Shown piece by piece: positions 1 through 64,000 of a stretch of DNA of 64,000 nucleotides; position 1 is the first letter of the stretch, and the number at the start of each line of letters is the position of its first letter. Source of the DNA: Helicobacter sp. Its GTDB lineage: Bacteria > Campylobacterota > Campylobacteria > Campylobacterales > Helicobacteraceae. Below the pieces are notes generated by a model. It was not told where the DNA came from. It was given only the letters and a program-made list of their open reading frames with translations, and searched no databases. The stretch lies in assembly GCF_022770205.1 (NCBI RefSeq), contig NZ_JALEIK010000018.1, positions 1-64,000 on the forward strand, given 5' to 3'. A program made the translations under genes and the position numbers.

Positions 1-1
1 A

Positions 2-502
2 GCAGGACTTAGTTTAGATTCTAAGCTCTTGCCAAAATCTCACGCAGTTGGAGGGAATGCGGACTTTGTTTATATTTATGATAATCATCATTTGATGATA
101 GAAGCGACACTAACAGAAAAGACAAATCAACGCAGGGCTGAAATGGAAAGCGTGTCAAGGCATTTGGGGAATCTTTTGCTAAGTTTAGATTCTAAGATTC
201 AAGCACAAAGCTATGGCATATTTATCGCACCTTACTTAGACAAAAATGTCCTAAACGACTTTAGAAGCCGACAAAATTGCTATTTTGAAAATGATAAAAC
301 ACATATTAAAGGAATGCAGATTCTGCCCCTAAGCACAGATGATTTAATTAAAATCTTAGAATCTTGCCTAAGCTACAACGCCCTTATGCCAAAGTTTAAA
401 CAAGCCCTTAGCAGTAATGAAACTTGGGGTAGTAAGTGGTATCAGACTCATATTCAAGCAATGATTAATAGTTTAAATTCTTTCATAATTTTTATAGATT
501 AG
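2..502 (+). CDS. AlwI-family type II restriction endonuclease, C-terminal part (cut by window edge)
   Basis: The reading frame is open to the first base of the window, so the gene starts outside it. The visible 166 residues contain a block reading GGNADFVY followed about ten residues later by MIEATLT. This resembles the catalytic region of AlwI-type restriction enzymes, a divergent PD-(D/E)xK nuclease fold in which D and E bind the metal. The last part is helical and rich in Ser, Lys and Asn. The partner DNA methyltransferase is not in the window and would be expected to the left. Family assignment comes from the remembered motif only. The protein could be inactive, since the N-terminal DNA-binding half is not visible. 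Confidence 0.65.
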   Translation, partial: AGLSLDSKLLPKSHAVGGNADFVYIYDNHHLMIEATLTEKTNQRRAEMESVSRHLGNLLLSLDSKIQAQSYGIFIAPYLDKNVLNDFRSRQNCYFENDKTHIKGMQILPLSTDDLIKILESCLSYNALMPKFKQALSSNETWGSKWYQTHIQAMINSLNSFIIFID

Positions 503-554
503 CATTCTTAAAGTGCTTTCAATTAGGATTTCTAAATTTATTTAAAATGTTTAA

Positions 555-630
555 TGGTGGCCACGACTGGACTTGAACCAGCGACCACTACCATGTCAAG
601 GTAGTGCTCTACCAACTGAGCTACGCGACC
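555..630 (-). tRNA. tRNA-Val (anticodon GAC)
   Basis: On the minus strand a 76-base cloverleaf starts GGTCGCG and ends with an encoded CCA. The anticodon stem CTACC/GGTAG encloses loop TTGACAT, giving anticodon GAC for valine GUC/GUU codons. The TΨC arm reads GGTTCAAGTCC. It lies between the restriction gene and lspA. Confidence 0.95.
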
Positions 631-657
631 TTGTTATTTGAAAGAATATACATTGTA

Positions 658-1146
658 TCACGGCACGCTTTTATTTTTGCTTAAAAACACATTAAAGAGA
701 ATCAACGCAACTCCTGCATTAATCATCACATCAGCAAAATTAAAAATCGCAAACTCAAATTTATAATGCCAAAAAATATAATCCACCACTCCGCCGTGGA
801 TAAATCTGTCTAAAACATTAGAAATCCCCGCACCAAAAATCATTCCAAGTGCAATAGAATGCGCTTTTAACATCTCTGTATGCTTACATAAATAAAAAAA
901 GATTCCAACTAAAAGTGCAATTTGCAAATACTTAAGCCACTCTTGCAAGAATGCCAACATTGAAAATGCCACGCCTTTATTATACACAAGCAATAAAGAA
1001 ATCACATTTGTACCATAAATCACATCACCTTGCTGATAACCGCTTAAGACAAAATACCACTTAATTGCTTGATCTAGCAAAAACACAACACACAAAGCAA
1101 CACAAAAGCCAAGCCAAGCGGAATTTTTAAAGCCCCCTTTTAGCAA
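658..1146 (-). CDS. lspA: lipoprotein signal peptidase (signal peptidase II)
   Basis: Inner-membrane aspartic protease that removes the signal peptide of diacylglyceryl-modified prolipoproteins. The 162-residue length is normal and four hydrophobic segments are visible. The two catalytic Asp blocks are present: [14 protein letters not shown] and, about 12 residues later, FNFADVMIN. The start overlaps the last 7 bases of glmM, so the two are translationally linked. Its substrates in this window include RlpA and the broken lipoprotein at 32.8 kb. Confidence 0.95.
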
Positions 1147-2477
1147 ATTTTACCCCTAAAATACTCTTCACACTCTAGCATAGCTTTATCTAAAAGTTTC
1201 ACATCTTTACCTTCTAGCAAAATACGCAATTTATTCTCTGTCCCACTATAACGGATTAAATGGCGGATATTATGTGCTTCAATAGATTTTAAAAAGCTTT
1301 GATAATTTTCTAACGCTTCTAAACTTGGCTTAGAACTTACAGAGAGATTTTTTAGAATCTGCGGATAAAGATTAAAGCAATTTAACGCCTTAGAAGCGGG
1401 CTTTTTAGACTTTAAAACATAAGCGATTGTTTGCAAAGCACTCACTAAACCATCACCTGTTTTTGCAAAATCGCTAAAAATAATATGCCCACTTTGCTCC
1501 CCACCAAAATTTAAATCTTTCTCAAGCATTGCCTCAAGCACATATTTATCGCCCACGCTAGAGCGCACAAGTGCGATTCCGTGAGATTTTAAAAACTCTT
1601 CTAGGGCATAATTACTCATAATAGTTGCAACAATAGCATTATTTTTTAGCATTTTAGATTCTTTTGCTGCTAATGCTAGCACGCCAATTAACTTATCTCC
1701 GTGAATCACTTCCCCCCTTTCATCAACAACTACAAGTCTATCTGCATCGCCATCAAGTGCAAATCCAATATCCGCCCTCACGCGCCGCACTTCTTCTTGT
1801 AACATTAAGGGCTGCGTTGCGCCACAATTTTCATTAATATTAAAACCATTTGGTTCATCATTAATCACAAAAACTTCCGCCCCAAGCTCACTAAAAATTG
1901 TTGGCGCAACCTTATACGCCGCCCCATTTGCACAATCAAGCACAACACGGATTCCGTGCAAAGACAAATCTTTAGGAAAAGAATTTTTAATATGCACAAT
2001 ATAACGCCCTATTACATCATCAATTCTTTTAGATGAGCCAATCTCTTTACCGCTTTTTTGCGCTGCTTCAAGCGTGTTTAAATCCTTATAAATTTTCTCA
2101 ATGGCTTCTTCATCTTTTTTATCAATCTTATATCCACTCCGCCCAAAAAACTTAATTCCATTATCCATAAAAGGATTATGGCTAGCACTCACCATTATCC
2201 CACCATCACAGCGCATATCTTCTGTTAAATACGCAATTGCAGGTGTTGGCATAGGACCAATTTGTATCACTGCATAACCCACTGCTGTAAGCCCGCTAAC
2301 AAGGGCATTTTCTAGCATATATCCACTCCGCCTTGTGTCTTTACCTACTAGGATTTTATTTGTTTTTGCGTGTTCTCTGTAATAAATCCCAGCAGCAATT
2401 CCTAACTTAAGGGCGCAAAAGGCATCAAGTCTAACTCCTGCTTCGCCTCTGACGCCATCTGTCCCAAATAATTTCAT
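1140..2477 (-). CDS. glmM: phosphoglucosamine mutase
   Basis: Converts glucosamine-6-phosphate to glucosamine-1-phosphate, feeding UDP-GlcNAc for peptidoglycan and lipopolysaccharide. It is 445 residues, the usual length. The phosphoserine loop SASHNP lies at residues 97-102, with Ser99 as the phosphate carrier. A metal-binding DGDADR is near residue 240 and a C-terminal phosphate-binding RYSGTE is present. The N-terminus [11 protein letters not shown] is typical of the family. It is followed without a gap by lspA and is divergent from rpsT. Confidence 0.96.
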
Positions 2478-2557
2478 ACTTGTGCCTTTTTATTTGCTTT
2501 TAATAAAATGTTAAATAGAATTTTAGCTTAAATTTTTTATAAAAGGATTAACACCCT

Positions 2558-2833
2558 ATGGCAAATCATAAATCAGCGGAAAAACGCATCCGTCAAACAA
2601 AAAAGCGCACCGAGAGAAACCGCTATTACAAAACAAGAATTAAAAATATGACAAGAGCTTTAAAGGAAGCCATCGAAGCAAAAGATTTAAATAAAGCGCA
2701 AGAAACAATGCAACAAATCAATCAAAACTTCCACAGCTATGTTAGCAAAGGAATTCTAACAAAAAATACCGCTGCTAGAAAAGTTAGCCGACTAAACGCT
2801 TCTGTAAAAAAACTTGCCCCAGCAAACGCTTAA
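2558..2833 (+). CDS. rpsT: 30S ribosomal protein S20
   Basis: A small basic primary 16S rRNA-binding protein of 91 residues. The N-terminus [13 protein letters not shown] and the Lys/Arg-rich helical pattern are diagnostic. AAAAGGATT precedes the ATG at a suitable distance. It is followed by a short hairpin and prfA; S20 next to RF1 is a common arrangement in Helicobacter and Campylobacter. Confidence 0.97.
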
Positions 2834-2850
2834 ATCTCAGCGTTTGTTTT
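2824..2850 (+). terminator. possible weak terminator or attenuator overlapping the rpsT stop
   Basis: AAACGCT at 2824-2830 can pair with AGCGTTT at 2839-2845 around an 8-base loop, followed by GTTTT. The stem includes the rpsT stop region and prfA begins only 16 bases later, so it may reduce rather than stop read-through. Confidence 0.4.
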
Positions 2851-2865
2851 CCCTAAAGCCCTTAT

Positions 2866-3948
2866 ATGCTAGCTTCTAAACTTCAGCCTTTTATCAAGCG
2901 TTATGATGAAATTAGCGCATTGCTTATTGATCCTAATCTCTTAAATGATATTAAACGCATTACAGAACTTAGTAAAGAGCAAAGCGACTTAGAAGAGCTT
3001 GTAGAAAAAGCGCGCACATATCTTAACAATCTACAAAGCATTGAAGAAAATAAAGCCTTACTAGAGGATAAAGAGCTAGGCGATTTAGCAAAAGAAGAGA
3101 TTAAAGAAACAGAAGCACAAAATGTGGAATTAGAAGCAGAAATTAAAGCTTTATTACTTCCAAAAGATCCTAATGATGATAAAAACATTTACTTAGAATT
3201 GCGTGCAGGCACGGGCGGTGATGAAGCGGGGATTTTTGTGGGTGATTTATTCCGTGCTTATGTGCGCTATGCAGACCTTAAGGGTTGGAAAGTAGAAATC
3301 ATTAGCTCTAGTGAAAATAGCGTTGGAGGCTATAAAGAAGTCATTGCGCTTGTTAAGGGCAAAGGTGCGTATTCAAGGCTAAAATTTGAAGGTGGAACAC
3401 ACCGCGTGCAACGCGTTCCTACCACAGAATCACAAGGCAGAGTGCATACCTCAGCAATCACAGTTGCCATTATGCCAGAAGTTGATGATGTGGAAGTTGT
3501 GATTAATCCTAATGATTTGCGCATTGAAGTTTTTCGCGCAGGCGGACACGGCGGACAATGTGTTAATACCACAGACTCTGCTGTTAGAATCACACATATT
3601 CCAACAGGGATTAGCGTGTCTATGCAAGATGAAAAATCCCAGCATAAAAATAAAGATAAAGCAATGAAAATCTTAAAAGCTAGGATTTATGAAGCAGAGC
3701 TTGAAGCGCAAATGGAGCAAAATGCAGAGGCTAGAAAATCTCAAGTTGGAAGCGGGGATAGAAGTGAGAGAATCCGCACTTATAATTATCCACAAAATCG
3801 CTTAACAGACCACCGCGTTGGTCTTACACTTTATAGTTTAGAAGAAACAATGTTAAGTGGAGGCTTAGACGCAGTCATTGACCCCATTGTTGCTTATTTT
3901 CAAGCAGAAGCACTACAAAATAGTGGCATCACAAGTGAAAAAACTTAA
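2866..3948 (+). CDS. prfA: peptide chain release factor 1
   Basis: Releases finished peptides at UAA and UAG stop codons. It is 360 residues. The GGQ motif that triggers peptidyl-tRNA hydrolysis is at residues 229-231. The stop-recognition tripeptide is PTT at about 185-187, which fits the PxT pattern of RF1 and excludes RF2 (SPF). The N-terminal acidic helical domain is intact. It follows rpsT in the same direction, with tRNA-Ser just downstream. Confidence 0.97.
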
Positions 3949-3995
3949 GCTGCCTTTTACTTAAAATTGTTACAATTAGCATTCTCTTTTCTTAA

Positions 3996-4086
3996 GGACA
4001 GATGGGTGAGTTGGCTGAAACCACATCCCTGCTAAGGATGCGTAGTCGCAAGATTACCGAGAGTTCGAATCTCTCTCTGTCCGCCA
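3996..4086 (+). tRNA. tRNA-Ser (anticodon GCT)
   Basis: A 91-base tRNA with the long variable arm of class II tRNAs. It begins GGACAGA and ends TCTGTCCGCCA with encoded CCA. The anticodon loop CTGCTAA gives GCT for serine AGC/AGU codons. The TΨC segment reads GTTCGAATC. Confidence 0.95.
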
Positions 4087-4199
4087 CTTATTCTTTAAAA
4101 ATGCAATCTACTATGCAATTCTTATTTAATGATTAATTAACGCTTTAATTTTATAAAGTCATCACAAATCAGCTTCTTGAAAAATCAGGTTTTTTTAGG

Positions 4200-4205
4200 T
4201 AAAAT
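4200..4205 (+). promoter_or_regulatory. candidate -10 element for mltD-rlpA
   Basis: TAAAAT lies 42 bases upstream of the mltD ATG in a 161-base gap after tRNA-Ser. The gap holds no gene. A small inverted repeat (CTTTAA/TTTAAAG-like) lies further upstream. No clear -35 box is seen, as is usual for the sigma-70 promoters of this group. Confidence 0.4.
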
Positions 4206-4221
4206 AAATATTCTTTAAGCT

Positions 4222-4242
4222 TATCTTTATTTTAAGGTTATC
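4222..4242 (+). repeat. leader sequence shared with the eptA leader at 61167
   Basis: The 21 bases in front of mltD match the 22 bases at 61167-61188 in front of eptA except for one inserted C. Both copies end in AAGGTTATC next to the start codon, so they include the ribosome-binding site. Confidence 0.5.
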
Positions 4243-4247
4243 CCAAA

Positions 4248-5321
4248 ATGAAAATTTTTTATCTGTTGCTTTGTTTGCTTACATTAAATTATGCACAATT
4301 TGATGATTTAACCTATGATACACGCAACGAAGAGGTATTAAAAACCTTTGATGTTGAGCCAGAATTTTTAAACAATAGTTATTTTATTGATGTCAAAAAT
4401 AGCTTTTTTGCCGATGCGCACAGAGATTATTTACTAACAAAATTCAAAAATGGGCAAGAATTCATTCCAACACTAAGAGAAATGTTTCTAAAAGAAGGGA
4501 TTCCACAAGAATTTTTGTATCTTGCAATGATAGAATCTGGCTTTTCTCTCACTGCAAAATCTAGCAAACGCGCCATTGGAATGTGGCAATTCATACCAAA
4601 AACTGCACAATCTTTAGGATTATCTATCAATGCGCAAATTGATGAACGCAAAGATCCGATTAAATCCACACAAGCTGCCATCACATATTTAAAACATTTA
4701 AAATCTTCCTTTGGCAAATGGTATCTCGCAGCAATTGCTTATAATTGTGGTGATGGATGCTTAAGAAGGGCAATTAAAAAAGCAGGAAGCGACTCACTAA
4801 GCGTGCTACTAGATCCAAAAGAAAAATACATTCCGTTAGAAAGCAGAATGTATATTCGTAAAATCCTTTCTGTTTCTTTACTTTTTCACAACATTAATAC
4901 CCTAAAAGCAAACAACTATGATTATTTCTTAAATCGTGGTGCAAACTCTCTTTTAGCAACCATTGAAGTGCCACCTGCTACACCCCTTAACCAAATCTCT
5001 TCTAAAGTTGGAATCTCTTTAAACGAGTTAAAACGCTACAATCCCCAATTTAAGCGTGCCATTACACCAACATTTGCTAGAACTTATAGCGTGCATATTC
5101 CCTATCAATTTTTAGCGCAATATAAAGAAAATGCACAAAACCAAGAAGCAATCAAACTTAAACCCTATCTTGTGCATCGCGTAGGAAAGGGAGACACGAT
5201 GTATTCTATTGCTAAACGCTATGGCATTCCAAGCAAACAAATCGCACAATACAATGGAATCACAGACATCCACACACTCTCTATTAATCAAGAAATTGTG
5301 ATTCCATTAAACAAGGGGTAA
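4248..5321 (+). CDS. mltD: membrane-bound lytic murein transglycosylase D-like protein with LysM
   Basis: Cleaves the glycan strand of peptidoglycan in the periplasm. A signal peptide covers residues 1-16 (cleavage near NYA-Q). The SLT lysozyme-like domain spans about 75-200, with catalytic Glu96 in MIESGF followed by GMWQF and an AYNCGDG block. A LysM peptidoglycan-binding repeat is at the C-terminus (YLVHRVGKGDTMYSIAKRYG), with a weaker LysM-like stretch before it. It is followed after one base by rlpA, a second peptidoglycan-acting protein. Confidence 0.88.
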   Translation: MKIFYLLLCLLTLNYAQFDDLTYDTRNEEVLKTFDVEPEFLNNSYFIDVKNSFFADAHRDYLLTKFKNGQEFIPTLREMFLKEGIPQEFLYLAMIESGFSLTAKSSKRAIGMWQFIPKTAQSLGLSINAQIDERKDPIKSTQAAITYLKHLKSSFGKWYLAAIAYNCGDGCLRRAIKKAGSDSLSVLLDPKEKYIPLESRMYIRKILSVSLLFHNINTLKANNYDYFLNRGANSLLATIEVPPATPLNQISSKVGISLNELKRYNPQFKRAITPTFARTYSVHIPYQFLAQYKENAQNQEAIKLKPYLVHRVGKGDTMYSIAKRYGIPSKQIAQYNGITDIHTLSINQEIVIPLNKG

Positions 5322-5322
5322 T

Positions 5323-6138
5323 ATGCAAACTTTTGGAATCTTTTTTAAAATTTTTGTCGCAAGCTTCATACTTTTATTGCTTGCTGGCTGTGGCTCTAAG
5401 AAAATAAGCATTCCCTATAACGGAAGCACTCCAAATTATGGAACTATGCACAATAGCGCACAGGTGCAAAGAGCAACAATGCGTCCTTATCAAATTAATG
5501 GCAAATGGTATTATCCTACAACAGTAACGCTAGGGGAAAGCTATGATGGAGTCGCAAGTTGGTATGGTCCTAAATTCCACGGCAAAAAAACTTCCAATGG
5601 AGAAACTTATAATATGTATGCACACACTGCAGCACACAAAACTTTGCCAATGAACACAATTGTGCGTGTAACAAGTAAAGAAAATGGAAAATCCACCATT
5701 GTGCGCATTAACGATAGAGGTCCTTTCATAGCAGGTAGAATCATTGATTTATCCAAAGCCGCTGCAAATGACATTTCTATGACAGGCTTAGCGCGTGTGC
5801 GCGTGGAAGTCATAGGCTTTAATGGAGCAATTTCAAACTCTTTACCGCTCAATCAAGAAACCCTTGCACAAAGTGAATACAAAGTTACAACCACGCAAAA
5901 AACAATGCAACTCTCGCAATTCCTTGTCCAAATCGGTGCATTTAGACGCAAAGAAGGTGCACAAACCTATCAAAAAAGCTATACAAACATTCAAGGCTAT
6001 CAAACCATCATTAAAGAATACCTATTTGAAGGCTCACCTATTTATCGCGTAATGTTAAGCGGTTTTAAAAGTGAAGCGGAGGCTAGAGATTTTATTGCTT
6101 CCCAAAAAATTGCAGGCGCATTCATTGCAGCAGAATAG
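5323..6138 (+). CDS. rlpA: RlpA-like septal ring lytic transglycosylase, SPOR-domain lipoprotein
   Basis: An outer-membrane lipoprotein acting on denuded peptidoglycan. The signal peptide ends in a lipobox (LLLAGC), with the acylated Cys at about residue 23. A double-psi beta-barrel (DPBB) domain spans about 65-170 and contains GVASWYGPKFHGKKT, the acidic RINDRGPF block and GRIIDLS. A SPOR domain (QIGAFRRKEGAQ onward) fills the C-terminus. It is co-directional with mltD and probably co-transcribed. Confidence 0.9.
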   Translation: MQTFGIFFKIFVASFILLLLAGCGSKKISIPYNGSTPNYGTMHNSAQVQRATMRPYQINGKWYYPTTVTLGESYDGVASWYGPKFHGKKTSNGETYNMYAHTAAHKTLPMNTIVRVTSKENGKSTIVRINDRGPFIAGRIIDLSKAAANDISMTGLARVRVEVIGFNGAISNSLPLNQETLAQSEYKVTTTQKTMQLSQFLVQIGAFRRKEGAQTYQKSYTNIQGYQTIIKEYLFEGSPIYRVMLSGFKSEAEARDFIASQKIAGAFIAAE

Positions 6139-6152
6139 TTAAGGTTAAGATT

Positions 6153-6725
6153 ATGCAAACATTAACACGCAACACAAAAGAAACACAAACCACAGCTTCT
6201 TTAGAAGTCTATGGTAGTGGCAATGCAGAGATACAAACTGGAATTGGATTTTTTAACCATATGCTACAATCTCTCTGTAAGCACGCAAATTGGAATCTAA
6301 ACCTAAACTGCAAAGGCGATTTAGAAGTGGATTTTCACCACAGCGTAGAGGATTGTGGAATCGTAATTGGCTCACTCTTAAAAACATCTCTTTTCCCCCT
6401 TAGCAAGATAGAACGCTTTGGCAATGCAAGCATTGTGATGGATGAAGCCTGTGTTGAATGTGATTTAGACTTAAGCAACCGCCCCTTTTTAGTGTATGAA
6501 GTCCCTGTTAGCGGAAAGGTTGGGGAGTTTGATTGTGAGTTAGTCGAAGAGTTTTTCCGTGCCGTTGTGCAAAATGCTGGAATCTCAGCGCATATTATTG
6601 CAAAAAGAGGCAAAAACCAACACCATTTAATTGAAGCTTGCTTTAAAGCCTTTGCAGTTGCCTTACGCAGAGCCTATGCAAAAAATGAAGCCCTAGGAAT
6701 CCCTAGTACAAAAGGCATCTTATGA
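6153..6725 (+). CDS. hisB: imidazoleglycerol-phosphate dehydratase
   Basis: Catalyses the sixth step of histidine biosynthesis, forming imidazole acetol phosphate. It is the monofunctional 190-residue form without the histidinol-phosphatase domain. Metal-binding motifs HHSVED and GKNQHHLIE are present, as is GIGFFNHML at the start. The stop overlaps the kdsC start (ATGA-type junction). hisA and hisH lie 40 kb away, so histidine genes are dispersed here. Confidence 0.96.
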   Translation: MQTLTRNTKETQTTASLEVYGSGNAEIQTGIGFFNHMLQSLCKHANWNLNLNCKGDLEVDFHHSVEDCGIVIGSLLKTSLFPLSKIERFGNASIVMDEACVECDLDLSNRPFLVYEVPVSGKVGEFDCELVEEFFRAVVQNAGISAHIIAKRGKNQHHLIEACFKAFAVALRRAYAKNEALGIPSTKGIL

Positions 6726-7216
6726 TTAAGCTTATTGTGCTAGATGTAGATGGAACTTTAAGCGATGGGAATGTTATTTATAGCGATGAAGGAACAGAAA
6801 TTAAAGCATTCAATGTCAAAGATGGCTTAGGAATTGCTGCTTGGATTAAGCTTGGAAGAGAAGTTGCAATCATTACTGGTAGAGAATCCAAAATTGTTGA
6901 AAATCGCGCCAAAGAGCTAAAAATCACCTACATTAAACAGGGCATTCAAAACAAGGCACAAGCCTTAAAAGAAATTTTAACACAGGCAAACATTCACCTT
7001 AATGAAGTTGCAATCATTGGCGATGATTTAAATGATTTGAGTATGCTTAAACTTGTAAAACATTCTTATGCACCCAAAGATGCAGCAAAGCTTGTGAAGC
7101 AAAATGTGCATAGAGTGTTGAAGCAAAAAGGTGGTAAAGGTGCTGTGCGCGCAATGATTGATGAACTTATCAAACAAGAAAATCTGGAGGCAAAACTTTA
7201 TGGGCTATTCACTTAA
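6722..7216 (+). CDS. kdsC: 3-deoxy-D-manno-octulosonate 8-phosphate phosphatase
   Basis: Removes phosphate from KDO-8-phosphate to give KDO, the inner-core sugar of LPS. A compact HAD-superfamily enzyme of 164 residues with the nucleophile motif DVDGTLSDG at the N-terminus, ITGRES, and the metal-binding IGDDLNDL block. It overlaps hisB upstream and lptC downstream. It precedes lptC-lptA, linking KDO formation to LPS export. Confidence 0.94.
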   Translation: MIKLIVLDVDGTLSDGNVIYSDEGTEIKAFNVKDGLGIAAWIKLGREVAIITGRESKIVENRAKELKITYIKQGIQNKAQALKEILTQANIHLNEVAIIGDDLNDLSMLKLVKHSYAPKDAAKLVKQNVHRVLKQKGGKGAVRAMIDELIKQENLEAKLYGLFT

Positions 7217-7751
7217 TCCCCTAAAAACCTTCCAAAGCGCACAACTTGTAACCTTCTTTTTTATCGCTTTGTGTGGTTTTAGTTTTGCAATGGTATTACT
7301 TTTAAGCGCAAAACACACACACATTACACAAACCCAAAAAGACATCACACGCTTTGAAGTCTTTGACTTTAAATATTTTAAAATCACAGAAAATGGTGTA
7401 ACTACCATAGCCATTGGAAAAAAAGCGAGAGAAAATGCTAATAAAGAAAACGCACTAGAATTCTTAAATGTAAGAAATCGCAATGGCAATGCACAAGAGC
7501 ATCTCCAAGCAGATTTTGCACTTTATAACAATAATAATATCTTCTTTCCACAGGGCGTTACTTACACGCGCGGTAATACAAAATTTTGGAGTCAGCAAGC
7601 ACGCTATTATTTGGATTCTAAAAATTTAGAGGGCATAGGAGAATTTGTCATTTTGGACAAAAGCGCAACAATCCGCGGACGCAACATTATTTATAAGGAC
7701 GAAAAAGTCTATGCAATCAATATCCGCGGAATCTTAAAAGGAAACCAATGA
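7200..7751 (+). CDS. lptC: LPS export ABC transporter periplasmic protein LptC
   Basis: Bitopic inner-membrane protein that passes LPS from LptBFG to LptA. One transmembrane helix is at about residues 13-36, followed by a beta-jellyroll periplasmic domain with repeated short beta strands (FALYNNNNIFFPQGV, ATIRGRNI). The start is placed at the ATG preceded by TCTGGAGG, which overlaps the kdsC end; an in-frame ATG 42 bases upstream lacks such a site. The 183-residue length suits the family. Confidence 0.85.
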   Translation: MGYSLNPLKTFQSAQLVTFFFIALCGFSFAMVLLLSAKHTHITQTQKDITRFEVFDFKYFKITENGVTTIAIGKKARENANKENALEFLNVRNRNGNAQEHLQADFALYNNNNIFFPQGVTYTRGNTKFWSQQARYYLDSKNLEGIGEFVILDKSATIRGRNIIYKDEKVYAINIRGILKGNQ

Positions 7752-8209
7752 AATATTTAATAGGAATCCTATTTTTGGCACTTTTTGCATTCTCTGAAGA
7801 AATTGAAGTCAGCGCACAAGAGTTTGTGGGCGATGAGAAAAAAAAATTCACGCATCTTAAAGGAAATGTGGAAATTAAGCGCTCTAGCGATCGTTTAGTT
7901 TCCAATGAAGCTTTTGTGTATTTAGATTCCAACAATCGCCCTAGCAAAATGCAAGCCCTTGGCAATGTGCGCTTTTGGTTTAAGTTAAAAGACGGAAGGC
8001 AAATTGAAGGAGAATCTAACGAGGCTTTGTATTTGCCAAACACGCAAGAATATCAAATTTTAGGCAATGCAATTGTGCGTGAACTTAATAAGAAAAATGT
8101 TGTGCGTGGTGATAAAATCATTGTTCGCCAAAAAGATGGCTATATTAATGTTGTAGGCAATGAAAAAAAACCCGCACGGCTAATTTTTAAGCTAGATAAA
8201 GAGCAATGA
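7748..8209 (+). CDS. lptA: LPS transport periplasmic protein LptA
   Basis: Periplasmic bridge protein of the Lpt machine (OstA/LptA fold). The signal peptide is residues 1-15 (FAFS-EE), and the 153-residue body has successive beta strands with FTHLKGNVEIKR, ALGNVRFWF and GNAIVRELN. It overlaps lptC by 4 bases and engB by 4 bases, so the kdsC-lptC-lptA-engB genes form a tightly packed unit. Confidence 0.9.
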   Translation: MKYLIGILFLALFAFSEEIEVSAQEFVGDEKKKFTHLKGNVEIKRSSDRLVSNEAFVYLDSNNRPSKMQALGNVRFWFKLKDGRQIEGESNEALYLPNTQEYQILGNAIVRELNKKNVVRGDKIIVRQKDGYINVVGNEKKPARLIFKLDKEQ

Positions 8210-8859
8210 TGCAAAATTTTAGCCTAACCAATGCAAGCTTCATAACCTCAGCGCAAAACCTCTCACAATGCCCTCCGCCAGTGCTTTCAGAAGTTGCATT
8301 TCTAGGACGGAGCAATGTGGGCAAAAGCACACTCATTAATCTCTTATGCCATCAAAAAAATCTAGCAAAAAGTTCTTCTACTCCGGGAAAAACACGCTTA
8401 ATAAATTTCTTTTTAACGCAATGGAAGGCAAACTTGCAAGATTCCACAAAAGATTCCATAAACAATTCTACGCAACAAGAGATTTTAAAGCTTATGTTTG
8501 TAGATTTGCCCGGTTTTGGCTATGCAAGGGTTGCAAAAAGCCAAAAGGAATTATGGAATCGCAATTTAGTAGAATTTCTGCGCAAAAGGGATTGTATTAG
8601 ATTATTTGTGCATCTAAGGGACAGCAGACATCCTAATTTAGAAATTGATACAAATCTGCTTGCCTTTGTTAAGCAATTTTTAAGAGGGGATCAACGCTTT
8701 GTGCAGATTTTTACAAAATTTGATAAACTCAATGTTAGTGAGCAAAATAAACTCAAAAGCGCATTTCCCAATGCTTTATTTTCAAGCTCCCTAAAAAGAC
8801 AAAACACTCCTAAAATTGCAGATTTTATTGTAGCAAACACATTAGGATATGCCTTATGA
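8206..8859 (+). CDS. engB: ribosome biogenesis GTP-binding protein EngB (YsxC/YihA)
   Basis: An essential GTPase for late large-subunit assembly. P-loop GRSNVGKST is at residues 34-42, G3 reads DLPGFGYA and G4 reads TKFDKL. 217 residues. Two consecutive ATG codons could start it; the first overlaps the lptA stop. The segment at about 75-100 is longer and more Asn/Ser-rich than in most homologues. Confidence 0.93.
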   Translation: MMQNFSLTNASFITSAQNLSQCPPPVLSEVAFLGRSNVGKSTLINLLCHQKNLAKSSSTPGKTRLINFFLTQWKANLQDSTKDSINNSTQQEILKLMFVDLPGFGYARVAKSQKELWNRNLVEFLRKRDCIRLFVHLRDSRHPNLEIDTNLLAFVKQFLRGDQRFVQIFTKFDKLNVSEQNKLKSAFPNALFSSSLKRQNTPKIADFIVANTLGYAL

Positions 8860-9398
8860 TTATCGCACAACCAAAACTCAATGATATTCCAATAATGCGT
8901 GAAATTGTCCGCCCAGAAGTAGAAAAAGGCGTGATTTTAGAGCGTAGCGTAGATGTGATGGCAAATATGATTCGCTCTTACCGCGTAGCTTGGGAGGAAC
9001 AAGAAGTTTTAGAAAAGAAGGAATTTTTGGATTCCAACTTTGGCAAGCTAATCTTAGAAAACAAACCCTTAAGTGCGCTTAATAACCCTGTAATGCTAGG
9101 CTTTTGCGCCTTGCATTTGCATTCTACCACATTAGCTGAAATTAGAAGTTTAATCGTTGCCCCCTTTGCTCAAAGGCTAGGTATTGCCACAGCACTGATT
9201 AAAGATTGCCAAAAGGAAGCTAAATTGCTTGGAGTAAAAGAAATTTTAGTGCTAACTTATAAGCGCACACTCTTTGAAAAACTAAATTTTATAGAAATTA
9301 GCAAAGATAAAATTCCTAATCAAAAAATTTGGGCGGATTGTATTTTATGCAAACACTTTCCACTATGCGAAGAAATAGCACTGATAAAAGAAATCTAA
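8856..9398 (+). CDS. GNAT-family N-acetyltransferase, similar to amino-acid N-acetyltransferases
   Basis: A 180-residue acetyl-CoA-dependent transferase. The core motif (SLIVAPFAQRLGIATAL, about 102-118) matches the acetyl-CoA-binding motif A. The C-terminal block with paired cysteines (WADCILCKHFPLCEEIAL) resembles the tail of short ArgA-type N-acetylglutamate synthases. That points to arginine biosynthesis, but the substrate is inference. It overlaps engB by 4 bases. Confidence 0.75.
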   Translation: MIIAQPKLNDIPIMREIVRPEVEKGVILERSVDVMANMIRSYRVAWEEQEVLEKKEFLDSNFGKLILENKPLSALNNPVMLGFCALHLHSTTLAEIRSLIVAPFAQRLGIATALIKDCQKEAKLLGVKEILVLTYKRTLFEKLNFIEISKDKIPNQKIWADCILCKHFPLCEEIALIKEI

Positions 9399-9826
9399 GA
9401 ATCTTTTTCTTAGTTTTTTTTATTTTTTATGTTGCAATTACAGATATTTATTACCTTTTGCCGCCACTTTTTGGGGTAGCCTATGTTCTAGCGCAAGAAA
9501 AATATGAAGAAAAAAACTTTGGAATCTTCTACATTTTAATTCCTCTTTTTATTTATTTTGAAGCAAATAAAGGGCTACCCTTCCTTAGCACGCTTTTATT
9601 TATGCTCTTCTCTTTTAAGATTCTACTCCCAAAGTTCCGTAAATTCTTTGGCTTTAGCAAGATTTTCATTCCATTATTTATTTTTTATGCATATTTTGGT
9701 TATTTTGCTTTCCTTTACTTTTTTGGATGGCTTTTTGATGCATCCATTCCAGAATTTTCTTGGCTTTTAGCACTCTATGCTGGAATTGAAATGTTTTTAA
9801 TTTGGATTTTTTTGTGGATTTTATAG
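9347..9826 (+). CDS. polytopic membrane protein upstream of PBP2, possibly MreD-like
   Basis: About 159 residues with five or so hydrophobic segments and a high Phe/Tyr content. It overlaps the preceding GNAT gene and ends one base before mrdA, so it is probably co-expressed with PBP2. Position before mrdA and size suggest an MreD-type elongasome protein, but no family motif was recognised. The start is uncertain; in-frame ATGs at 9347 and 9365 are both possible. Confidence 0.6.
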   Translation: MQTLSTMRRNSTDKRNLRIFFLVFFIFYVAITDIYYLLPPLFGVAYVLAQEKYEEKNFGIFYILIPLFIYFEANKGLPFLSTLLFMLFSFKILLPKFRKFFGFSKIFIPLFIFYAYFGYFAFLYFFGWLFDASIPEFSWLLALYAGIEMFLIWIFLWIL

Positions 9827-11674
9827 ATGAACGCACGCATTATTTTAGTCTTTAGCATTTTTGTGTTGTTTTGGCTTTTACTGCTTGTTAGAATCTTTGA
9901 CATTAGCATTTTAGAACATCATAATTTTGAAGAGCAAGCAAGTAAAAATATGCTCCGCCAAGAACCCATTGCTCCCATTCGCGGGCAGATTTTAGACCGC
10001 AACGGATTGCCTCTTGCAACAAATACCGTAGGCTTTAGCATTTCTTTGCCCCCACGCCTATCTTTACGCACTAATTTGCCCCTTTTAGAGCAAGAGATAG
10101 AAAAACTTTTAGTCTTTTTTCCAGAATACTCTAAAGAAGAGCTAATTAAGAAATACCGCCAAAAAGATTCCCCTTATAATCACGAATTTATTTCTGTGAT
10201 TGATTTTGTAGAACATAGCACAATTTTAAAACATTATCCCAAACTTAGCCGAAGTGATACACTGCGCATAATCCCTCTAGCGCGCCGATTTTATCCTAAC
10301 CACACAGCAGCTTCCCATATCATTGGTTATGTTAGTCGCGCCAACCAACAAGACATTGAGCGTCAGCCCATTGCCAAATACACAGGGCATATTGGCAAAG
10401 AAGGATTAGAACGCCAATATGATACCTTTTTGCAAGGAGAGCTTGGTGAGCGTGTGGTAAAAGTTACCGCCCTCAATCAAGAAGTGGGCGTGCTTTCCTA
10501 TAAAGAAGCTGTTGAAAACCGCAATCTTATTACAACCCTTGATATAAAACTCCAAAAAACAATGGATTCCATCTTTACAGATAAAAATGGTGCAGCTATC
10601 ATTATGGACATACACAATGGCGAGATTCTAGCAGCAGGAAGCTATCCAGAATACGATTTAAACCATTTTGTAGGCGGAATCTCTTATGAGAATTGGAATG
10701 CCCTGCGTGGTAACCCCCATAAACCTCTAATTAATAAATTTATAAATGGCTTATATCCTCCCGGTTCTGTGGTAAAGATGGGAATGGGATTAGCACTTTT
10801 AGAGTATGCTGATATTGATGAAAATACAGAAATTAAAACCCCACCTTTCATTGAATTAGGTGGGCGCAAATTTCGCGATTGGAAAAAGGAGGGGCACGGC
10901 AGTGCTGATTTATACAAGGCAATCAAACGCAGTGTGGATGTGTATTTTTATATCCTAGCCCAGCGCACAGACTTTGAAAACATTGCTAATGTATTAAAAA
11001 AAATGGGTTTAGGCACAAAAACAGGAGTGGATTTACCCAATGAATTTGCCGGAATCGTGCCAAGCCCCTCCTTTAAAAAAAAGCGTTATAAACAAGAATG
11101 GTATTTAGGCGATAGTGTTGTTAGCTCTATTGGACAAGGGCTCTTTCTAACCACACCCTTACAAATTGCAAACTACACCGCCCTAATTGCAAGCGGCAAG
11201 CTCCCTACTCCCCATTTTGTCAAAAATACACAAGAAACACCACCAAAAGATGTGTTAAATGCCTTTGAACAAAGCAAACTCCCAGCCTTGCGTGAAGGAA
11301 TGCGCCAAGTGTGTTCTGAAATTGGCGGCACAGCAAACTACACGACAAGAGAATCTAAAGCTTATTTAGCCTGCAAAACGGGAACTGCACAAGTTGTTGG
11401 AATCTCTCAAGAAGACAAAGCAAGAATCAAAGAAGAGGATATGGACTATTTTCACCGCTCCCAAGCTTGGATTACAGGATTTTTACCAGCAGATAATCCG
11501 CGCTATGTGATCACCATCATTGTAGAACACGGCGGAAGTGGTAGCGGAGCTGGTGGTCCTGTGCTTGCAAAACTCTCAAATGCGCTTGTGGATTTAGGCT
11601 ATGTAAAGCCCTACAAAAAAAATTTCAAAGCTCCGAGTCAAAACGATTTGAATTTTGAATTAGAAGCGCAATGA
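9827..11674 (+). CDS. mrdA: penicillin-binding protein 2 (peptidoglycan D,D-transpeptidase)
   Basis: Cross-links peptidoglycan during elongation and sets rod or helical shape. One N-terminal transmembrane helix (about 5-25), a PBP dimerisation domain with RGQILDRNG near 47, then the transpeptidase domain: SVVK with the acyl-serine at about 313, and KTGT at about 516. 615 residues, full length. It follows the membrane protein immediately and is followed by coaBC. Confidence 0.95.
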   Translation: MNARIILVFSIFVLFWLLLLVRIFDISILEHHNFEEQASKNMLRQEPIAPIRGQILDRNGLPLATNTVGFSISLPPRLSLRTNLPLLEQEIEKLLVFFPEYSKEELIKKYRQKDSPYNHEFISVIDFVEHSTILKHYPKLSRSDTLRIIPLARRFYPNHTAASHIIGYVSRANQQDIERQPIAKYTGHIGKEGLERQYDTFLQGELGERVVKVTALNQEVGVLSYKEAVENRNLITTLDIKLQKTMDSIFTDKNGAAIIMDIHNGEILAAGSYPEYDLNHFVGGISYENWNALRGNPHKPLINKFINGLYPPGSVVKMGMGLALLEYADIDENTEIKTPPFIELGGRKFRDWKKEGHGSADLYKAIKRSVDVYFYILAQRTDFENIANVLKKMGLGTKTGVDLPNEFAGIVPSPSFKKKRYKQEWYLGDSVVSSIGQGLFLTTPLQIANYTALIASGKLPTPHFVKNTQETPPKDVLNAFEQSKLPALREGMRQVCSEIGGTANYTTRESKAYLACKTGTAQVVGISQEDKARIKEEDMDYFHRSQAWITGFLPADNPRYVITIIVEHGGSGSGAGGPVLAKLSNALVDLGYVKPYKKNFKAPSQNDLNFELEAQ

Positions 11675-11687
11675 TAAAGGGAAAAGA

Positions 11688-12920
11688 ATGGAACAGCTAA
11701 ATCAAACAATCCAAAGCTTAGGACAACTCTTAAAAGATAAAAAAATTGCACTTGGCGTGTGTGGTAGCGTAGCAATTTACAAAAGCTTAGAATTAATTAG
11801 AATCTTACAAAAGCTAGGAGCAAGCGTGCGTGTGGTAATGAGCAAAGGAGCGCAGGATTTTATCCAACCCTTACTCTTTGAAGCCATTTCACATCATAGC
11901 GTACTAACGCAGAACACACAAAGTTGGGGAGAGATTCCTCACAATCACATTGAACTTGCCACTTGGGCAGATGCCTTTGTAATTGCCCCCTGCAGTGCAA
12001 ATACGCTTAATAAAATCGCCTATGGAATTGCAGATAATGTGCTGTTAGAAAGTTTTTTAGCCTTTGATAAAATAAAACTCATAGCCCCAGCAGCAAATAC
12101 AAAAATGCTAGAAAACAAGGCAACTATGGAATCTCTAGCGATTTTACAGCAAAGAGAAATGGCACTCATAGCCCCTCAATGCAAAGAGTTAGCGTGCCAA
12201 ACAATTGGAAATGGCGCATTAGCAGAGCCTTTAGAAATTGCCTATCAAATCTTGCGCGCCTTTTATCAAAACCCTTTTTGGAAGCAGGCGTGTGTGTGTG
12301 TCAGTGGTGGCAGCAGCAAGGAAAGTATTGATGCAGTGCGCTATCTCTCTAATGATTCTAGCGGCAAAATGGGAGCTAGCATTGCCCTTGCTGCCTATTT
12401 TTTAGGGGCTAAAGTGGAGTTTATAAGCTCAAAATTCCCTTTTATCCTGCCCTTAGAAATAACAATCAAAAAGGTAGAATCCACACAAGAGTATTTAAAA
12501 GCCATCCAACAATGGCAAAAGTTGGAATCTAAAACACAAAATTTTTTGTTTATGAGCGCAGCAATTAGCGATTATATCCCTAAAAATCAAATTAAAGAGA
12601 AGTTAAAAAAGCAAGAATTAGGACAAGTTTGGAATCTCTCATTAATTGAAAACCAAGACATTTTAGCAACACTCTCTAAAACACAAAAAACCATCGGCTT
12701 TAAGTTAGAATCCAAAGATGGAATCCAAAACGCAAAAGAAGCCCTAAAAAACAAGGGCTTAGACGCCATTTGTCTAAACACCATCACACAAGAACATAAT
12801 CCCTTAAATGCTAACAACAATCAACTTTTATGGATGAGCAATACATTGACGAAAGATTTAGGATTGTGCGATAAACTAAGTTTAGCATTTAAAATTTTAG
12901 AACAGGCAGAGCATTTATGA
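11688..12920 (+). CDS. coaBC: bifunctional phosphopantothenoylcysteine decarboxylase / phosphopantothenate-cysteine ligase
   Basis: Two consecutive steps of coenzyme A synthesis. The N-terminal flavoprotein half has GVCGSVAIYKSLELIRILQ, the decarboxylase His in FEAISHHSV and the PAANTKML block. The C-terminal CoaB half has a VSGGSSKESID-type nucleotide region and IGFKLES. 410 residues. AAAGGGAAAAG precedes the ATG. It overlaps the next gene by 4 bases. Confidence 0.93.
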   Translation: MEQLNQTIQSLGQLLKDKKIALGVCGSVAIYKSLELIRILQKLGASVRVVMSKGAQDFIQPLLFEAISHHSVLTQNTQSWGEIPHNHIELATWADAFVIAPCSANTLNKIAYGIADNVLLESFLAFDKIKLIAPAANTKMLENKATMESLAILQQREMALIAPQCKELACQTIGNGALAEPLEIAYQILRAFYQNPFWKQACVCVSGGSSKESIDAVRYLSNDSSGKMGASIALAAYFLGAKVEFISSKFPFILPLEITIKKVESTQEYLKAIQQWQKLESKTQNFLFMSAAISDYIPKNQIKEKLKKQELGQVWNLSLIENQDILATLSKTQKTIGFKLESKDGIQNAKEALKNKGLDAICLNTITQEHNPLNANNNQLLWMSNTLTKDLGLCDKLSLAFKILEQAEHL

Positions 12921-13672
12921 TTAAGCAATTGCACCAACTAGCCCAAGTGCAAAACACACTCCAAAACTCCGCTAAAACAACGCAATTCAACGCCACATTG
13001 CCCATTAAGCTTGAAGTGATGGAAAAGCTCCAAGGCATTCGCTATATGCTAAAAGTGGGCAACACAGCAATGAAAACAAAAAGCCTAAAAGAACTCCAAA
13101 TTGGCGGCAAATATTGGGCGATGATGGGACGCACAAGCACAGGCTCTATCACACTTTCAAACCTTATTAAACAGCCAAATTTACTCAAAGATTCCAACAT
13201 TCCTTTAAAACTCAATGAAAAAACTCTAGAGCAGTTTTTAAAAAATAGTGAAAATCCCTTTGATGTGATGAAGGGCTTTTTAACCGAACGCCTAGCAAAT
13301 GCGGAATCCAAATGGGAGTTTGCCTTTCTTAGCCATATGCTAATGTCCCTAAGGCATAAGGTTTTAACCCTACCACTCCGCTATGATGACAGCAAAGATG
13401 GTTTTATGCAGCTCAAAAAAAAACGCATAAAAGAGCAAGAATGCTTAGAATTTTATTCTGTATTTTCAAACTTAGGCGCAACTTGGGGCTTACTTTGGGA
13501 CTTTAAAGAAGGCGTGCGCTTAGATATTAGCGTAATGTATGAGAGTGTAGCAAATCTTTTGCGTAGAAATTTAGATACTTTAGCTTTTATTCAAAAAACA
13601 CACATCAATGTTAATAGCAATATTGTGCCACTTTATGAGTTTAGCGACTCTTTGTTGGATTTAGAGGGCTAA
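12917..13672 (+). CDS. protein of unknown function between coaBC and uppS
   Basis: 251 residues, soluble, without signal peptide or membrane segment. The N-terminal third is polar, and about 25-60 looks like a small beta barrel (LEVMEKLQGIRYMLKVG). The centre is helical with FLTERLANAESKWEFAFLSHML. It overlaps coaBC and abuts uppS directly, so it is probably translated with both. The overall plan faintly recalls flagellar hook-length proteins, but no motif supports that and I do not assign a function. Confidence 0.7.
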   Translation: MIKQLHQLAQVQNTLQNSAKTTQFNATLPIKLEVMEKLQGIRYMLKVGNTAMKTKSLKELQIGGKYWAMMGRTSTGSITLSNLIKQPNLLKDSNIPLKLNEKTLEQFLKNSENPFDVMKGFLTERLANAESKWEFAFLSHMLMSLRHKVLTLPLRYDDSKDGFMQLKKKRIKEQECLEFYSVFSNLGATWGLLWDFKEGVRLDISVMYESVANLLRRNLDTLAFIQKTHINVNSNIVPLYEFSDSLLDLEG

Positions 13673-14350
13673 ATGCCAAAACATCTAGCAATCATTATGG
13701 ATGGGAATGGTAGATGGGCTAAAAAACATCTTAAAACACGCACTTTTGGACATAAGGCTGGAGCACAAAAAATCCAACAAATCACAGAGTTTTGCGCCAA
13801 ATATGGAATCGCTTTTTTAAGTCTTTATGCGTTTTCAACAGAAAATTGGAAACGCCCAAAAACTGAAGTAAACTTTCTAATGCGCTTGCTTGAAGAATAT
13901 TTAGATTCTAAATTTACTACTTATTTAAACAATAATATCATCTTTAAAGCCATCGGCGATTTAAGCATTTTTAGCACGCAATTACAAGAAAAAATCTGCT
14001 CTTTAGAACTTGCCACAAAAGAGCAATGCAGTGGCTTAACACAAATCCTAGCCTTAAATTATGGCTCACAAGATGAGTTGCGTCGCGCCTTTTTAAAGCT
14101 TTCTGCTTTACGCCTTGAAACACTTAGCATTGAAGCCATTGAAAATGCCCTTGATACTGCTAAGATTCCGCCTGTGGATATGCTAGTACGCACAGGCGGA
14201 GAGATGCGCCTTTCAAACTTCCTTTTATGGCAGAGCGCCTATGCAGAATTGTTTTTCACACAAACACTTTGGCCAGATTTTAGCAAAGAAGAGTTAGAAT
14301 CAATGCTTTTAGCATTTAAAACCCGCAATCGCCGCTTTGGAGGCTTGTAA
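13673..14350 (+). CDS. uppS: undecaprenyl diphosphate synthase
   Basis: A cis-prenyltransferase making the C55 lipid carrier for peptidoglycan and O-antigen or capsule sugars. The N-terminal HLAIIMDGNGRWA carries the catalytic Asp. SLYAFSTENWKRP and the C-terminal RTGGEMRLSNFLLWQ block are diagnostic. 225 residues. It starts directly after the stop of the preceding gene. Confidence 0.96.
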   Translation: MPKHLAIIMDGNGRWAKKHLKTRTFGHKAGAQKIQQITEFCAKYGIAFLSLYAFSTENWKRPKTEVNFLMRLLEEYLDSKFTTYLNNNIIFKAIGDLSIFSTQLQEKICSLELATKEQCSGLTQILALNYGSQDELRRAFLKLSALRLETLSIEAIENALDTAKIPPVDMLVRTGGEMRLSNFLLWQSAYAELFFTQTLWPDFSKEELESMLLAFKTRNRRFGGL

Positions 14351-14364
14351 TTTAAGGATATATA

Positions 14365-15006
14365 ATGCTATCTTTTGAACTTCTTTTTGTCTATCTTATC
14401 TCAATCATCACGCTTATTGCTACGCCCGGACCTGTTGTTGCCCTTGTGATTAAAAATGCTTTGCAAAATCCACAAAATAGCTTTAAAAGCGCATTTTTTA
14501 CCATCTGTGGCACAAATCTTGGCTCACTTGTGCTAATCTCTCTAAGCATTGCCGTAATTTTAGGCGCGACACGCATTTCAAGCCTTGCGCTATCACTACT
14601 TAGCCTGCTTGGCTCTTGCTTTATCTTTTATCTAGGATTTAGCTCCCTTTTTGCTAGCAAAGCCAAAGAGCAGCCTAGTAACTCCACCCCACACACGCAA
14701 TTGACTCTTAGAAAATGCTTTATGCAAGGGCTTTTTCTAAGCCTTAGCAATCCTAAGGATATTTTGTTTTTCATCGCATTTTTTCCGCAATTTATAGGCA
14801 TAACAGATTCTATAATCTTTAGCATTATTCTTTTAGCATTCCTTTGGATATTGCTTGATTTTAGCTTACTTCTTATTCTTAGCTATTTCGCACAAAAAGC
14901 AAAACTAGAGAGATTCCAAAGGCTTATCACCCTTTTTAGCGACCTTGTGCTATGTGGCATAGGAATTGTAGGAATTATTTATGGAATCTCCCATTTAATG
15001 CTATAA
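14365..15006 (+). CDS. LysE/RhtB-family amino-acid exporter
   Basis: A 213-residue protein with six predicted transmembrane segments. The N-terminal pattern (TLIATPGPVVALVIKNAL) is the LysE/RhtB signature, and GLFLSLSNPKDILFFIAFFPQF is the second conserved block. The exported amino acid cannot be told. The last codons contain an extended -10 promoter for the next gene. Confidence 0.88.
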   Translation: MLSFELLFVYLISIITLIATPGPVVALVIKNALQNPQNSFKSAFFTICGTNLGSLVLISLSIAVILGATRISSLALSLLSLLGSCFIFYLGFSSLFASKAKEQPSNSTPHTQLTLRKCFMQGLFLSLSNPKDILFFIAFFPQFIGITDSIIFSIILLAFLWILLDFSLLLILSYFAQKAKLERFQRLITLFSDLVLCGIGIVGIIYGISHLML

Positions 15007-15007
15007 T
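14999..15007 (+). promoter_or_regulatory. extended -10 promoter in front of the poly-C tract
   Basis: TGCTATAAT is a perfect extended -10 (TGnTATAAT). It overlaps the LysE stop codon. Transcription would begin near 15014, about 11 bases before the poly-C tract, which therefore lies in the 5' leader or first codons of the transglutaminase-like mRNA. Confidence 0.65.
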
Positions 15008-15024
15008 CTTAATCCATTAATTTG

Positions 15025-15035
15025 CCCCCCCCCCC
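15025..15035 (+). repeat. poly-C tract, 11 bases
   Basis: Eleven Cs preceded by TTTG and followed by GCAC, just downstream of an extended -10 promoter. The downstream frame is open through the tract but has no start codon upstream at this length. With 10 or 13 Cs a TTG at 15022 would come into frame. Confidence 0.95.
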
Positions 15036-15127
15036 GCACACCAGCAACAAAAGATTTAGACAAACTTCTTAATACTTTAAAACAAAATTTTAACAAACAA
15101 GAAAAACACTTACAACAAGAATTACAA

Positions 15128-15685
15128 GTGCGTGGGATCCAAAAAGAACTCGCCATCTATTTGTATTTAAACGACTTTATCCACAAAACCAAGCACTACA
15201 CGCCAAACGATATTCAAGAAAACATAGATTTTAAAAATCTCTATGAATATTTTACAAAGCTAGAATACGGACATTGCGGGCAAAAACCCTATGCGCTCTT
15301 TTGGCTTTTGGAGTATTTTGGATTAGAATCGCACGCGATAGGATACTCTGATATTTTAGGCTGGTCGCACGGATTTTTAGAAGTTAAAACCCACAATCAA
15401 TGGCAGATTTTAGACCCAACCTTTAATGTCTTTTTTAATATCGGCATAGAAGATATTATCCAAGATCCCTATTGCAAACGCAAAATCCTAAGCCTATATT
15501 CTAATGAGTTTTACACAGATTCCACGCAAGACTACGAAGATTTTGTTCAAACAATCATTGATGCAAACACGCACACAACTTTTAAATACAATAGGGAATG
15601 GTTTATGTTTATGGGATTTTATCCCTTTGTTCCACCAATTTTAACCTTTAATCTTAGCAAACCAGAATCCAAAAAACCTCTATGA
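15128..15685 (+). CDS. transglutaminase-like protein, 5' end apparently phase-variable
   Basis: The conserved part contains a Cys-His-Asp triad of the transglutaminase/papain-like fold: GHCGQKPYALFWLL (Cys50), WSHGFLEV (His81) and ILDPTFN (Asp96), numbered from the GTG at 15128. The same frame is open back to 15026 and reads as a Lys/Gln/Leu-rich helical stretch, so the true N-terminus is probably longer and passes through the poly-C tract. At 11 Cs no ATG, GTG or TTG lies upstream in frame, so full-length product is likely OFF. The substrate is unknown; a role in surface modification is inferred only from the phase-variable context. Confidence 0.6.
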   Translation: MRGIQKELAIYLYLNDFIHKTKHYTPNDIQENIDFKNLYEYFTKLEYGHCGQKPYALFWLLEYFGLESHAIGYSDILGWSHGFLEVKTHNQWQILDPTFNVFFNIGIEDIIQDPYCKRKILSLYSNEFYTDSTQDYEDFVQTIIDANTHTTFKYNREWFMFMGFYPFVPPILTFNLSKPESKKPL

Positions 15686-15790
15686 TATTCGCCAAGATAG
15701 TCGCTACCAATTTGTCTAAACTTCAAGTTTAAGGTGCTATTTTAATTTTGCTTATGCTAAAATCCCAAGATTTTAACACAAGGTTTTAAG

Positions 15791-17140
15791 ATGCTACGAT
15801 TTGCACCAAGCCCAACAGGCGATATGCACACAGGAAATTTGCGTGCCGCTGTGTTTAACTACATTTTAGCCAAGCAACGCAATGAGAAATTTTTGCTCCG
15901 CATTGAAGACACAGATATAGCGCGCAACATTGAAGGCAAAGACAAAGATATTATGTTTTTGCTCAATCTTTTTGGCATCACTTGGGATAATCTTGTGTAT
16001 CAAAGCCATAATTTTGAACGCCATCGCCAATTAGCAGAGTATTTAATCCAACAAAAAAACGCATTTTATTGCTATTGCACAAAGGAATTTTTAGACAATA
16101 AACGCGAAATTGCAAAGGCAAACCACCAAGCATTCCGCTATGATGACTCTTGGGCAGAGCTTGAAAAAGACAAAAATCCACGCCCTGTTGTGCGTTTAAA
16201 AGCCCCTAGCAAGCAAATATCATTCCACGATGCCATTAAAGGAGATATTGTTTTTGCGCCTAATGAAATTGAGAGTTTTATCATCTTAAAAGAAGATGGA
16301 ATCCCAACTTATAATTTTGCCTGTGCGGTTGATGATATGCTCTATGATATTGATTGTATCGTCCGTGGAGAAGATCATGTAAGTAATACGCCCAAACAAA
16401 TGCTAATCCACCATTATTTAAACTATGAAAAAACCATTAAATTTGCGCATTTGCCGATAATCCTTAATGAAGAAGGCAAAAAAATGAGCAAAAGGGATAA
16501 TGCTTCTAGTGTGCAATGGCTCTTAGATTGCGGGTTTTTGCCACAGGCGATTGTGAATTATCTCGTGCTAATGGGGAATAAAACGCCTTGTGAAGTCTTT
16601 AGCCTAAAGGATACTTTTAAATGGTTTGACATTACAAAAATCGCCAAAGCTCCGGCGCATTTTGATATTGATAAGCTAAAATTCCTAAATAGAGAGCATT
16701 TTAAAAAACTTAGCGAGCAAGATTTAGCAGTGCTTTTAGGCTATAAGGATTCCACAATTGGCGCATTAGCAAAGCTGTATTTACAAGAAGCAAGCACACT
16801 TAATGAAATCCGCCAAAAAGTGGACTGCATTTTTGCCAAAAAAGCCCTACTTTTAGAGCAAAAGTTGGAATCCAAAAACCAAGAAGCACAAGAGATTTTA
16901 GAATTTAAAGATTCTATTGATACTTTGCAACTAGCCCTTCTCTCTCTCTTAAAAGAACAAGATTTTAAAAGGGCAGAATTTAATTCCTTTAAAACACAGG
17001 CAATGCAAATAAGCGGATTAAAGGGCAAGCACTTCTTTAAGTCTTTGCGGTTTTTGCTAACAGGACACATACACGGACCAGAACTTAGCGACCTTTTTCC
17101 ATATTTGCGTTTGTATTTAGATGATATTTTAAGGAATTAA
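15791..17140 (+). CDS. gltX2: glutamyl-tRNA synthetase 2 (tRNA-Gln charging type)
   Basis: A class I aminoacyl-tRNA synthetase of 449 residues. The N-terminus MLRFAPSPTGDMHTGN contains the HIGH-type motif (HTGN here), and KKMSKRD is the KMSKS-type loop. The N-terminus matches the second Helicobacter enzyme (GltX2 in H. pylori), which mischarges tRNA-Gln with Glu for later amidation by GatCAB. Assignment to GltX2 rather than GltX1 rests on remembered N-terminal sequence. Confidence 0.88.
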   Translation: MLRFAPSPTGDMHTGNLRAAVFNYILAKQRNEKFLLRIEDTDIARNIEGKDKDIMFLLNLFGITWDNLVYQSHNFERHRQLAEYLIQQKNAFYCYCTKEFLDNKREIAKANHQAFRYDDSWAELEKDKNPRPVVRLKAPSKQISFHDAIKGDIVFAPNEIESFIILKEDGIPTYNFACAVDDMLYDIDCIVRGEDHVSNTPKQMLIHHYLNYEKTIKFAHLPIILNEEGKKMSKRDNASSVQWLLDCGFLPQAIVNYLVLMGNKTPCEVFSLKDTFKWFDITKIAKAPAHFDIDKLKFLNREHFKKLSEQDLAVLLGYKDSTIGALAKLYLQEASTLNEIRQKVDCIFAKKALLLEQKLESKNQEAQEILEFKDSIDTLQLALLSLLKEQDFKRAEFNSFKTQAMQISGLKGKHFFKSLRFLLTGHIHGPELSDLFPYLRLYLDDILRN

Positions 17141-17141
17141 A

Positions 17142-17435
17142 ATGATTTTAAGCACTTTTATTCAAGCCTTTGCGCAAATTTTAAGTATGGCAATCAACAT
17201 CTACATCTGGATCATTATCATTGCAGCCCTCATCTCTTGGGTGCGTCCAGACCCTTATAATCCTATTGTGCAGATTCTCTATCGTTTAACTGAACCGCTC
17301 TACACAAAAATTCGGCGCATTATTCCAACATCAATTGGTGGAGTGGATTTAACGCCAATTTTAGTCATTTTAGTGCTAAAATTCATTGATTTATTTGTTG
17401 TGCAACTTCTCTTTGAGTTTGCACGCAGTATCTAA
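17142..17435 (+). CDS. YggT-family membrane protein
   Basis: 97 residues with two hydrophobic segments. The conserved ISWVRPDPYNPIVQILYRLTEPLYTKIRRIIP is the YggT signature, followed by GVDLTPILVILVL. YggT proteins are linked to cell shape, division or osmotic tolerance without a settled activity. It sits two bases after gltX2 and ten before slt. Confidence 0.88.
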   Translation: MILSTFIQAFAQILSMAINIYIWIIIIAALISWVRPDPYNPIVQILYRLTEPLYTKIRRIIPTSIGGVDLTPILVILVLKFIDLFVVQLLFEFARSI

Positions 17436-17444
17436 AGGCTATTA

Positions 17445-19109
17445 ATGAAAAAACTTGTATTTTTTTTATGTTGCGTTAGCTTTACATTTGCCAATACACA
17501 ACCCACAAAAACCCAAGAAATTACACTCAATCAAAACATCACTTTAGACTATCTTAAAAAACAACCTGCTGGAATCTCAAGGGATTTTTACATTTGGCTA
17601 TTCTTACAACAAGACATTACGCCAAAAGAAGCAAAAGAAGCCTATGATCTTGCTATGCGCAAAAATCCAAAACTCTTTGGACTCTACTTTAAAAAAGGTG
17701 ATAATAAAACACTCTCACGCAAAACAATCTGCGAACAAATGCCCCTTAATAATCTTTTAAAAGAAGATGCACAATGTATTGCATTGGGACTAACCACCAA
17801 AAAAGCAGAATCCCTTGATAAAAAAACACTTAAAAAGCTCTCAGATAGTGTCAAACCGCATAATCTAAAGCTTTCTAAAGAATTACAAATTCTAGCTTCT
17901 AAAAATCCTTTTGAAACTTTAATTGCACAAGATGCTAAAACTTTTGGAAGCTTTTATTTTAGCGTTTCACAGAATTATCGCAACCATTTAAATATTAAGA
18001 TTCCACAAGATACAATCATAAGACTCATCAATGAAAACGATGGCAATTTTAATCGCGCTTTAAAGCATATGATTCTCTCGCCAAATCTTAAAACCTTCAA
18101 TGCTTCACTAACAACAATCAAATCCCAAAGTATCATTAATAGACTTGATGCAGAAACTTCCTTTTATCTAGGCTTAAATGCAATGCACTATGACAAAAAG
18201 GAGCAAGCACTTTCTTATTTTCTACACTCCCAAAAACTATCAAAACACTCCTTTAACAAAAACCGCTCAACATTTTGGGCTTTTTTAGCAAGCAATGACG
18301 AACTCTATTTACAAGAACTTACTCAATCTAAAAGCGTAGATGTCTATAGCCTTGCAAGCCTTGAAATGCTTGAAAAACACCCAAATTACAACATTGTTTA
18401 TGACATTCCCATAAAAGCAAAAAATGCAAATTGGGATTTTAAAAATCCCTTTGAATGGGAGAGAATCCGCGATTCTTTTAAAGCCCTAAAAACATCCAAT
18501 GAATATTCTGCTAAAAAACTCTTATTAAAAACGCATAGCGCAGAAACTGAGGCGCATTATGTATGGCTCTCACGCGATTTTAGCAAAGAATATTTTTTAA
18601 TGCCTTATAAAGAAGTGTTTTCCAACTTTTCAAACGATAAGCAAGCACTGCTTTATGCTCTTGCAAGGCAAGAAAGTCTATTTATCCCAACGGCAATTTC
18701 TACTTCTTATGCGCTAGGACTTATGCAGCTTATGCCTTTTAATGTCAAAGCTATCGCTAAAGAGTTAAAACAAGAGCATAAAATCAGTTATCTTGATATG
18801 TTTGATCCTGCCATTAATGTTCCTTATGCAGAATATTTTACCCGCCCTTTAATCAAGGAATTTAACCATCCACTTTTTATCTCTTATGCTTACAACGGAG
18901 GACCAGGCTTTACACGCCGCTTGCTTGCTAAAAACTATCTCTTTAAAAAGAATAATCCCCTAGATCCTTGGTATAGTATGGAAATGATTCCTTATGAAGA
19001 ATCTCGCATTTACGGAAAAAAAGTCCTTGCAAATTATGTGATTTACCAAAGAAAATTGGGCAAAGAAGTGAATGTTTTAGACCTTTTACGCGAAACGCTT
19101 GTGTATTAG
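17445..19109 (+). CDS. slt: soluble lytic murein transglycosylase
   Basis: A periplasmic peptidoglycan-cleaving enzyme of 554 residues. Signal peptide 1-16 (TFA-NT), a long helical superhelix (U-like domain), then a C-terminal lysozyme-like SLT domain with YALARQESLF (catalytic Glu), ALGLMQLMPF and SYAYNGGPGFTRR. Its end faces the fabH end with one base between, so no terminator is seen there. Confidence 0.93.
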   Translation: MKKLVFFLCCVSFTFANTQPTKTQEITLNQNITLDYLKKQPAGISRDFYIWLFLQQDITPKEAKEAYDLAMRKNPKLFGLYFKKGDNKTLSRKTICEQMPLNNLLKEDAQCIALGLTTKKAESLDKKTLKKLSDSVKPHNLKLSKELQILASKNPFETLIAQDAKTFGSFYFSVSQNYRNHLNIKIPQDTIIRLINENDGNFNRALKHMILSPNLKTFNASLTTIKSQSIINRLDAETSFYLGLNAMHYDKKEQALSYFLHSQKLSKHSFNKNRSTFWAFLASNDELYLQELTQSKSVDVYSLASLEMLEKHPNYNIVYDIPIKAKNANWDFKNPFEWERIRDSFKALKTSNEYSAKKLLLKTHSAETEAHYVWLSRDFSKEYFLMPYKEVFSNFSNDKQALLYALARQESLFIPTAISTSYALGLMQLMPFNVKAIAKELKQEHKISYLDMFDPAINVPYAEYFTRPLIKEFNHPLFISYAYNGGPGFTRRLLAKNYLFKKNNPLDPWYSMEMIPYEESRIYGKKVLANYVIYQRKLGKEVNVLDLLRETLVY

Positions 19110-19110
19110 A

Positions 19111-20115
19111 TTATTTGCCATTAAAAGTAAGAATCACAGAGCCCCAAGTTAAACCGCCCCCAAAAGCGTCTAAAAGAAGCCTTGAACCTTTTTGGATTCT
19201 ACCTTCTTCATACAAATCATTCATCGCCATAGGGATTGAAGCAGCAGAAGTGTTGCCGTATTTTTGCACCGTTAAAGCGACTTTTTCTTTAGGAAAATCT
19301 AGCGCATCACCCACAGCAGAAATAATGCGCAAATTTGCTTGATGGGGGATAAAAAAATCAATGGAATCTTTACTAATCTGATTTCTTTCTAAAATTTCAA
19401 CCACATCTTGCGTGAGTGTTTTAACAGCCAATTTAAAAGTTTCATTCCCCTTCATCTTAATAAATTGCAAGCGTTCTTGTAAAACTCTATCATTTGCAGG
19501 ATTGCGACTCCCACAGCCTGGAGTCATTAAAAAATCTTGATATTGCCCATTTGACGCACAATTCACATCTAAAATACTAAGATTCTTATCCTCCGTTACA
19601 CCAATAATTGCCGCACCTGCTCCATCACCAAAAAGCACGCAAGTGCTTCTATCTTGCATATCCATAATGCTTGAAAGCTTTTCAGCACCAATAATCAGGA
19701 CATTTCTATGCACCCTTGATACAATCAAAGATTTTGCTAAATAAAGCAGATAAATAAACCCACTACACGCCGCTGCAATATCAAATGCAGGCTTCCCAAT
19801 AATCCCTAAATTATGCGCCACAACACAGGCAGTTGAAGGCATACAAAAATAATCCGGAGAAATTGTCGCAACAATGACTGCATCTATATCGCTAGGCTTT
19901 AGATTTGCACGCTTCATTGCTATTTTTGCAGCCTTTGTTGCAAGATCGCTTGTGGCTTCATTTCCATCAGCAAATCTACGCTCTTTAATCCCTGTGCGCT
20001 TAGTGATCCACTCATCGCTAGTGTCCACAATTTTAGAGAGAGCATTATTTGTAATAATTTGACTTGGAACATACGCACCAATGGAGTTTAAACTCGCATA
20101 TATAGGCTTCTCCAT
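19111..20115 (-). CDS. fabH: beta-ketoacyl-ACP synthase III
   Basis: Starts fatty-acid synthesis by condensing acetyl-CoA with malonyl-ACP. A Cys-His-Asn triad is visible: Cys117 in AAACSGF, His in IPHQANLRI, and Asn in YGNTSAAS. 334 residues. Last gene of the ndk-yceD-rpmF-plsX-fabH run, a widely conserved arrangement coupling ribosome and membrane lipid genes. Confidence 0.96.
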   Translation of the reverse strand: MEKPIYASLNSIGAYVPSQIITNNALSKIVDTSDEWITKRTGIKERRFADGNEATSDLATKAAKIAMKRANLKPSDIDAVIVATISPDYFCMPSTACVVAHNLGIIGKPAFDIAAACSGFIYLLYLAKSLIVSRVHRNVLIIGAEKLSSIMDMQDRSTCVLFGDGAGAAIIGVTEDKNLSILDVNCASNGQYQDFLMTPGCGSRNPANDRVLQERLQFIKMKGNETFKLAVKTLTQDVVEILERNQISKDSIDFFIPHQANLRIISAVGDALDFPKEKVALTVQKYGNTSAASIPMAMNDLYEEGRIQKGSRLLLDAFGGGLTWGSVILTFNGK

Positions 20116-20127
20116 TGGTTTCTCCTT

Positions 20128-21117
20128 CTAATCCTTAAATTGCTCTAGTGCAATTTCAATGTTATGATTCACAGCATTTTCATAGGCTAAGATTGCTTGA
20201 AACACAGCATTTTTCATTGCCTTTGCATTGCTTTTTCCGTGGCAGATAATCACATTGCCATTCACTCCTAAAAGCGGTGCACCGCCATATTCAGCATAAT
20301 CAATTTGTTTTTTAAGCTTTTTAAACACATTTTGCATAAACAATGCACCAAAGATTCCAATAGGGGAAGCTTTAATATGTTTTTTAAGCAAAAAAGAAAT
20401 GGAATTTGCAACACCTTCGCTTGCCTTTAACACAGCATTTCCCACAAAACCATCACAGACAATCACTTCTACATTGCCATCAAAAATATTATTCCCTTCC
20501 ACATTACCCACAAAATTTGGATGCTTTTTCAGAAGTTCAAATGCAATTTTTGTCATCTCATTACCCTTGCACTCCTCTTCACCATTTGCAAGCAATCCAA
20601 TGCGCACTTTAGGATAGTTTAAAATCGCCTTTGCATATTCATAACCCATAATTCCAAACTCAAACAAATTTTCCGGCTTACAATCCGCATTTGCACCGAC
20701 ATCTAAAACCAAACTCTTATTTCCATCAATACGCGGCATTAGAGTGCAAATTGCAGGGCGCAAGACATTATTTAGCCGTCCAATCTTAAGTGTGGCTAAA
20801 CTCATTGTAGCACCGCTATGCCCAGCAGACACAACTGCATCTGCAACTTTATTTTTTAGCATTTCCATTGCAACATAAATGGAGCTTCCTTTACGCTTTA
20901 GCGCAGAAGTTGCTCCATCTTCCATTGCAATATAATCATCACAATGCACAACTTCCACTCTACCTTGTAAATTGACAGGAATTAAAGGCTTAATCACTTG
21001 TGCATCACCCACAAGCACCAGCGTAAAATCACGCTCTTTAAGTGCTTGCAGTGAGCCTTGCACAAGTGGTGCAGACCCAAAATCTCCACCCATTGCATCT
21101 ACGGCAATCTTCATCAT
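20128..21117 (-). CDS. plsX: phosphate acyltransferase PlsX
   Basis: Makes acyl-phosphate from acyl-ACP for phospholipid synthesis. The N-terminus KIAVDAMGGDFGSAP is diagnostic, with LDVGANADCKP and VCDGFVGNAVLK further on. 329 residues. Located between rpmF and fabH. Confidence 0.96.
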   Translation of the reverse strand: MMKIAVDAMGGDFGSAPLVQGSLQALKERDFTLVLVGDAQVIKPLIPVNLQGRVEVVHCDDYIAMEDGATSALKRKGSSIYVAMEMLKNKVADAVVSAGHSGATMSLATLKIGRLNNVLRPAICTLMPRIDGNKSLVLDVGANADCKPENLFEFGIMGYEYAKAILNYPKVRIGLLANGEEECKGNEMTKIAFELLKKHPNFVGNVEGNNIFDGNVEVIVCDGFVGNAVLKASEGVANSISFLLKKHIKASPIGIFGALFMQNVFKKLKKQIDYAEYGGAPLLGVNGNVIICHGKSNAKAMKNAVFQAILAYENAVNHNIEIALEQFKD

Positions 21118-21129
21118 TATGCCCTAGTT

Positions 21130-21285
21130 TTAGTTACTCTTATAATTTCCAGTAAATTTATTCACACGATGTGGCATCTTCCAAGTGCCATCTTTATCTT
21201 TGATGGGAACTGCCAATGTTAGCTTATAATGCGTTCTTCTCTTTGCTGCTCTTGTTTTACTTACGCGTCTTTTTGGTACTGCCAT
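21130..21285 (-). CDS. rpmF: 50S ribosomal protein L32
   Basis: A short gene of 51 codons plus stop, starting [17 protein letters not shown], which identifies L32. The body continues THYKL...[23 protein letters not shown] precedes the ATG. It lies between yceD and plsX as in most proteobacteria. The zinc-binding cysteines found in some L32 forms are absent. Confidence 0.95.
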
Positions 21286-21303
21286 TTGTTACTCCTTAAA
21301 AAA

Positions 21304-21675
21304 TTAATCGTCTTTTATGTGATAATCACAGCGAATCATCTCTAACTCGCCCTTTAAAATTTCGCTTAAATCAATATTACCATTTTCACACTCAATCACA
21401 TCTTCAAAATGCGCATTGTCTAAATGCACAATGCCATCACTAAGATAAAACTCTAAATGCTCATAGAGTGTTTTTTCATACTCTTCTCCGCTAATATCAC
21501 AGATTAGAGTAATGCTTCCTTTTAAGATTCCTTTTAGTTTCAGCAAATCAAAGTGGCTCTTATCATAAAAGAGAATGCCTTCTAAATGTGCTTTTTTGTC
21601 ATCACTCTCTACTAAAAATGGAATCTTTTCTCCGTTTTTACAAGTTTGGAATGCTTTTTGAAAAGCCAATTGCAT
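21304..21675 (-). CDS. YceD/DUF177-family protein
   Basis: 123 residues, acidic, in the position occupied by YceD immediately before rpmF. YceD proteins are needed for normal 23S rRNA accumulation in other bacteria. The C-terminal half has the expected acidic strand pattern (LEFYLSDGIVHLD), but the canonical cysteines of longer YceD proteins are not obvious. The call relies on gene order as well as sequence. Confidence 0.75.
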   Translation of the reverse strand: MQLAFQKAFQTCKNGEKIPFLVESDDKKAHLEGILFYDKSHFDLLKLKGILKGSITLICDISGEEYEKTLYEHLEFYLSDGIVHLDNAHFEDVIECENGNIDLSEILKGELEMIRCDYHIKDD

Positions 21676-21678
21676 TAA

Positions 21679-22092
21679 CTAACAAATTTCTCTTGTTGAA
21701 AAGAAGAATGCAATCTCTCTTTGTGCATTCTCTAGGCTATCGCTTCCGTGCACTGCATTTGCATCAATGCTATCAGCAAAATCCGCACGAATCGTTCCAG
21801 CAGCTGCTTCTTTTGGATTTGTAGCTCCCATTAGCTCACGATTTTTAGCCACAGCATTTAGTCCTTCAAGCACCATCACAACAACAGGTCCGCTCACCAT
21901 AAAATCCACTAAATCTTCAAAGAAAGGACGCTCCTTATGCACTGCATAAAATTCTTTTGCATCATTTCTACTAAGTCTGATTTTTTTCATTGCTACAATT
22001 TTTAAACCATTGCTCTCAAATCTATCAACAATTTTCCCAATCACATTTTTTTGCACCGCATCAGGCTTGATAATAGATAATGTCTGCTCCAT
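21679..22092 (-). CDS. ndk: nucleoside diphosphate kinase
   Basis: Balances NTP and dNTP pools by phosphohistidine transfer. The 137-residue length is normal. The catalytic His is in [12 protein letters not shown], the signature motif. The N-terminus reads [11 protein letters not shown]. First gene of the run leading to fabH; a TATAAT box lies 50 bases upstream. Confidence 0.97.
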
Positions 22093-22141
22093 TGCTACTC
22101 CTAAAAACCCATTTGGGATTTTTTAAAATTCAAAGGGTAGC

Positions 22142-22147
22142 ATTATA
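22142..22147 (-). promoter_or_regulatory. -10 element for the ndk-yceD-rpmF-plsX-fabH operon
   Basis: TATAAT on the minus strand 50 bases upstream of the ndk start. A short CCC/GGG hairpin followed by five Ts lies between it and the start codon; it may be a weak attenuator. Confidence 0.55.
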
Positions 22148-22208
22148 TTGAATTAAACCTACATTTTAGTTTAAAATCAAAAATTGTCAAAATTTTTCAA
22201 ATCCACCT

Positions 22209-22925
22209 TTAAAATCTTGTTGGCGGTTTGATTCCTAAAATACGCAATATTCTATAAAATCGCTCCACTCCAAATTGCGCTTTTTTATCAATCTTATAGG
22301 ACAAAACTTTAAGATAATTTCTAATCTCTTTGCTTTTAACTCCGCTTTTGGATTCTGCATTTTTAAGCATAAAATATGGAATCTTAACATTTTTCTTAAC
22401 AAATGCACACATTAACTTTGTATAAAATGCACGATTCTCTCTAACACACAATCGCCCAAACACAAAAGGTAAATGCTCTCTTTGCACCCATTTTTCTCCC
22501 ATATCCAAATACATAATCTCCTTCCCATTTTTCCTATAATCTTGCTCTTGCTGTAGCACTTCTACCAACGCTCTATCGCCAATAAGCACGCGCCCTTGCA
22601 ATCCTAAAACCTTTAAAAGCGCATTGGAAGTTGCAGATTGATAATCCTCACCCTGCTCTTTTGGCAAACAAATCACGCTAATCACTTTTTTACGCGCTAT
22701 GATTCCAACATTTGTTATGTGAAACTTCTCCTTTTGCGCCCTTAAAGCAGTGATAGATGAGAGAAATCCCGCATCAATGCGCCCAAATAAAAATTCCCTA
22801 TTTAAATGCGCAGGATAGGATTTTTTTTGATGGTAAAAAAGCTGAAATTGTGAAGGTTTTGGATAAGCACGCACAAACACTTCAAAGGGCAGAAGGTTTA
22901 AATAATCAATTTTTCCAAAACGCAT
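22209..22925 (-). CDS. mqnA: chorismate dehydratase of the futalosine menaquinone pathway
   Basis: Converts chorismate to 3-enolpyruvyl-benzoate, the first committed step of the futalosine route used by Helicobacter and Campylobacter for menaquinone. The N-terminus RFGKIDYLNLLPFEVF matches the periplasmic-binding-protein-like MqnA fold, with DAGFLSSITALR and a LIGDRALVE block. 238 residues. No other menaquinone genes are nearby. Confidence 0.88.
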   Translation of the reverse strand: MRFGKIDYLNLLPFEVFVRAYPKPSQFQLFYHQKKSYPAHLNREFLFGRIDAGFLSSITALRAQKEKFHITNVGIIARKKVISVICLPKEQGEDYQSATSNALLKVLGLQGRVLIGDRALVEVLQQEQDYRKNGKEIMYLDMGEKWVQREHLPFVFGRLCVRENRAFYTKLMCAFVKKNVKIPYFMLKNAESKSGVKSKEIRNYLKVLSYKIDKKAQFGVERFYRILRILGIKPPTRF

Positions 22926-23073
22926 AAAATGTCCTTTAAGATTTGCATTATTTTAACACAGCTTGCACCAAAAAATTCTAATTCCTAAAAACTCCTTATA
23001 TATATTAAAGGATTGTTTTAATAAATTTAATATAAAATTTATGCTCCACATTACAATACTCAGGGGAAATTCT

Positions 23074-23925
23074 ATGAATCCTTTACTTGTAGAAACCATT
23101 AAAGAACTACCACCTCTGCCGCAAACCGTTATAGAATTATGCGATTATGTAGATTCCATTGGAGCAGATTTAGAAATTTCTAAAGTTGCAACGATTTTGT
23201 CAAAAGATCCCTTAATTGTTGGTGAGCTGTTGCGTCTTGCAAACTCTCCAATGTATGGATTCTCACGCCAAGTTTCAACCATCCAACAAGTTGTTTCTTT
23301 ACTAGGAGCTGGAACAATTAAAAACACCGTAATGGCAAATGCAGTCCGCTCAAACTTTTCTGTAAATGTTTCGCCTTATGGATTAAACAATGATGTTTTT
23401 TTAGCCAATTGCGCTAAAGAAGTAGATTTTATCTTGGCGTGGCTAAGAAAAGAAGACAAACATCTTGCTGATGAGCTAGTCCCTTGTGCAATGCTATTGC
23501 GCCTAGGAATGATTTTACTTTCTGATATGTTAATTAAATCAGGAAAGGACAAAGAATTTTTAGAGAAAAATCGCGCAAATAACTTTCAAAATGTGCAGGA
23601 CTTAGAGAACGAATATTGCGGTGTAGATAGCGTTTCTTTTTTAGGATTCCTTTTTAACCACTGGGAATTTGATGAAAATCTTATCCAAAGCATTGCACAC
23701 ATTAATAATCCCCACGCAGCTGCACAAGAACTCAAAAAGAATGCGTATGCGCTTGCAGTAACAAACTGCTTATTTGAACCCTATCACCCACTTAGTCAAT
23801 TCAATTCTAAAAAATCCATTGCTCTTATTAACGAAGCCATTGGGCAAGGAATAGTTTTTAACAGAGAAAACTTTCTAGCAAAACTTCCAGAAAAAGCAAA
23901 ACAAAATCTCACTAAAGGCGATTAA
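23074..23925 (+). CDS. HDOD-domain protein
   Basis: A signalling-type HDOD domain occupies most of the 283 residues. It begins with KELPPLPQTVIELC, followed by SKDPLIVGELLRLANSP and an STIQQVVSLLGAGTIKN block, all typical of HDOD proteins. The HD catalytic residues of true phosphodiesterases are lacking, as is normal. The start is set at the ATG preceded by CAGGGGAAATT; an upstream in-frame ATG at 22963 has no such site. It overlaps the convergent MFS gene by 4 bases. Confidence 0.82.
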   Translation: MNPLLVETIKELPPLPQTVIELCDYVDSIGADLEISKVATILSKDPLIVGELLRLANSPMYGFSRQVSTIQQVVSLLGAGTIKNTVMANAVRSNFSVNVSPYGLNNDVFLANCAKEVDFILAWLRKEDKHLADELVPCAMLLRLGMILLSDMLIKSGKDKEFLEKNRANNFQNVQDLENEYCGVDSVSFLGFLFNHWEFDENLIQSIAHINNPHAAAQELKKNAYALAVTNCLFEPYHPLSQFNSKKSIALINEAIGQGIVFNRENFLAKLPEKAKQNLTKGD

Positions 23926-25112
23926 GATTCTGCTTTTGGAATCTCTTTTGCAAAACTTAACCTATAATACACGCACACACAAAATGCAATCAATGCACCA
24001 AAATAACCAACATATCCCGCATTTAAAAACCCAACAATAAGCCCACCAAAATACGCACCACTTCCAATTCCTAGATTATAAATTCCAGAAAAAATAGACA
24101 TTGCAATAGAAGTCCCAACAGGCACTAAATACAACACCTTTGCTTGAAGAGTAAGTCCAAATAGCGTGATGGATAAACCCCAAAGCACACAAACCAACAC
24201 TATACTCAAGGAATTAAAGCTTAGGATTTTTAAAAGCAAAAGTGCAACAAACACTCCAAAAATAGCAAAAGCCAAAAAAGTCTCCTTATGTTTATCATAA
24301 TATTTGGAAAATAAATATCCCCCAACAACACCCATTGCTCCAAAGATTACAAGAGTTGCAGTGATTCCATTTTGACTAAAATGCGCATTTTGTGCCAAAA
24401 ATGGCTCTATGTAGCTATATGCAATAAAATGTGCAGTAACTAGACACATTGTGATTCCATAAACACCTAAGAGTTTTGGAGTTTTTAACAATTGAGGCAA
24501 AGAACGCAAAGAAACCACACCGCCACTTGGCATTTGTGGCAGTGTTTTTAAAAGTGCTAAAAAGACTAAAAATGCCACAATTCCAATGATAAAAAAACTC
24601 ACTCTCCAGCCAAAATACAACCCAATCATACGCCCTAAAGGGACTCCAGCTAACAAAGCTGTGCTAGTGCCAACAATCACAAAACTAATTGCTATGCTTT
24701 CTTTGCCTTTTGGTGCAGCACGCACTGCCATAGGCGTAGCAATAGACCAAAACAATGCGTGCGCACAAGCCACGCCAATGCGCAAGAATATTAGCATTGC
24801 ATAACTATTAGCAAATGCCAAAAAAAGATGCACAACAACAAATAACCCCATCACAAAAAGCAAAAGCTTTCTTAGATTAAAACGCGAACACATTAACATT
24901 AAAGGCAATGATGCAAAAGCAACTACTAAAGCATACACACTCATCAAAAACCCAGCCTTCGCTTCTGTGATTCTAAAATCTGTGGCAATGAGTGTTAAAA
25001 GTCCAATGGGAATAAATTCTGAAGTGTTAAAAATAAACGCTACAAAACTAATGGCAATGACTGCTTGCATTCTTGTCCTTGAAATTAAACACGCATTATA
25101 CTGCGATTCCAT
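23922..25112 (-). CDS. MFS transporter, sugar/drug efflux type (SotB/AraJ-like)
   Basis: 396 residues with twelve predicted transmembrane helices. The N-terminal half has NTSEFIPIGLLTLIATDF and a SVYALVVAFASLPLM segment typical of the DHA1/SotB efflux branch. GVPLGRMIGLYFGWR is motif C-like. Substrate unknown. The gene converges on the HDOD gene and stands alone. Confidence 0.85.
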   Translation of the reverse strand: MESQYNACLISRTRMQAVIAISFVAFIFNTSEFIPIGLLTLIATDFRITEAKAGFLMSVYALVVAFASLPLMLMCSRFNLRKLLLFVMGLFVVVHLFLAFANSYAMLIFLRIGVACAHALFWSIATPMAVRAAPKGKESIAISFVIVGTSTALLAGVPLGRMIGLYFGWRVSFFIIGIVAFLVFLALLKTLPQMPSGGVVSLRSLPQLLKTPKLLGVYGITMCLVTAHFIAYSYIEPFLAQNAHFSQNGITATLVIFGAMGVVGGYLFSKYYDKHKETFLAFAIFGVFVALLLLKILSFNSLSIVLVCVLWGLSITLFGLTLQAKVLYLVPVGTSIAMSIFSGIYNLGIGSGAYFGGLIVGFLNAGYVGYFGALIAFCVCVYYRLSFAKEIPKAES

Positions 25113-25166
25113 CTAAAGAGTGTTAAGAAGATCAATAAAAGTTTAGAAGATTTTAAACGAAGTAAA

Positions 25167-25194
25167 AATAAGACTCCTAAAAAGGAATCTTATT
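25167..25194 (-). terminator. rho-independent terminator of the peroxiredoxin gene
   Basis: On the minus strand AATAAGATTCC pairs with GGAGTCTTATT (11 bp with one G-U) around a short T-rich loop, followed by a T run. It lies 5 bases after the stop codon. Confidence 0.85.
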
Positions 25195-25198
25195 AAAA

Positions 25199-25795
25199 TT
25201 AAAGTTTATCAGCGTTTTGAGATAAGTATTCTGCAACACCTTCTGTTGTTGCTTTCATTCCTTTATCACCTTTATTCCAACCAGCAGGGCATACTTCTCC
25301 GTGCTCTTCAAAGAATGTTAGCGCATCGCACATTCTTAGCATCTCATCCATATTTCTACCAAGTGGCAAATCATTAATCACAGCGTGGCGAACTACTTGA
25401 TTTTTGTCAATCAAGAATGAACCTCTAAGCGCAACAGAACCATCAAATAGCACATCATAATCTCTCGAAATTTGCTTATTTAAATCCGCAACCATAGGGA
25501 ATTGCACATTTCCGATTCCACCTTGATTTACAGGCGTATTTTTCCAAGCAAAATGCACAACATCAGAGTCAATAGACACACCAATTACATTAAATCCCTT
25601 TGCTTCAAAATCTTTTACTCTTTTATCCATAGCAATGATTTCTGATGGGCAAACAAATGTAAAATCAAGTGGCCAAAAGAATAAAACCGCACCATTTCTA
25701 CCTAAATTTCTTGAAAGTTCAAAATCTTTTACGATTTGGTTATTTGCTAAAACAGCAGACGCTTTAAAATCAGGAGCTTTTTTTGTAACCAACAT
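25199..25795 (-). CDS. tsaA: typical 2-Cys peroxiredoxin (alkyl hydroperoxide reductase, TsaA/AhpC)
   Basis: Reduces hydrogen peroxide, organic peroxides and peroxynitrite, with thioredoxin as the electron donor in Helicobacter. Peroxidatic Cys49 in FTFVCPSE and resolving Cys169 in GEVCPAGW are both present. 198 residues. Single-gene unit with a TATAAT promoter, an inverted repeat just downstream of the predicted transcript start, and a strong terminator. Confidence 0.96.
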   Translation of the reverse strand: MLVTKKAPDFKASAVLANNQIVKDFELSRNLGRNGAVLFFWPLDFTFVCPSEIIAMDKRVKDFEAKGFNVIGVSIDSDVVHFAWKNTPVNQGGIGNVQFPMVADLNKQISRDYDVLFDGSVALRGSFLIDKNQVVRHAVINDLPLGRNMDEMLRMCDALTFFEEHGEVCPAGWNKGDKGMKATTEGVAEYLSQNADKL

Positions 25796-25821
25796 TGTTA
25801 AATCCTTGTAAAAAAATATTT

Positions 25822-25840
25822 ATTGATAAAAAATATCAAT
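25822..25840 (-). promoter_or_regulatory. candidate operator of the peroxiredoxin gene
   Basis: ATTGATA and TATCAAT form a perfect 7-bp inverted repeat around five As. It lies immediately downstream of the predicted transcription start and 27 bases before the ATG. Spacing and AT content fit a Fur/PerR-family site, but the regulator is inference. Confidence 0.5.
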
Positions 25841-25846
25841 TGAAAG

Positions 25847-25852
25847 ATTATA
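25847..25852 (-). promoter_or_regulatory. -10 element of the peroxiredoxin gene
   Basis: Perfect TATAAT on the minus strand, 52 bases upstream of the start codon, preceded by TTGGT. Confidence 0.65.
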
Positions 25853-25900
25853 ACCAACATAAGATAAATACAAAATTAAAACTTTTAAGTTTCTTTAGGA

Positions 25901-25906
25901 TAGAAT
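25901..25906 (+). promoter_or_regulatory. candidate -10 element of metK
   Basis: TAGAAT, 32 bases upstream of the metK ATG, in the divergent region between tsaA and metK. The ribosome-binding site AAGGTG follows. Confidence 0.4.
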
Positions 25907-25937
25907 TACCGACTATTTCAAAATACAAGGTGAATTT

Positions 25938-27098
25938 ATGCAAAAAGAGTTTCTTTTTACTTCAGAATCTGTAACAGAAGGACATCCTGATAAAATGGCT
26001 GACCAAATTAGCGATGCGGTTTTAGACTACATTATTGATCACGACCCAAAGGCTAGAGTGGCGTGCGAAACGCTACTTTCTAATGGATATTGCGTGATTG
26101 CAGGGGAACTTAAAACACACGCTTATGCCCCTATGCAAGACATTGCTAGACGCGTTGTGCGAGAGATTGGCTATATTGACGCAAAATACGGCTTTGATTA
26201 TAGAAGTGCTGCTGTATTAAATGGAATCGGAGAGCAAAGCCCCGATATTAGTCAAGGCGTTGATAGAGAAGATGGCGAAATAGGGGCAGGAGACCAAGGG
26301 CTTATGTTTGGCTATGCTTGCCGTGAAACTGCTGTGTTAATGCCGCTTCCTATTTATCTCTCTCACAGAATCACAGAAGGGTTAGCGCGTGCTAGAAAGG
26401 ACGGCACACTGCCTTTCTTGCGCCCTGATGGCAAGTCGCAAGTTACTATTAAATACGCTGATGGCAAGCCTATGGGCATTGATACTATCGTTGTTTCCAC
26501 ACAACACAGCCCTGAAACTTCTCAAGATACCCTAAGAAATGCTGTGATTGAAGAAGTGGTAAAAAAAGCGTTGCCAAAGGAATTTGCAAACGATAATATC
26601 CGCTATTTTGTCAATCCCACAGGTAAGTTTGTCATCGGCGGACCCCAAGGGGATGCAGGGCTTACAGGGCGTAAAATCATCGTAGATACTTATGGTGGAA
26701 GTTGCCCACACGGCGGGGGTGCATTTAGTGGAAAAGACCCCAGCAAAGTGGATAGAAGCGGTGCGTATGCGATGCGCTATGTGGCAAAAAACCTCGTTGC
26801 AAGCGGAATTTGTGATAAAGCGACAATTCAAATCGCCTATGCAATTGGCGTTGTAGAACCTGTTTCTATTCTTGTAAATACACACGGAACAGGCAAAGTA
26901 GAAGATTCTAAGATTGAAGAATGCGTCAAAAAGATTTTTCGCTTAACACCGCGTGGAATCATTGAGTCTTTAGACTTATTGCGTCCAATTTATCAAAAAA
27001 CAGCAAGCTATGGACATTTTGGCAGAGAATTACCAGAATTCACTTGGGAAAAAACAGACAAAGCAGAAGCCATCAAAGACTACTTCAACCTAAAATAA
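25938..27098 (+). CDS. metK: S-adenosylmethionine synthase
   Basis: Forms AdoMet from methionine and ATP. 386 residues with the signature blocks [17 protein letters not shown] at the N-terminus, [12 protein letters not shown], and [16 protein letters not shown]. It supplies the cofactor for the several methyltransferases and the radical SAM enzyme in this window. Monocistronic, ending in a bidirectional hairpin. Confidence 0.97.
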
Positions 27099-27110
27099 AC
27101 TCTAAAATTG

Positions 27111-27140
27111 GAATCCAAATTATCTTTTTGGATTCTATTT
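27111..27140. terminator. bidirectional terminator between metK and the Na/Pi transporter
   Basis: GAATCCAAA at 27111-27119 pairs with TTTGGATTC at 27127-27135. T-rich runs follow on both strands. The right arm overlaps the last codon of the convergent gene. Confidence 0.65.
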
Positions 27141-28895
27141 TGCTTCTGACTCTTTGCTCTCTTTTTGCATATACAAACAATCCACCGCTCCTAAAAGCTT
27201 GGTTGCGATGGAGCGCACAAAGGATAGGTCATTAACTAGCGAAGTGGATTGCGCTAGGGTGATTTGCTGATTATACACAAGCGATTCTGTTTTATTTACG
27301 ATGTATAAATCATCATAAGAGAACTCATCCTTGCACGCGTGAATCTTCTTAAGCACCTGCGCGTTGTCATCTTCTGGCGTAATTTTTAGCTCCTCAACAC
27401 TTCGCAACAGCCTAGCTAACGCCTTTCTAATCGCATCATACTCATCGCTTAACGCCTTATTTTCACTTAGAGAAAAGCGTTGAATGTTTTTTTGTAGCAA
27501 AAGCATATATTTCACGGCTTCTACGATGTTTTGAGTCGCAAGTTGCAGGTTGTAATACGATTGATTTTGCGCATCACTTTCAATATGCGCCTTCGCCTTG
27601 ATACTAAACTCTGTAATAGCGTTATTAAGGGGCTTAATCGTGTTTTCATATAGCTCATTAATGTCAATGTCTTTTTTAAGCATCGCCTTATTTTTCACAA
27701 GCGTCTCAAGGGCTTCAAAAGACTTAATATCACGGCGATTGAAGCCAATACTATGCGCGATAATCCCAAAGGCGTTGTTGTAGAGATGCTTAATTTCCTT
27801 GCGTAAAACTTCCAAAGAAGTGTCCGCATAATCTAGGGCGGAGTTTTCTAAATACAAAGGCGCGCCAGAATCGCCATCTTTTTTGTTGCGCACCATTAGG
27901 TAAAGCAGGTGAATGAGCTTTGGAATAAAGGGGAGCATTAAAAGGATTCCAATTAAATTAAACAAAGTGTGGAAAATCGCAAGCCTTAGCATATCATCTT
28001 CAATGCCTAAAAAGTCGCTAATCATCGTCACTAAGAAAAGCATTTGATAGATAAAAACAATCGCTACAACAGCTGTGATGCCATTAAACACGATATGCGC
28101 TAGGGCTAATCGCTTGCCATTAAGATTGGAATTGATTGCGCCAAGTGCTGTTGTAACGCTTGAGCCGATGTTTGCGCCAATTGCCATTGCAAGCGCGTTT
28201 TCATAGGTTACTTGCCCAACAGAAAGTGCTGAAATGACGATTACAAGCGTGGCGTGGCTACTTTGGGCAACGATGGTAAAAAGGATTCCAATGAAGGTAA
28301 AGACAAGCACGCCCTTAAAGCCACTTACCGCATATTGCCTTAAGTCAATCATCTCTTTATACGCATCAAAGCCTTCTTTAATGTAATAAATCCCAAGAAA
28401 GATAAAACCGATTCCAACTAGCACATACCCAAGCCCACGCGTGATTCTATCTTTCACAAACAGACAAATCACTCCAATTGCAATAAAGGGCAAGGCGTAT
28501 TCAGCAATATTGACTTTAATCCCAATCCCAGCGATAATCCAAGCCCCTGTCGTTGTCCCAAGGTTCGCTCCAAAAATCACGCCAACACCTTGTGCTAGAG
28601 TGATGATTCCAGCAGACACAAAGGAAATTGCAAAAAGCGAAATTAGCGTGCTAGACTGCATAAGAGCTGTTGAGATTGTCCCAAAAACGATGCTTTTTAG
28701 CGTGTTAGAAGTCGCCTTTTTCATAATCTTTTCTAGCACACCGCCACTTAGAAGCTTAAATCCATCTTCAAGCGTTAGCATTCCAAACAAGAAAATCCCA
28801 ACACCAGCAATAATCTCAACGCTATCCTTGTGCATATAAAAAATATAGCACAACACCAAAATTGCTAAAGGTACTCCTATTTTTTGCAAAAACAC
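27135..28895 (-). CDS. Na/Pi cotransporter family protein with PhoU-like C-terminus
   Basis: 586 residues. The N-terminal half holds about nine membrane segments with two repeated Gln/Ser-rich motifs (TALMQSSTLISLF and VAQSSHATLVIV), the hallmark of the NptA/YjbB sodium-phosphate transporter family. The C-terminal 230 residues are helical and PhoU-like (ALRSVEELKI region). Likely phosphate or anion transport or export; direction is not predictable. Four bases separate it from the upstream FkbM gene. Confidence 0.85.
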   Translation of the reverse strand: MFLQKIGVPLAILVLCYIFYMHKDSVEIIAGVGIFLFGMLTLEDGFKLLSGGVLEKIMKKATSNTLKSIVFGTISTALMQSSTLISLFAISFVSAGIITLAQGVGVIFGANLGTTTGAWIIAGIGIKVNIAEYALPFIAIGVICLFVKDRITRGLGYVLVGIGFIFLGIYYIKEGFDAYKEMIDLRQYAVSGFKGVLVFTFIGILFTIVAQSSHATLVIVISALSVGQVTYENALAMAIGANIGSSVTTALGAINSNLNGKRLALAHIVFNGITAVVAIVFIYQMLFLVTMISDFLGIEDDMLRLAIFHTLFNLIGILLMLPFIPKLIHLLYLMVRNKKDGDSGAPLYLENSALDYADTSLEVLRKEIKHLYNNAFGIIAHSIGFNRRDIKSFEALETLVKNKAMLKKDIDINELYENTIKPLNNAITEFSIKAKAHIESDAQNQSYYNLQLATQNIVEAVKYMLLLQKNIQRFSLSENKALSDEYDAIRKALARLLRSVEELKITPEDDNAQVLKKIHACKDEFSYDDLYIVNKTESLVYNQQITLAQSTSLVNDLSFVRSIATKLLGAVDCLYMQKESKESEAK

Positions 28896-28898
28896 TCC

Positions 28899-29735
28899 TT
28901 ATTTTAGATTCTGTTTTAACTCCACAATCTCTTTATAAATTGCATCAAAGGCTAAGTTTGTGAAGGAAGCCTGTTTTTCTCCGCTGTGATGGAGTTGCAC
29001 AAGTGCTAATTTTGCCGCATTTTTTGCTGCAATTTGCTTCTCACTTACAGATTCTAAGGGTAAAAATAAATGCGTAGGCGACACGCCAAAAGTATCCCAA
29101 CACACATATTCCATACCCTCTAAAATCCGCTCCACTCTTACAAAATCCTGCACAAAAAGTGCTTCTGCATAAATAAGCGGACGATTTTTAGCAATAAGTT
29201 TCCTAGCCCCTTCTAACACTTTATGCTCCATTCCTTCCACATCAATTTTCATCGCCGTAATTTTCTCTTTTAAATTTAAGGCATCTAAAGGTTTGCAAAT
29301 AATCCCCCCCCCCCCGCACGACTCACCTTGCGTTAGGGACATCGCACCAAAATTATGTGGAATCTCATTGGCAAAATGCGCCACTTCCTCACAATTTGAC
29401 ACACCCATTTCATACACTTTAATGGCTTTTTCAAATTTATTAAGTTGAATGCTTTTCTTTGCAATGGCACTCATCTTAGGATTCGCTTCAAAGGCAATGA
29501 CTTTGTATCCATTTGCAGCAAAAAATAAAGAATGGTTTGCAATATTCATCCCCACATCAAGCACCACAGAGCCTTTTTGTAGCCTTTTTAGCATTGCTTG
29601 AAGCATTTCATATTCATAGGGTTGCTTTGTTGCATTGATAATCTTTTGGATATAATCTGTCTCTTTAAAGGGGAGATACATTTTATATTCCACGCCTTCT
29701 TCTTTTAAACTCAGTGTTACCACATTTTCTTGCAT
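28899..29735 (-). CDS. FkbM-family methyltransferase, phase-variable (ON)
   Basis: 278 residues. The AdoMet-binding motif reads VVLDVGMNIANHSLFFAANGYKVIAFEAN, and MKIDVEGMEHKVLEG is the conserved FkbM block. FkbM enzymes usually O-methylate sugars. A 12-base poly-G run (sense strand) encodes Gly residues at about 141-144; the frame is intact here. It is a paralogue of the gene at 56940, with matching N- and C-terminal blocks (THLFLPLE near the end). It lies 2 bases after a 42-residue membrane protein gene and outside the main glycan island. Confidence 0.85.
   Translation of the reverse strand: MQENVVTLSLKEEGVEYKMYLPFKETDYIQKIINATKQPYEYEMLQAMLKRLQKGSVVLDVGMNIANHSLFFAANGYKVIAFEANPKMSAIAKKSIQLNKFEKAIKVYEMGVSNCEEVAHFANEIPHNFGAMSLTQGESCGGGGIICKPLDALNLKEKITAMKIDVEGMEHKVLEGARKLIAKNRPLIYAEALFVQDFVRVERILEGMEYVCWDTFGVSPTHLFLPLESVSEKQIAAKNAAKLALVQLHHSGEKQASFTNLAFDAIYKEIVELKQNLK
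29304..29315 (-). repeat. poly-C (sense poly-G) tract, 12 bases
   Basis: Inside the FkbM gene at codons 141-144; sense strand flanked 5' by GTGC. Frame is ON at 12. Confidence 0.95.
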
Positions 29736-29736
29736 A

Positions 29737-29865
29737 TTATTCCTTATTTTTTAAGCGTTTTAATAACACAAACAAAAGCCACATCGCAAAAACAACCACC
29801 ACAATGCTTATCCAAGTCTCAGCAAGTCCCACAGGCTGTGTTAAGTCAAACAATGCTTTATCCAT
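29737..29865 (-). CDS. 42-residue single-span membrane protein
   Basis: Begins MDKALFDLTQPVGLAETW, followed by one strongly hydrophobic helix (about 18-36) and a basic tail (KRLKNKE). The gene starts at the ATG at 29865 with GGGGAATTAG just upstream, ends 1 base before the FkbM ATG, and supplies that gene's ribosome-binding site (AAGGAATAAT) in its last codons. It begins 18 bases after the ileS stop. No family recognised. The N-out, C-in positive tail suggests a small inner-membrane peptide. Confidence 0.65.
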   Translation of the reverse strand: MDKALFDLTQPVGLAETWISIVVVVFAMWLLFVLLKRLKNKE

Positions 29866-29883
29866 CTAATTCCCCAATTGCAT

Positions 29884-32670
29884 CTAATTCTCTAAAACTT
29901 CCGCACAACGCACACAAGGCTGCTCTTCTTGCTCACTTATAAACTGCCAACAACGCGGACATTTATGCCCATTTGCAGGATAAATCTTGTAATCCTCTCC
30001 CTTAAATGTGAAGGTTGCAAGCGCATTTGATTCATCATTGCCTTTAATCGCACTCACCATTAGCCATAGGTTTAATTCCTTAAAGGTTTGTAAAGAAGTT
30101 GGAATCCCTAAATCTACTTCAAGCGTGGATTTAATTTTACCCTCCTTTTTCAAGCTATCAATTTGCTCTAAAAAGCTTGAACGCAGGGCTAAAAGCATTT
30201 CAAAATCCACACTTGGAGTTTTGAAACTAGGCAAAGGCTGATAGAGCAAATCTAGCACATCATAATTTGCTAGATTTGTGATTCCACAACATTCTAAAAG
30301 TGCCTTGCTTTGCGTATGACTCAAGGCTTCATTAATCGTGTAAGTGAGAATTGGCGCAAGCAAGCCAAAAAGCCTACCACAAATTAGAGCCATCACGCTT
30401 TGTGCCGCCTTACGCTCTTTTGAGTTAAGAGCGTTACAATACAAATTATCCTTACATAAATCTAAATAAATTCCACTTAACTCCACATTTAAGAAGTAAT
30501 TTAGCTCCTGTAAGCCCTTTGAAAATTCATAGCTTAAAAATAGCTGATTCACACTATCAAAGCATTCCTTTGCACGCTTTAAAATCCACAAATCAATCTG
30601 TGAGAAATGTTCTACTTCTAGGGATTCTAGCGATTCCACATTGGCAAGCAAAAAGCGGATTATGTTGCGAATTTTACGATAATGATCGCTTACTTGTTTT
30701 AAAATATTTTCTGAAATCCTTTGATCATTTTGATAATCACTTTGTGCCACCCAAAGGCGTAAAATCTCACTCCCAAAGTCCTTTAAAACTTTCTCTGGCG
30801 GAATCACATTTCCTTTAGATTTACTCATTTTCTCACCATTTTCATCCATTGTAAAGCCGTGTGTTAAAATGCTTTGATAAGGCGCACATTCATTAATCGC
30901 ACAACTGACAAGCAAGGAGCTATGAAACCACCCTCTATGCTGATCGCTCCCTTCTAAATACATATTTGCAGGATAATCACCACTTGCGTAGCTAGCATTA
31001 TTTAACACAGCTTTCCAAGTGCTTCCACTATCAAACCACACATCTAAAATGTGATGGATTTTTTCTAAATGCTCACTTTGCGCTTGAAAACTAGGCGGCA
31101 AAAGCTCTTCAACACTCTTGCTCCACCACACATCACAGCCCTCTTTGCTAAACATCTCCGCCACAAAATCTAAAATTTCAGCATTTAATAGCACTTCACC
31201 ACTGCGCTTATCCCTAAAAAACGCAATAGGCACACCCCAATCCCTCTGCCTTGAAATGCACCAATCAGGGCGTTCTGCAATCATAGAACGGATTCTACGG
31301 CGTCCGTGCTCTGGGTAAAAGCGCGTTGCATCAATTTGCTCTAGTGCCACTTCGCGCAGTGTTTTTCCTTTGCTACTAAAAGGTGTATCCATCATCACAA
31401 ACCATTGCGCCGTTGCCCTAAAAATAATGGGCTGATGGGAACGCCAGCAATGCGGATAAGAATGCTTGATTTTAGTGTGTTTTAAAAGATGCTCTCCTAA
31501 AAGCTCAAAAATCCTTGTATGCGTGTCAAACACGAACTTCCCTACAAATTCATTAGGATTAAACAATAATTGTTCCCTAATTAGAGTTTCATCAAAGCAA
31601 CCCTTATCATCAACAGGCATATACACAGGCAGTTGATATTCTAACCCCACAAAATAATCATCCTCTCCGTGTCCAGGAGCCGTATGCACGCAACCACTTC
31701 CCTCCCCAACTGCAACGTGTTCGCCTAGAATAATCTTAGAATCCTTGCCATTTAGCGGATTGATTGCGTGCTTGTTTTCTAGGATTTTTGCGCTAAAGGT
31801 TTTTAGGATTCCACCTTCTACAATCCCATTTTGTGCAAGCTTCTCTACTTGGGAGGCTAGCACAATTTTACCATCGCTTGTAAGCGCGTAAGTTTCACTT
31901 GGATTTAACGCAATCCCGCTATTTGCAGGCAGTGTCCAAGGCGTTGTGGTCCAAATCACACATTGTGCTTTTTGGATTCCGTATTCCTTAGCATTAATCG
32001 CATCTAGCGCGTCTTGTTGTAAATCAAAGGCTACAAAGATGGAATCGCTTTCTTTTTCTTGGTATTCCACTTCTGCTTCAGCAAGTGCTGTTTGACAAGC
32101 CCAGCTCCAATACACAGGCTTGCTACGCTCTTTTAATAAGTCCTTTTTTGCAATTTCACAAAGTGCTTTATAAATTTCTGCTTCAAAGGTAAAATCCATT
32201 GTTTGATAAGGATTTTCAAAATCCCCTAAAACACCAAGTCTTAAAAATTCCTCTTTTTGGATTGCTACAAACTCTTGTGCGTGCTTGCGACAAAGCTCTC
32301 TAATCTTAGTTTTAGGTAAATTATCCTTTTTTTCTTTCCCGATTTTTTTCTCCACTTGTTGCTCAATAGGCAATCCGTGGCAATCCCAGCCGGGCGTGTA
32401 AAAGACTTTTTTACCTTGAAAATAATGGTATTTCACCACCATATCTTTTAGAATCTTATTGAGTGCGTGTCCTATGTGAATATGCCCATTTGCATAAGGG
32501 GGACCATCGTGGAGATTAAAGCTCTCTTTAGCATTTTGGCGGTTTTTTAGCATTTTTGCATACGCATTGCATTCTTTCCAAGAAAGATAAGTTTTTGGTT
32601 CATTTTGGGGCAGATTTCCGCGCATAGGAAAGCTAGTAACAGGTAGCACAAGAGTGTCTTTGTAATCCAT
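29884..32670 (-). CDS. ileS: isoleucyl-tRNA synthetase
   Basis: Class I synthetase of 928 residues. HIGH-type motif is GHIHIGHALNK near residue 65, KMSKS is EKMSKSKGN near 600. A C-terminal zinc-finger-like segment (CPRCWQF...QPCVRC) is present. The start is placed at the ATG preceded by AAAGGAATTTT; an ATG six codons upstream lacks a site. The downstream genes are the small membrane protein and FkbM. Confidence 0.96.
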   Translation of the reverse strand: MDYKDTLVLPVTSFPMRGNLPQNEPKTYLSWKECNAYAKMLKNRQNAKESFNLHDGPPYANGHIHIGHALNKILKDMVVKYHYFQGKKVFYTPGWDCHGLPIEQQVEKKIGKEKKDNLPKTKIRELCRKHAQEFVAIQKEEFLRLGVLGDFENPYQTMDFTFEAEIYKALCEIAKKDLLKERSKPVYWSWACQTALAEAEVEYQEKESDSIFVAFDLQQDALDAINAKEYGIQKAQCVIWTTTPWTLPANSGIALNPSETYALTSDGKIVLASQVEKLAQNGIVEGGILKTFSAKILENKHAINPLNGKDSKIILGEHVAVGEGSGCVHTAPGHGEDDYFVGLEYQLPVYMPVDDKGCFDETLIREQLLFNPNEFVGKFVFDTHTRIFELLGEHLLKHTKIKHSYPHCWRSHQPIIFRATAQWFVMMDTPFSSKGKTLREVALEQIDATRFYPEHGRRRIRSMIAERPDWCISRQRDWGVPIAFFRDKRSGEVLLNAEILDFVAEMFSKEGCDVWWSKSVEELLPPSFQAQSEHLEKIHHILDVWFDSGSTWKAVLNNASYASGDYPANMYLEGSDQHRGWFHSSLLVSCAINECAPYQSILTHGFTMDENGEKMSKSKGNVIPPEKVLKDFGSEILRLWVAQSDYQNDQRISENILKQVSDHYRKIRNIIRFLLANVESLESLEVEHFSQIDLWILKRAKECFDSVNQLFLSYEFSKGLQELNYFLNVELSGIYLDLCKDNLYCNALNSKERKAAQSVMALICGRLFGLLAPILTYTINEALSHTQSKALLECCGITNLANYDVLDLLYQPLPSFKTPSVDFEMLLALRSSFLEQIDSLKKEGKIKSTLEVDLGIPTSLQTFKELNLWLMVSAIKGNDESNALATFTFKGEDYKIYPANGHKCPRCWQFISEQEEQPCVRCAEVLEN

Positions 32671-32778
32671 AAAATTCCTTTGTTTCAAAACAATAAAACT
32701 TGAATGCTACCTTAATTTGATTTAAAATTGCATTATTTTTAAGTTCTTTTAAACTATTTTTTCAATAGACTTCGCTTT

Positions 32779-33062
32779 ATGAAAAAATTATTTGTTTTGT
32801 TTGGTTTTATTGCTGTTTTGTTGTTAGCTGCTTGCAGTAGGGAGAATGACACATTTCTTTACAAAAGCTCTAATTGTAATGACGCAAAGATGGCAAAGGG
32901 CAAACTCGTTGTCTTGAAGAATGCGAAAAAGTGCGTGGAATGTGTGAAGCAGTAAAAACAAAGGGATGCTTACAAGATTGTAACACACGCCACGGAAAAA
33001 CACTCCAACCGCCGAGCAGCACAAAAAACACTGCCAAGGTTTATAGCCCTTATTGCGCTTAA
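32779..33062 (+). pseudogene. frameshifted small Cys-rich lipoprotein
   Basis: Starts MKKLFVLFGFIAVLLLAACS, a clear signal peptide with lipobox LAAC. The first frame stops after 57 residues. Adding one A in the run at about 32885-32888 joins it to a second frame that continues with cysteine pairs (CLEECEKVRGMC, GCLQDC) and ends PYCA-stop, giving a 94-residue lipoprotein with regularly placed cysteines. The break is therefore one missing base. The rest of the 519-base space between ileS and malic enzyme holds no other gene. Confidence 0.7.
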
Positions 33063-33110
33063 AAATTACCACTAAAAAATATAGAATCTAAAATTTAAAA
33101 AACTAAATAA

Positions 33111-33127
33111 ATTCTAAAATTTAGAAT
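33111..33127. other. inverted repeat upstream of malic enzyme
   Basis: ATTCTAAA and TTTAGAAT flank a single A: an 8-bp perfect inverted repeat in the AT-rich leader, 80 bases before the ATG. A looser copy (AGAATCTAAAATTT) lies about 28 bases further upstream. Could be an operator; the function is unknown. Confidence 0.35.
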
Positions 33128-33207
33128 AATTTAAGTTTATTTAATTGTGTTTTTATATTATTTTGGGTTAAATTTACCGAAAAATTTTTATCCCCTAAGG
33201 CTTCAAA

Positions 33208-34440
33208 ATGGAACATTTAAAGCAAACATATCCAGACTCCTTGCTCTATCACCAAGGTGGCAAAATTGAAGTTATCGCGCGCACCAAGCTTGATAACGAA
33301 TACGATTTATCTCTTGCCTATTCTCCGGGTGTTGCAGTCCCTTGTAAAGAAATTCAACGCGATCCTAATACTGCCTATGAATACACTGCCAAAAATAATC
33401 TTGTTGCTGTTATCTCTAATGGAACTGCTGTTTTAGGGTTAGGTGATATTGGCGCACTTGCTGGGAAACCGGTAATGGAAGGCAAGGCGGTGCTTTTTAA
33501 AAAGTTTGCCGATATTAATGCTTTTGATATTGAAGTAGATGAGAATGATCCGGACAAATTTATTGAAGTTGTGCGCGCAATTGCTCCAACATTTGGTGGA
33601 ATCAATCTTGAAGACATTAAAGCCCCAGAATGCTTCTACATAGAATCACGCTTAAAAGAAATACTAAATATTCCCATTATGCACGATGACCAGCACGGAA
33701 CAGCAATTATCTCTGCTTCTGGAATCATTAATGGTGCAAAAGTTGCCAATAAAAACATTGCGGATTTAAAAGTTGTGGTGCTAGGGGCTGGAGGTGCTGC
33801 TATTGCGTGTGCGAAAATTGCACAAAGTTTAGGCATAAAAGATATTGTTATGTTTGATAGCAAAGGCGCTATCACAACCCACCGCAAAGATAATCTTAAT
33901 GGGTTTAAAAAAGATTTTATTGTGGATAGACAAATTAACTCTTATAAAGATGCATTAGATGGGACAGATGTAATTTTAGGACTCTCTAGGGCAAACATTT
34001 TAGAGGCAAAAGATATTGAAGGTATGAATCCTAATCCAATGATTTTTGTCATGAGTAATCCAGTGCCTGAAATTAGCCCAGAAATTGTGCGTAAAGTGCG
34101 TCCAGACGCAATTATTGCAACAGGACGCAGTGATTATCCCAATCAAATCAATAATGTTCTAGGATTCCCTTATATCTTTAAGGGTGCTTTAAAAGCACGC
34201 GCAAGATGCATCAATGAGGAAATGAAACTATCCGCTGCTAAAGCTCTAGCAGACCTTGCAAGAGCTGAGATTCCAAATGATTTAAAACAAGAATTAGAGA
34301 GAATCCACGGCAGAACCTTTGAATTTGGAAAGGAATATATTATTCCAAGTCCTTTTGATCCGCGCTTAAAGGACTTTATCTCCAATGCTGTAGCCCAAGC
34401 TGCCATTGATAGCGGCGTAGCACGCATTAAAAACTTATAA
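33208..34440 (+). CDS. NAD(P)-dependent malic enzyme (oxaloacetate-decarboxylating)
   Basis: Oxidatively decarboxylates malate to pyruvate. 410 residues, the short bacterial form without the C-terminal phosphotransacetylase-like domain. The N-terminus has [13 protein letters not shown] with TKLDNEYD before it, the metal site is [16 protein letters not shown], and the dinucleotide fold is [15 protein letters not shown]. The next gene overlaps the stop by one base. Confidence 0.94.
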
Positions 34441-34646
34441 TGGAAGATTTCAATTATAAACTCGTAATGTTTGGCTTTAGTGCCTTGTGCGAAGACTTAG
34501 AAGAAGTCAAACGACGCTTAAGCATTTATCCCGCCGAGCGTTACAATCTTGAAAATGGAGATGAATGTTTTTTGGTTAATCTCAGCACACGCCAAATTTA
34601 TCCCATCTTATTAAAAAACAATCGTTTTGTGATTGATGGGCTTTAA
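34440..34646 (+). CDS. small conserved-type hypothetical protein
   Basis: 68 residues beginning [26 protein letters not shown], an alpha/beta-looking soluble protein. Its ATG overlaps the last base of the malic-enzyme stop (TAATG), so it is translated by coupling. Function not recognised. Confidence 0.65.
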   Translation: MEDFNYKLVMFGFSALCEDLEEVKRRLSIYPAERYNLENGDECFLVNLSTRQIYPILLKNNRFVIDGL

Positions 34647-34659
34647 CCCTTATTCAAGG

Positions 34660-35226
34660 CTACTTGATAAAATACCTAATAGAAGCAAAATTTTGGATTT
34701 TTGTTTGCCTTAACATATTAATCTCTGTTTCTGTGATAATCCCACCTAATGCAAAAATATCTGCGCGATAATCTTTTGGGTTAATATGTTTTAAAAACTC
34801 AATGCCTAGTGGCATCCCCTTATTGGGGCTTTTAAAAATCGGGCTAATAGTGATTCCCTTGGCTCCCATTTTATCAGCCCTTTCTAAACCTTGCATACTA
34901 TGTGCACTATAAAAAACATATCGGAATATTTTTTTATAATTTTGGATTTGCTCTAATTGCTCTCCATTACAATGCACTCCCTCAAAACCAAATTTTAAAG
35001 CTAAATCCGCATTAGAATTTAATAAACTCACTACATTAAATCTGTAATTTGACTCCAAAAAAACTTCTAACAATTGAGAATCAAACTGCATTGTTTTATC
35101 ACGATAAGCAGCAAAACTCGGTTTATGCTTGTGTAAAATAGCTTGGTAAAATCTGCGAAACTCTAAAGGAAACTTTGGATAAAGAAAAGCATCGGTTATA
35201 AGGTAAGCCTTAATGGGCTTCCTCAC
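34660..35226 (-). CDS. thiamine-phosphate synthase-like (ThiE/TenI) protein
   Basis: 188 residues with a TIM-barrel pattern of ThiE/Ten[14 protein letters not shown] replaces the usual GVHLGQ-D block, [36 protein letters not shown] matches the phosphate-binding region, and FALGGI is the C-terminal signature. The catalytic Arg/Lys set (RDK present) is partly kept, so TMP synthase activity or a TenI-like role are both possible. It overlaps atpB by 17 bases. Confidence 0.72.
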
Positions 35227-35893
35227 TCTCTAAAACTGCTCCAGCTAAAAACACATAAGTTAGAATCATAAAAATAAATGCTTGTAAAAACGCCATAAAT
35301 GTTAAGAGCAAAAATGCCGGAAGTGGTGCAACCCAAGGCGCAAGCATAAGCATTACAAGCAAGAACATATCATCACCCTTAATATTCCCAAAAAGACGGA
35401 AAGAAAGAGAAACTAATCTTGAACAATGGGAGATAATTTCAATTGGAAACATTAAAGGTGCTAATGGTTTAATCGGACCTGCAAAATGCGCAAAATACTT
35501 CACAACGCCAAAGGTACGCATTCCTTCAAAATTATAAAATACAAACACAATCAAAGCAAGAGTTAATGTAAAACTAAGACTTGAAGAGGGTGCTTCGAAT
35601 CCCGGAATAATTCCAATCACATTTGCTAAAAATACAAAAATTGCAATTGTTGCTGTTAAGGGCAAATATTTGCGAGCTTTCTCTTCTCCAATAACATCCT
35701 TTGCCATAAAAATCACACCCTCTAAAAATGCTTCAAAAACATTTTGCATAGCTCCTGGCACAACTTGAAGCTTAGAAGCTGCAAGCTTTGCCAAAATCAT
35801 TGCAATAATTGCAACTAAAATTGTATGGATTGCAATAATGAAGTCATGATCGTGGCTAATCATTCCAAAAAAGGTAAATAATCGTCCGTCCAT
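35210..35893 (-). CDS. atpB: F0F1 ATP synthase subunit a
   Basis: The proton-channel subunit of the membrane sector. 227 residues, five to six helices. The essential Arg is in SLSFRLFGN, and the last helices contain [18 protein letters not shown]. As in other Campylobacterota, atpB is separate from the main atp operon. Confidence 0.95.
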
Positions 35894-35956
35894 TTGCGAC
35901 TCCCTTTTAGTAATTTAAGAGTTAGTAATTATGCCAAAACTAAATTTAATAAAAAA

Positions 35957-36448
35957 TTAATCTTTTCTTAATACAAGGGTTTTGAGCAAAATATCGTGTA
36001 ATGCCTTTTTATCTTTGCGCCACAATGGTAATAATATGCCGACAATTGTTACTCCAGAAAGTAAAAATCCAAAAAAACGCAGAATCGCAAAAAGAAATGT
36101 TATTTTTTTTCCATTTTCACGCACAATCCATAAGCCATAGGCTTTCTTACCGGGAGTTTGCCTCTTCAATGCCAAAAACACAGCCACAATGCTTCCATAA
36201 AGCAACACTCCAGCAAAGGGAGCCCAGTTAGAATCGCGGAATCCTTGCGCACTGCCAACCACACCATAAGTTAAAACATATAAAAGGGGCATATAAAGCA
36301 TAAAAGTGTCAATCACTTGTGCCTTTCCACGCTCCAAAAATCCAGCATAAAACAAATCCTTAGAAGGACTAGCACCAAGCTCTTCACGCAATTTTAATGG
36401 GAGATTTTGTAGAATTTTAGATTCCAAATTTAGAGATTCAGAATCCAT
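35957..36448 (-). CDS. RDD-family membrane protein
   Basis: About 163 residues with three hydrophobic segments. The RDD domain is modified: DTFMLYMPLLYVL replaces the usual RDD start, while KRQTPGKKAYGLWIV and the C-terminal WRKDKKALHDILLKT are clear. The start is uncertain: ATG at 36448 is used, but a GTG at 36502 would add 18 basic residues. It lies between pyrE and atpB. Confidence 0.75.
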   Translation of the reverse strand: MDSESLNLESKILQNLPLKLREELGASPSKDLFYAGFLERGKAQVIDTFMLYMPLLYVLTYGVVGSAQGFRDSNWAPFAGVLLYGSIVAVFLALKRQTPGKKAYGLWIVRENGKKITFLFAILRFFGFLLSGVTIVGILLPLWRKDKKALHDILLKTLVLRKD

Positions 36449-36510
36449 TTTCAAAACATTTTTCTTAGCCTTCCTGCCTTGCCTGACTCTTCTCCAACGC
36501 ACCGCACTTC

Positions 36511-37122
36511 CTAATTCCCACGACTTCCCGGTTTAATAACTTTTAAGCCTTGCTTGCATAAGGGACAATCTTTTGCTTCGTAAGTCTCAAAGACAAAATC
36601 TTCTAGAGCAAATAAAGGGATGCTTTCATCTAACTTACAATCTGGTGTTTCTATGTGTCTTAACACATTAAAACGATTACAAATTCCGCGATTTGCCAAT
36701 GCTGCAAAACCCACAATTTCTGCCCCTAAAGCCTTCACTACATTTGCAGATTCCATTGCAGAGCCACCCGTAGTAATGATATCCTCACAAATCAAAACTT
36801 TCTCTTTAGGCTTAATTTCAAAACCCCTCCTTAGTGCCATTACACCTTCCACACGCTCCGTAAAAATAAAGCGCACGCCAAGCGCACGCGCCACTTCATA
36901 ACCCGCTAGAATGCCACCCAAAGCAGGAGAACAAACACAATTTATAACAACACCCGCATTATGAATTTGCAATGCAAGCTCACGCGCTAAAGCATTTGCA
37001 ACTTTTGGATTTTCCAACACTTTTGCAGATTGTAAATAAAAAGGAGAATGTTTTCCACTGCTTAGTAGAAAATGCCCCTGCAAAAGTGCATTAGCGTCTC
37101 TGTAAATTTTTGCAATATCCAT
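36511..37122 (-). CDS. pyrE: orotate phosphoribosyltransferase
   Basis: De novo pyrimidine synthesis: orotate plus PRPP to OMP. 203 residues. The PRPP-binding motif reads [17 protein letters not shown]. The C-terminus has cysteines ([12 protein letters not shown]), a feature of the longer PyrE form seen in this group. Confidence 0.95.
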
Positions 37123-37147
37123 TGTATTCCTTCATTTTGGATTCCAA

Positions 37148-37708
37148 TTAGATTTTTAATAAATCCTCTTCCTTATGCTTCACAAGTTCATCAATCTTTT
37201 TTGTCGCATTATCAGTAAATTTTTGAATCTCATCTTGCCCTTTTTTAGACTCATCTTCACTAATTGCCTTGTCTTTTTCTAGCTTTTTAATCTTATCATT
37301 GGCATCTCTTCTAATGTTACGAATCGCCACTTTTGCCTTCTCTCCGATATTCTTAGCTTCTTTTGCAATCTCTTTTCTCTGTTCACTTGTCATAGGTGGG
37401 AAAAAAAGTTTGATAACTTCGCCATCATTATTGGGATTAACCCCAATATTTGCCTCTTGAATCGCCCTTTCAATCTCTTTTAGTAAATGTTTCTCCCAAG
37501 GTGTTACCACAATCGTGCTTGCATCTTGAGCAATAACAGAACCCACTTGATTAAGCGGTGTTAACGTGCCATAATAATCAATACGAATCGAATCAAGAAT
37601 AGAAACGGAAACTTTTCCACTACGCAAAGTCCCAAATTCCTTTTTCATTGCCTCTATACTTTTATCCATCGTTTCTTTGATATGAGCATAAATTGCTTGT
37701 AATTGCAT
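37148..37708 (-). CDS. frr: ribosome recycling factor
   Basis: Splits post-termination ribosomes together with EF-G. 186 residues, with [20 protein letters not shown] near residue 30 and the C-terminal helical block ([13 protein letters not shown]). Part of the secG-frr-pyrE-RDD-atpB run. Confidence 0.96.
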
Positions 37709-37717
37709 AATACTCCT

Positions 37718-38068
37718 TTATTTAGATTCTGTATTTACAGGGGCAATAGGGGCTTGTGGCTCTAGTTGAGAAGATGGGACAATAGGCACAGCCGGGACAG
37801 AATTTGTTGGAATCTCCACACCATCAATAATTGAACGCTTCGCATCTTGGACATAAAGATAGCCTAAAGCAATGGTATTTAGCACAAAAAGCAAGCCTAA
37901 TCCAAAAGTGAGTTTAGCCAAAAATCCAGCGGGTCCTTTTGCTCCAAATAAACTTTCATTGCTACCGCTATATGCTCCAAGCCCCATACTTGAGCTTTTT
38001 TGCATCATCACAACAATTGTAATCAAAATTGCAAACACAAACTGCAACACCAACAAAACTCCACTCAT
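37718..38068 (-). CDS. secG: protein translocase subunit SecG
   Basis: Auxiliary membrane subunit of SecYEG. 116 residues with two transmembrane helices and the conserved VMMQKSSSMGLGAYSGSNESLFGAKG loop. The C-terminal tail is Pro/Val/Ala-rich, longer than in enterics. Confidence 0.92.
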   Translation of the reverse strand: MSGVLLVLQFVFAILITIVVMMQKSSSMGLGAYSGSNESLFGAKGPAGFLAKLTFGLGLLFVLNTIALGYLYVQDAKRSIIDGVEIPTNSVPAVPIVPSSQLEPQAPIAPVNTESK

Positions 38069-38118
38069 ACTTCACCTTTTAATTTAAAAAAATTCTGCGC
38101 ATTTTATCTAAAACATAC

Positions 38119-38178
38119 TTAAACAAAAGCATAAACTAACACACTAAAGCTTGCATATAAAGCTCCACTTAGAAGCAT
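38119..38178 (-). CDS. possible micro-ORF, hydrophobic 19-residue peptide
   Basis: Between msrQ and secG a short frame reads MLLSGALYASFSVLVYAFV, followed by a stop. It is almost wholly hydrophobic. No convincing ribosome-binding site is seen, and upstream GTG or TTG codons could lengthen it slightly. Could be chance in an AT-rich 141-base gap. Confidence 0.2.
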   Translation of the reverse strand: MLLSGALYASFSVLVYAFV

Positions 38179-38209
38179 TAACACCAAGGCATTAAAAGAA
38201 ATCCAAAAC

Positions 38210-38737
38210 CTACCTCACAAATCTCCAAATTTTAAAAGCTAGCACACACAAAGTTACACCAAGCAATAGATAATAAAACGCATCTAAAACTTTTTGCAGC
38301 ATAAGAATGTGTAAAACTGCTAACAATAAAGATAGATACACTAAAAGGGACATTTTAAAACGCCTAAAAGCGTGAAATAAAGACGCAACAAACACTAATG
38401 CCATTGCCAAAAAACTAACGCTTCCTACGATTAAAGGTTTTTCAGCGAGAATCTTTTGTGCAATCAATTTCCAATCAAATCCAAAATCTAAATGTATGAA
38501 AACCAAAAGATGCCAGCACGCAACAACTAATGCTAACATTCCAAAAATCCTACCATAGGACTTTGATAGCCAAAGCCCTATAAAAAGCAATCCAAATGCA
38601 AGATACCCCGTGTAAAGATATAACATCTCAAAAGAAAAATAGATTCCATAGATGATTTGACCTTCTATGCTTAAGATTCCATAGTATCCAAGCCCAAACA
38701 AAATCAAAAATGCACAAATTTCAATAATATTCCCCAT
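38210..38737 (-). CDS. msrQ: MsrQ, heme-binding membrane subunit of periplasmic methionine-sulfoxide reductase
   Basis: 175 residues, five to six helices with His in VACWHLLVFIH and VLHILML as candidate heme ligands. It overlaps msrP by one base; the pair repairs oxidised Met in periplasmic proteins using quinone electrons delivered by MsrQ. Family call rests mainly on the msrP partner and membrane topology. Confidence 0.82.
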   Translation of the reverse strand: MGNIIEICAFLILFGLGYYGILSIEGQIIYGIYFSFEMLYLYTGYLAFGLLFIGLWLSKSYGRIFGMLALVVACWHLLVFIHLDFGFDWKLIAQKILAEKPLIVGSVSFLAMALVFVASLFHAFRRFKMSLLVYLSLLLAVLHILMLQKVLDAFYYLLLGVTLCVLAFKIWRFVR

Positions 38738-39669
38738 TAATACAATTTCTTCCTGTCTAAACCTTTATAAAAATGCTCCACTTCCTTTGCATAACCATTT
38801 AAGTATAAAGTTGGAATCTGCCCACGCTTTCCAATAACCCGTTCAGTCTTTTGCGACCATCTAGGATGAGAAACCTCAGGATCAACATTAGCATAAAACC
38901 CATACTCCTTAGGATTTTCAGCCTCCCAAGTGGAAATTGGTTGCTCCTTTAAAAATTCAATTTTATGAATTGTTTTAATGGATTTAAAACCATACTTCCA
39001 AGGCACAACTAAACGCAAAGGCGCACCATTTTGCGGCGGAAGAGGCTTTTTATACATTCCAACTGCTAGAAGTGTTAAGGGATGCATTGCCTCATCCATT
39101 CTTAAGCCTTCTTTATAGGGAAAATCAAGTAACTGCATAATGCCTTGCATAGGAAATTGCTTAGGATCATAAAGCGTTGTGAAGTGTATGTATTTTGCAT
39201 TTGCATTAGGTTTAGCAAGCTCAATTAATTCCCTAAGCTCAAATCCAATCCAAGGAATTACCATACTCCAAGCCTCCACACAACGGAATCTATACACGCG
39301 CTCAACCAAATGCACTTTAGAAAGCAATTCCTGATAGGAAATTTTAAAAGGCTTTTCAATCTCTCCTTCTATGCTAATCTCCCACGGAGAAGTTTTTAGT
39401 GTATGTGCTTTCTTTTTTGGGTCCGATTTAGAAAAGCCAAACTCATAAAAATTATTATAACTTGTTGCAATTTCTTCTCTTGTTAGTTCTAAATTTTCCC
39501 CATTTAAAGCATATGCATCTTGTGCATTCATCTCTTTAAACTCTAAGCCTTGCTCTTTTAAAACTGCTGCTAAAAGATTGTCTGCCATCAAGGCACTTAC
39601 TAAACTCCCAGCACCCAGTTTTAAGAATCTTCTTCTTGCATAAAACAATGCCTCTGGTGTTATTGCCAT
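38737..39669 (-). CDS. msrP: MsrP, molybdopterin catalytic subunit of periplasmic methionine-sulfoxide reductase
   Basis: 310 residues of the sulfite-oxidase/YedY family. A twin-arginine-type signal (ARRRFLKLGAGSL) is at 11-23. The molybdenum-ligand Cys130 is in YRFRCVEAWSM, followed by IPWIGFEL, and the GAPLRLVVPWKYGFKSIK block is conserved. It ends in an overlap with msrQ. Confidence 0.94.
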   Translation of the reverse strand: MAITPEALFYARRRFLKLGAGSLVSALMADNLLAAVLKEQGLEFKEMNAQDAYALNGENLELTREEIATSYNNFYEFGFSKSDPKKKAHTLKTSPWEISIEGEIEKPFKISYQELLSKVHLVERVYRFRCVEAWSMVIPWIGFELRELIELAKPNANAKYIHFTTLYDPKQFPMQGIMQLLDFPYKEGLRMDEAMHPLTLLAVGMYKKPLPPQNGAPLRLVVPWKYGFKSIKTIHKIEFLKEQPISTWEAENPKEYGFYANVDPEVSHPRWSQKTERVIGKRGQIPTLYLNGYAKEVEHFYKGLDRKKLY

Positions 39670-39678
39670 ATAATTTCC

Positions 39679-40653
39679 TTAGTTTAAAAATACTTCTTCA
39701 TAGAGCCTATTATTATGATTTAAATAACGCAAACTACGCCTATAATTATCAATAACAGCTGGTAATCTCTCCACATAATTCTCCGGCGTGCATTGCGCTA
39801 AGATTTTATTAAATCTATCCATATCACTAATATCCTCTTCACTCAAAACAATAATACCATCTAAATTGAAAAACTCTCCAATTGCCTTAGCTCCCAAGTA
39901 TAATGGAATCGTCATAGAAATAAAACAATCCATAATCTTTTCAGTAAAATAATATTTATTTTGTTCATTCTCCAATGCAATATTGTAACAATAAGTATCT
40001 AATGCCACAGACTTGTGCTCAATGTAATTATTCACAAAGTTTCCAAATAAATCCACACGCCCAACAAGCTGCCTTGCTAAAGCATTACGCTTTAAATGTA
40101 AAGGTGTAAATTCTTTTCCACTTACTACCATAGAAATTAACCGACACTTTTCTCTATATTTCTCATCATTCCACCTTAAAGGATCATCGCCAGAATATGC
40201 GAATATCGTAGCACCTACTGTATGAAATACCGCATTTGGCAATGCGTCAAGTAGCTTTTCATCATAGGTAATAATCCCTTCAAATGCTCTTGCTAAACCT
40301 CTATCTGCATACAATAAATCATACGAATGGCTCACAATACCTCTTGGCTCTTGTAAAAGCGCATAATTACGCTGATTTTGCCCCCCCCCCCGCATAATCT
40401 CTCCAATAGTAGCATCTGTATAAAAATGCGTATCTAAGGCAAAATTAAATCTATCCCACAAAAAATACCTATCCTTAACTTTTTGATTAGCTCCGTATGG
40501 ACAATGCGCTCCGCTTGCATCACGCAAAAAGAATATGTCCATTCTTTCACCTAAAGCATTATAAATTTCTGGCTTAACACTCTTTAAGGGAATATGTATA
40601 TTATAATACGGGACATAGCATCTCCCATAAACTGCATGATCAAAAGCTAGCAT
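39679..40653 (-). CDS. GT10-family (alpha-1,3/1,4-fucosyltransferase-type) glycosyltransferase, phase-variable (ON)
   Basis: 324 residues. The diagnostic C-terminal GT10 motif is present: NKYYFTEKIMDCFISMTIPLYLG, matching the sugar-nucleotide-binding TEK...P-Y-G pattern of Helicobacter FutA/FutB. The upstream Asn/Tyr-rich LENEQN block fits too. An 11-base sense poly-G at codons 88-91 (MRGGGQN) keeps frame here. AAGGAGGAG precedes the ATG. It sits between leuA and msrP, apart from other glycan genes. The donor may be GDP-fucose or another GDP-sugar. Confidence 0.85.
   Translation of the reverse strand: MLAFDHAVYGRCYVPYYNIHIPLKSVKPEIYNALGERMDIFFLRDASGAHCPYGANQKVKDRYFLWDRFNFALDTHFYTDATIGEIMRGGGQNQRNYALLQEPRGIVSHSYDLLYADRGLARAFEGIITYDEKLLDALPNAVFHTVGATIFAYSGDDPLRWNDEKYREKCRLISMVVSGKEFTPLHLKRNALARQLVGRVDLFGNFVNNYIEHKSVALDTYCYNIALENEQNKYYFTEKIMDCFISMTIPLYLGAKAIGEFFNLDGIIVLSEEDISDMDRFNKILAQCTPENYVERLPAVIDNYRRSLRYLNHNNRLYEEVFLN
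40381..40391 (-). repeat. poly-C (sense poly-G) tract, 11 bases
   Basis: Inside the GT10 gene; sense strand flanked 5' by ATGC. ON at 11. Confidence 0.95.
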
Positions 40654-40671
40654 TCTACTCCTCCTTATTTA

Positions 40672-42195
40672 CTACATTAATGCACGCATAGACAGATAAC
40701 TATTTAACGCACCAATGTAGGCTTTAGCTGTTGCTTGTAAGGTGTCTAAATGCAATCCGTGTCCAATAAATGCGGGTTTATTTGGTTCAAATTCTGCTTT
40801 CACCACCACTTTTGCTAGTGCATCTTTGCCCTCGCTTACAGCCTCAACCTTATAATCCTTTAAGATTCCATTATAGCCACTGATTCTATCAATGGTTTTT
40901 AAAATCGCATCCACACTTCCATTTCCAATGGACGCATCAATCTGCGTAACACCATCTTTTTGAATAGAAATTGCAGCATAAGGCACACCATTGGAATCAC
41001 TACTAATTTGCATCGCAAGCAACTCAAAGATTTCTGGAATCTTTGTAGATTCCTCTGTTAAAATAGAACGGATATCCTCATCATAAACCTGCTTTTTCTT
41101 ATCACATAGCATCTTAAATTTTTCAAATGCCCTATTAATGGCATCCTGACTTAAGTTATCAAATCCTAAGCTTATAAGCTTATCTTTAAATGCTGCCCTC
41201 CCGCTGTGCTTTCCAAGCACCAAGCCATTATCTTGAGGAATCCCAATATCATTTGCAGACATAATCTCATAAGTCTCACGATGTTTAAGCATACCATCTT
41301 GGTGGATTCCACTCTCGTGCGCAAAAGCATTTTTACCCACAATCGCCTTATTAGGTTGCGGACGGATTCCTGTAATATCAGCAACTAGCTTACTAGAGGC
41401 ATAAATTTCTTTTGTATTAATGCGCGTGTCCAAGTCTTTAAAAATATCTTTACGCGTTTTTAAAATCATCACAACTTCTTCTAAAGCCGTGTTCCCAGCA
41501 CGCTCCCCTAACCCATTAATCGTGCATTCTAATTGTCTTGCTCCATTTTGGATTCCAGCTAAAGAATTTGCAACTGCTAATCCCAAATCATTGTGGCAAT
41601 GCACAGACAAAACTGCTAAATCCCCAACACAGGCTTTAAGCTCCTTAATAATACACCCAAGCTCTTGAGGCAAGCGATAACCAACAGTATCTGGTAAATT
41701 TAATGTTTTAGCCCCTGCTTCAATCACAGCAAGAGCCACTTCCTTTAAAAATCCTATATCACTCCTACAAGCATCTTCACAGCTAAACTCCACATCTTCA
41801 CACAAGCTTTTTGCAAGCTTAACTGCCTCCACTGCGCGTTTAAGCACTTCATTAGGCTGCATTTTTAACTTAAATTCCATATGAATGGGGCTTGTAGCAA
41901 TAAATGTATGGATGCGCTTTTGCTCTGCTTTTTCTAATGCCTTTGCTGCACTTTCAATGTCTTTAGGGATTGCGCGCGCTAAAGAACAAATCACACTTTG
42001 TTTAACCACTTCAGAGATTCTGCTAATGGCTTCAAAATCTCCCGGACTTGCTGCTGCAAAACCTGCTTCAATCACATCTACACCTAAGCGTTCTAATTGT
42101 AAGGCGAGTTTAATTTTTTCTTCAGTATTCATAGAAGCTCCCGGGCTTTGCTCACCATCTCTTAAAGTTGTATCAAAAATCTTAATCATTTCCAT
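40672..42195 (-). CDS. leuA: 2-isopropylmalate synthase
   Basis: First step of leucine biosynthesis. 507 residues. [13 protein letters not shown] at the N-terminus, [16 protein letters not shown] and [10 protein letters not shown] carry the metal and substrate residues; the C-terminal regulatory domain ([12 protein letters not shown]) is complete. A 122-base gap upstream contains no gene or clear leader peptide. Confidence 0.96.
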
Positions 42196-42317
42196 TTAAA
42201 ATCCTTAAAAATTTATTTCTTCTATTTAAAAAATCCTGCTAACGCAGAGGAGAAAACAAAGAAAGCGTCAAGAGATTTTTAAATGTAAGATAAGAAAAAT
42301 TAAATCGCATTCGCATT

Positions 42318-43046
42318 TTAATCCTTGCTAAACCGCTTAGCAAGCAAATAATAAATTGCACGCATTGGACCAAAACAAACATAAAGGGTAATCAATGTCA
42401 CAATTGTAAAAACAGGATAGATAAAAAAAATCGCCAAAATCAACATCAAAAGCACAATAATTTTTCCAAAACTAAGCTTCTCTAAACTTATTTTTTTAAA
42501 ACTAGGATAACGGATATTACTCACCATTAAAAGGGACACAGCAAGACTTACAAGCATTAAAAACAATAAAATTCCAAAAGAATATTCTGGATAGATTCTG
42601 CTCAAATACATTTCAAAAAGCAGCCAACTTACAATAAACACCGCAGCAGCAGGAATAGGAAGTCCAATAAAAACATTCGGTTCATTGTTGCTTGTCGTAA
42701 CATTAAAACGCGCTAGACGGATTGCTCCAAAAACTACATACAATCCAGCAACAACAACACCAAACTTCCCATATTGAAATCCCGCATAAAAAAACAAAAT
42801 CATAGCCGGTGCCATACCAAAAGCAACAACATCTGCCAAAGAGTCAAATTCCACGCCAAACTTGCTTGTTGTTCCTGTTAGCCTTGCAACGCGCCCATCT
42901 AAACCATCAAAAATTAAACTCACTACCACAAGCCAACAGGCAACATTAAAACGCTCCATAAACGCATAAGAAATCGCTAAAACTCCCAGATAAATGCTAG
43001 CACCTGTAAAAAGATTTGGAAGAATATATAATGGATCAATGCGCAT
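42318..43046 (-). CDS. pssA: CDP-diacylglycerol-serine O-phosphatidyltransferase
   Basis: Makes phosphatidylserine, precursor of phosphatidylethanolamine. 242 residues with eight or so hydrophobic segments. The CDP-alcohol phosphotransferase motif is FDGLDGRVARLTGTTSKFGVEFDSLAD. It follows the Psd-like gene after 2 bases. Confidence 0.95.
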   Translation of the reverse strand: MRIDPLYILPNLFTGASIYLGVLAISYAFMERFNVACWLVVVSLIFDGLDGRVARLTGTTSKFGVEFDSLADVVAFGMAPAMILFFYAGFQYGKFGVVVAGLYVVFGAIRLARFNVTTSNNEPNVFIGLPIPAAAVFIVSWLLFEMYLSRIYPEYSFGILLFLMLVSLAVSLLMVSNIRYPSFKKISLEKLSFGKIIVLLMLILAIFFIYPVFTIVTLITLYVCFGPMRAIYYLLAKRFSKD

Positions 43047-43048
43047 TG

Positions 43049-43675
43049 CTATCCCTTAAATTTTGCAAGCAGTGTCTGCCCAGCATAAATCTTATCGCCA
43101 ATATTAACTTTTAACTCTGCATCTAATGGCATTTTAATCTCAGCATTACCGCTTAAAAAGAATCCTAAACGCTCACCTAACTTAAAATCCAAATCCCAAA
43201 AATACAAAACAATCTGCAAAAAATTCTTTGGATACAAAGTTAAATACATTGCCTTTTCACTGCCACTCTCTCGCTTAAAAGCAATTTTAATGCGCTCTCC
43301 CTTAACGCTACTACCATTCTTTAAACCATAAATATGCTCTAACTCAAGAGCTTCTCCAGCCTTACCAAGCTTAGCCATAGGCATTCTAAGCATTCCGCAA
43401 AAACAAATGGGCTTTTTAATGCTTAAATGGATTCCATCTTTTTGGTTTTGGATATTTTGAATTACTCCATCTAAAGGTGCCAATACGCAATCATCAGCAA
43501 TATCCTCTGGAATACGCTCCAAATTACGATAAAAATATGCAACACACGCAGTCAAGATTAAAAAAATAAGTGCTAGGAAATTCCAACCTAAAAACACCAT
43601 AACCACAAGCCCAACCAATGCAATGATTAAAGTTTTCCAACCCTCTCTTGCAATAGGCTCTGTAGTTGTTTTCAT
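43049..43675 (-). CDS. phosphatidylserine decarboxylase-related protein lacking the pyruvoyl serine
   Basis: 208 residues with two N-terminal membrane helices (about 14-45). The C-terminal region aligns with Psd around LGERLGFFLSGNAEIKMP, but the self-cleaving Gly-Ser of active Psd reads Gly-Asn (Asn177), and the usual His-containing block is replaced (GMLRMPMAKLG). Without that serine no pyruvoyl group can form, so it is probably not an active decarboxylase. It sits between ftsH and pssA, as in H. pylori. Confidence 0.8.
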   Translation of the reverse strand: MKTTTEPIAREGWKTLIIALVGLVVMVFLGWNFLALIFLILTACVAYFYRNLERIPEDIADDCVLAPLDGVIQNIQNQKDGIHLSIKKPICFCGMLRMPMAKLGKAGEALELEHIYGLKNGSSVKGERIKIAFKRESGSEKAMYLTLYPKNFLQIVLYFWDLDFKLGERLGFFLSGNAEIKMPLDAELKVNIGDKIYAGQTLLAKFKG

Positions 43676-43684
43676 ACTCCTATC

Positions 43685-45616
43685 TTATGCCTCTTCTTTT
43701 GAATCCACAACAAGGCGCGATTCCATATTATGCGCCAATTCGTGTTCTCTTATAATCTCACGCACCTTCTCTCCGTCAATATTTTCTTTATCAAATAATT
43801 CTTTAACCATATTTTCAATTGCTTCTCTATAAGCTTCTAAAGATTCCTTCACAGCTTCAAAACGACCATTTAAGACATTTTTAATATGAGTGTCCATTTT
43901 TTGAGCCATCTCTTCACTATATTCTCTTGCATTACTCAATCCACCATTTAAAAAAGCATTACGCTGCTTTTCTAAAACCATTAGTCCTGCAACATCTGTC
44001 ATACCATAGTAACTCACCATTGCTTTAATAATATCTGTTGCCCTTTCTAAATCGTTGCTAGCCCCCGTTGAAATCTCTCCTAAAAAGACTGCTTCAGAAG
44101 CCCTCCCAGCAAGCAAAACATCAACTTCTGCCAGCAACTCGTGCTTTTGCATTAAATATTTGTTTTCTTCTGGAGCATTAAGTGTATAACCAAGTGCTGC
44201 TAGCCCACGCGGAATAATAGAAACTTTAGTAACTTTTTTCGCCCCTTTTGTAATCTCTGCAATAAGTGCGTGTCCACTTTCGTGGTAGGCAACAATTTTT
44301 TTCTCTTTTGGAGAGATTCTGCGCGATTTTTTCTCCAATCCCGCAATCCCTCTCTCCACCGCTTCTAAAAAGTCTGCTTGCTCCACTTCTCTTTTATTGC
44401 TTCGTCCTGCAAGTAAAGCTGCCTCATTAACAATATTTGCCAAGTCCGCACCTGCAAGCCCAGCTGTTAGTTTTGCCACTTCAAATAAATCCACATTGCG
44501 TGCAAGCTTAATGTCTTTAATATGCACTTTTAAAATCTCTACACGCCCTTCAAAATCTGGTTTATCCACAAGCACTTGCCTATCAAATCTCCCCGGTCTT
44601 AAAAGCGCAGGATCAAGCACTTCAGGACGATTTGTTGCGGCAATAACAATTACAGGAGAAGCATCAGAGCTAAAGCCATCCATTTCTGCTAAGAGCTGAT
44701 TTAATGTCTGCTCTCTCTCATCATTTCCGCTTATCATTCCTCCTGCCGCACGACTTTTCCCAATCGCATCAATTTCATCAATAAAAATAATACTAGGTGC
44801 TTCTTTTTTTGCATTTTCAAATAAATCACGCACACGACTAGCACCAACCCCTACAAACATCTCAATAAAACTACTTCCACTGACTGAAAAGAAAGGCACA
44901 TTCGCTTCCCCTGCAACTGCTTTAGCTAAAAGTGTTTTTCCAGTCCCAGGAGGTCCAACTAAGAGCACACCTTTAGGAATTTTTGCGCCCAAAGTAGCAT
45001 AGCGTTCAGGATTCTTAAGAAAATCTACCACCTCTACCACTTCATCTTTTGCTTCAACATTTCCTGCCATATCTTCAAATTTCACATTTGGCTTTTCAGC
45101 ATTGACAAGCTTTTTAGAACTTCCAATTCCTAGGATTCCATTTCCCATATTCTTTTGCATTCTACTTGCTAAAAACATCCAAATCGCAAAGAAAATAAAT
45201 ACTGGTAACACCCAGCCAAAAAGCATATCGCTTAACCAATTGTTTTCGCTATATCCTGTGTATTCCACGCCCTTTTCATCAAGCAAGGGGATTAGCGTAT
45301 TATCTGGATTTACACGCTGTGCGTTATAAACAATCTTACTTCCACCGCTTTCTGAAGTTGCCTTAATATTTGTCTGTCCGATTGCAACAAAATCCACCTG
45401 TTTATTTTCAATCAATTGTTTCAACTCATAATAATTAATGGTTCTTGTCGCACTTGCTCCGCTTAGCTTGCTAACTTCACCGCTTGGAGATACCATTTTA
45501 AATATCACAATTGCAATGATTGCAAAAATTGCAAAAATTAAAAGGGGATTTTGATTAAAGATTCCATTAGGTTTTTTATCTTGTGAATTTGGGTTATTAT
45601 TATTTGGGTTTTGCAT
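43685..45616 (-). CDS. ftsH: ATP-dependent zinc metalloprotease FtsH
   Basis: Membrane AAA+ protease for quality control. 643 residues: two transmembrane helices (about 27-45 and 132-152), Walker A GPPGTGKT, Walker [15 protein letters not shown] region [19 protein letters not shown], and zinc site HESGHA. Follows prmA in the cheY-prmA-ftsH block. Confidence 0.97.
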
Positions 45617-45627
45617 TCATATCCTTT

Positions 45628-46464
45628 TTATTTTTGTAACACTAAAGTCGCCCACTCTGTCTTAATTTCTTGTGAAATGACTTTAAAATCTTTGAATTTA
45701 GCAAGAATTTTTGTGACATATTTGTCTAAAATTCCTGATAAAATCAAATAGCCGCGTGTTTTTACAAAATCCTGTAAAGGAAGCACTGCAATAACATCTG
45801 CTAAAAGATTTGCCACCACAATGTCAAAAGTTTCTCTCTCTTGCAAAATCGCATCTAAAGAACCTAAAAAGACTTTATCTAGGACTACGCTGTTTTTTTG
45901 CATATTCTCCTTTGTGGAATCCACTGCCACCTCATCTGTATCACAAGCCCACACAATTCCGCCACTCTTTTTAGCGCAAATGCTTAAGATTCCACTTCCA
46001 CAGCCAACATCTAAAACTTTTTTATCCTTGAGCTCTAATTGACTTAAGGCTTCTAAACAGCCAAAAGTGCTTGCGTGATGCCCACTACCAAAAGCAAGAG
46101 CAGGATCTATAATAACACTAATTTTATCATCTCTTTTTGCACACCAAGAAGGATGGATATAATAATTTCCACATACAATAGGAGTGATGGAATCGCGATA
46201 TTTCGCAATCCAATCGTCGTTTGAAAAAACACTTACACTGAGTTGTAACTCAACTGCTTCTCCAAATATTATCCCTATCTCTTTAGCATAAGTATCTAGC
46301 TGAGATTTTAAAGATTCTATATACCCTTTAGACTTTTCAGTGCGAATAAGGAATCCATTTTCAATTTCTTCAATTGCCTCTCCAGTTATTTCAAGTGCTT
46401 TATCCTGCAACAACCATAAATAATTGTCTGCCTTAACACTTAGGCAATGATAACAAGATTCCAT
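45628..46464 (-). CDS. prmA: ribosomal protein L11 methyltransferase
   Basis: Methylates L11 on several lysines with AdoMet. 278 residues. Motif I is KVLDVGCGSGILSICAKKSG. GSGHHASTFGCLEAL and VVANLLADVI are PrmA hallmarks. Two bases after cheY. Confidence 0.93.
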   Translation of the reverse strand: MESCYHCLSVKADNYLWLLQDKALEITGEAIEEIENGFLIRTEKSKGYIESLKSQLDTYAKEIGIIFGEAVELQLSVSVFSNDDWIAKYRDSITPIVCGNYYIHPSWCAKRDDKISVIIDPALAFGSGHHASTFGCLEALSQLELKDKKVLDVGCGSGILSICAKKSGGIVWACDTDEVAVDSTKENMQKNSVVLDKVFLGSLDAILQERETFDIVVANLLADVIAVLPLQDFVKTRGYLILSGILDKYVTKILAKFKDFKVISQEIKTEWATLVLQK

Positions 46465-46466
46465 TT

Positions 46467-46841
46467 TTAGTCATTCACACCCAAAACAACTTCTAGCTTT
46501 TCTTTTAAAACCTGCGGCGTAAAAGGCTTAACAATATAATTGTTTACTCCAGCCTTTAATGCTGTGATAACTTCTGCCTTTCCGCCTTCTGTTGTAACCA
46601 TAATGATAGGAATATCTTTAAAGCGCTCATCTGCACGCACTTTTTTAACCAAATCCAAACCATTCATTTCAGGCATATTCCAATCCGTAATCAAAACTTT
46701 GACATCAGGATTAGAATTCATCTTCTCCCAACCTTCAACACCATTCTCACCTTCTAAAATATCATTATAGCCAAGTCTCGCTAAGGTATTTTTGATAATT
46801 CTACGCATTGTAGAGCTATCATCAACAACAACCATTTTCAA
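46467..46841 (-). CDS. cheY: chemotaxis response regulator CheY
   Basis: Single receiver domain of 124 residues. Acidic pocket at Asp7/Asp8, phosphoacceptor Asp53 (ITDWNMPEMNG), Thr83-84 and Lys105 (IVKPFTP). Binds the flagellar motor when phosphorylated. GGAG lies upstream of its ATG; a TAAGAT at 46898-46903 may be the -10. Confidence 0.95.
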   Translation of the reverse strand: MKMVVVDDSSTMRRIIKNTLARLGYNDILEGENGVEGWEKMNSNPDVKVLITDWNMPEMNGLDLVKKVRADERFKDIPIIMVTTEGGKAEVITALKAGVNNYIVKPFTPQVLKEKLEVVLGVND

Positions 46842-46940
46842 AGCTAACTCCTTTAAAAATAAAACTTTGTATTGTTTTATAGAAAAAATAACCTAGTATC
46901 TTAGCACAATTTCTTATAAGAAAAAATAAAATTTCAAATT

Positions 46941-47660
46941 TTATGCTTCTGTGTTTCCAAATTGCCTAAAAGCTTTTGCTAAATCAATTCTACCCTCATA
47001 AAATGCCTTGCCCACAATTACACCATCAATGCTAGCACTCTGCAATCTTTCAAAATCCTCTATATCTGATAATCCGCCGCTTGCAATGGTAAAAATCGCA
47101 CTCTTTTGTTGAATGGTTTTTGTAAAATCAACATTTATTCCATTTAGCATACCATCGCGTGCAATATCCGTACAAATAATTGCTTCTACTTTGCTTCCCT
47201 TAAATATCCCTGCAAACTCTGATGCTAGCGTGCTTCCACTCTCTGCCCAACCCTCTGTTGCAACCTTACCATCTTTTGCATCAATTCCAATCACCACAGC
47301 ATATTTCTCTGCCATCTTCAGCGCAAAATCTGGATTTTTAAGTGCCACAGAACCTAAAATTACGCGTTCCACACCCAAGTCAAAATAACTTTTAATAATC
47401 TCTTCATTGCGGATTCCACCTCCTATTTGAATCTTAAGTTTAGAATCCTTACAAATCCTTTCAATCACCCTATGATTTCTTGGCTCTCCTGCAAATGCAC
47501 CCTCTAAATCCACAATGTGCAAATACTCTGCGCCAAGATTTTCAAAATGTTTTGCAAGTTCTAAAGGCTCTTTTGCGTAAATCTTTGCACTCTCCATTAG
47601 TCCTTGACTAAGGCGCACAGCACAACCCTCTTTTAAATCAATTGCTGGAATAATTTGCAT
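46941..47660 (-). CDS. hisA: HisA, ProFAR isomerase of histidine biosynthesis
   Basis: A (beta/alpha)8 barrel of 239 residues. The N-terminal catalytic Asp is in [10 protein letters not shown], the C-terminal Asp region in [12 protein letters not shown], and the phosphate sites in QIGGGIR and ASGGLSD. It pairs with hisH 8 bases upstream. Confidence 0.96.
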
Positions 47661-47668
47661 ACTTCCCC

Positions 47669-48271
47669 CTATAACTCTATGAAATTTTTTAGAATCCTAA
47701 GCCCTATATCGTGCGACTTTTCAGGATGTGGTTGGATTCCAAAAATATTATCCTTTTGCACAATAGAAACAAAATCCACTCCGTAATTGCTAATTCCCAC
47801 AGCATTTTCTGAATTTCCCACATAAAAACTATGCACAAAATACAAATAAAAGCTAGAATCCAAACCTTGAGTCAAAGACGATTCCACATTTTTACGCACA
47901 ATATTCCACCCCATATGCGGAATCTTTTTAGCATTATCACCAAACTCAAACTTAACTACCTCACCCTCTAACAAACCAAGCCCAAAATGCTCACCAAACT
48001 CATAACTTTTACTAAATAACAACTGCATTCCAAGACAAATGCCAAGCAAAGGCTTTCCGCTTTTTGCAAACTCTAACACCGCTTCTTGCATACCAGAGAT
48101 GCGTAAATGCTCCATTGCATCGCTAAATGCACCAACTCCGGGCAAAATCAAGCGGTCATAGTTTTTAAGATTATGCGGATTGCTCTCAATTTCTACCTTT
48201 TCTCCAAGCTTTAAAACAGCGTTTTTAACGCTAGCAAGATTACCCACTTGATAATTCACAATCCCTAGCAT
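47669..48271 (-). CDS. hisH: imidazole glycerol phosphate synthase, glutaminase subunit
   Basis: Supplies ammonia to HisF. 200 residues, class I glutaminase triad: Cys in [12 protein letters not shown], His and Glu in GIQPHPEKS. hisF is not in the window. Directly abuts the upstream PDC sensor gene. Confidence 0.96.
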
Positions 48272-49177
48272 TTAATCTCTTTTGAATTTTGCTGTAAAGC
48301 GCATATACACTGCAAGTCCAATCAGCAAGCAAGTTACAGCAGCAATTAAATAGACCGCATAAATGAGTTTTTCAGGCTCAATAATGGTAAATTTAAACAC
48401 AAGCATTAAAGCTTCAATGGCAAGCGCTATCACAATAGAACCTAAAAAGCGTGTCATTGTCTTATGCACCATTTTAGAATCTTGTGATTTTTGTCTCCCT
48501 AGCACTTCTTCTTCAAAAATCGCACGCACCAAATCAAAAATCGCTAAAGAAAGTGTAATTAAAATAGTAGCTTCAAACACATCTTTAATGTCCAAGCTAT
48601 CAAAGCGCGAAAGACCATCCCACATACTAATTCCGCCCTTTACAAGCAATAAAACACTCACCAAAAATAAAGCTAAAGACATCACAAAATACACACTTTT
48701 CCCAAACCAAGAAAAGAATCCAAACAAAGGCATAGGACGCACAAGCTCCGATGTCCGCTCTAGGGGTATATCCATACACACTACATACATAAGCTTGCCC
48801 TTATCGTTATAAAGAGGGTAAGACACAGTAACAACAAGATTACCACTAGCAAGAGAAGGATAAGGATCTGTTAAAATACATTTTTTCTCTTTTACCGCAC
48901 GATAAAAATATGCGCGCTCATTGTGATTTCCTCCCTTTTTGCATTCTAATTTAGAATCCCTAGATATCCCATCTAATGCTAAAGTTCCACTTGTATCTAA
49001 AACATATAAAAACTCAAAAATTCCAACTTCCCGCTCAATCTTATGCAATCCGTCAATAATTTTATTCAACTCAATATGGGGAAGATTATTTTTAATATTG
49101 CGTTGTAGCAAAAAACACAGATACGCACGGATTTCATAGCGCATCTCACTAAATTGGACGATTTCTTTAGAAAGCAT
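48272..49177 (-). CDS. PDC/Cache-type sensor membrane protein
   Basis: 301 residues. The N-terminal half looks like a PDC sensor domain (LYVLDTSGTLALDG, RAYFYRAVKEKKCILTDPYPS, VTVSYPLYNDKGKLMYVVCMDI). Four hydrophobic helices follow with no kinase, GGDEF or MCP module. The protein may sense a ligand and pass the signal through the membrane part alone. It overlaps the exonuclease gene by 11 bases. Confidence 0.72.
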   Translation of the reverse strand: MLSKEIVQFSEMRYEIRAYLCFLLQRNIKNNLPHIELNKIIDGLHKIEREVGIFEFLYVLDTSGTLALDGISRDSKLECKKGGNHNERAYFYRAVKEKKCILTDPYPSLASGNLVVTVSYPLYNDKGKLMYVVCMDIPLERTSELVRPMPLFGFFSWFGKSVYFVMSLALFLVSVLLLVKGGISMWDGLSRFDSLDIKDVFEATILITLSLAIFDLVRAIFEEEVLGRQKSQDSKMVHKTMTRFLGSIVIALAIEALMLVFKFTIIEPEKLIYAVYLIAAVTCLLIGLAVYMRFTAKFKRD

Positions 49178-50015
49178 TACTTTGTCCTTGAGAATTTAAT
49201 TGGGCACTAATTGTATCAAAAAACACAGAATAATAATCCCTATCTCTTGGTAATTTCTCTCTCCAACCCTCCAAAATTGCCAAATAATCCCCTTCATTTA
49301 AATTCCCTTTTAAAAGCTCATAATTTAAATACAATCCATAGGTATTTAACACATCACTTTGACAATAAGCATCAATTCTCTCTAACTCCCCATTATAATA
49401 CATATCAAGCACCATATCGCCACTTGCATCATATTTACCCGGAAAGCCTACCAAATTTGCAAGCACATCTAATTTTAGATTCCGCGCCGCCCCATAATTT
49501 CCCAAAACTTCTAGCAAATCCAAATGGAATCGCTCACAATATCTTTGGCGATAATTCTCCCATTTGCTTTTATTAAATTCTGCATTATGCTCTTCAAAAT
49601 ACGCATTTGCACTTAAGCGGTATTGCATTGCGCGCAAAAGCAACATTGGCATATCAAAGCTCCGCCCATTGTAGCTTACAAGTCTTGGCTGATGCTTATT
49701 GAGATAATCCAAAAATGCTTGGATTAGACTTTTTTCTCTTGCATAAACAGAATCTCCCACCGCCTTAAAATTCCCCACTTTAATAAACTTTCCATATTCA
49801 TCACAAAACACCGCCGCAATGCTTACCACTTGATGGTAACAAATGGGCAAAAACTCACTCCCACTCTGTTCTTTTTGAATCTCCATTGCTTTTTGACTAA
49901 GTTCTAAAGCATTCCATTCCCCTGTGTTGATTCCACGCTCAATAAATACCTGCTTAAAACCTTTTTTAAGCAATTCCACATCTAAAATTGTTTCACAATC
50001 AAACACCATCACCAA
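49167..50015 (-). CDS. PolB-type 3'-5' exonuclease domain protein
   Basis: 282 residues of the DEDD superfamily. Exo I is VFDCETI, Exo II is SYNGRSFDMPMLLLR, Exo III is YCQSDVLNTYGLYL. There is no polymerase domain, so a stand-alone nuclease. An in-frame ATG two codons on (50009) is an equally good start. Divergent from pdxJ. Confidence 0.82.
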   Translation of the reverse strand: MVMVFDCETILDVELLKKGFKQVFIERGINTGEWNALELSQKAMEIQKEQSGSEFLPICYHQVVSIAAVFCDEYGKFIKVGNFKAVGDSVYAREKSLIQAFLDYLNKHQPRLVSYNGRSFDMPMLLLRAMQYRLSANAYFEEHNAEFNKSKWENYRQRYCERFHLDLLEVLGNYGAARNLKLDVLANLVGFPGKYDASGDMVLDMYYNGELERIDAYCQSDVLNTYGLYLNYELLKGNLNEGDYLAILEGWREKLPRDRDYYSVFFDTISAQLNSQGQSNAF

Positions 50016-50104
50016 AGCATACTCCTAAATTTGATTTCATTTTCATCATTTTAAAGTAATTTTAGTTAGAATCCAAAACACGCATTTAAACATAAGGCTT
50101 AATA

Positions 50105-50887
50105 ATGTTACTTGGAGTAAATATTGACCACATCGCAACCCTGCGCGAAGCAAGGAAAATCAACGACCCTGACCCACTTGAAGCGGTGTTTATTGCTAAA
50201 AGAGCCGGCGCAGACCAAATCACTTTGCATTTGCGCGAAGACCGCCGCCATATCCACGATGATGATGTGCTAAGAATCCGTAACTCTTCCATCCTTCCTT
50301 TAAATGTAGAATGCTCCATTAACCCAGAAATTCTTGATTTTATTTTAAAAATCTCCCCCCATCGCATAACTCTTGTGCCAGAAAATCGCCAAGAAGTTAC
50401 CACAGAAGGTGGGCTTGATGTGATAGGAAATTTTGATAGAATCGCAGAAATTACACGCAACTTTAAAGAGCACTGCATTGAAGTTTCCCTTTTTATTGAC
50501 ACACAAATTGACCAAATTTGCGCTGCAAAAGAAGTTGGTGCGCAAATGGTAGAACTCCACACAGGCACTTATGCTAATTTGCACTTAATGCTAAACTCTA
50601 ATCTCTCCTACACACACAACACCATAGAATCGCTAAAGCTCCCACGCTCTGAACTTAAAATGCGCCTTTTGGATTCCATCTCTAGCTTGCGTGATGGCGC
50701 AAAGGAAGCAAAATGGCTAGGGCTTGAAGTTGCCGCAGGACACGGATTAAACTACCACAACTTAACGCCCATTTTACAAATCCCAGAAATCATAGAGCTA
50801 AACATCGGGCAAAGCATCATCGCTCGCTCCATTTTCACAGGCTTAGAAGTTGCAATCAAAGAAATGGTAAAACAACTTAAGGATTAG
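50105..50887 (+). CDS. pdxJ: pyridoxine 5'-phosphate synthase
   Basis: Closes the ring of vitamin B6 in the DXP-dependent route. 260 residues, TIM barrel, GVNIDHIATLREAR at the N-terminus and GHGLNYHN near the end. Its stop overlaps the stop of hddC on the other strand by 4 bases, marking the edge of the glycan island. Confidence 0.96.
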   Translation: MLLGVNIDHIATLREARKINDPDPLEAVFIAKRAGADQITLHLREDRRHIHDDDVLRIRNSSILPLNVECSINPEILDFILKISPHRITLVPENRQEVTTEGGLDVIGNFDRIAEITRNFKEHCIEVSLFIDTQIDQICAAKEVGAQMVELHTGTYANLHLMLNSNLSYTHNTIESLKLPRSELKMRLLDSISSLRDGAKEAKWLGLEVAAGHGLNYHNLTPILQIPEIIELNIGQSIIARSIFTGLEVAIKEMVKQLKD

Positions 50888-51558
50888 CTCTCCTTTATTG
50901 TATGTTCAAAAGCCCTATAATCCTCTGGGATTCCAATATCTATGAAATATTCATCAAAAATTTCTGCTCTTGCAAAGAGTTCTCTAAAATGCTTCTGCAA
51001 AAACTCTTCAAAAGAAAATTTATCAGGGAGACTAAAATCTTCAAAAATATCTTTTGCCACCAAATATATCCCTCCATTTATCAAACCTTCCTTTAAAAAT
51101 TCCTTCTCATTAAAAGATTGCACAAATCCATTTTGGTCTATCTTAACTGCCCCATATCTATCAAAATTATACTTTTTTTTCAAAGCTAGGCAAATCTTGC
51201 TTTCTTGTAATTTAAGCTTCTTAAAATGAATTGGAAAAAAAGTATCTCCATTTAACACGAAACAATTTTTTGCAACATATCCTAACGCTTGCCTTATAGC
51301 TCCACCAGTCCCTAACAATTCCTTCTCAAAACTATATTCTACCTCAATATCTAAAAAGCAATTGCCAAAATAATCTTGTATCACTTCACTCCGATATGAC
51401 ACTGCCAAAACCACCTTTTTAATACCTTGCAATTTTAGATATTCAAAGACATATTCCAAAAACGGCTTCCCATTAACCTGCGCCATTGGCTTTGGAATGC
51501 CACTCACAACGCTTCTTAACCGACTTCCAAGCCCCCCACAAAGAACAATTGCCTCCAA
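50884..51558 (-). CDS. hddC: D-glycero-D-manno-heptose 1-phosphate guanylyltransferase-type nucleotidyltransferase
   Basis: Nucleotidyltransferase of about 224 residues that would load heptose-1-phosphate onto GMP. The signature is EAIVLCGGLGSRLRSVVSGIPKPMAQVNGKPFL. Gene context with hddA supports a GDP-heptose product rather than glucose or mannose. No ATG is available: TTG at 51558 lies 6 bases after AAAGG and gives an N-terminus like that of C. jejuni HddC; TTG at 51564 is the alternative. Confidence 0.8.
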   Translation of the reverse strand: MEAIVLCGGLGSRLRSVVSGIPKPMAQVNGKPFLEYVFEYLKLQGIKKVVLAVSYRSEVIQDYFGNCFLDIEVEYSFEKELLGTGGAIRQALGYVAKNCFVLNGDTFFPIHFKKLKLQESKICLALKKKYNFDRYGAVKIDQNGFVQSFNEKEFLKEGLINGGIYLVAKDIFEDFSLPDKFSFEEFLQKHFRELFARAEIFDEYFIDIGIPEDYRAFEHTIKES

Positions 51559-51583
51559 AATCAACCTTTAAAAATCAACCTTT
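51557..51583 (-). repeat. 13-base tandem repeat at the methyltransferase/hddC junction
   Basis: AAAATCAACCTTT occurs twice, separated by one A. On the minus strand each unit carries AAAGGTTGA, so both a ribosome-binding site and a stop codon are duplicated at the gene junction. Confidence 0.7.
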
Positions 51584-52783
51584 TTATCCCTCCAGCTGTC
51601 AAAATAACAGATTTCAAATTAGGCATTACTCCCTTTTTATAAAGTAGCAAAACCTCATTTGTAAAAATATTCTCTTCATGCAATGGAGCAGACATTAAAA
51701 TACAATCAATATTTTTTAGCTCTTTATCATCTAGTCCAACAATCTGTATGCAACTCTTTTGCAAAAATCTCCCTTGTTTATCAGGATTAATATCTACACA
51801 TTTCTTAATCTTTTTTAAATTTTCTTTTGCGATAAAACCCAATAGGCTATTAGAATGAATACCCCCCCCCCACAGCACAATACTCTTTGCTTGAGATAAA
51901 TAAGTATTCATTAAAGCAATATCTTTAGAAAAGTCAACGCCATCAAAACATTGCACCTGTAATTTTCCCATTTGAACTTCCCGCGTTTTTTCAAAAAATA
52001 AACCCATCCACATTCCATTGTAAGGATAAATTTCATCAATCAACTTACAGCCCAACTCATACATCACACCAACTAAAGTATCTCTTTGAAAATAACTCAC
52101 ATGGTCGTGATAAAAGTCATAGAAAATTTTGGATTCCATAATTTTTGTTGCATTAGGAACTTCCATATAAATTTTTCCTTCATCACTAACAAAATCTACC
52201 ACATCTTTCAAAAAATAATAAGGCTGTTCTATGTGTTCTAACAAGTGCCTAAAAATAATAAAATTGATAGGCTCTTTAATTTTTTCTCTAATTACATCAA
52301 TCTCAAAAAAACTTTGAATATGAATGACATTGTCAATATCTTTTACAACCAAAGAAGTTGGGGAAGGGTCTACACTATAAACTCTCTTGCTTTCCTTTGC
52401 TAAAGCTACCAACAAATCTCCGTGACCCGGAGCAATTTCCAAAAAAACATCATTGACATTAGCATAGTTTTTAATTTTATCTTTAGTTTGCATTAAAGTT
52501 TTACTTAATCTATCTGTAAAATACTTTTGCTGATAATATTCTCCGCTTGTATAGACTTTCAGCATTTTATTCTTATCAAAAGCCATATTATAAACAAGCC
52601 CACATTGTTGGCATTGTTGCATATCCATAGTGCAATCACCTTGCGCATAACCATCTTCATCTATGCTAGAAATTTTACTATTTGGGAAAATATCTCCAGA
52701 AGCAAAAACATTCCCTAAAAACAAAATACCCTTAAAAACTGATAGCTTATTACATAAAGGACAAACCCTCTCTCTACAATTAT

Positions 52784-52796
<13 letters not shown>
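51561..52796 (-). CDS. C-methyltransferase-type sugar methyltransferase, phase-variable (ON)
   Basis: 411 residues in the architecture of NDP-sugar C-methyltransferases. N-terminal zinc site with CPLCNK and CQQCGLVYN, central AdoMet fold (FLEIAPGHGDLLVALAK), and a C-terminal domain starting SIVLWGGGIHSNSLLGF. A 10-base sense poly-G encodes the glycines at about 309-311; the frame is intact. GTG start with GAAGGAG upstream. In the C. jejuni heptose locus a phase-variable methyltransferase (Cj1426) sits at the same position, but whether this one is orthologous is not certain. Confidence 0.8.
51862..51871 (-). repeat. poly-C (sense poly-G) tract, 10 bases
   Basis: Inside the C-methyltransferase-type gene near codon 309; ON at 10. 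Sense 5' flank is GCTGT, not the TGC seen at several other tracts. Confidence 0.95.
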
Positions 52797-54776
<1,980 letters not shown>

Positions 54777-54847
54777 TCACACAATGCTTAACCTCCAGTA
54801 AATCGCTCCAAGAAAAAGTTTTAATATTTATAAATCACCTTTAGACC

Positions 54848-55822
54848 TTAATACCAACATAAACAATCTTTACAAAAATCAACCCCTGCTCTTCCTTCTC
54901 TTAAATGCACTTCTCTGATTTTTTGCAATTCTTTGGAATCTTTCCACACTTCAGCAATACTTTGTATCTCAACATTGCCAAGAGTAACATTCCGACATTG
55001 ATCTACACAACAAACCGCAACTTGCCCATCTGTTTTAATCACCATTGTATTCCAAATTGCATAACAAGGTGTAGCATTAGCTTCATCAAAAAGCATATTC
55101 CTATCATACTCTAGCTCAGATAACGCCCCCCCCCCGCCAGTATATTTACTTTTATTTATAATTCCTAACGATAAGTCATCAATCTTAATACTATCCCCTT
55201 TATCCTTATCTAAAATTTTTTCCCAAAACCCTACAATCTTATCCATAGCATCAAGATAATAACTATTTTTAATCACACTAATTCTCACAGCCGTTTTGGA
55301 TTCCAACTTATTCCTTAACATTACAAAAGCAATCACATTTCCCAAAACTTCCTCAAAAGACAAGCCCTTTCTAATACTTTCATAAGCCCTCTTATCTAAT
55401 CCATCAATAGAAAAATTAACCCTCTCTAAAGAACTCTTTAAAATATCCTCTGCCATTTTTCCACGCATCAGTGAACCATTGCTTGTAATACTGACTTTTA
55501 CACCATTTTCTGTAAAATAACGGATTCTTTGGGGCAAGAATTTATCCAATAATGGTTCATTACCGACAAATAGAGCTACCTTTTGCACATATTGTTTATT
55601 GTCCAATATCTCATCGGCAATTTTTTTAAAAACCTCATCATTCATATACGATTTTTTAATTTTTCTTCGCCACTCATCAATTCCACACATAACACATCGT
55701 GCCGTACAATTATTAGTTGTCTCTATATTGATAAATCGTGGAAAATTTTTATAGTCTTCAAGACATCCCCCCTTACCTCCATCCAAAACCTTATTTATCA
55801 CATATTCCAAGTTTTTATCCAC
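54848..55822 (-). CDS. radical SAM/SPASM protein in the glycan island, phase-variable (ON)
   Basis: 324 residues. The cluster motif CxxxCxxC is at Cys39, Cys43 and Cys46 (CTARCVMC). The AdoMet-binding region follows (FVGNEPLLD, VSITSNGSL). The C-terminus has a SPASM-like Cys set (VCCVDQC...FCKDCLCW) for an extra Fe-S cluster. A 10-base sense poly-G at about codons 230-232 keeps the frame. GTG start with AAGGATT. Possible roles are radical chemistry on a sugar nucleotide or on a protein; nothing in the sequence decides between them. Confidence 0.82.
   Translation of the reverse strand: MDKNLEYVINKVLDGGKGGCLEDYKNFPRFINIETTNNCTARCVMCGIDEWRRKIKKSYMNDEVFKKIADEILDNKQYVQKVALFVGNEPLLDKFLPQRIRYFTENGVKVSITSNGSLMRGKMAEDILKSSLERVNFSIDGLDKRAYESIRKGLSFEEVLGNVIAFVMLRNKLESKTAVRISVIKNSYYLDAMDKIVGFWEKILDKDKGDSIKIDDLSLGIINKSKYTGGGGALSELEYDRNMLFDEANATPCYAIWNTMVIKTDGQVAVCCVDQCRNVTLGNVEIQSIAEVWKDSKELQKIREVHLREGRAGVDFCKDCLCWY
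55126..55135 (-). repeat. poly-C (sense poly-G) tract, 10 bases
   Basis: Inside the radical SAM gene; ON at 10. Confidence 0.95.
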
Positions 55823-55827
55823 AATCC

Positions 55828-56889
55828 TTATCCTCTTTTAACAGATACATCTAAGTACCATTGATATAACATTTTAACACCTTGCTCCAAAGCAACCTTA
55901 TATTTCCAGCCAAAACTCTGCAGCCTTGAACAATCAGGCAGCTTTCTAAAAGTTCCATCTGGCTTTGTAGCATCAAAAAACAATTTTCCTCCAAAGCCAA
56001 CAATACAACCAATCATTTCAGCCAATTCTTTAATGGATACATCACTGCCATAACCAATATTTATATGTGTATTACGGACTTCTTTTGTATCACCCACACA
56101 TAAATCCTTAAAGTCAATGTTCTCCATCACAAATACACAAGCATCCGCCATATCACTACTATGCAAAAACTCTCTACGCGGATTCCCACTACCCCAAATC
56201 TCTACACCATCAGCACGAATTCCAAATCTATCACAATATTCTTTTGCTTTTTCTATGGAATCCAAATTTAAATCTTTCAAAATCATTGAATAATTCGCTT
56301 GTGCTAAAAGCTTTGATAAATGCATCTTTCGTATAAGAGCTGGTAAAACATGACAATTTTCCAAATCAAAGTTATCATCAGCCCCATAAATACCCGTAGG
56401 CATCACACTAATAAAGTTTGTGCCATATTGTAAATTATAAGACTCACACATTTTAAGCCCCGCAATTTTAGCGATTGCATAAGGCTCATTTGTGTATTCC
56501 AAAGGACTTGTTAAAAGATATTCCTCTTTAATGGGCTGTGGAGATTCCTTAGGATAAATACAAGTTGTTCCTAGAAACAACAACTTTTTTGTTTTGCTTA
56601 AATAAGATTGATGGATAACATTATTTTGTATCATTAGATTTTGATAGATAAAATCCGCTCTATAAGTATTATTTGCAGAGATTCCACCAACCTTAGCAGC
56701 AGACAAAAACACATACTCGGGCTTTTCTTTTTCAAAAAACTCTCTCACAGCCACTTGATTTGTTAAATCAAGCTCACTATGTGTTCTATACACTAAATTT
56801 TCATAACCCTTATCTCGCAAATTTTTAACAATCGCAGAACCTGTTAAACCTCTATGTCCGGCAACATAAATTTTAGAATCTTTTTTCAC
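55828..56889 (-). CDS. GDP-L-fucose synthase-like reductase (Fcl/MlghC type)
   Basis: 353 residues of the Fcl branch of SDR enzymes. NADP site GHRGLTGSAIV, YxxxK in YAIAKIAGLKMCESYN, and SVMPTGIYGADDNFD. In the C. jejuni heptose locus the equivalent Fcl-like enzyme (Cj1428) reduces the C4 ketone after epimerisation. With an RmlC-like partner here rather than a Gmd dehydratase, a heptose reductase is more likely than a true fucose synthase, by context. GTG start. Confidence 0.82.
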   Translation of the reverse strand: MKKDSKIYVAGHRGLTGSAIVKNLRDKGYENLVYRTHSELDLTNQVAVREFFEKEKPEYVFLSAAKVGGISANNTYRADFIYQNLMIQNNVIHQSYLSKTKKLLFLGTTCIYPKESPQPIKEEYLLTSPLEYTNEPYAIAKIAGLKMCESYNLQYGTNFISVMPTGIYGADDNFDLENCHVLPALIRKMHLSKLLAQANYSMILKDLNLDSIEKAKEYCDRFGIRADGVEIWGSGNPRREFLHSSDMADACVFVMENIDFKDLCVGDTKEVRNTHINIGYGSDVSIKELAEMIGCIVGFGGKLFFDATKPDGTFRKLPDCSRLQSFGWKYKVALEQGVKMLYQWYLDVSVKRG

Positions 56890-56939
56890 AATGCACTCTT
56901 TTAATATACCAAATAAAAATTTGTGGAATCTTTTTACAT

Positions 56940-57761
56940 TTATCTCCCACTACCGATTAAAGACTTAATTTCAAAAATTGCCTTATAAATTTCATCAAAG
57001 GCAAAATTAGCCCAAGTATTTTGCTTAACAGGCGAATTCCCAACATGATTAAGAGCAAGTTTTGTCATACATCTTACTAGCATCTCCCTCTCACTAACCA
57101 TCTCTAGAGGCAAAAACAAATGCGTTGGTGCTTCATCAAAAGAATCCCAACATACATAATTCATTTTCTCTAGAATACGACTACTTCTAGATAATTCTGG
57201 AAATGTATTACCTTCTAAGTATATAATAGGTCTATTTTTTTCTATTAATTTCGCCCCCCCCCCTATCACCTTATGCTCCATTCCCTCAACATCTATTTTT
57301 ATTAATGCGACTTTCTCTTTAATATTAAGGCCATCAAGAGTTTTACAATTAACTTGAATACAGCCTGGTTGAGTTTCTTGTCCATCAAACAATGTAATCC
57401 CATTCTCTTGGCAAAAAAGTGTTTCGTTTTTGTTGGATAAACCAAAATCATAGATAGTTACTTTTTTGTCAAAATCATTCAATTGCATACTTGCTTTTGC
57501 ATATGAAGCATACTTTCCATTAGCTTCAAAAGCTATAACCTTAAAACCATTTGCTGCCAAAAACAAAGAATGATTACCAATATGCATTCCTATGTCCAAA
57601 ACTAAAGAGCCTTTAGGAATTCTACTTATCATATCCTTTAAAATTTCATACTCATAGGGAACGCCTGTTTTACCAATAAGATTCTTATAATCTTCATTTA
57701 AACACATCTTATAAGAAACTTTCTCATCCTCTAAATTTAATGTTACAACATCTTGATTCAT
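56940..57761 (-). CDS. FkbM-family methyltransferase, phase-variable (ON)
   Basis: 273 residues, paralogue of the gene at 28899. SLVLDIGMHIGNHSLFLAANGFKVIAFEAN is motif I, IKIDVEGMEHKV is the FkbM block, and THLFLPLEMVSER matches the paralogue. A 10-base sense poly-G encodes glycines at about 167-169, a different position from the tract in the paralogue. A near-perfect ribosome-binding site (AAGGAGGT) precedes the ATG. Probably O-methylates a capsule or LOS sugar. Confidence 0.85.
   Translation of the reverse strand: MNQDVVTLNLEDEKVSYKMCLNEDYKNLIGKTGVPYEYEILKDMISRIPKGSLVLDIGMHIGNHSLFLAANGFKVIAFEANGKYASYAKASMQLNDFDKKVTIYDFGLSNKNETLFCQENGITLFDGQETQPGCIQVNCKTLDGLNIKEKVALIKIDVEGMEHKVIGGGAKLIEKNRPIIYLEGNTFPELSRSSRILEKMNYVCWDSFDEAPTHLFLPLEMVSEREMLVRCMTKLALNHVGNSPVKQNTWANFAFDEIYKAIFEIKSLIGSGR
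57254..57263 (-). repeat. poly-C (sense poly-G) tract, 10 bases
   Basis: Inside the FkbM gene near codon 167; ON at 10. Sense 5' flank is GTGATA. Confidence 0.95.
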
Positions 57762-57795
57762 TAAACTTTACCTCCTTTTAATCCTAATTTTAGAA

Positions 57796-57873
57796 TCAAA
57801 CCTTATCATAAATCAACTTATCTCCATCTGATAAATCGGATTTTCGTAGCCAATCAATTCCAATATTAAATAA
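57796..57873 (-). pseudogene. 3' remnant of an RmlC-like epimerase gene
   Basis: The minus-strand frame reads NIGIDWLRKSDLSDGD, then KLIYDKV and stop. It aligns with the C-terminus of the intact epimerase 1 kb upstream (RIGIDWPTKNPILSDRD...). A stop lies just before it, so only about 24 codons remain. It fills much of the 159-base gap between the two FkbM-type genes. Confidence 0.7.
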
Positions 57874-57920
57874 TCAAGGGCTTATTCTATCTTAATTTTT
57901 CTACAAATTACACTCCAATA

Positions 57921-58849
57921 TTAAACAGAAAAACGAATAGGAATCTCCGGATTTGCCAAAAAGCTTGGGCTATCAAGCCCTTCTAATTCTCCACAGCTCT
58001 CTCTAAATCCATTCTTAAAATAAGATTCCGCCAAATCATTCCTTAAATAGCTAACTTCAATTGTTGTGCTAAAAAACAACCCTTTAGAGTAAAAAATTTT
58101 TCCGTGATTATTAAAATGCGTGTGGATGGGCGTAAAATATTTTCTTAAACATTCCAATATTTTTGTTCTCTTGTTCACACCATCTTGCTCCTCCGGATTA
58201 CATCCGTGAAACTCAAAAATCACCTGCGTAAAACACTTACTCAAACTCTCTATTTCTATCTCTTGTAGCATATCCCATTCACTATTTTCAATATCACATT
58301 GCAAAATATTATTTTCACCCGCAATAAACCCATTATCCGCTATAACTTGACCCAAAGTGATAAAACTCGCATCATTTCTAGTTCCAATGAATTTTTTATG
58401 AAATGTGATATTAGGGTGATCATAAGGGGATTTTTCAATGCTTCCATCATACTCTATCACCTTATAGCCCATTTCCGCCATCTCTAAATCCCACGGAGAA
58501 TATTTAGAAACCCCTAAAGAAATAGCCTTAGCTGCTAGAAAGCCCCCCCCCCCGCACATTCCATAATTACATAACCACCATCACTATTTCCACCAATACG
58601 CTTAAGACTATCCAATGGAATCGCTAAGGGCTGAATCAACTTCAAATATTTTTGGATATTCTCAAAACATTGCGCATTATGATTAATGCGCACATAATTG
58701 CTGTCTCTATTTTGCAGCAAAAGAAGCAAAATTTCTTTATCTACTTTATCTATATTAGAATTTACAATAATATTAGACATCAAAATTTGATAATTAATTT
58801 GATTATTTAAAACTATATTTTTATTTAATTCCTTTAAAACTTCTTTCAT
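57921..58849 (-). CDS. FkbM-like sugar methyltransferase, phase-variable (OFF)
   Basis: Two overlapping frames meet at an 11-base sense poly-G. The first, from the ATG at 58849 (AAGGAATAAG upstream), reads ...GGNSDGGYVIMECAGGG and then stops. The second continues FLAAKAISLGVSKYSPWDLEMAEMGYKVIEYD to the end at 57921. Joined they give about 309 residues of a DUF/FkbM-like methyltransferase. The join needs the run to be a multiple of three (9 or 12), so this copy is OFF by one base. A separate ATG at the tract could express the C-terminal part alone. Confidence 0.78.
58543..58553 (-). repeat. poly-C (sense poly-G) tract, 11 bases
   Basis: Switch tract of the FkbM-like gene near codon 99; OFF at 11. 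Sense 5' flank is TGTGC. Confidence 0.95.
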
Positions 58850-58850
58850 C

Positions 58851-59396
58851 TTATTCCTTAATTTTTGTTGCCAATACATCCCTATCCGACAAAATAGGAT
58901 TCTTTGTAGGCCAGTCAATTCCTATTCTTTCATCATTCCAAGCATATGTGAATTGATCCTCTGCGTCTAAATATTCACCTTCATAAGCCAACTTGTAATA
59001 ATACACTGCATTTTCGCTACTCACATAATGTGAATTCCCCATATTTGGCGGAATCAAAATCAATTTTTGATCATTTGGGCTTATAATAAATCTCTCCCAT
59101 TGCAAATATGTTGGCGAATCTTTTCTGCAATCCACCACCACTTGATGCACTTCTCCATACACGCAAGTAACAAGCTTATAAGTTTTAACATCTCCATGAA
59201 TTCCGCGTAACACATTAAAATGTGAATTGATAAATTTATCGTGCTTAAACTTTAATCCATTTGGCAATAATTTCTCAAAATGCCCTTCCATAAAAGCCGT
59301 CCAAATCTCTCCGCGCAAATCCTTAAATTTATTAGGCGTGATAACATGCACTCCCTTTAAGATTTTAGATTCCTTAATATCAAACTCCATAACCAT
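58851..59396 (-). CDS. RmlC-like sugar-nucleotide epimerase (MlghB/DdahB type)
   Basis: 181 residues, cupin fold. Catalytic-type His in NVLRGIHGDVKTYKLVTCVYGEVHQVVVDCRKDS; IPPNMGNSHYV and YAWNDERIGIDWP close the domain. This form closely recalls the Campylobacter GDP-keto-heptose C3/C5 epimerases rather than rhamnose RmlC. The start is placed at the ATG giving MVMEFDI; an ATG 18 bases upstream at 59414 overlaps the alternative stop of the glycosyltransferase. Confidence 0.85.
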   Translation of the reverse strand: MVMEFDIKESKILKGVHVITPNKFKDLRGEIWTAFMEGHFEKLLPNGLKFKHDKFINSHFNVLRGIHGDVKTYKLVTCVYGEVHQVVVDCRKDSPTYLQWERFIISPNDQKLILIPPNMGNSHYVSSENAVYYYKLAYEGEYLDAEDQFTYAWNDERIGIDWPTKNPILSDRDVLATKIKE

Positions 59397-59462
59397 ACAT
59401 ACCCCTAATCTCATACATTAATCGCACTTAACTTTTTTGACACAACTGCTATCTCAATGCGC

Positions 59463-60953
59463 TTAAGATAGGGAAAAATCTCTGTAAAAAGCCCCCCCCA
59501 GCACACTGCTCATTTCGTGGGCTTTAAGTAAAAAATTAGCAATACGATAATAATCATTTAAATACTCTAACACAACATAATAATTTGGAATCCTTTTTGC
59601 ATCCTCCCCAAGTTGTGAAACAAACAGCCCAACTCTAAAGGCAAAATAGACTAAATAAGGATAATTCTCCACATCATAAACCCTGCAACTCTCAAAAAAG
59701 ATTCCATTAAAAAACCCTCCATACCCTATTGATTCAAAAACTTTTTTAAAAAAGCTCTCTCTATCACTAGGATAAATTTGCTCTAGCAAAGCATTTGCGC
59801 CAGCATAATCCCCACTTTTCAAAAGCATATTAAGAGACAAAACTTTATAAAAATTTGTTCCATAGAGATTACAAGCATACTCCGCACATTGCTTTAAATA
59901 TGCAATATCTTTTTTAAACTCCACACCAAACAAAAACAGCTTCATATACGCAAACGCTTTATGTGCAGGGTGAAAATCATATTGACTAAGAGCTTGTTCT
60001 ATAAGATTTGCTTGCTCTTGCGCCGTCCATAAATCATCAGGCGACACAGACTCCTTAATGTTTCCAATCCGCATCGCAAGCCCAGAAAACCCAGAACTTC
60101 CACCATTGCATATCTTTTTAGCACAAGACATAAACACAATTTCAAAAATGCTCTGCTCATACCCTAGATACACCTCACGCCTAAAAAAATCATCCACGCA
60201 ATAAACCACACCATTTTGCTTTAAATTTGCCTTTTGTTTGGAATCCTTTTTGAAAATGCTTTTAAAAATCTCTCCCGCCCTTAAATCATCGCTAAAAATC
60301 ACAATATCGCTTCCCTTTTCTAGCTCTAATCTTGCCATCTCCACAGCCAAATACACACTAAAGCCTGTCTTTTGACAAACTACAGACGCCCAAGTATCGC
60401 CAAAAACAATATCCCCTGAACGAATATGAAAAGCAACAAAACCTTTTTTCAACTTCTTTACTTGCTTTTTAGCCTCCTGCATCACATTTTGTATGGGAGT
60501 GGAAAATTCTATTGCATTCCAGCAATCTTTTAATAACTCCCTGTATCTCTCATCATCCATATCATCATAAGACAACATTTCCCCAAGACTATACCAACCA
60601 AACTCTAGCGGAAAAGGTGGAATCTTATATCTAGCAAGATTCTCTGCTTTCACATAGGATGGAATTTGCTCCACATTTCCTACATAACTATCCTCCACCC
60701 CATATTTCTCAATAAAACTCTTTTCAAACAGCTCATCTTTTAAAGGCAAATTTGCAAAAGGAATTAGCACCTGACCATTCTCTAAATTCTTATCAAACTC
60801 AGAAAGAAACGGCGCATCCTTTGGAGCTAGCCAAGAAAATTTAAACTCCATATCCGCTAGCTTTGCTAATGCCATTGCATTTAGTATTGCACACATCCTA
60901 GCACCAAATCCATCTGTGCGCCCAGCAACAATCCAAGGTTTTTTAGATTCCAT
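59463..60953 (-). CDS. large fucosyltransferase-fold-like glycosyltransferase with phase-variable C-terminus
   Basis: 496 residues in the present frame. The N-terminus WIVAGRTDGFGARMCAILNAMALA and the HIRSGD motif at 176-181 fit the alpha-1,2/O-fucosyltransferase-like GT-B group. VYCVDDFFRR and SSGFSGLAMRIG complete the donor-site pattern; residues 330-490 are helical, TPR-like. An 8-base sense poly-G at codon 485 gives a tail ending FYRDFSLS. With 7 or 10 Gs the frame would continue for about 28 coding-like residues to 59412. First gene of the island, with GAAGGATAAAT before the ATG. Confidence 0.72.
   Translation of the reverse strand: MESKKPWIVAGRTDGFGARMCAILNAMALAKLADMEFKFSWLAPKDAPFLSEFDKNLENGQVLIPFANLPLKDELFEKSFIEKYGVEDSYVGNVEQIPSYVKAENLARYKIPPFPLEFGWYSLGEMLSYDDMDDERYRELLKDCWNAIEFSTPIQNVMQEAKKQVKKLKKGFVAFHIRSGDIVFGDTWASVVCQKTGFSVYLAVEMARLELEKGSDIVIFSDDLRAGEIFKSIFKKDSKQKANLKQNGVVYCVDDFFRREVYLGYEQSIFEIVFMSCAKKICNGGSSGFSGLAMRIGNIKESVSPDDLWTAQEQANLIEQALSQYDFHPAHKAFAYMKLFLFGVEFKKDIAYLKQCAEYACNLYGTNFYKVLSLNMLLKSGDYAGANALLEQIYPSDRESFFKKVFESIGYGGFFNGIFFESCRVYDVENYPYLVYFAFRVGLFVSQLGEDAKRIPNYYVVLEYLNDYYRIANFLLKAHEMSSVLGGAFYRDFSLS
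59492..59499 (-). repeat. poly-C (sense poly-G) tract, 8 bases
   Basis: Near the 3' end of the glycosyltransferase gene; chooses between two C-termini. Confidence 0.85.
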
Positions 60954-60993
60954 ATTTATCCTTCTATTTAGATTCTAAATTCTACCAAAATTC

Positions 60994-61035
60994 CTAAAGC
61001 TCATACACAAAATCACAAATTTTTACACTACCTCT
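60994..61035 (-). pseudogene. 3' remnant of a dapF gene
   Basis: The minus-strand frame reads RGSVKICDFVYEL and stop, matching the end of intact dapF (GSVRKICDFVY-stop) in the same codon phase. 22 bases (61003-61024) are identical to 63078-63099. A stop upstream leaves only about 16 codons. Confidence 0.65.
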
Positions 61036-61077
61036 ATAATGCATTTATCAAGAACAAATTCTCCATTAGGAAAAAGG

Positions 61078-61097
61078 TGATATAAAATTTTATATCA
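61078..61097. promoter_or_regulatory. perfect 20-bp palindrome upstream of eptA
   Basis: TGATATAAAATTTTATATCA is fully self-complementary. It lies in the 237-base divergent space between the glycosyltransferase operon and eptA, 35 bases before the predicted eptA -10. A dimeric regulator site is the simplest reading. Confidence 0.55.
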
Positions 61098-61131
61098 GGA
61101 TTCATTAATTAACCTTTTATTAAAAACCCTG

Positions 61132-61137
61132 TAAAAT
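61132..61137 (+). promoter_or_regulatory. candidate -10 element of eptA
   Basis: TAAAAT preceded by CTG, 54 bases before the eptA ATG. Similar in sequence and setting to the one before mltD. Confidence 0.45.
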
Positions 61138-61166
61138 CCCTATTCTAAAAGTCTTAGAGTTTAATC

Positions 61167-61188
61167 TATCTTTATTCTTAAGGTTATC
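61167..61188 (+). repeat. leader sequence shared with the mltD leader at 4222
   Basis: 22 bases ending AAGGTTATC just before the eptA ATG; one base longer than the mltD copy and otherwise identical. Confidence 0.5.
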
Positions 61189-61190
61189 TT

Positions 61191-62707
61191 ATGCTAAAAC
61201 TCTCAAAAACCACATTCATTTTAATAAACACCATACTTTTAACACTGCTTAATCTTAATTTATTTTTATTTATTGCAAAAAATCTCAATGATTTGTTTTT
61301 GACTTTTATGCTTGTTGTTTGTTATTTTTGCATTGTTTTTATTATTTTAAATATAATCTTTATCAAATATTTTACAAAACTTTTTTCCATACTTTTTATT
61401 ACTAGTGCCACTTTTAGCGTGTATTTTATGTCTTCTTATGGAATCTTAATTGACTCTGATATGATTCTTAATGTAATGCAAACAGACGCAAAAGAAGCCT
61501 CAGAGTTATTCAACACTTCTTTGATTTTTATAGGAATTATTTGCCTTGCATTTTATCTTTTTGTCTTGAAAATAGAAATCAAAAGCGATTCCATCTTTAA
61601 GAGATTCCTAAATTCTTGTGTAGCCCTTATCCTAGCATTAGCTGTGTTTCTACCCTTCACAAAAGCCTATATTCCCTTTTTTAGAAATTATAAAATTATA
61701 AGAATGTATAACACGCCTTTCTATCAGTTCTACTCCATCTATCGCTATTATCAACAATTTGTAGCCCCCCCCCCGCAACTCAAAACAATCTCTAATGATG
61801 CGACTTTATAAAACACAGACAAAAGCCTTTTAGTTCTAGTTGTAGGGGAAACCGCAAGGGCTAAAAATTATTCACTAGGCACATACACGCATAATGACAC
61901 AAACTTTTACACCAAAGAAAAAATGTAGTCTTTTTTGACAACTTTTTCTCTTGTGGCACTTCCACCGCCATAAGCCTTCCTTGTATGTTTTCTCTCTCCA
62001 AAAGGGCAGATTTTAAAACCACGGAGCACCAAGAAAACGCCTTAGATATTTTACAGAAAGTCGGCGTTAGCGTGTCTTGGTATGACAATAATTCCGGAGG
62101 TTGTAAGGGAGTGTGTGAAAGAATTGCTGATACCAAAATCCTATCCAAACCCTTTGATGAATCCTTGCTTGAACCTTTTAAAAATAAGCTAGAAAACCTT
62201 GAAAATCAAAATATTATCATCTTACATTTGCAAGGCTCGCACGGACCAACTTACTATAAGCGTTATCCTAGTGCTTTTAAAAAATTTACTCCAACTTGCG
62301 ACACAAACGAGCTTGCCAAATGCTCCCAAGAATCACTAATGAATACTTATGACAATACCTTGCTTTACACAGATTTTATCCTAAAGGAAATCATTCAATC
62401 TTTACAAACAAAAACAGAGTATAAAACCGCCCTGCTCTATGTTTCAGACCACGGCGAGAGTTTGGGAGAAAATGGCATTTATTTGCACGGAATGCCCTAT
62501 ATCTTCGCACCACAAGAGCAAACCCATATTCCAACAATCTTTTGGAGCAACGATTCTACGCTAATGCAACTTGCTACAGAACATAAAAGCTTAAAATTAT
62601 CCCACGACAATCTATTTTCCACAATTCTAGGATTTTTTCAAGTTTCCACAAAAGAGTATTCTATTAGCGATGATTTCTTAAACAAAAAATTAAAGGTGAA
62701 ATCTTGA
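61191..62707 (+). pseudogene. eptA: phosphoethanolamine transferase (EptA/EptC), broken by a stop and a frameshift
   Basis: Family role: moves phosphoethanolamine from PE to lipid A (and FlgG in C. jejuni). The first part (to 61811) has five membrane helices and ends ISNDATL-stop. The same frame then resumes with SLLVLVVGETARAKNYSLG, carrying the catalytic Thr, so the TAA at 61809-61811 is a nonsense mutation. A second lesion in the A run at about 61916-61922 (six As where seven are needed) shifts the frame, which then reads NVVFFDN...SCGTSTAISLPCMF. The C-terminal half from 61985 is intact (SDHGESLGENGIYLHG). A 10-base poly-C at codon 192 is in frame. Confidence 0.85.
61765..61774 (+). repeat. 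poly-C tract, 10 bases
   Basis: In the eptA pseudogene, encoding the prolines of VAPPPQ; the frame is kept across the tract. The sense strand is C here, unlike the minus-strand genes. Confidence 0.95.
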
Positions 62708-63069
62708 AGCCTAAATATAATTTTTTTAAAAACACATCTTATGCATTAAAAGGGATACAATTTCTTTTTAAAGAAACTGCTTTCAAAATAGAGCTTTGCA
62801 TTATTATTCCTTGCTTAATTCTTAGCTTTTTTCTTCCTATTGGCTTAATAGAACATTTATTATTGATTGGCGTTTTGTTTTTGATTCTTATTGCAGAAGC
62901 TATCAATACAAGCATTGAAGCCTGTGTAAATTTAGTTACAATGAAGTGGAACAAGCAAGCAAAAATCGCCAAAGATTGCGCTTCTAGTGCGGTGTTTTTT
63001 AGCATATTGTTAGCAACCACGGTTTGGCTAGCTATCCTCATTAATGCTTTTAAAATTATTCAACTTTAG
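62704..63069 (+). CDS. dgkA: diacylglycerol kinase
   Basis: Phosphorylates diacylglycerol, the by-product of phosphoethanolamine transfer, back to phosphatidic acid. 121 residues, three membrane helices. The signature AEAINTSIEACVNLV is followed by AKIAKDCASSAV. TTG start overlapping the eptA stop by 4 bases with AAAGGTG upstream. The eptA-dgkA pairing makes metabolic sense, yet dgkA is intact while eptA is not. Confidence 0.93.
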   Translation: MKPKYNFFKNTSYALKGIQFLFKETAFKIELCIIIPCLILSFFLPIGLIEHLLLIGVLFLILIAEAINTSIEACVNLVTMKWNKQAKIAKDCASSAVFFSILLATTVWLAILINAFKIIQL

Positions 63070-63074
63070 ATGGC

Positions 63075-63839
63075 TTAATACACAAAATCACAAATTTTTC
63101 TCACACTTCCCTTTAAAAAGATTCTGCCTTTTTCTTCTCTTAAAAACAACTCTTCATTGCTAGCAGGCTTAAAACAGCAAGGATTAGGCACTTTGCTTGC
63201 TTCTTTAAGATAATAAAACATCGCCGCCATCCCTGTCCCACACGCTAGCGTTTCATCCTCCACCCCACGCTCAAAGGTCCTAGCCCTCACGCAATCTTGC
63301 TCTAATGTCGCAATATTCACATTTGCATTGTATTTATGGCGCAAAGCACGCAACTCCTCTTTATTTAAATGCGCATTTTCACACACCAAATGCGGCACAC
63401 CTGTATCAATTAGCCACCAGCTCACACCATATTCTTGTATATTTTTTTGCAAAACCTTAGCCTTAGTCAAAGCACTCTCTACTAAAATTTTGGATTCCAA
63501 CTTTTTAAAATTTTCCTCGTCAAAAATCTCCGCATCAATCACCCCAGCCCCTGTTAAAAACTTCTGCACACTTGAAGCAAGCCTAAAATCCCTCGCATAC
63601 AGCGCAGCCGCCCTACTTCCATTGCCGCACATTTTTGGCGCACTTCCATCAGCATTATAAAACTCCCATTCAAAATCATAAGCAGAATGTGGCTTTAACA
63701 CAATTAGCCCATCAGCCCCCACACCTTCTTGCCTGTGGCAGATTTTCTTTGCCAACTCACCCCAAAAATTTTCTTGGAATCCAAAAGTGTGTGTAATGAT
63801 AAAATCATTGCCACTTGCAGAATATTTACTAAAAAACAT
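63075..63839 (-). CDS. dapF: diaminopimelate epimerase
   Basis: Converts LL-DAP to meso-DAP for peptidoglycan and lysine. 254 residues. Catalytic cysteines are in MCGNGSRAA and LACGTGMAAM; the N-terminus FFSKYSASGNDF is standard. The start is set at the ATG preceded by AAAAAGGATTCCA; an upstream ATG at 63902 adds 21 residues without a site. Its 3' end is duplicated at 60994. Confidence 0.95.
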   Translation of the reverse strand: MFFSKYSASGNDFIITHTFGFQENFWGELAKKICHRQEGVGADGLIVLKPHSAYDFEWEFYNADGSAPKMCGNGSRAAALYARDFRLASSVQKFLTGAGVIDAEIFDEENFKKLESKILVESALTKAKVLQKNIQEYGVSWWLIDTGVPHLVCENAHLNKEELRALRHKYNANVNIATLEQDCVRARTFERGVEDETLACGTGMAAMFYYLKEASKVPNPCCFKPASNEELFLREEKGRIFLKGSVRKICDFVY

Positions 63840-63919
63840 TGGAATCCTTTTTGTTAGGATTTTATTTAAAAAGACTTTAAAAGGGGTAAGCAACCCCCAC
63901 ACAAAAGGGGCTAAAAGAG

Positions 63920-64000
63920 TTATCCAAGAAGAGCGTCTAAACGACCTTGCAGATGTTGTGTGTTAAAAGCACTTGCATAAAGTGTTGCGTTTTCTTTGAG
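63920..64000 (-). CDS. C-terminal 26 residues of an unidentified protein (cut by window edge)
   Basis: The minus-strand frame enters from the right edge and reads ATLYASAFNTQHLQGRLDALLG before a stop at 63920. It is coding-like and co-directional with dapF, 80 bases upstream of its start. Too short to identify. Confidence 0.4.
   Translation of the reverse strand, partial: LKENATLYASAFNTQHLQGRLDALLG

Follow-up and report, generated by a model that had tools for sequence, protein, structure and literature searches.

A phase-variable radical SAM/twitch enzyme, probably acting in sugar tailoring, in a GDP-heptose locus of Helicobacter sp.

What does a radical SAM enzyme do among the genes for GDP-heptose synthesis, and why would its gene carry a run of ten Gs? 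The question is raised by a 64,000-nucleotide stretch of DNA from Helicobacter sp., the whole of which was analysed and is referred to here as the window. The GDP-heptose chemistry of C. jejuni is well mapped and uses NAD-dependent and cupin-type enzymes, and the review PMC10680097, which covers roughly 20 heptose enzymes, includes no radical SAM enzyme (the word 'radical' is absent), in agreement with a first-pass annotation of this DNA, according to which none was known to be assigned to the Campylobacter heptose pathway. We consider it fairly probable that the enzyme (hereafter rSAM) is a phase-variable, sugar-tailoring, BtrN-like twitch enzyme acting on heptose; its substrate, the carbon attacked, the reaction and the carrier glycan are what we infer below. 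The gene and its tract are as follows.

54848-55822, minus strand: radical SAM/twitch enzyme (rSAM), 324 aa, ON in this assembly, with PF04055 and PF13186
55126-55135, minus strand (C10 on the plus strand): G10 tract of rSAM, gene nt 688-697, codons 230-233, in frame

The rSAM gene begins with GTG downstream of an AAGGA-type ribosome site, and the opposite (plus) strand is dense with stops. Pfam places Radical_SAM (PF04055) at residues 33-163 (9e-17) and SPASM (PF13186) at residues 253-320 (7e-12), which bears out the radical SAM assignment. The CxxxCxxC motif that had been read at 39-46 consists of C39, C43 and C46, invariant in both alignments, as expected of the radical SAM superfamily. A second, C-terminal Cys-rich cluster had also been described and named SPASM. 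The cluster itself is sound, given that C253, C271, C317 and C320 are all invariant in the two alignments; they align with the ligand Cys of the single BtrN cluster and bring the total to seven invariant Cys (three core and four auxiliary), the same set as in BtrN. The name fits less well, because a full SPASM domain has two auxiliary clusters and about seven auxiliary Cys, and the second-cluster Cys are absent from rSAM despite the PF13186 match. Judged by the alignments, the C-terminal domain is a BtrN-like 'twitch' with one auxiliary cluster rather than a full SPASM domain.

The 10-G run had been noted at about codon 230, where we find it, and the length of the tract sets the reading frame. 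At exactly 10 G the gene is ON, and simulated tracts of 8, 9, 11 or 12 G give products of 234-237 aa that end ahead of C253, the first auxiliary-cluster Cys, with loss of the whole C-terminal Fe-S domain. The window holds eight G/C runs of at least 10, where a first-order Markov model predicts 0.016, so the rSAM tract is not a chance run. In the predicted structure the tract encodes part of a low-confidence loop (residues 218-237, pLDDT<50) between the core and the twitch domain, and the segment is a 4-residue insertion relative to most homologues; a Gly stretch is hence plausibly tolerated there. The related gene is ON in genome G527 and OFF in genome G540. In the window species the ON state is read from one assembly, and together these sequences support the earlier description of rSAM as a phase-variable gene. 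Other long C runs in the window lie at 40381 in a GT10-like gene (39679-40653), at 29304 in an FkbM gene (28899-29735) adjoining a Na/Pi cotransporter gene, and at 15025 right after a LysE-type gene.

Radical SAM enzymes had been said to be rarely under poly-G control, which proved wrong here. Six of the ten radical SAM homologues examined in this genome have a tract of at least 10 within the ORF, and a 2018 list (PMC6321876) includes two from C. fetus subsp. testudinum with G9-10 tracts, so such control is usual in this lineage. The two C. fetus genes (CFT03427_1545 and _1558) also lie among methyltransferase, SDR and formyltransferase genes. They differ from the present case in that they were catalogued only, and in that the likely equivalent genome, G375, has homologues of 30-32% identity in a locus without GDP-heptose genes.

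The genes surrounding rSAM match the C. jejuni enzymes that turn GDP-D-glycero-D-manno-heptose into a GDP-L-gluco-type heptose (PMC10680097).

50884-51564, minus strand: HddC, D-glycero-D-manno-heptose 1-phosphate guanylyltransferase (NF049965, 359 bits, cut-off 300)
51561-52796, minus strand: class I methyltransferase (PF13489) with an in-frame G10 tract at 51862; weak C-methyltransferase C-terminal match, PF08484 just under cut-off
52784-53818, minus strand: HddA, D-glycero-D-manno-heptose 7-phosphate kinase (NF049969, 666 bits, cut-off 600)
53799-54737, minus strand: Cj1427 homologue, GDP-heptose C4-dehydrogenase (PDB 6VO6, E=2e-179)
55828-56889, minus strand: Cj1428-type GDP-4-keto-heptose C4-reductase homologue (PDB 7ANH 9e-152, 7M13 1e-126)
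56940-57761, minus strand: FkbM-type methyltransferase (PF05050), G10 tract at 57254
57921-58918, minus strand: second FkbM-like gene, OFF, split at a G11 tract (58543-58553) into ORFs 57921-58559 and 58535-58918
58851-59414, minus strand: Cj1430 homologue, GDP-4-keto-heptose 3,5-epimerase (PDB 7AN4 7e-107, 7M14 2e-106)
59463-60953, minus strand: probable glycosyltransferase (GT gene), HxRxGD motif, no Pfam match

The gap between rSAM and the Cj1427 homologue is 110 nt, and that to the Cj1428 homologue is 5 nt. The second FkbM-like gene has an intact homologue (63% match) in the heptose locus of G357 (L110:13220-14143), and the GT gene has a 24% match to a gene adjoining the heptose genes of the same genome. 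The locus thus resembles the C. jejuni pathway (Cj1423-Cj1430) in its homologues of HddA, HddC, the C4-dehydrogenase, the 3,5-epimerase and the C4-reductase, and in the presence of poly-G on tailoring genes. It differs in that no radical SAM step is described for C. jejuni (PMC10680097), in that the window genome is without KpsC/KpsS, and in that the locus is without gmhA. Tracts of at least 8 occur in rSAM, in three methyltransferase genes and, as C8, close to where the GT gene ends, and in none of the five core heptose genes of the window, a distribution that fits a decorating rather than an essential rSAM step. The missing gmhA (50884-54737) is also missing from the G009 heptose locus, and the sole SIS_2 match over cut-off in the window genome is on contig C16. 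Very long tracts also occur in other heptose loci, namely C17 (L100, 2743) and G16 and G15 (L117, 6672 and 7246).

The genomic co-occurrence proposed earlier as a check also ties rSAM to the GDP-heptose pathway. Besides the window genome (G000), rSAM is linked to heptose genes in G527 (68% identity to the window protein), G540 (about 64%; the gene is interrupted at the tract) and G009 (55%), that is, in four genomes of two families. In the tree, which the interrupted G540 gene entered as its two pieces linked by XX with all bases left unaltered, the window, G527 and G540 proteins form a clade (support 99/98), and the G009 copy is placed next to it without support. The window gene has its tract at codon 230, those of G527 (G10, intact, ON) and G540 (G9, broken, OFF) have it at about codon 105, and that of G009 has none. 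With two tract sites in one gene, the switch must have originated at least twice or else been lost once and gained once, and from these positions poly-G switching of the heptose-locus rSAM probably arose at least twice.

A structure of rSAM was predicted from 15 rows comprising the window, L009 and viral-contig sequences (pLDDT 81.6). The first-pass annotation had proposed comparison with AdoMet sugar dehydratases and SPASM maturases. DesII (Z 21.0, rmsd 4.9, 293 aligned) and BtrN (Z 20.8, rmsd 2.8, 227 aligned) are tied on top, but SuiB and ChlB (both Z 20.1) are within 1 Z of the top and anSME is close to BtrN. The sequence profile gives BtrN at 2.9e-34, DesII at 4e-13 and BlsE at 1e-11, and BtrN is by this measure the closest solved relative. 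DesII, a TDP-4-amino-4,6-dideoxy-glucose deaminase, is like rSAM a radical SAM enzyme and acts on a nucleotide sugar, but its sequence match spans the core only. BtrN, the 2-deoxy-scyllo-inosamine dehydrogenase of the butirosin pathway, has a radical SAM core, a one-cluster, four-Cys twitch domain and a carbohydrate-like alcohol as its substrate. The rSAM clade differs from it in its pathway, its poly-G switch, an identity of only about 19% and an extra Cys, Cys276. Arg152 of BtrN, which we take to be an active-site residue, is not conserved in the alignment; where BtrN has SNRGG, wider relatives have HNWGG and the rSAM clade lacks the stretch.

Nine residues (T40, N88, S182, K185, D215, K263, A269, Q275 and C276) are invariant across the eight members of the clade and occur in none of the other 13 rows. 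Cys276 lies five residues past the second auxiliary Cys (C271); the intervening C272 is Asn in two of the eight members. A protein Cys is the known or proposed H donor in several radical epimerases (NeoN Cys249, EpeE Cys223, PoyD Cys372). NeoN, AviX12 and EpeE abstract and return H on sugars or peptides, with such a Cys known or proposed for NeoN and EpeE, and are likened to rSAM by their described chemistry, not by close sequence relation. Because Cys276 is clade-specific and Cys donors are known or proposed for radical epimerases, we slightly prefer epimerisation over a BtrN-type oxidation.

In the mechanism that we favour, the operon would make GDP-heptose through HddA and HddC, followed by C4 oxidation, C3/C5 epimerisation and C4 reduction, and the product would be placed onto a surface glycan. 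With the G tract in frame, full-length rSAM would be made, and a [4Fe-4S] cluster at C39/C43/C46 would cleave SAM. The resulting 5'-deoxyadenosyl radical would abstract a hydrogen at a carbinol position of the heptose, either on the GDP-sugar or after transfer, and the substrate radical would be resolved beside the auxiliary cluster held by C253, C271, C317 and C320. Slippage in the tract would leave an rSAM of about 235 aa without the twitch domain, so that cells would alternate between modified and unmodified heptose. If rSAM does tailor a sugar in this way, a redox-neutral epimerisation with Cys276 as candidate H donor would be the most likely reaction, though we favour it tentatively; a BtrN-type two-electron oxidation to a ketone comes next as a possibility, and deoxygenation or another reaction is possible too. 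We cautiously suggest that rSAM may bring radical SAM chemistry into a GDP-heptose pathway for the first time, as a twitch enzyme that carries a clade-specific candidate H-donor Cys and would invert or oxidise one heptose carbon, and whose poly-G switch would have been gained independently at two gene sites.

The strongest alternative, which we nevertheless regard as rather unlikely, is a BtrN-type dehydrogenase in which an electron moves from the substrate radical to the four-Cys auxiliary cluster, giving a ketone on the heptose that is later reduced or left in place. The sequence relation to BtrN and the common set of three plus four Cys speak for it, as does the two-electron oxidation that BtrN carries out with its four-Cys auxiliary cluster (PMC9012708), and G009 has a second Cj1428-type reductase. 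However, second reductases are also found in heptose loci without rSAM (G017), the window heptose locus has no aminotransferase partner, and Arg152 of BtrN is not conserved.

Deoxygenation of the heptose by an enzyme of the AdoMet sugar dehydratase type is suggested by the position of the gene. Of 11 close loci, 8 have a heptose 4,6-dehydratase gene (homologous to PDB 7US5) in the slot that the homologues of Cj1427 and Cj1428 enclose, with a poly-G tract in 7 of these 8; the other three have there a methyltransferase gene like that at 51561, rSAM (the window), and rSAM with a TylF methyltransferase gene (G009). Genome-wide, the 4,6-dehydratase gene is lacking in G000 and G009, and the tied top fold match, DesII, is a nucleotide-sugar deaminase, all of which would suit a radical alternative to the dehydratase. 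Replacement looked strong while only these two genomes were known, but G527 and G540 have both enzymes, so rSAM is better seen as one of several tailoring genes, and we consider deoxygenation in this form improbable.

Slightly less probable still is that rSAM belongs to an unrelated glycan system and stands among heptose genes by chance. Clade relatives do occur in a separate sugar locus without GDP-heptose genes (L027, L030, L009), including paralogues in an rSAM-rich locus of the same genome, and the substrate hence need not be heptose itself. Against chance stand the linkage to heptose loci in four genomes of two families and the clade that three of these proteins form. The separate locus (L027 1-20000, on its own contig C13; also L009, L030, L032 and L085) is large, with several radical SAM genes, a split transketolase, C-methyltransferases, a DegT aminotransferase, a formyltransferase and SDR genes, and has up to 13 long G tracts per 20 kb. 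A related cluster in G300 (L087) adjoins an MptE-like (Maf-type) gene. In G009 (L030 4865-18010), at least seven poly-G tracts have the common 5' flank CTCTGC, mostly as TTCTCTGC or something close to it, a pattern that looks as though tract and flank had moved together from gene to gene. Plasmid and phage collections hold rSAM relatives of only 23-26% identity, one of them, in Brachyspira, among epimerase, methyltransferase, GDP-mannose 4,6-dehydratase and glycan genes; IMG/VR contigs L043-L048 encode radical SAM/twitch proteins of 33-36% identity.

A protein-modifying role had been offered on first pass. We consider it very improbable that rSAM is a maturase of peptides or proteins (RiPP/sactipeptide or sulfatase-maturase type) placed by chance in a glycan locus. 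SuiB, ChlB and anSME come near BtrN in fold score, but rSAM reaches no NCBIfam maturase cut-off (best 81.6 vs 380 bits), has four auxiliary Cys only, and has its close relatives all in sugar loci. A viperin (pVip) or other defence role was also rejected (NF038283 46.8 bits vs a cut-off of 180; the PADLOC pVip match is confined to the core).

Returning to a sugar-tailoring rSAM, the locus had been called capsule-type. The homologues of Cj1427, Cj1428, Cj1430, HddA and HddC establish a GDP-heptose locus, but a capsule locus was rejected as improbable for this genome, which is 99.99% complete and in which no PF05159 (KpsC/KpsS) gene was found; nor was one found in G009, whereas all 12 other genomes searched have one. 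The distance between heptose and kps genes is 8-20 kb in five genomes of the Campylobacter family. The rSAM-bearing heptose loci of G527 and G540, in contrast, are about 325 kb from kps and on another contig, respectively. In G527, heptosyltransferase, lipid A acyltransferase and GT4 genes are found 5-10 kb from the heptose locus, past an apparent rRNA operon whose presence is deduced from a spurious ORF; in the window the heptose locus is followed by an EptA-type gene and dgkA. With kps absent or distant and these genes nearby, LOS/LPS is a likelier carrier of the heptose than capsule. The EptA/EptB-type phosphoethanolamine transferase gene (61191-62707, plus strand; dgkA is next) is split at a C10 run (61765-61774) into an N part with PF08019 and a C part with the sulfatase domain PF00884, and looks phase-variable and OFF.

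If this reading is true, a radical SAM step would broaden the chemistry by which surface heptoses are diversified, possibly reaching carbons beyond the known enzymes. It would also constitute a defined, switchable sugar modification that could be tested in vitro with GDP-heptoses, for which enzymatic synthesis is already available.
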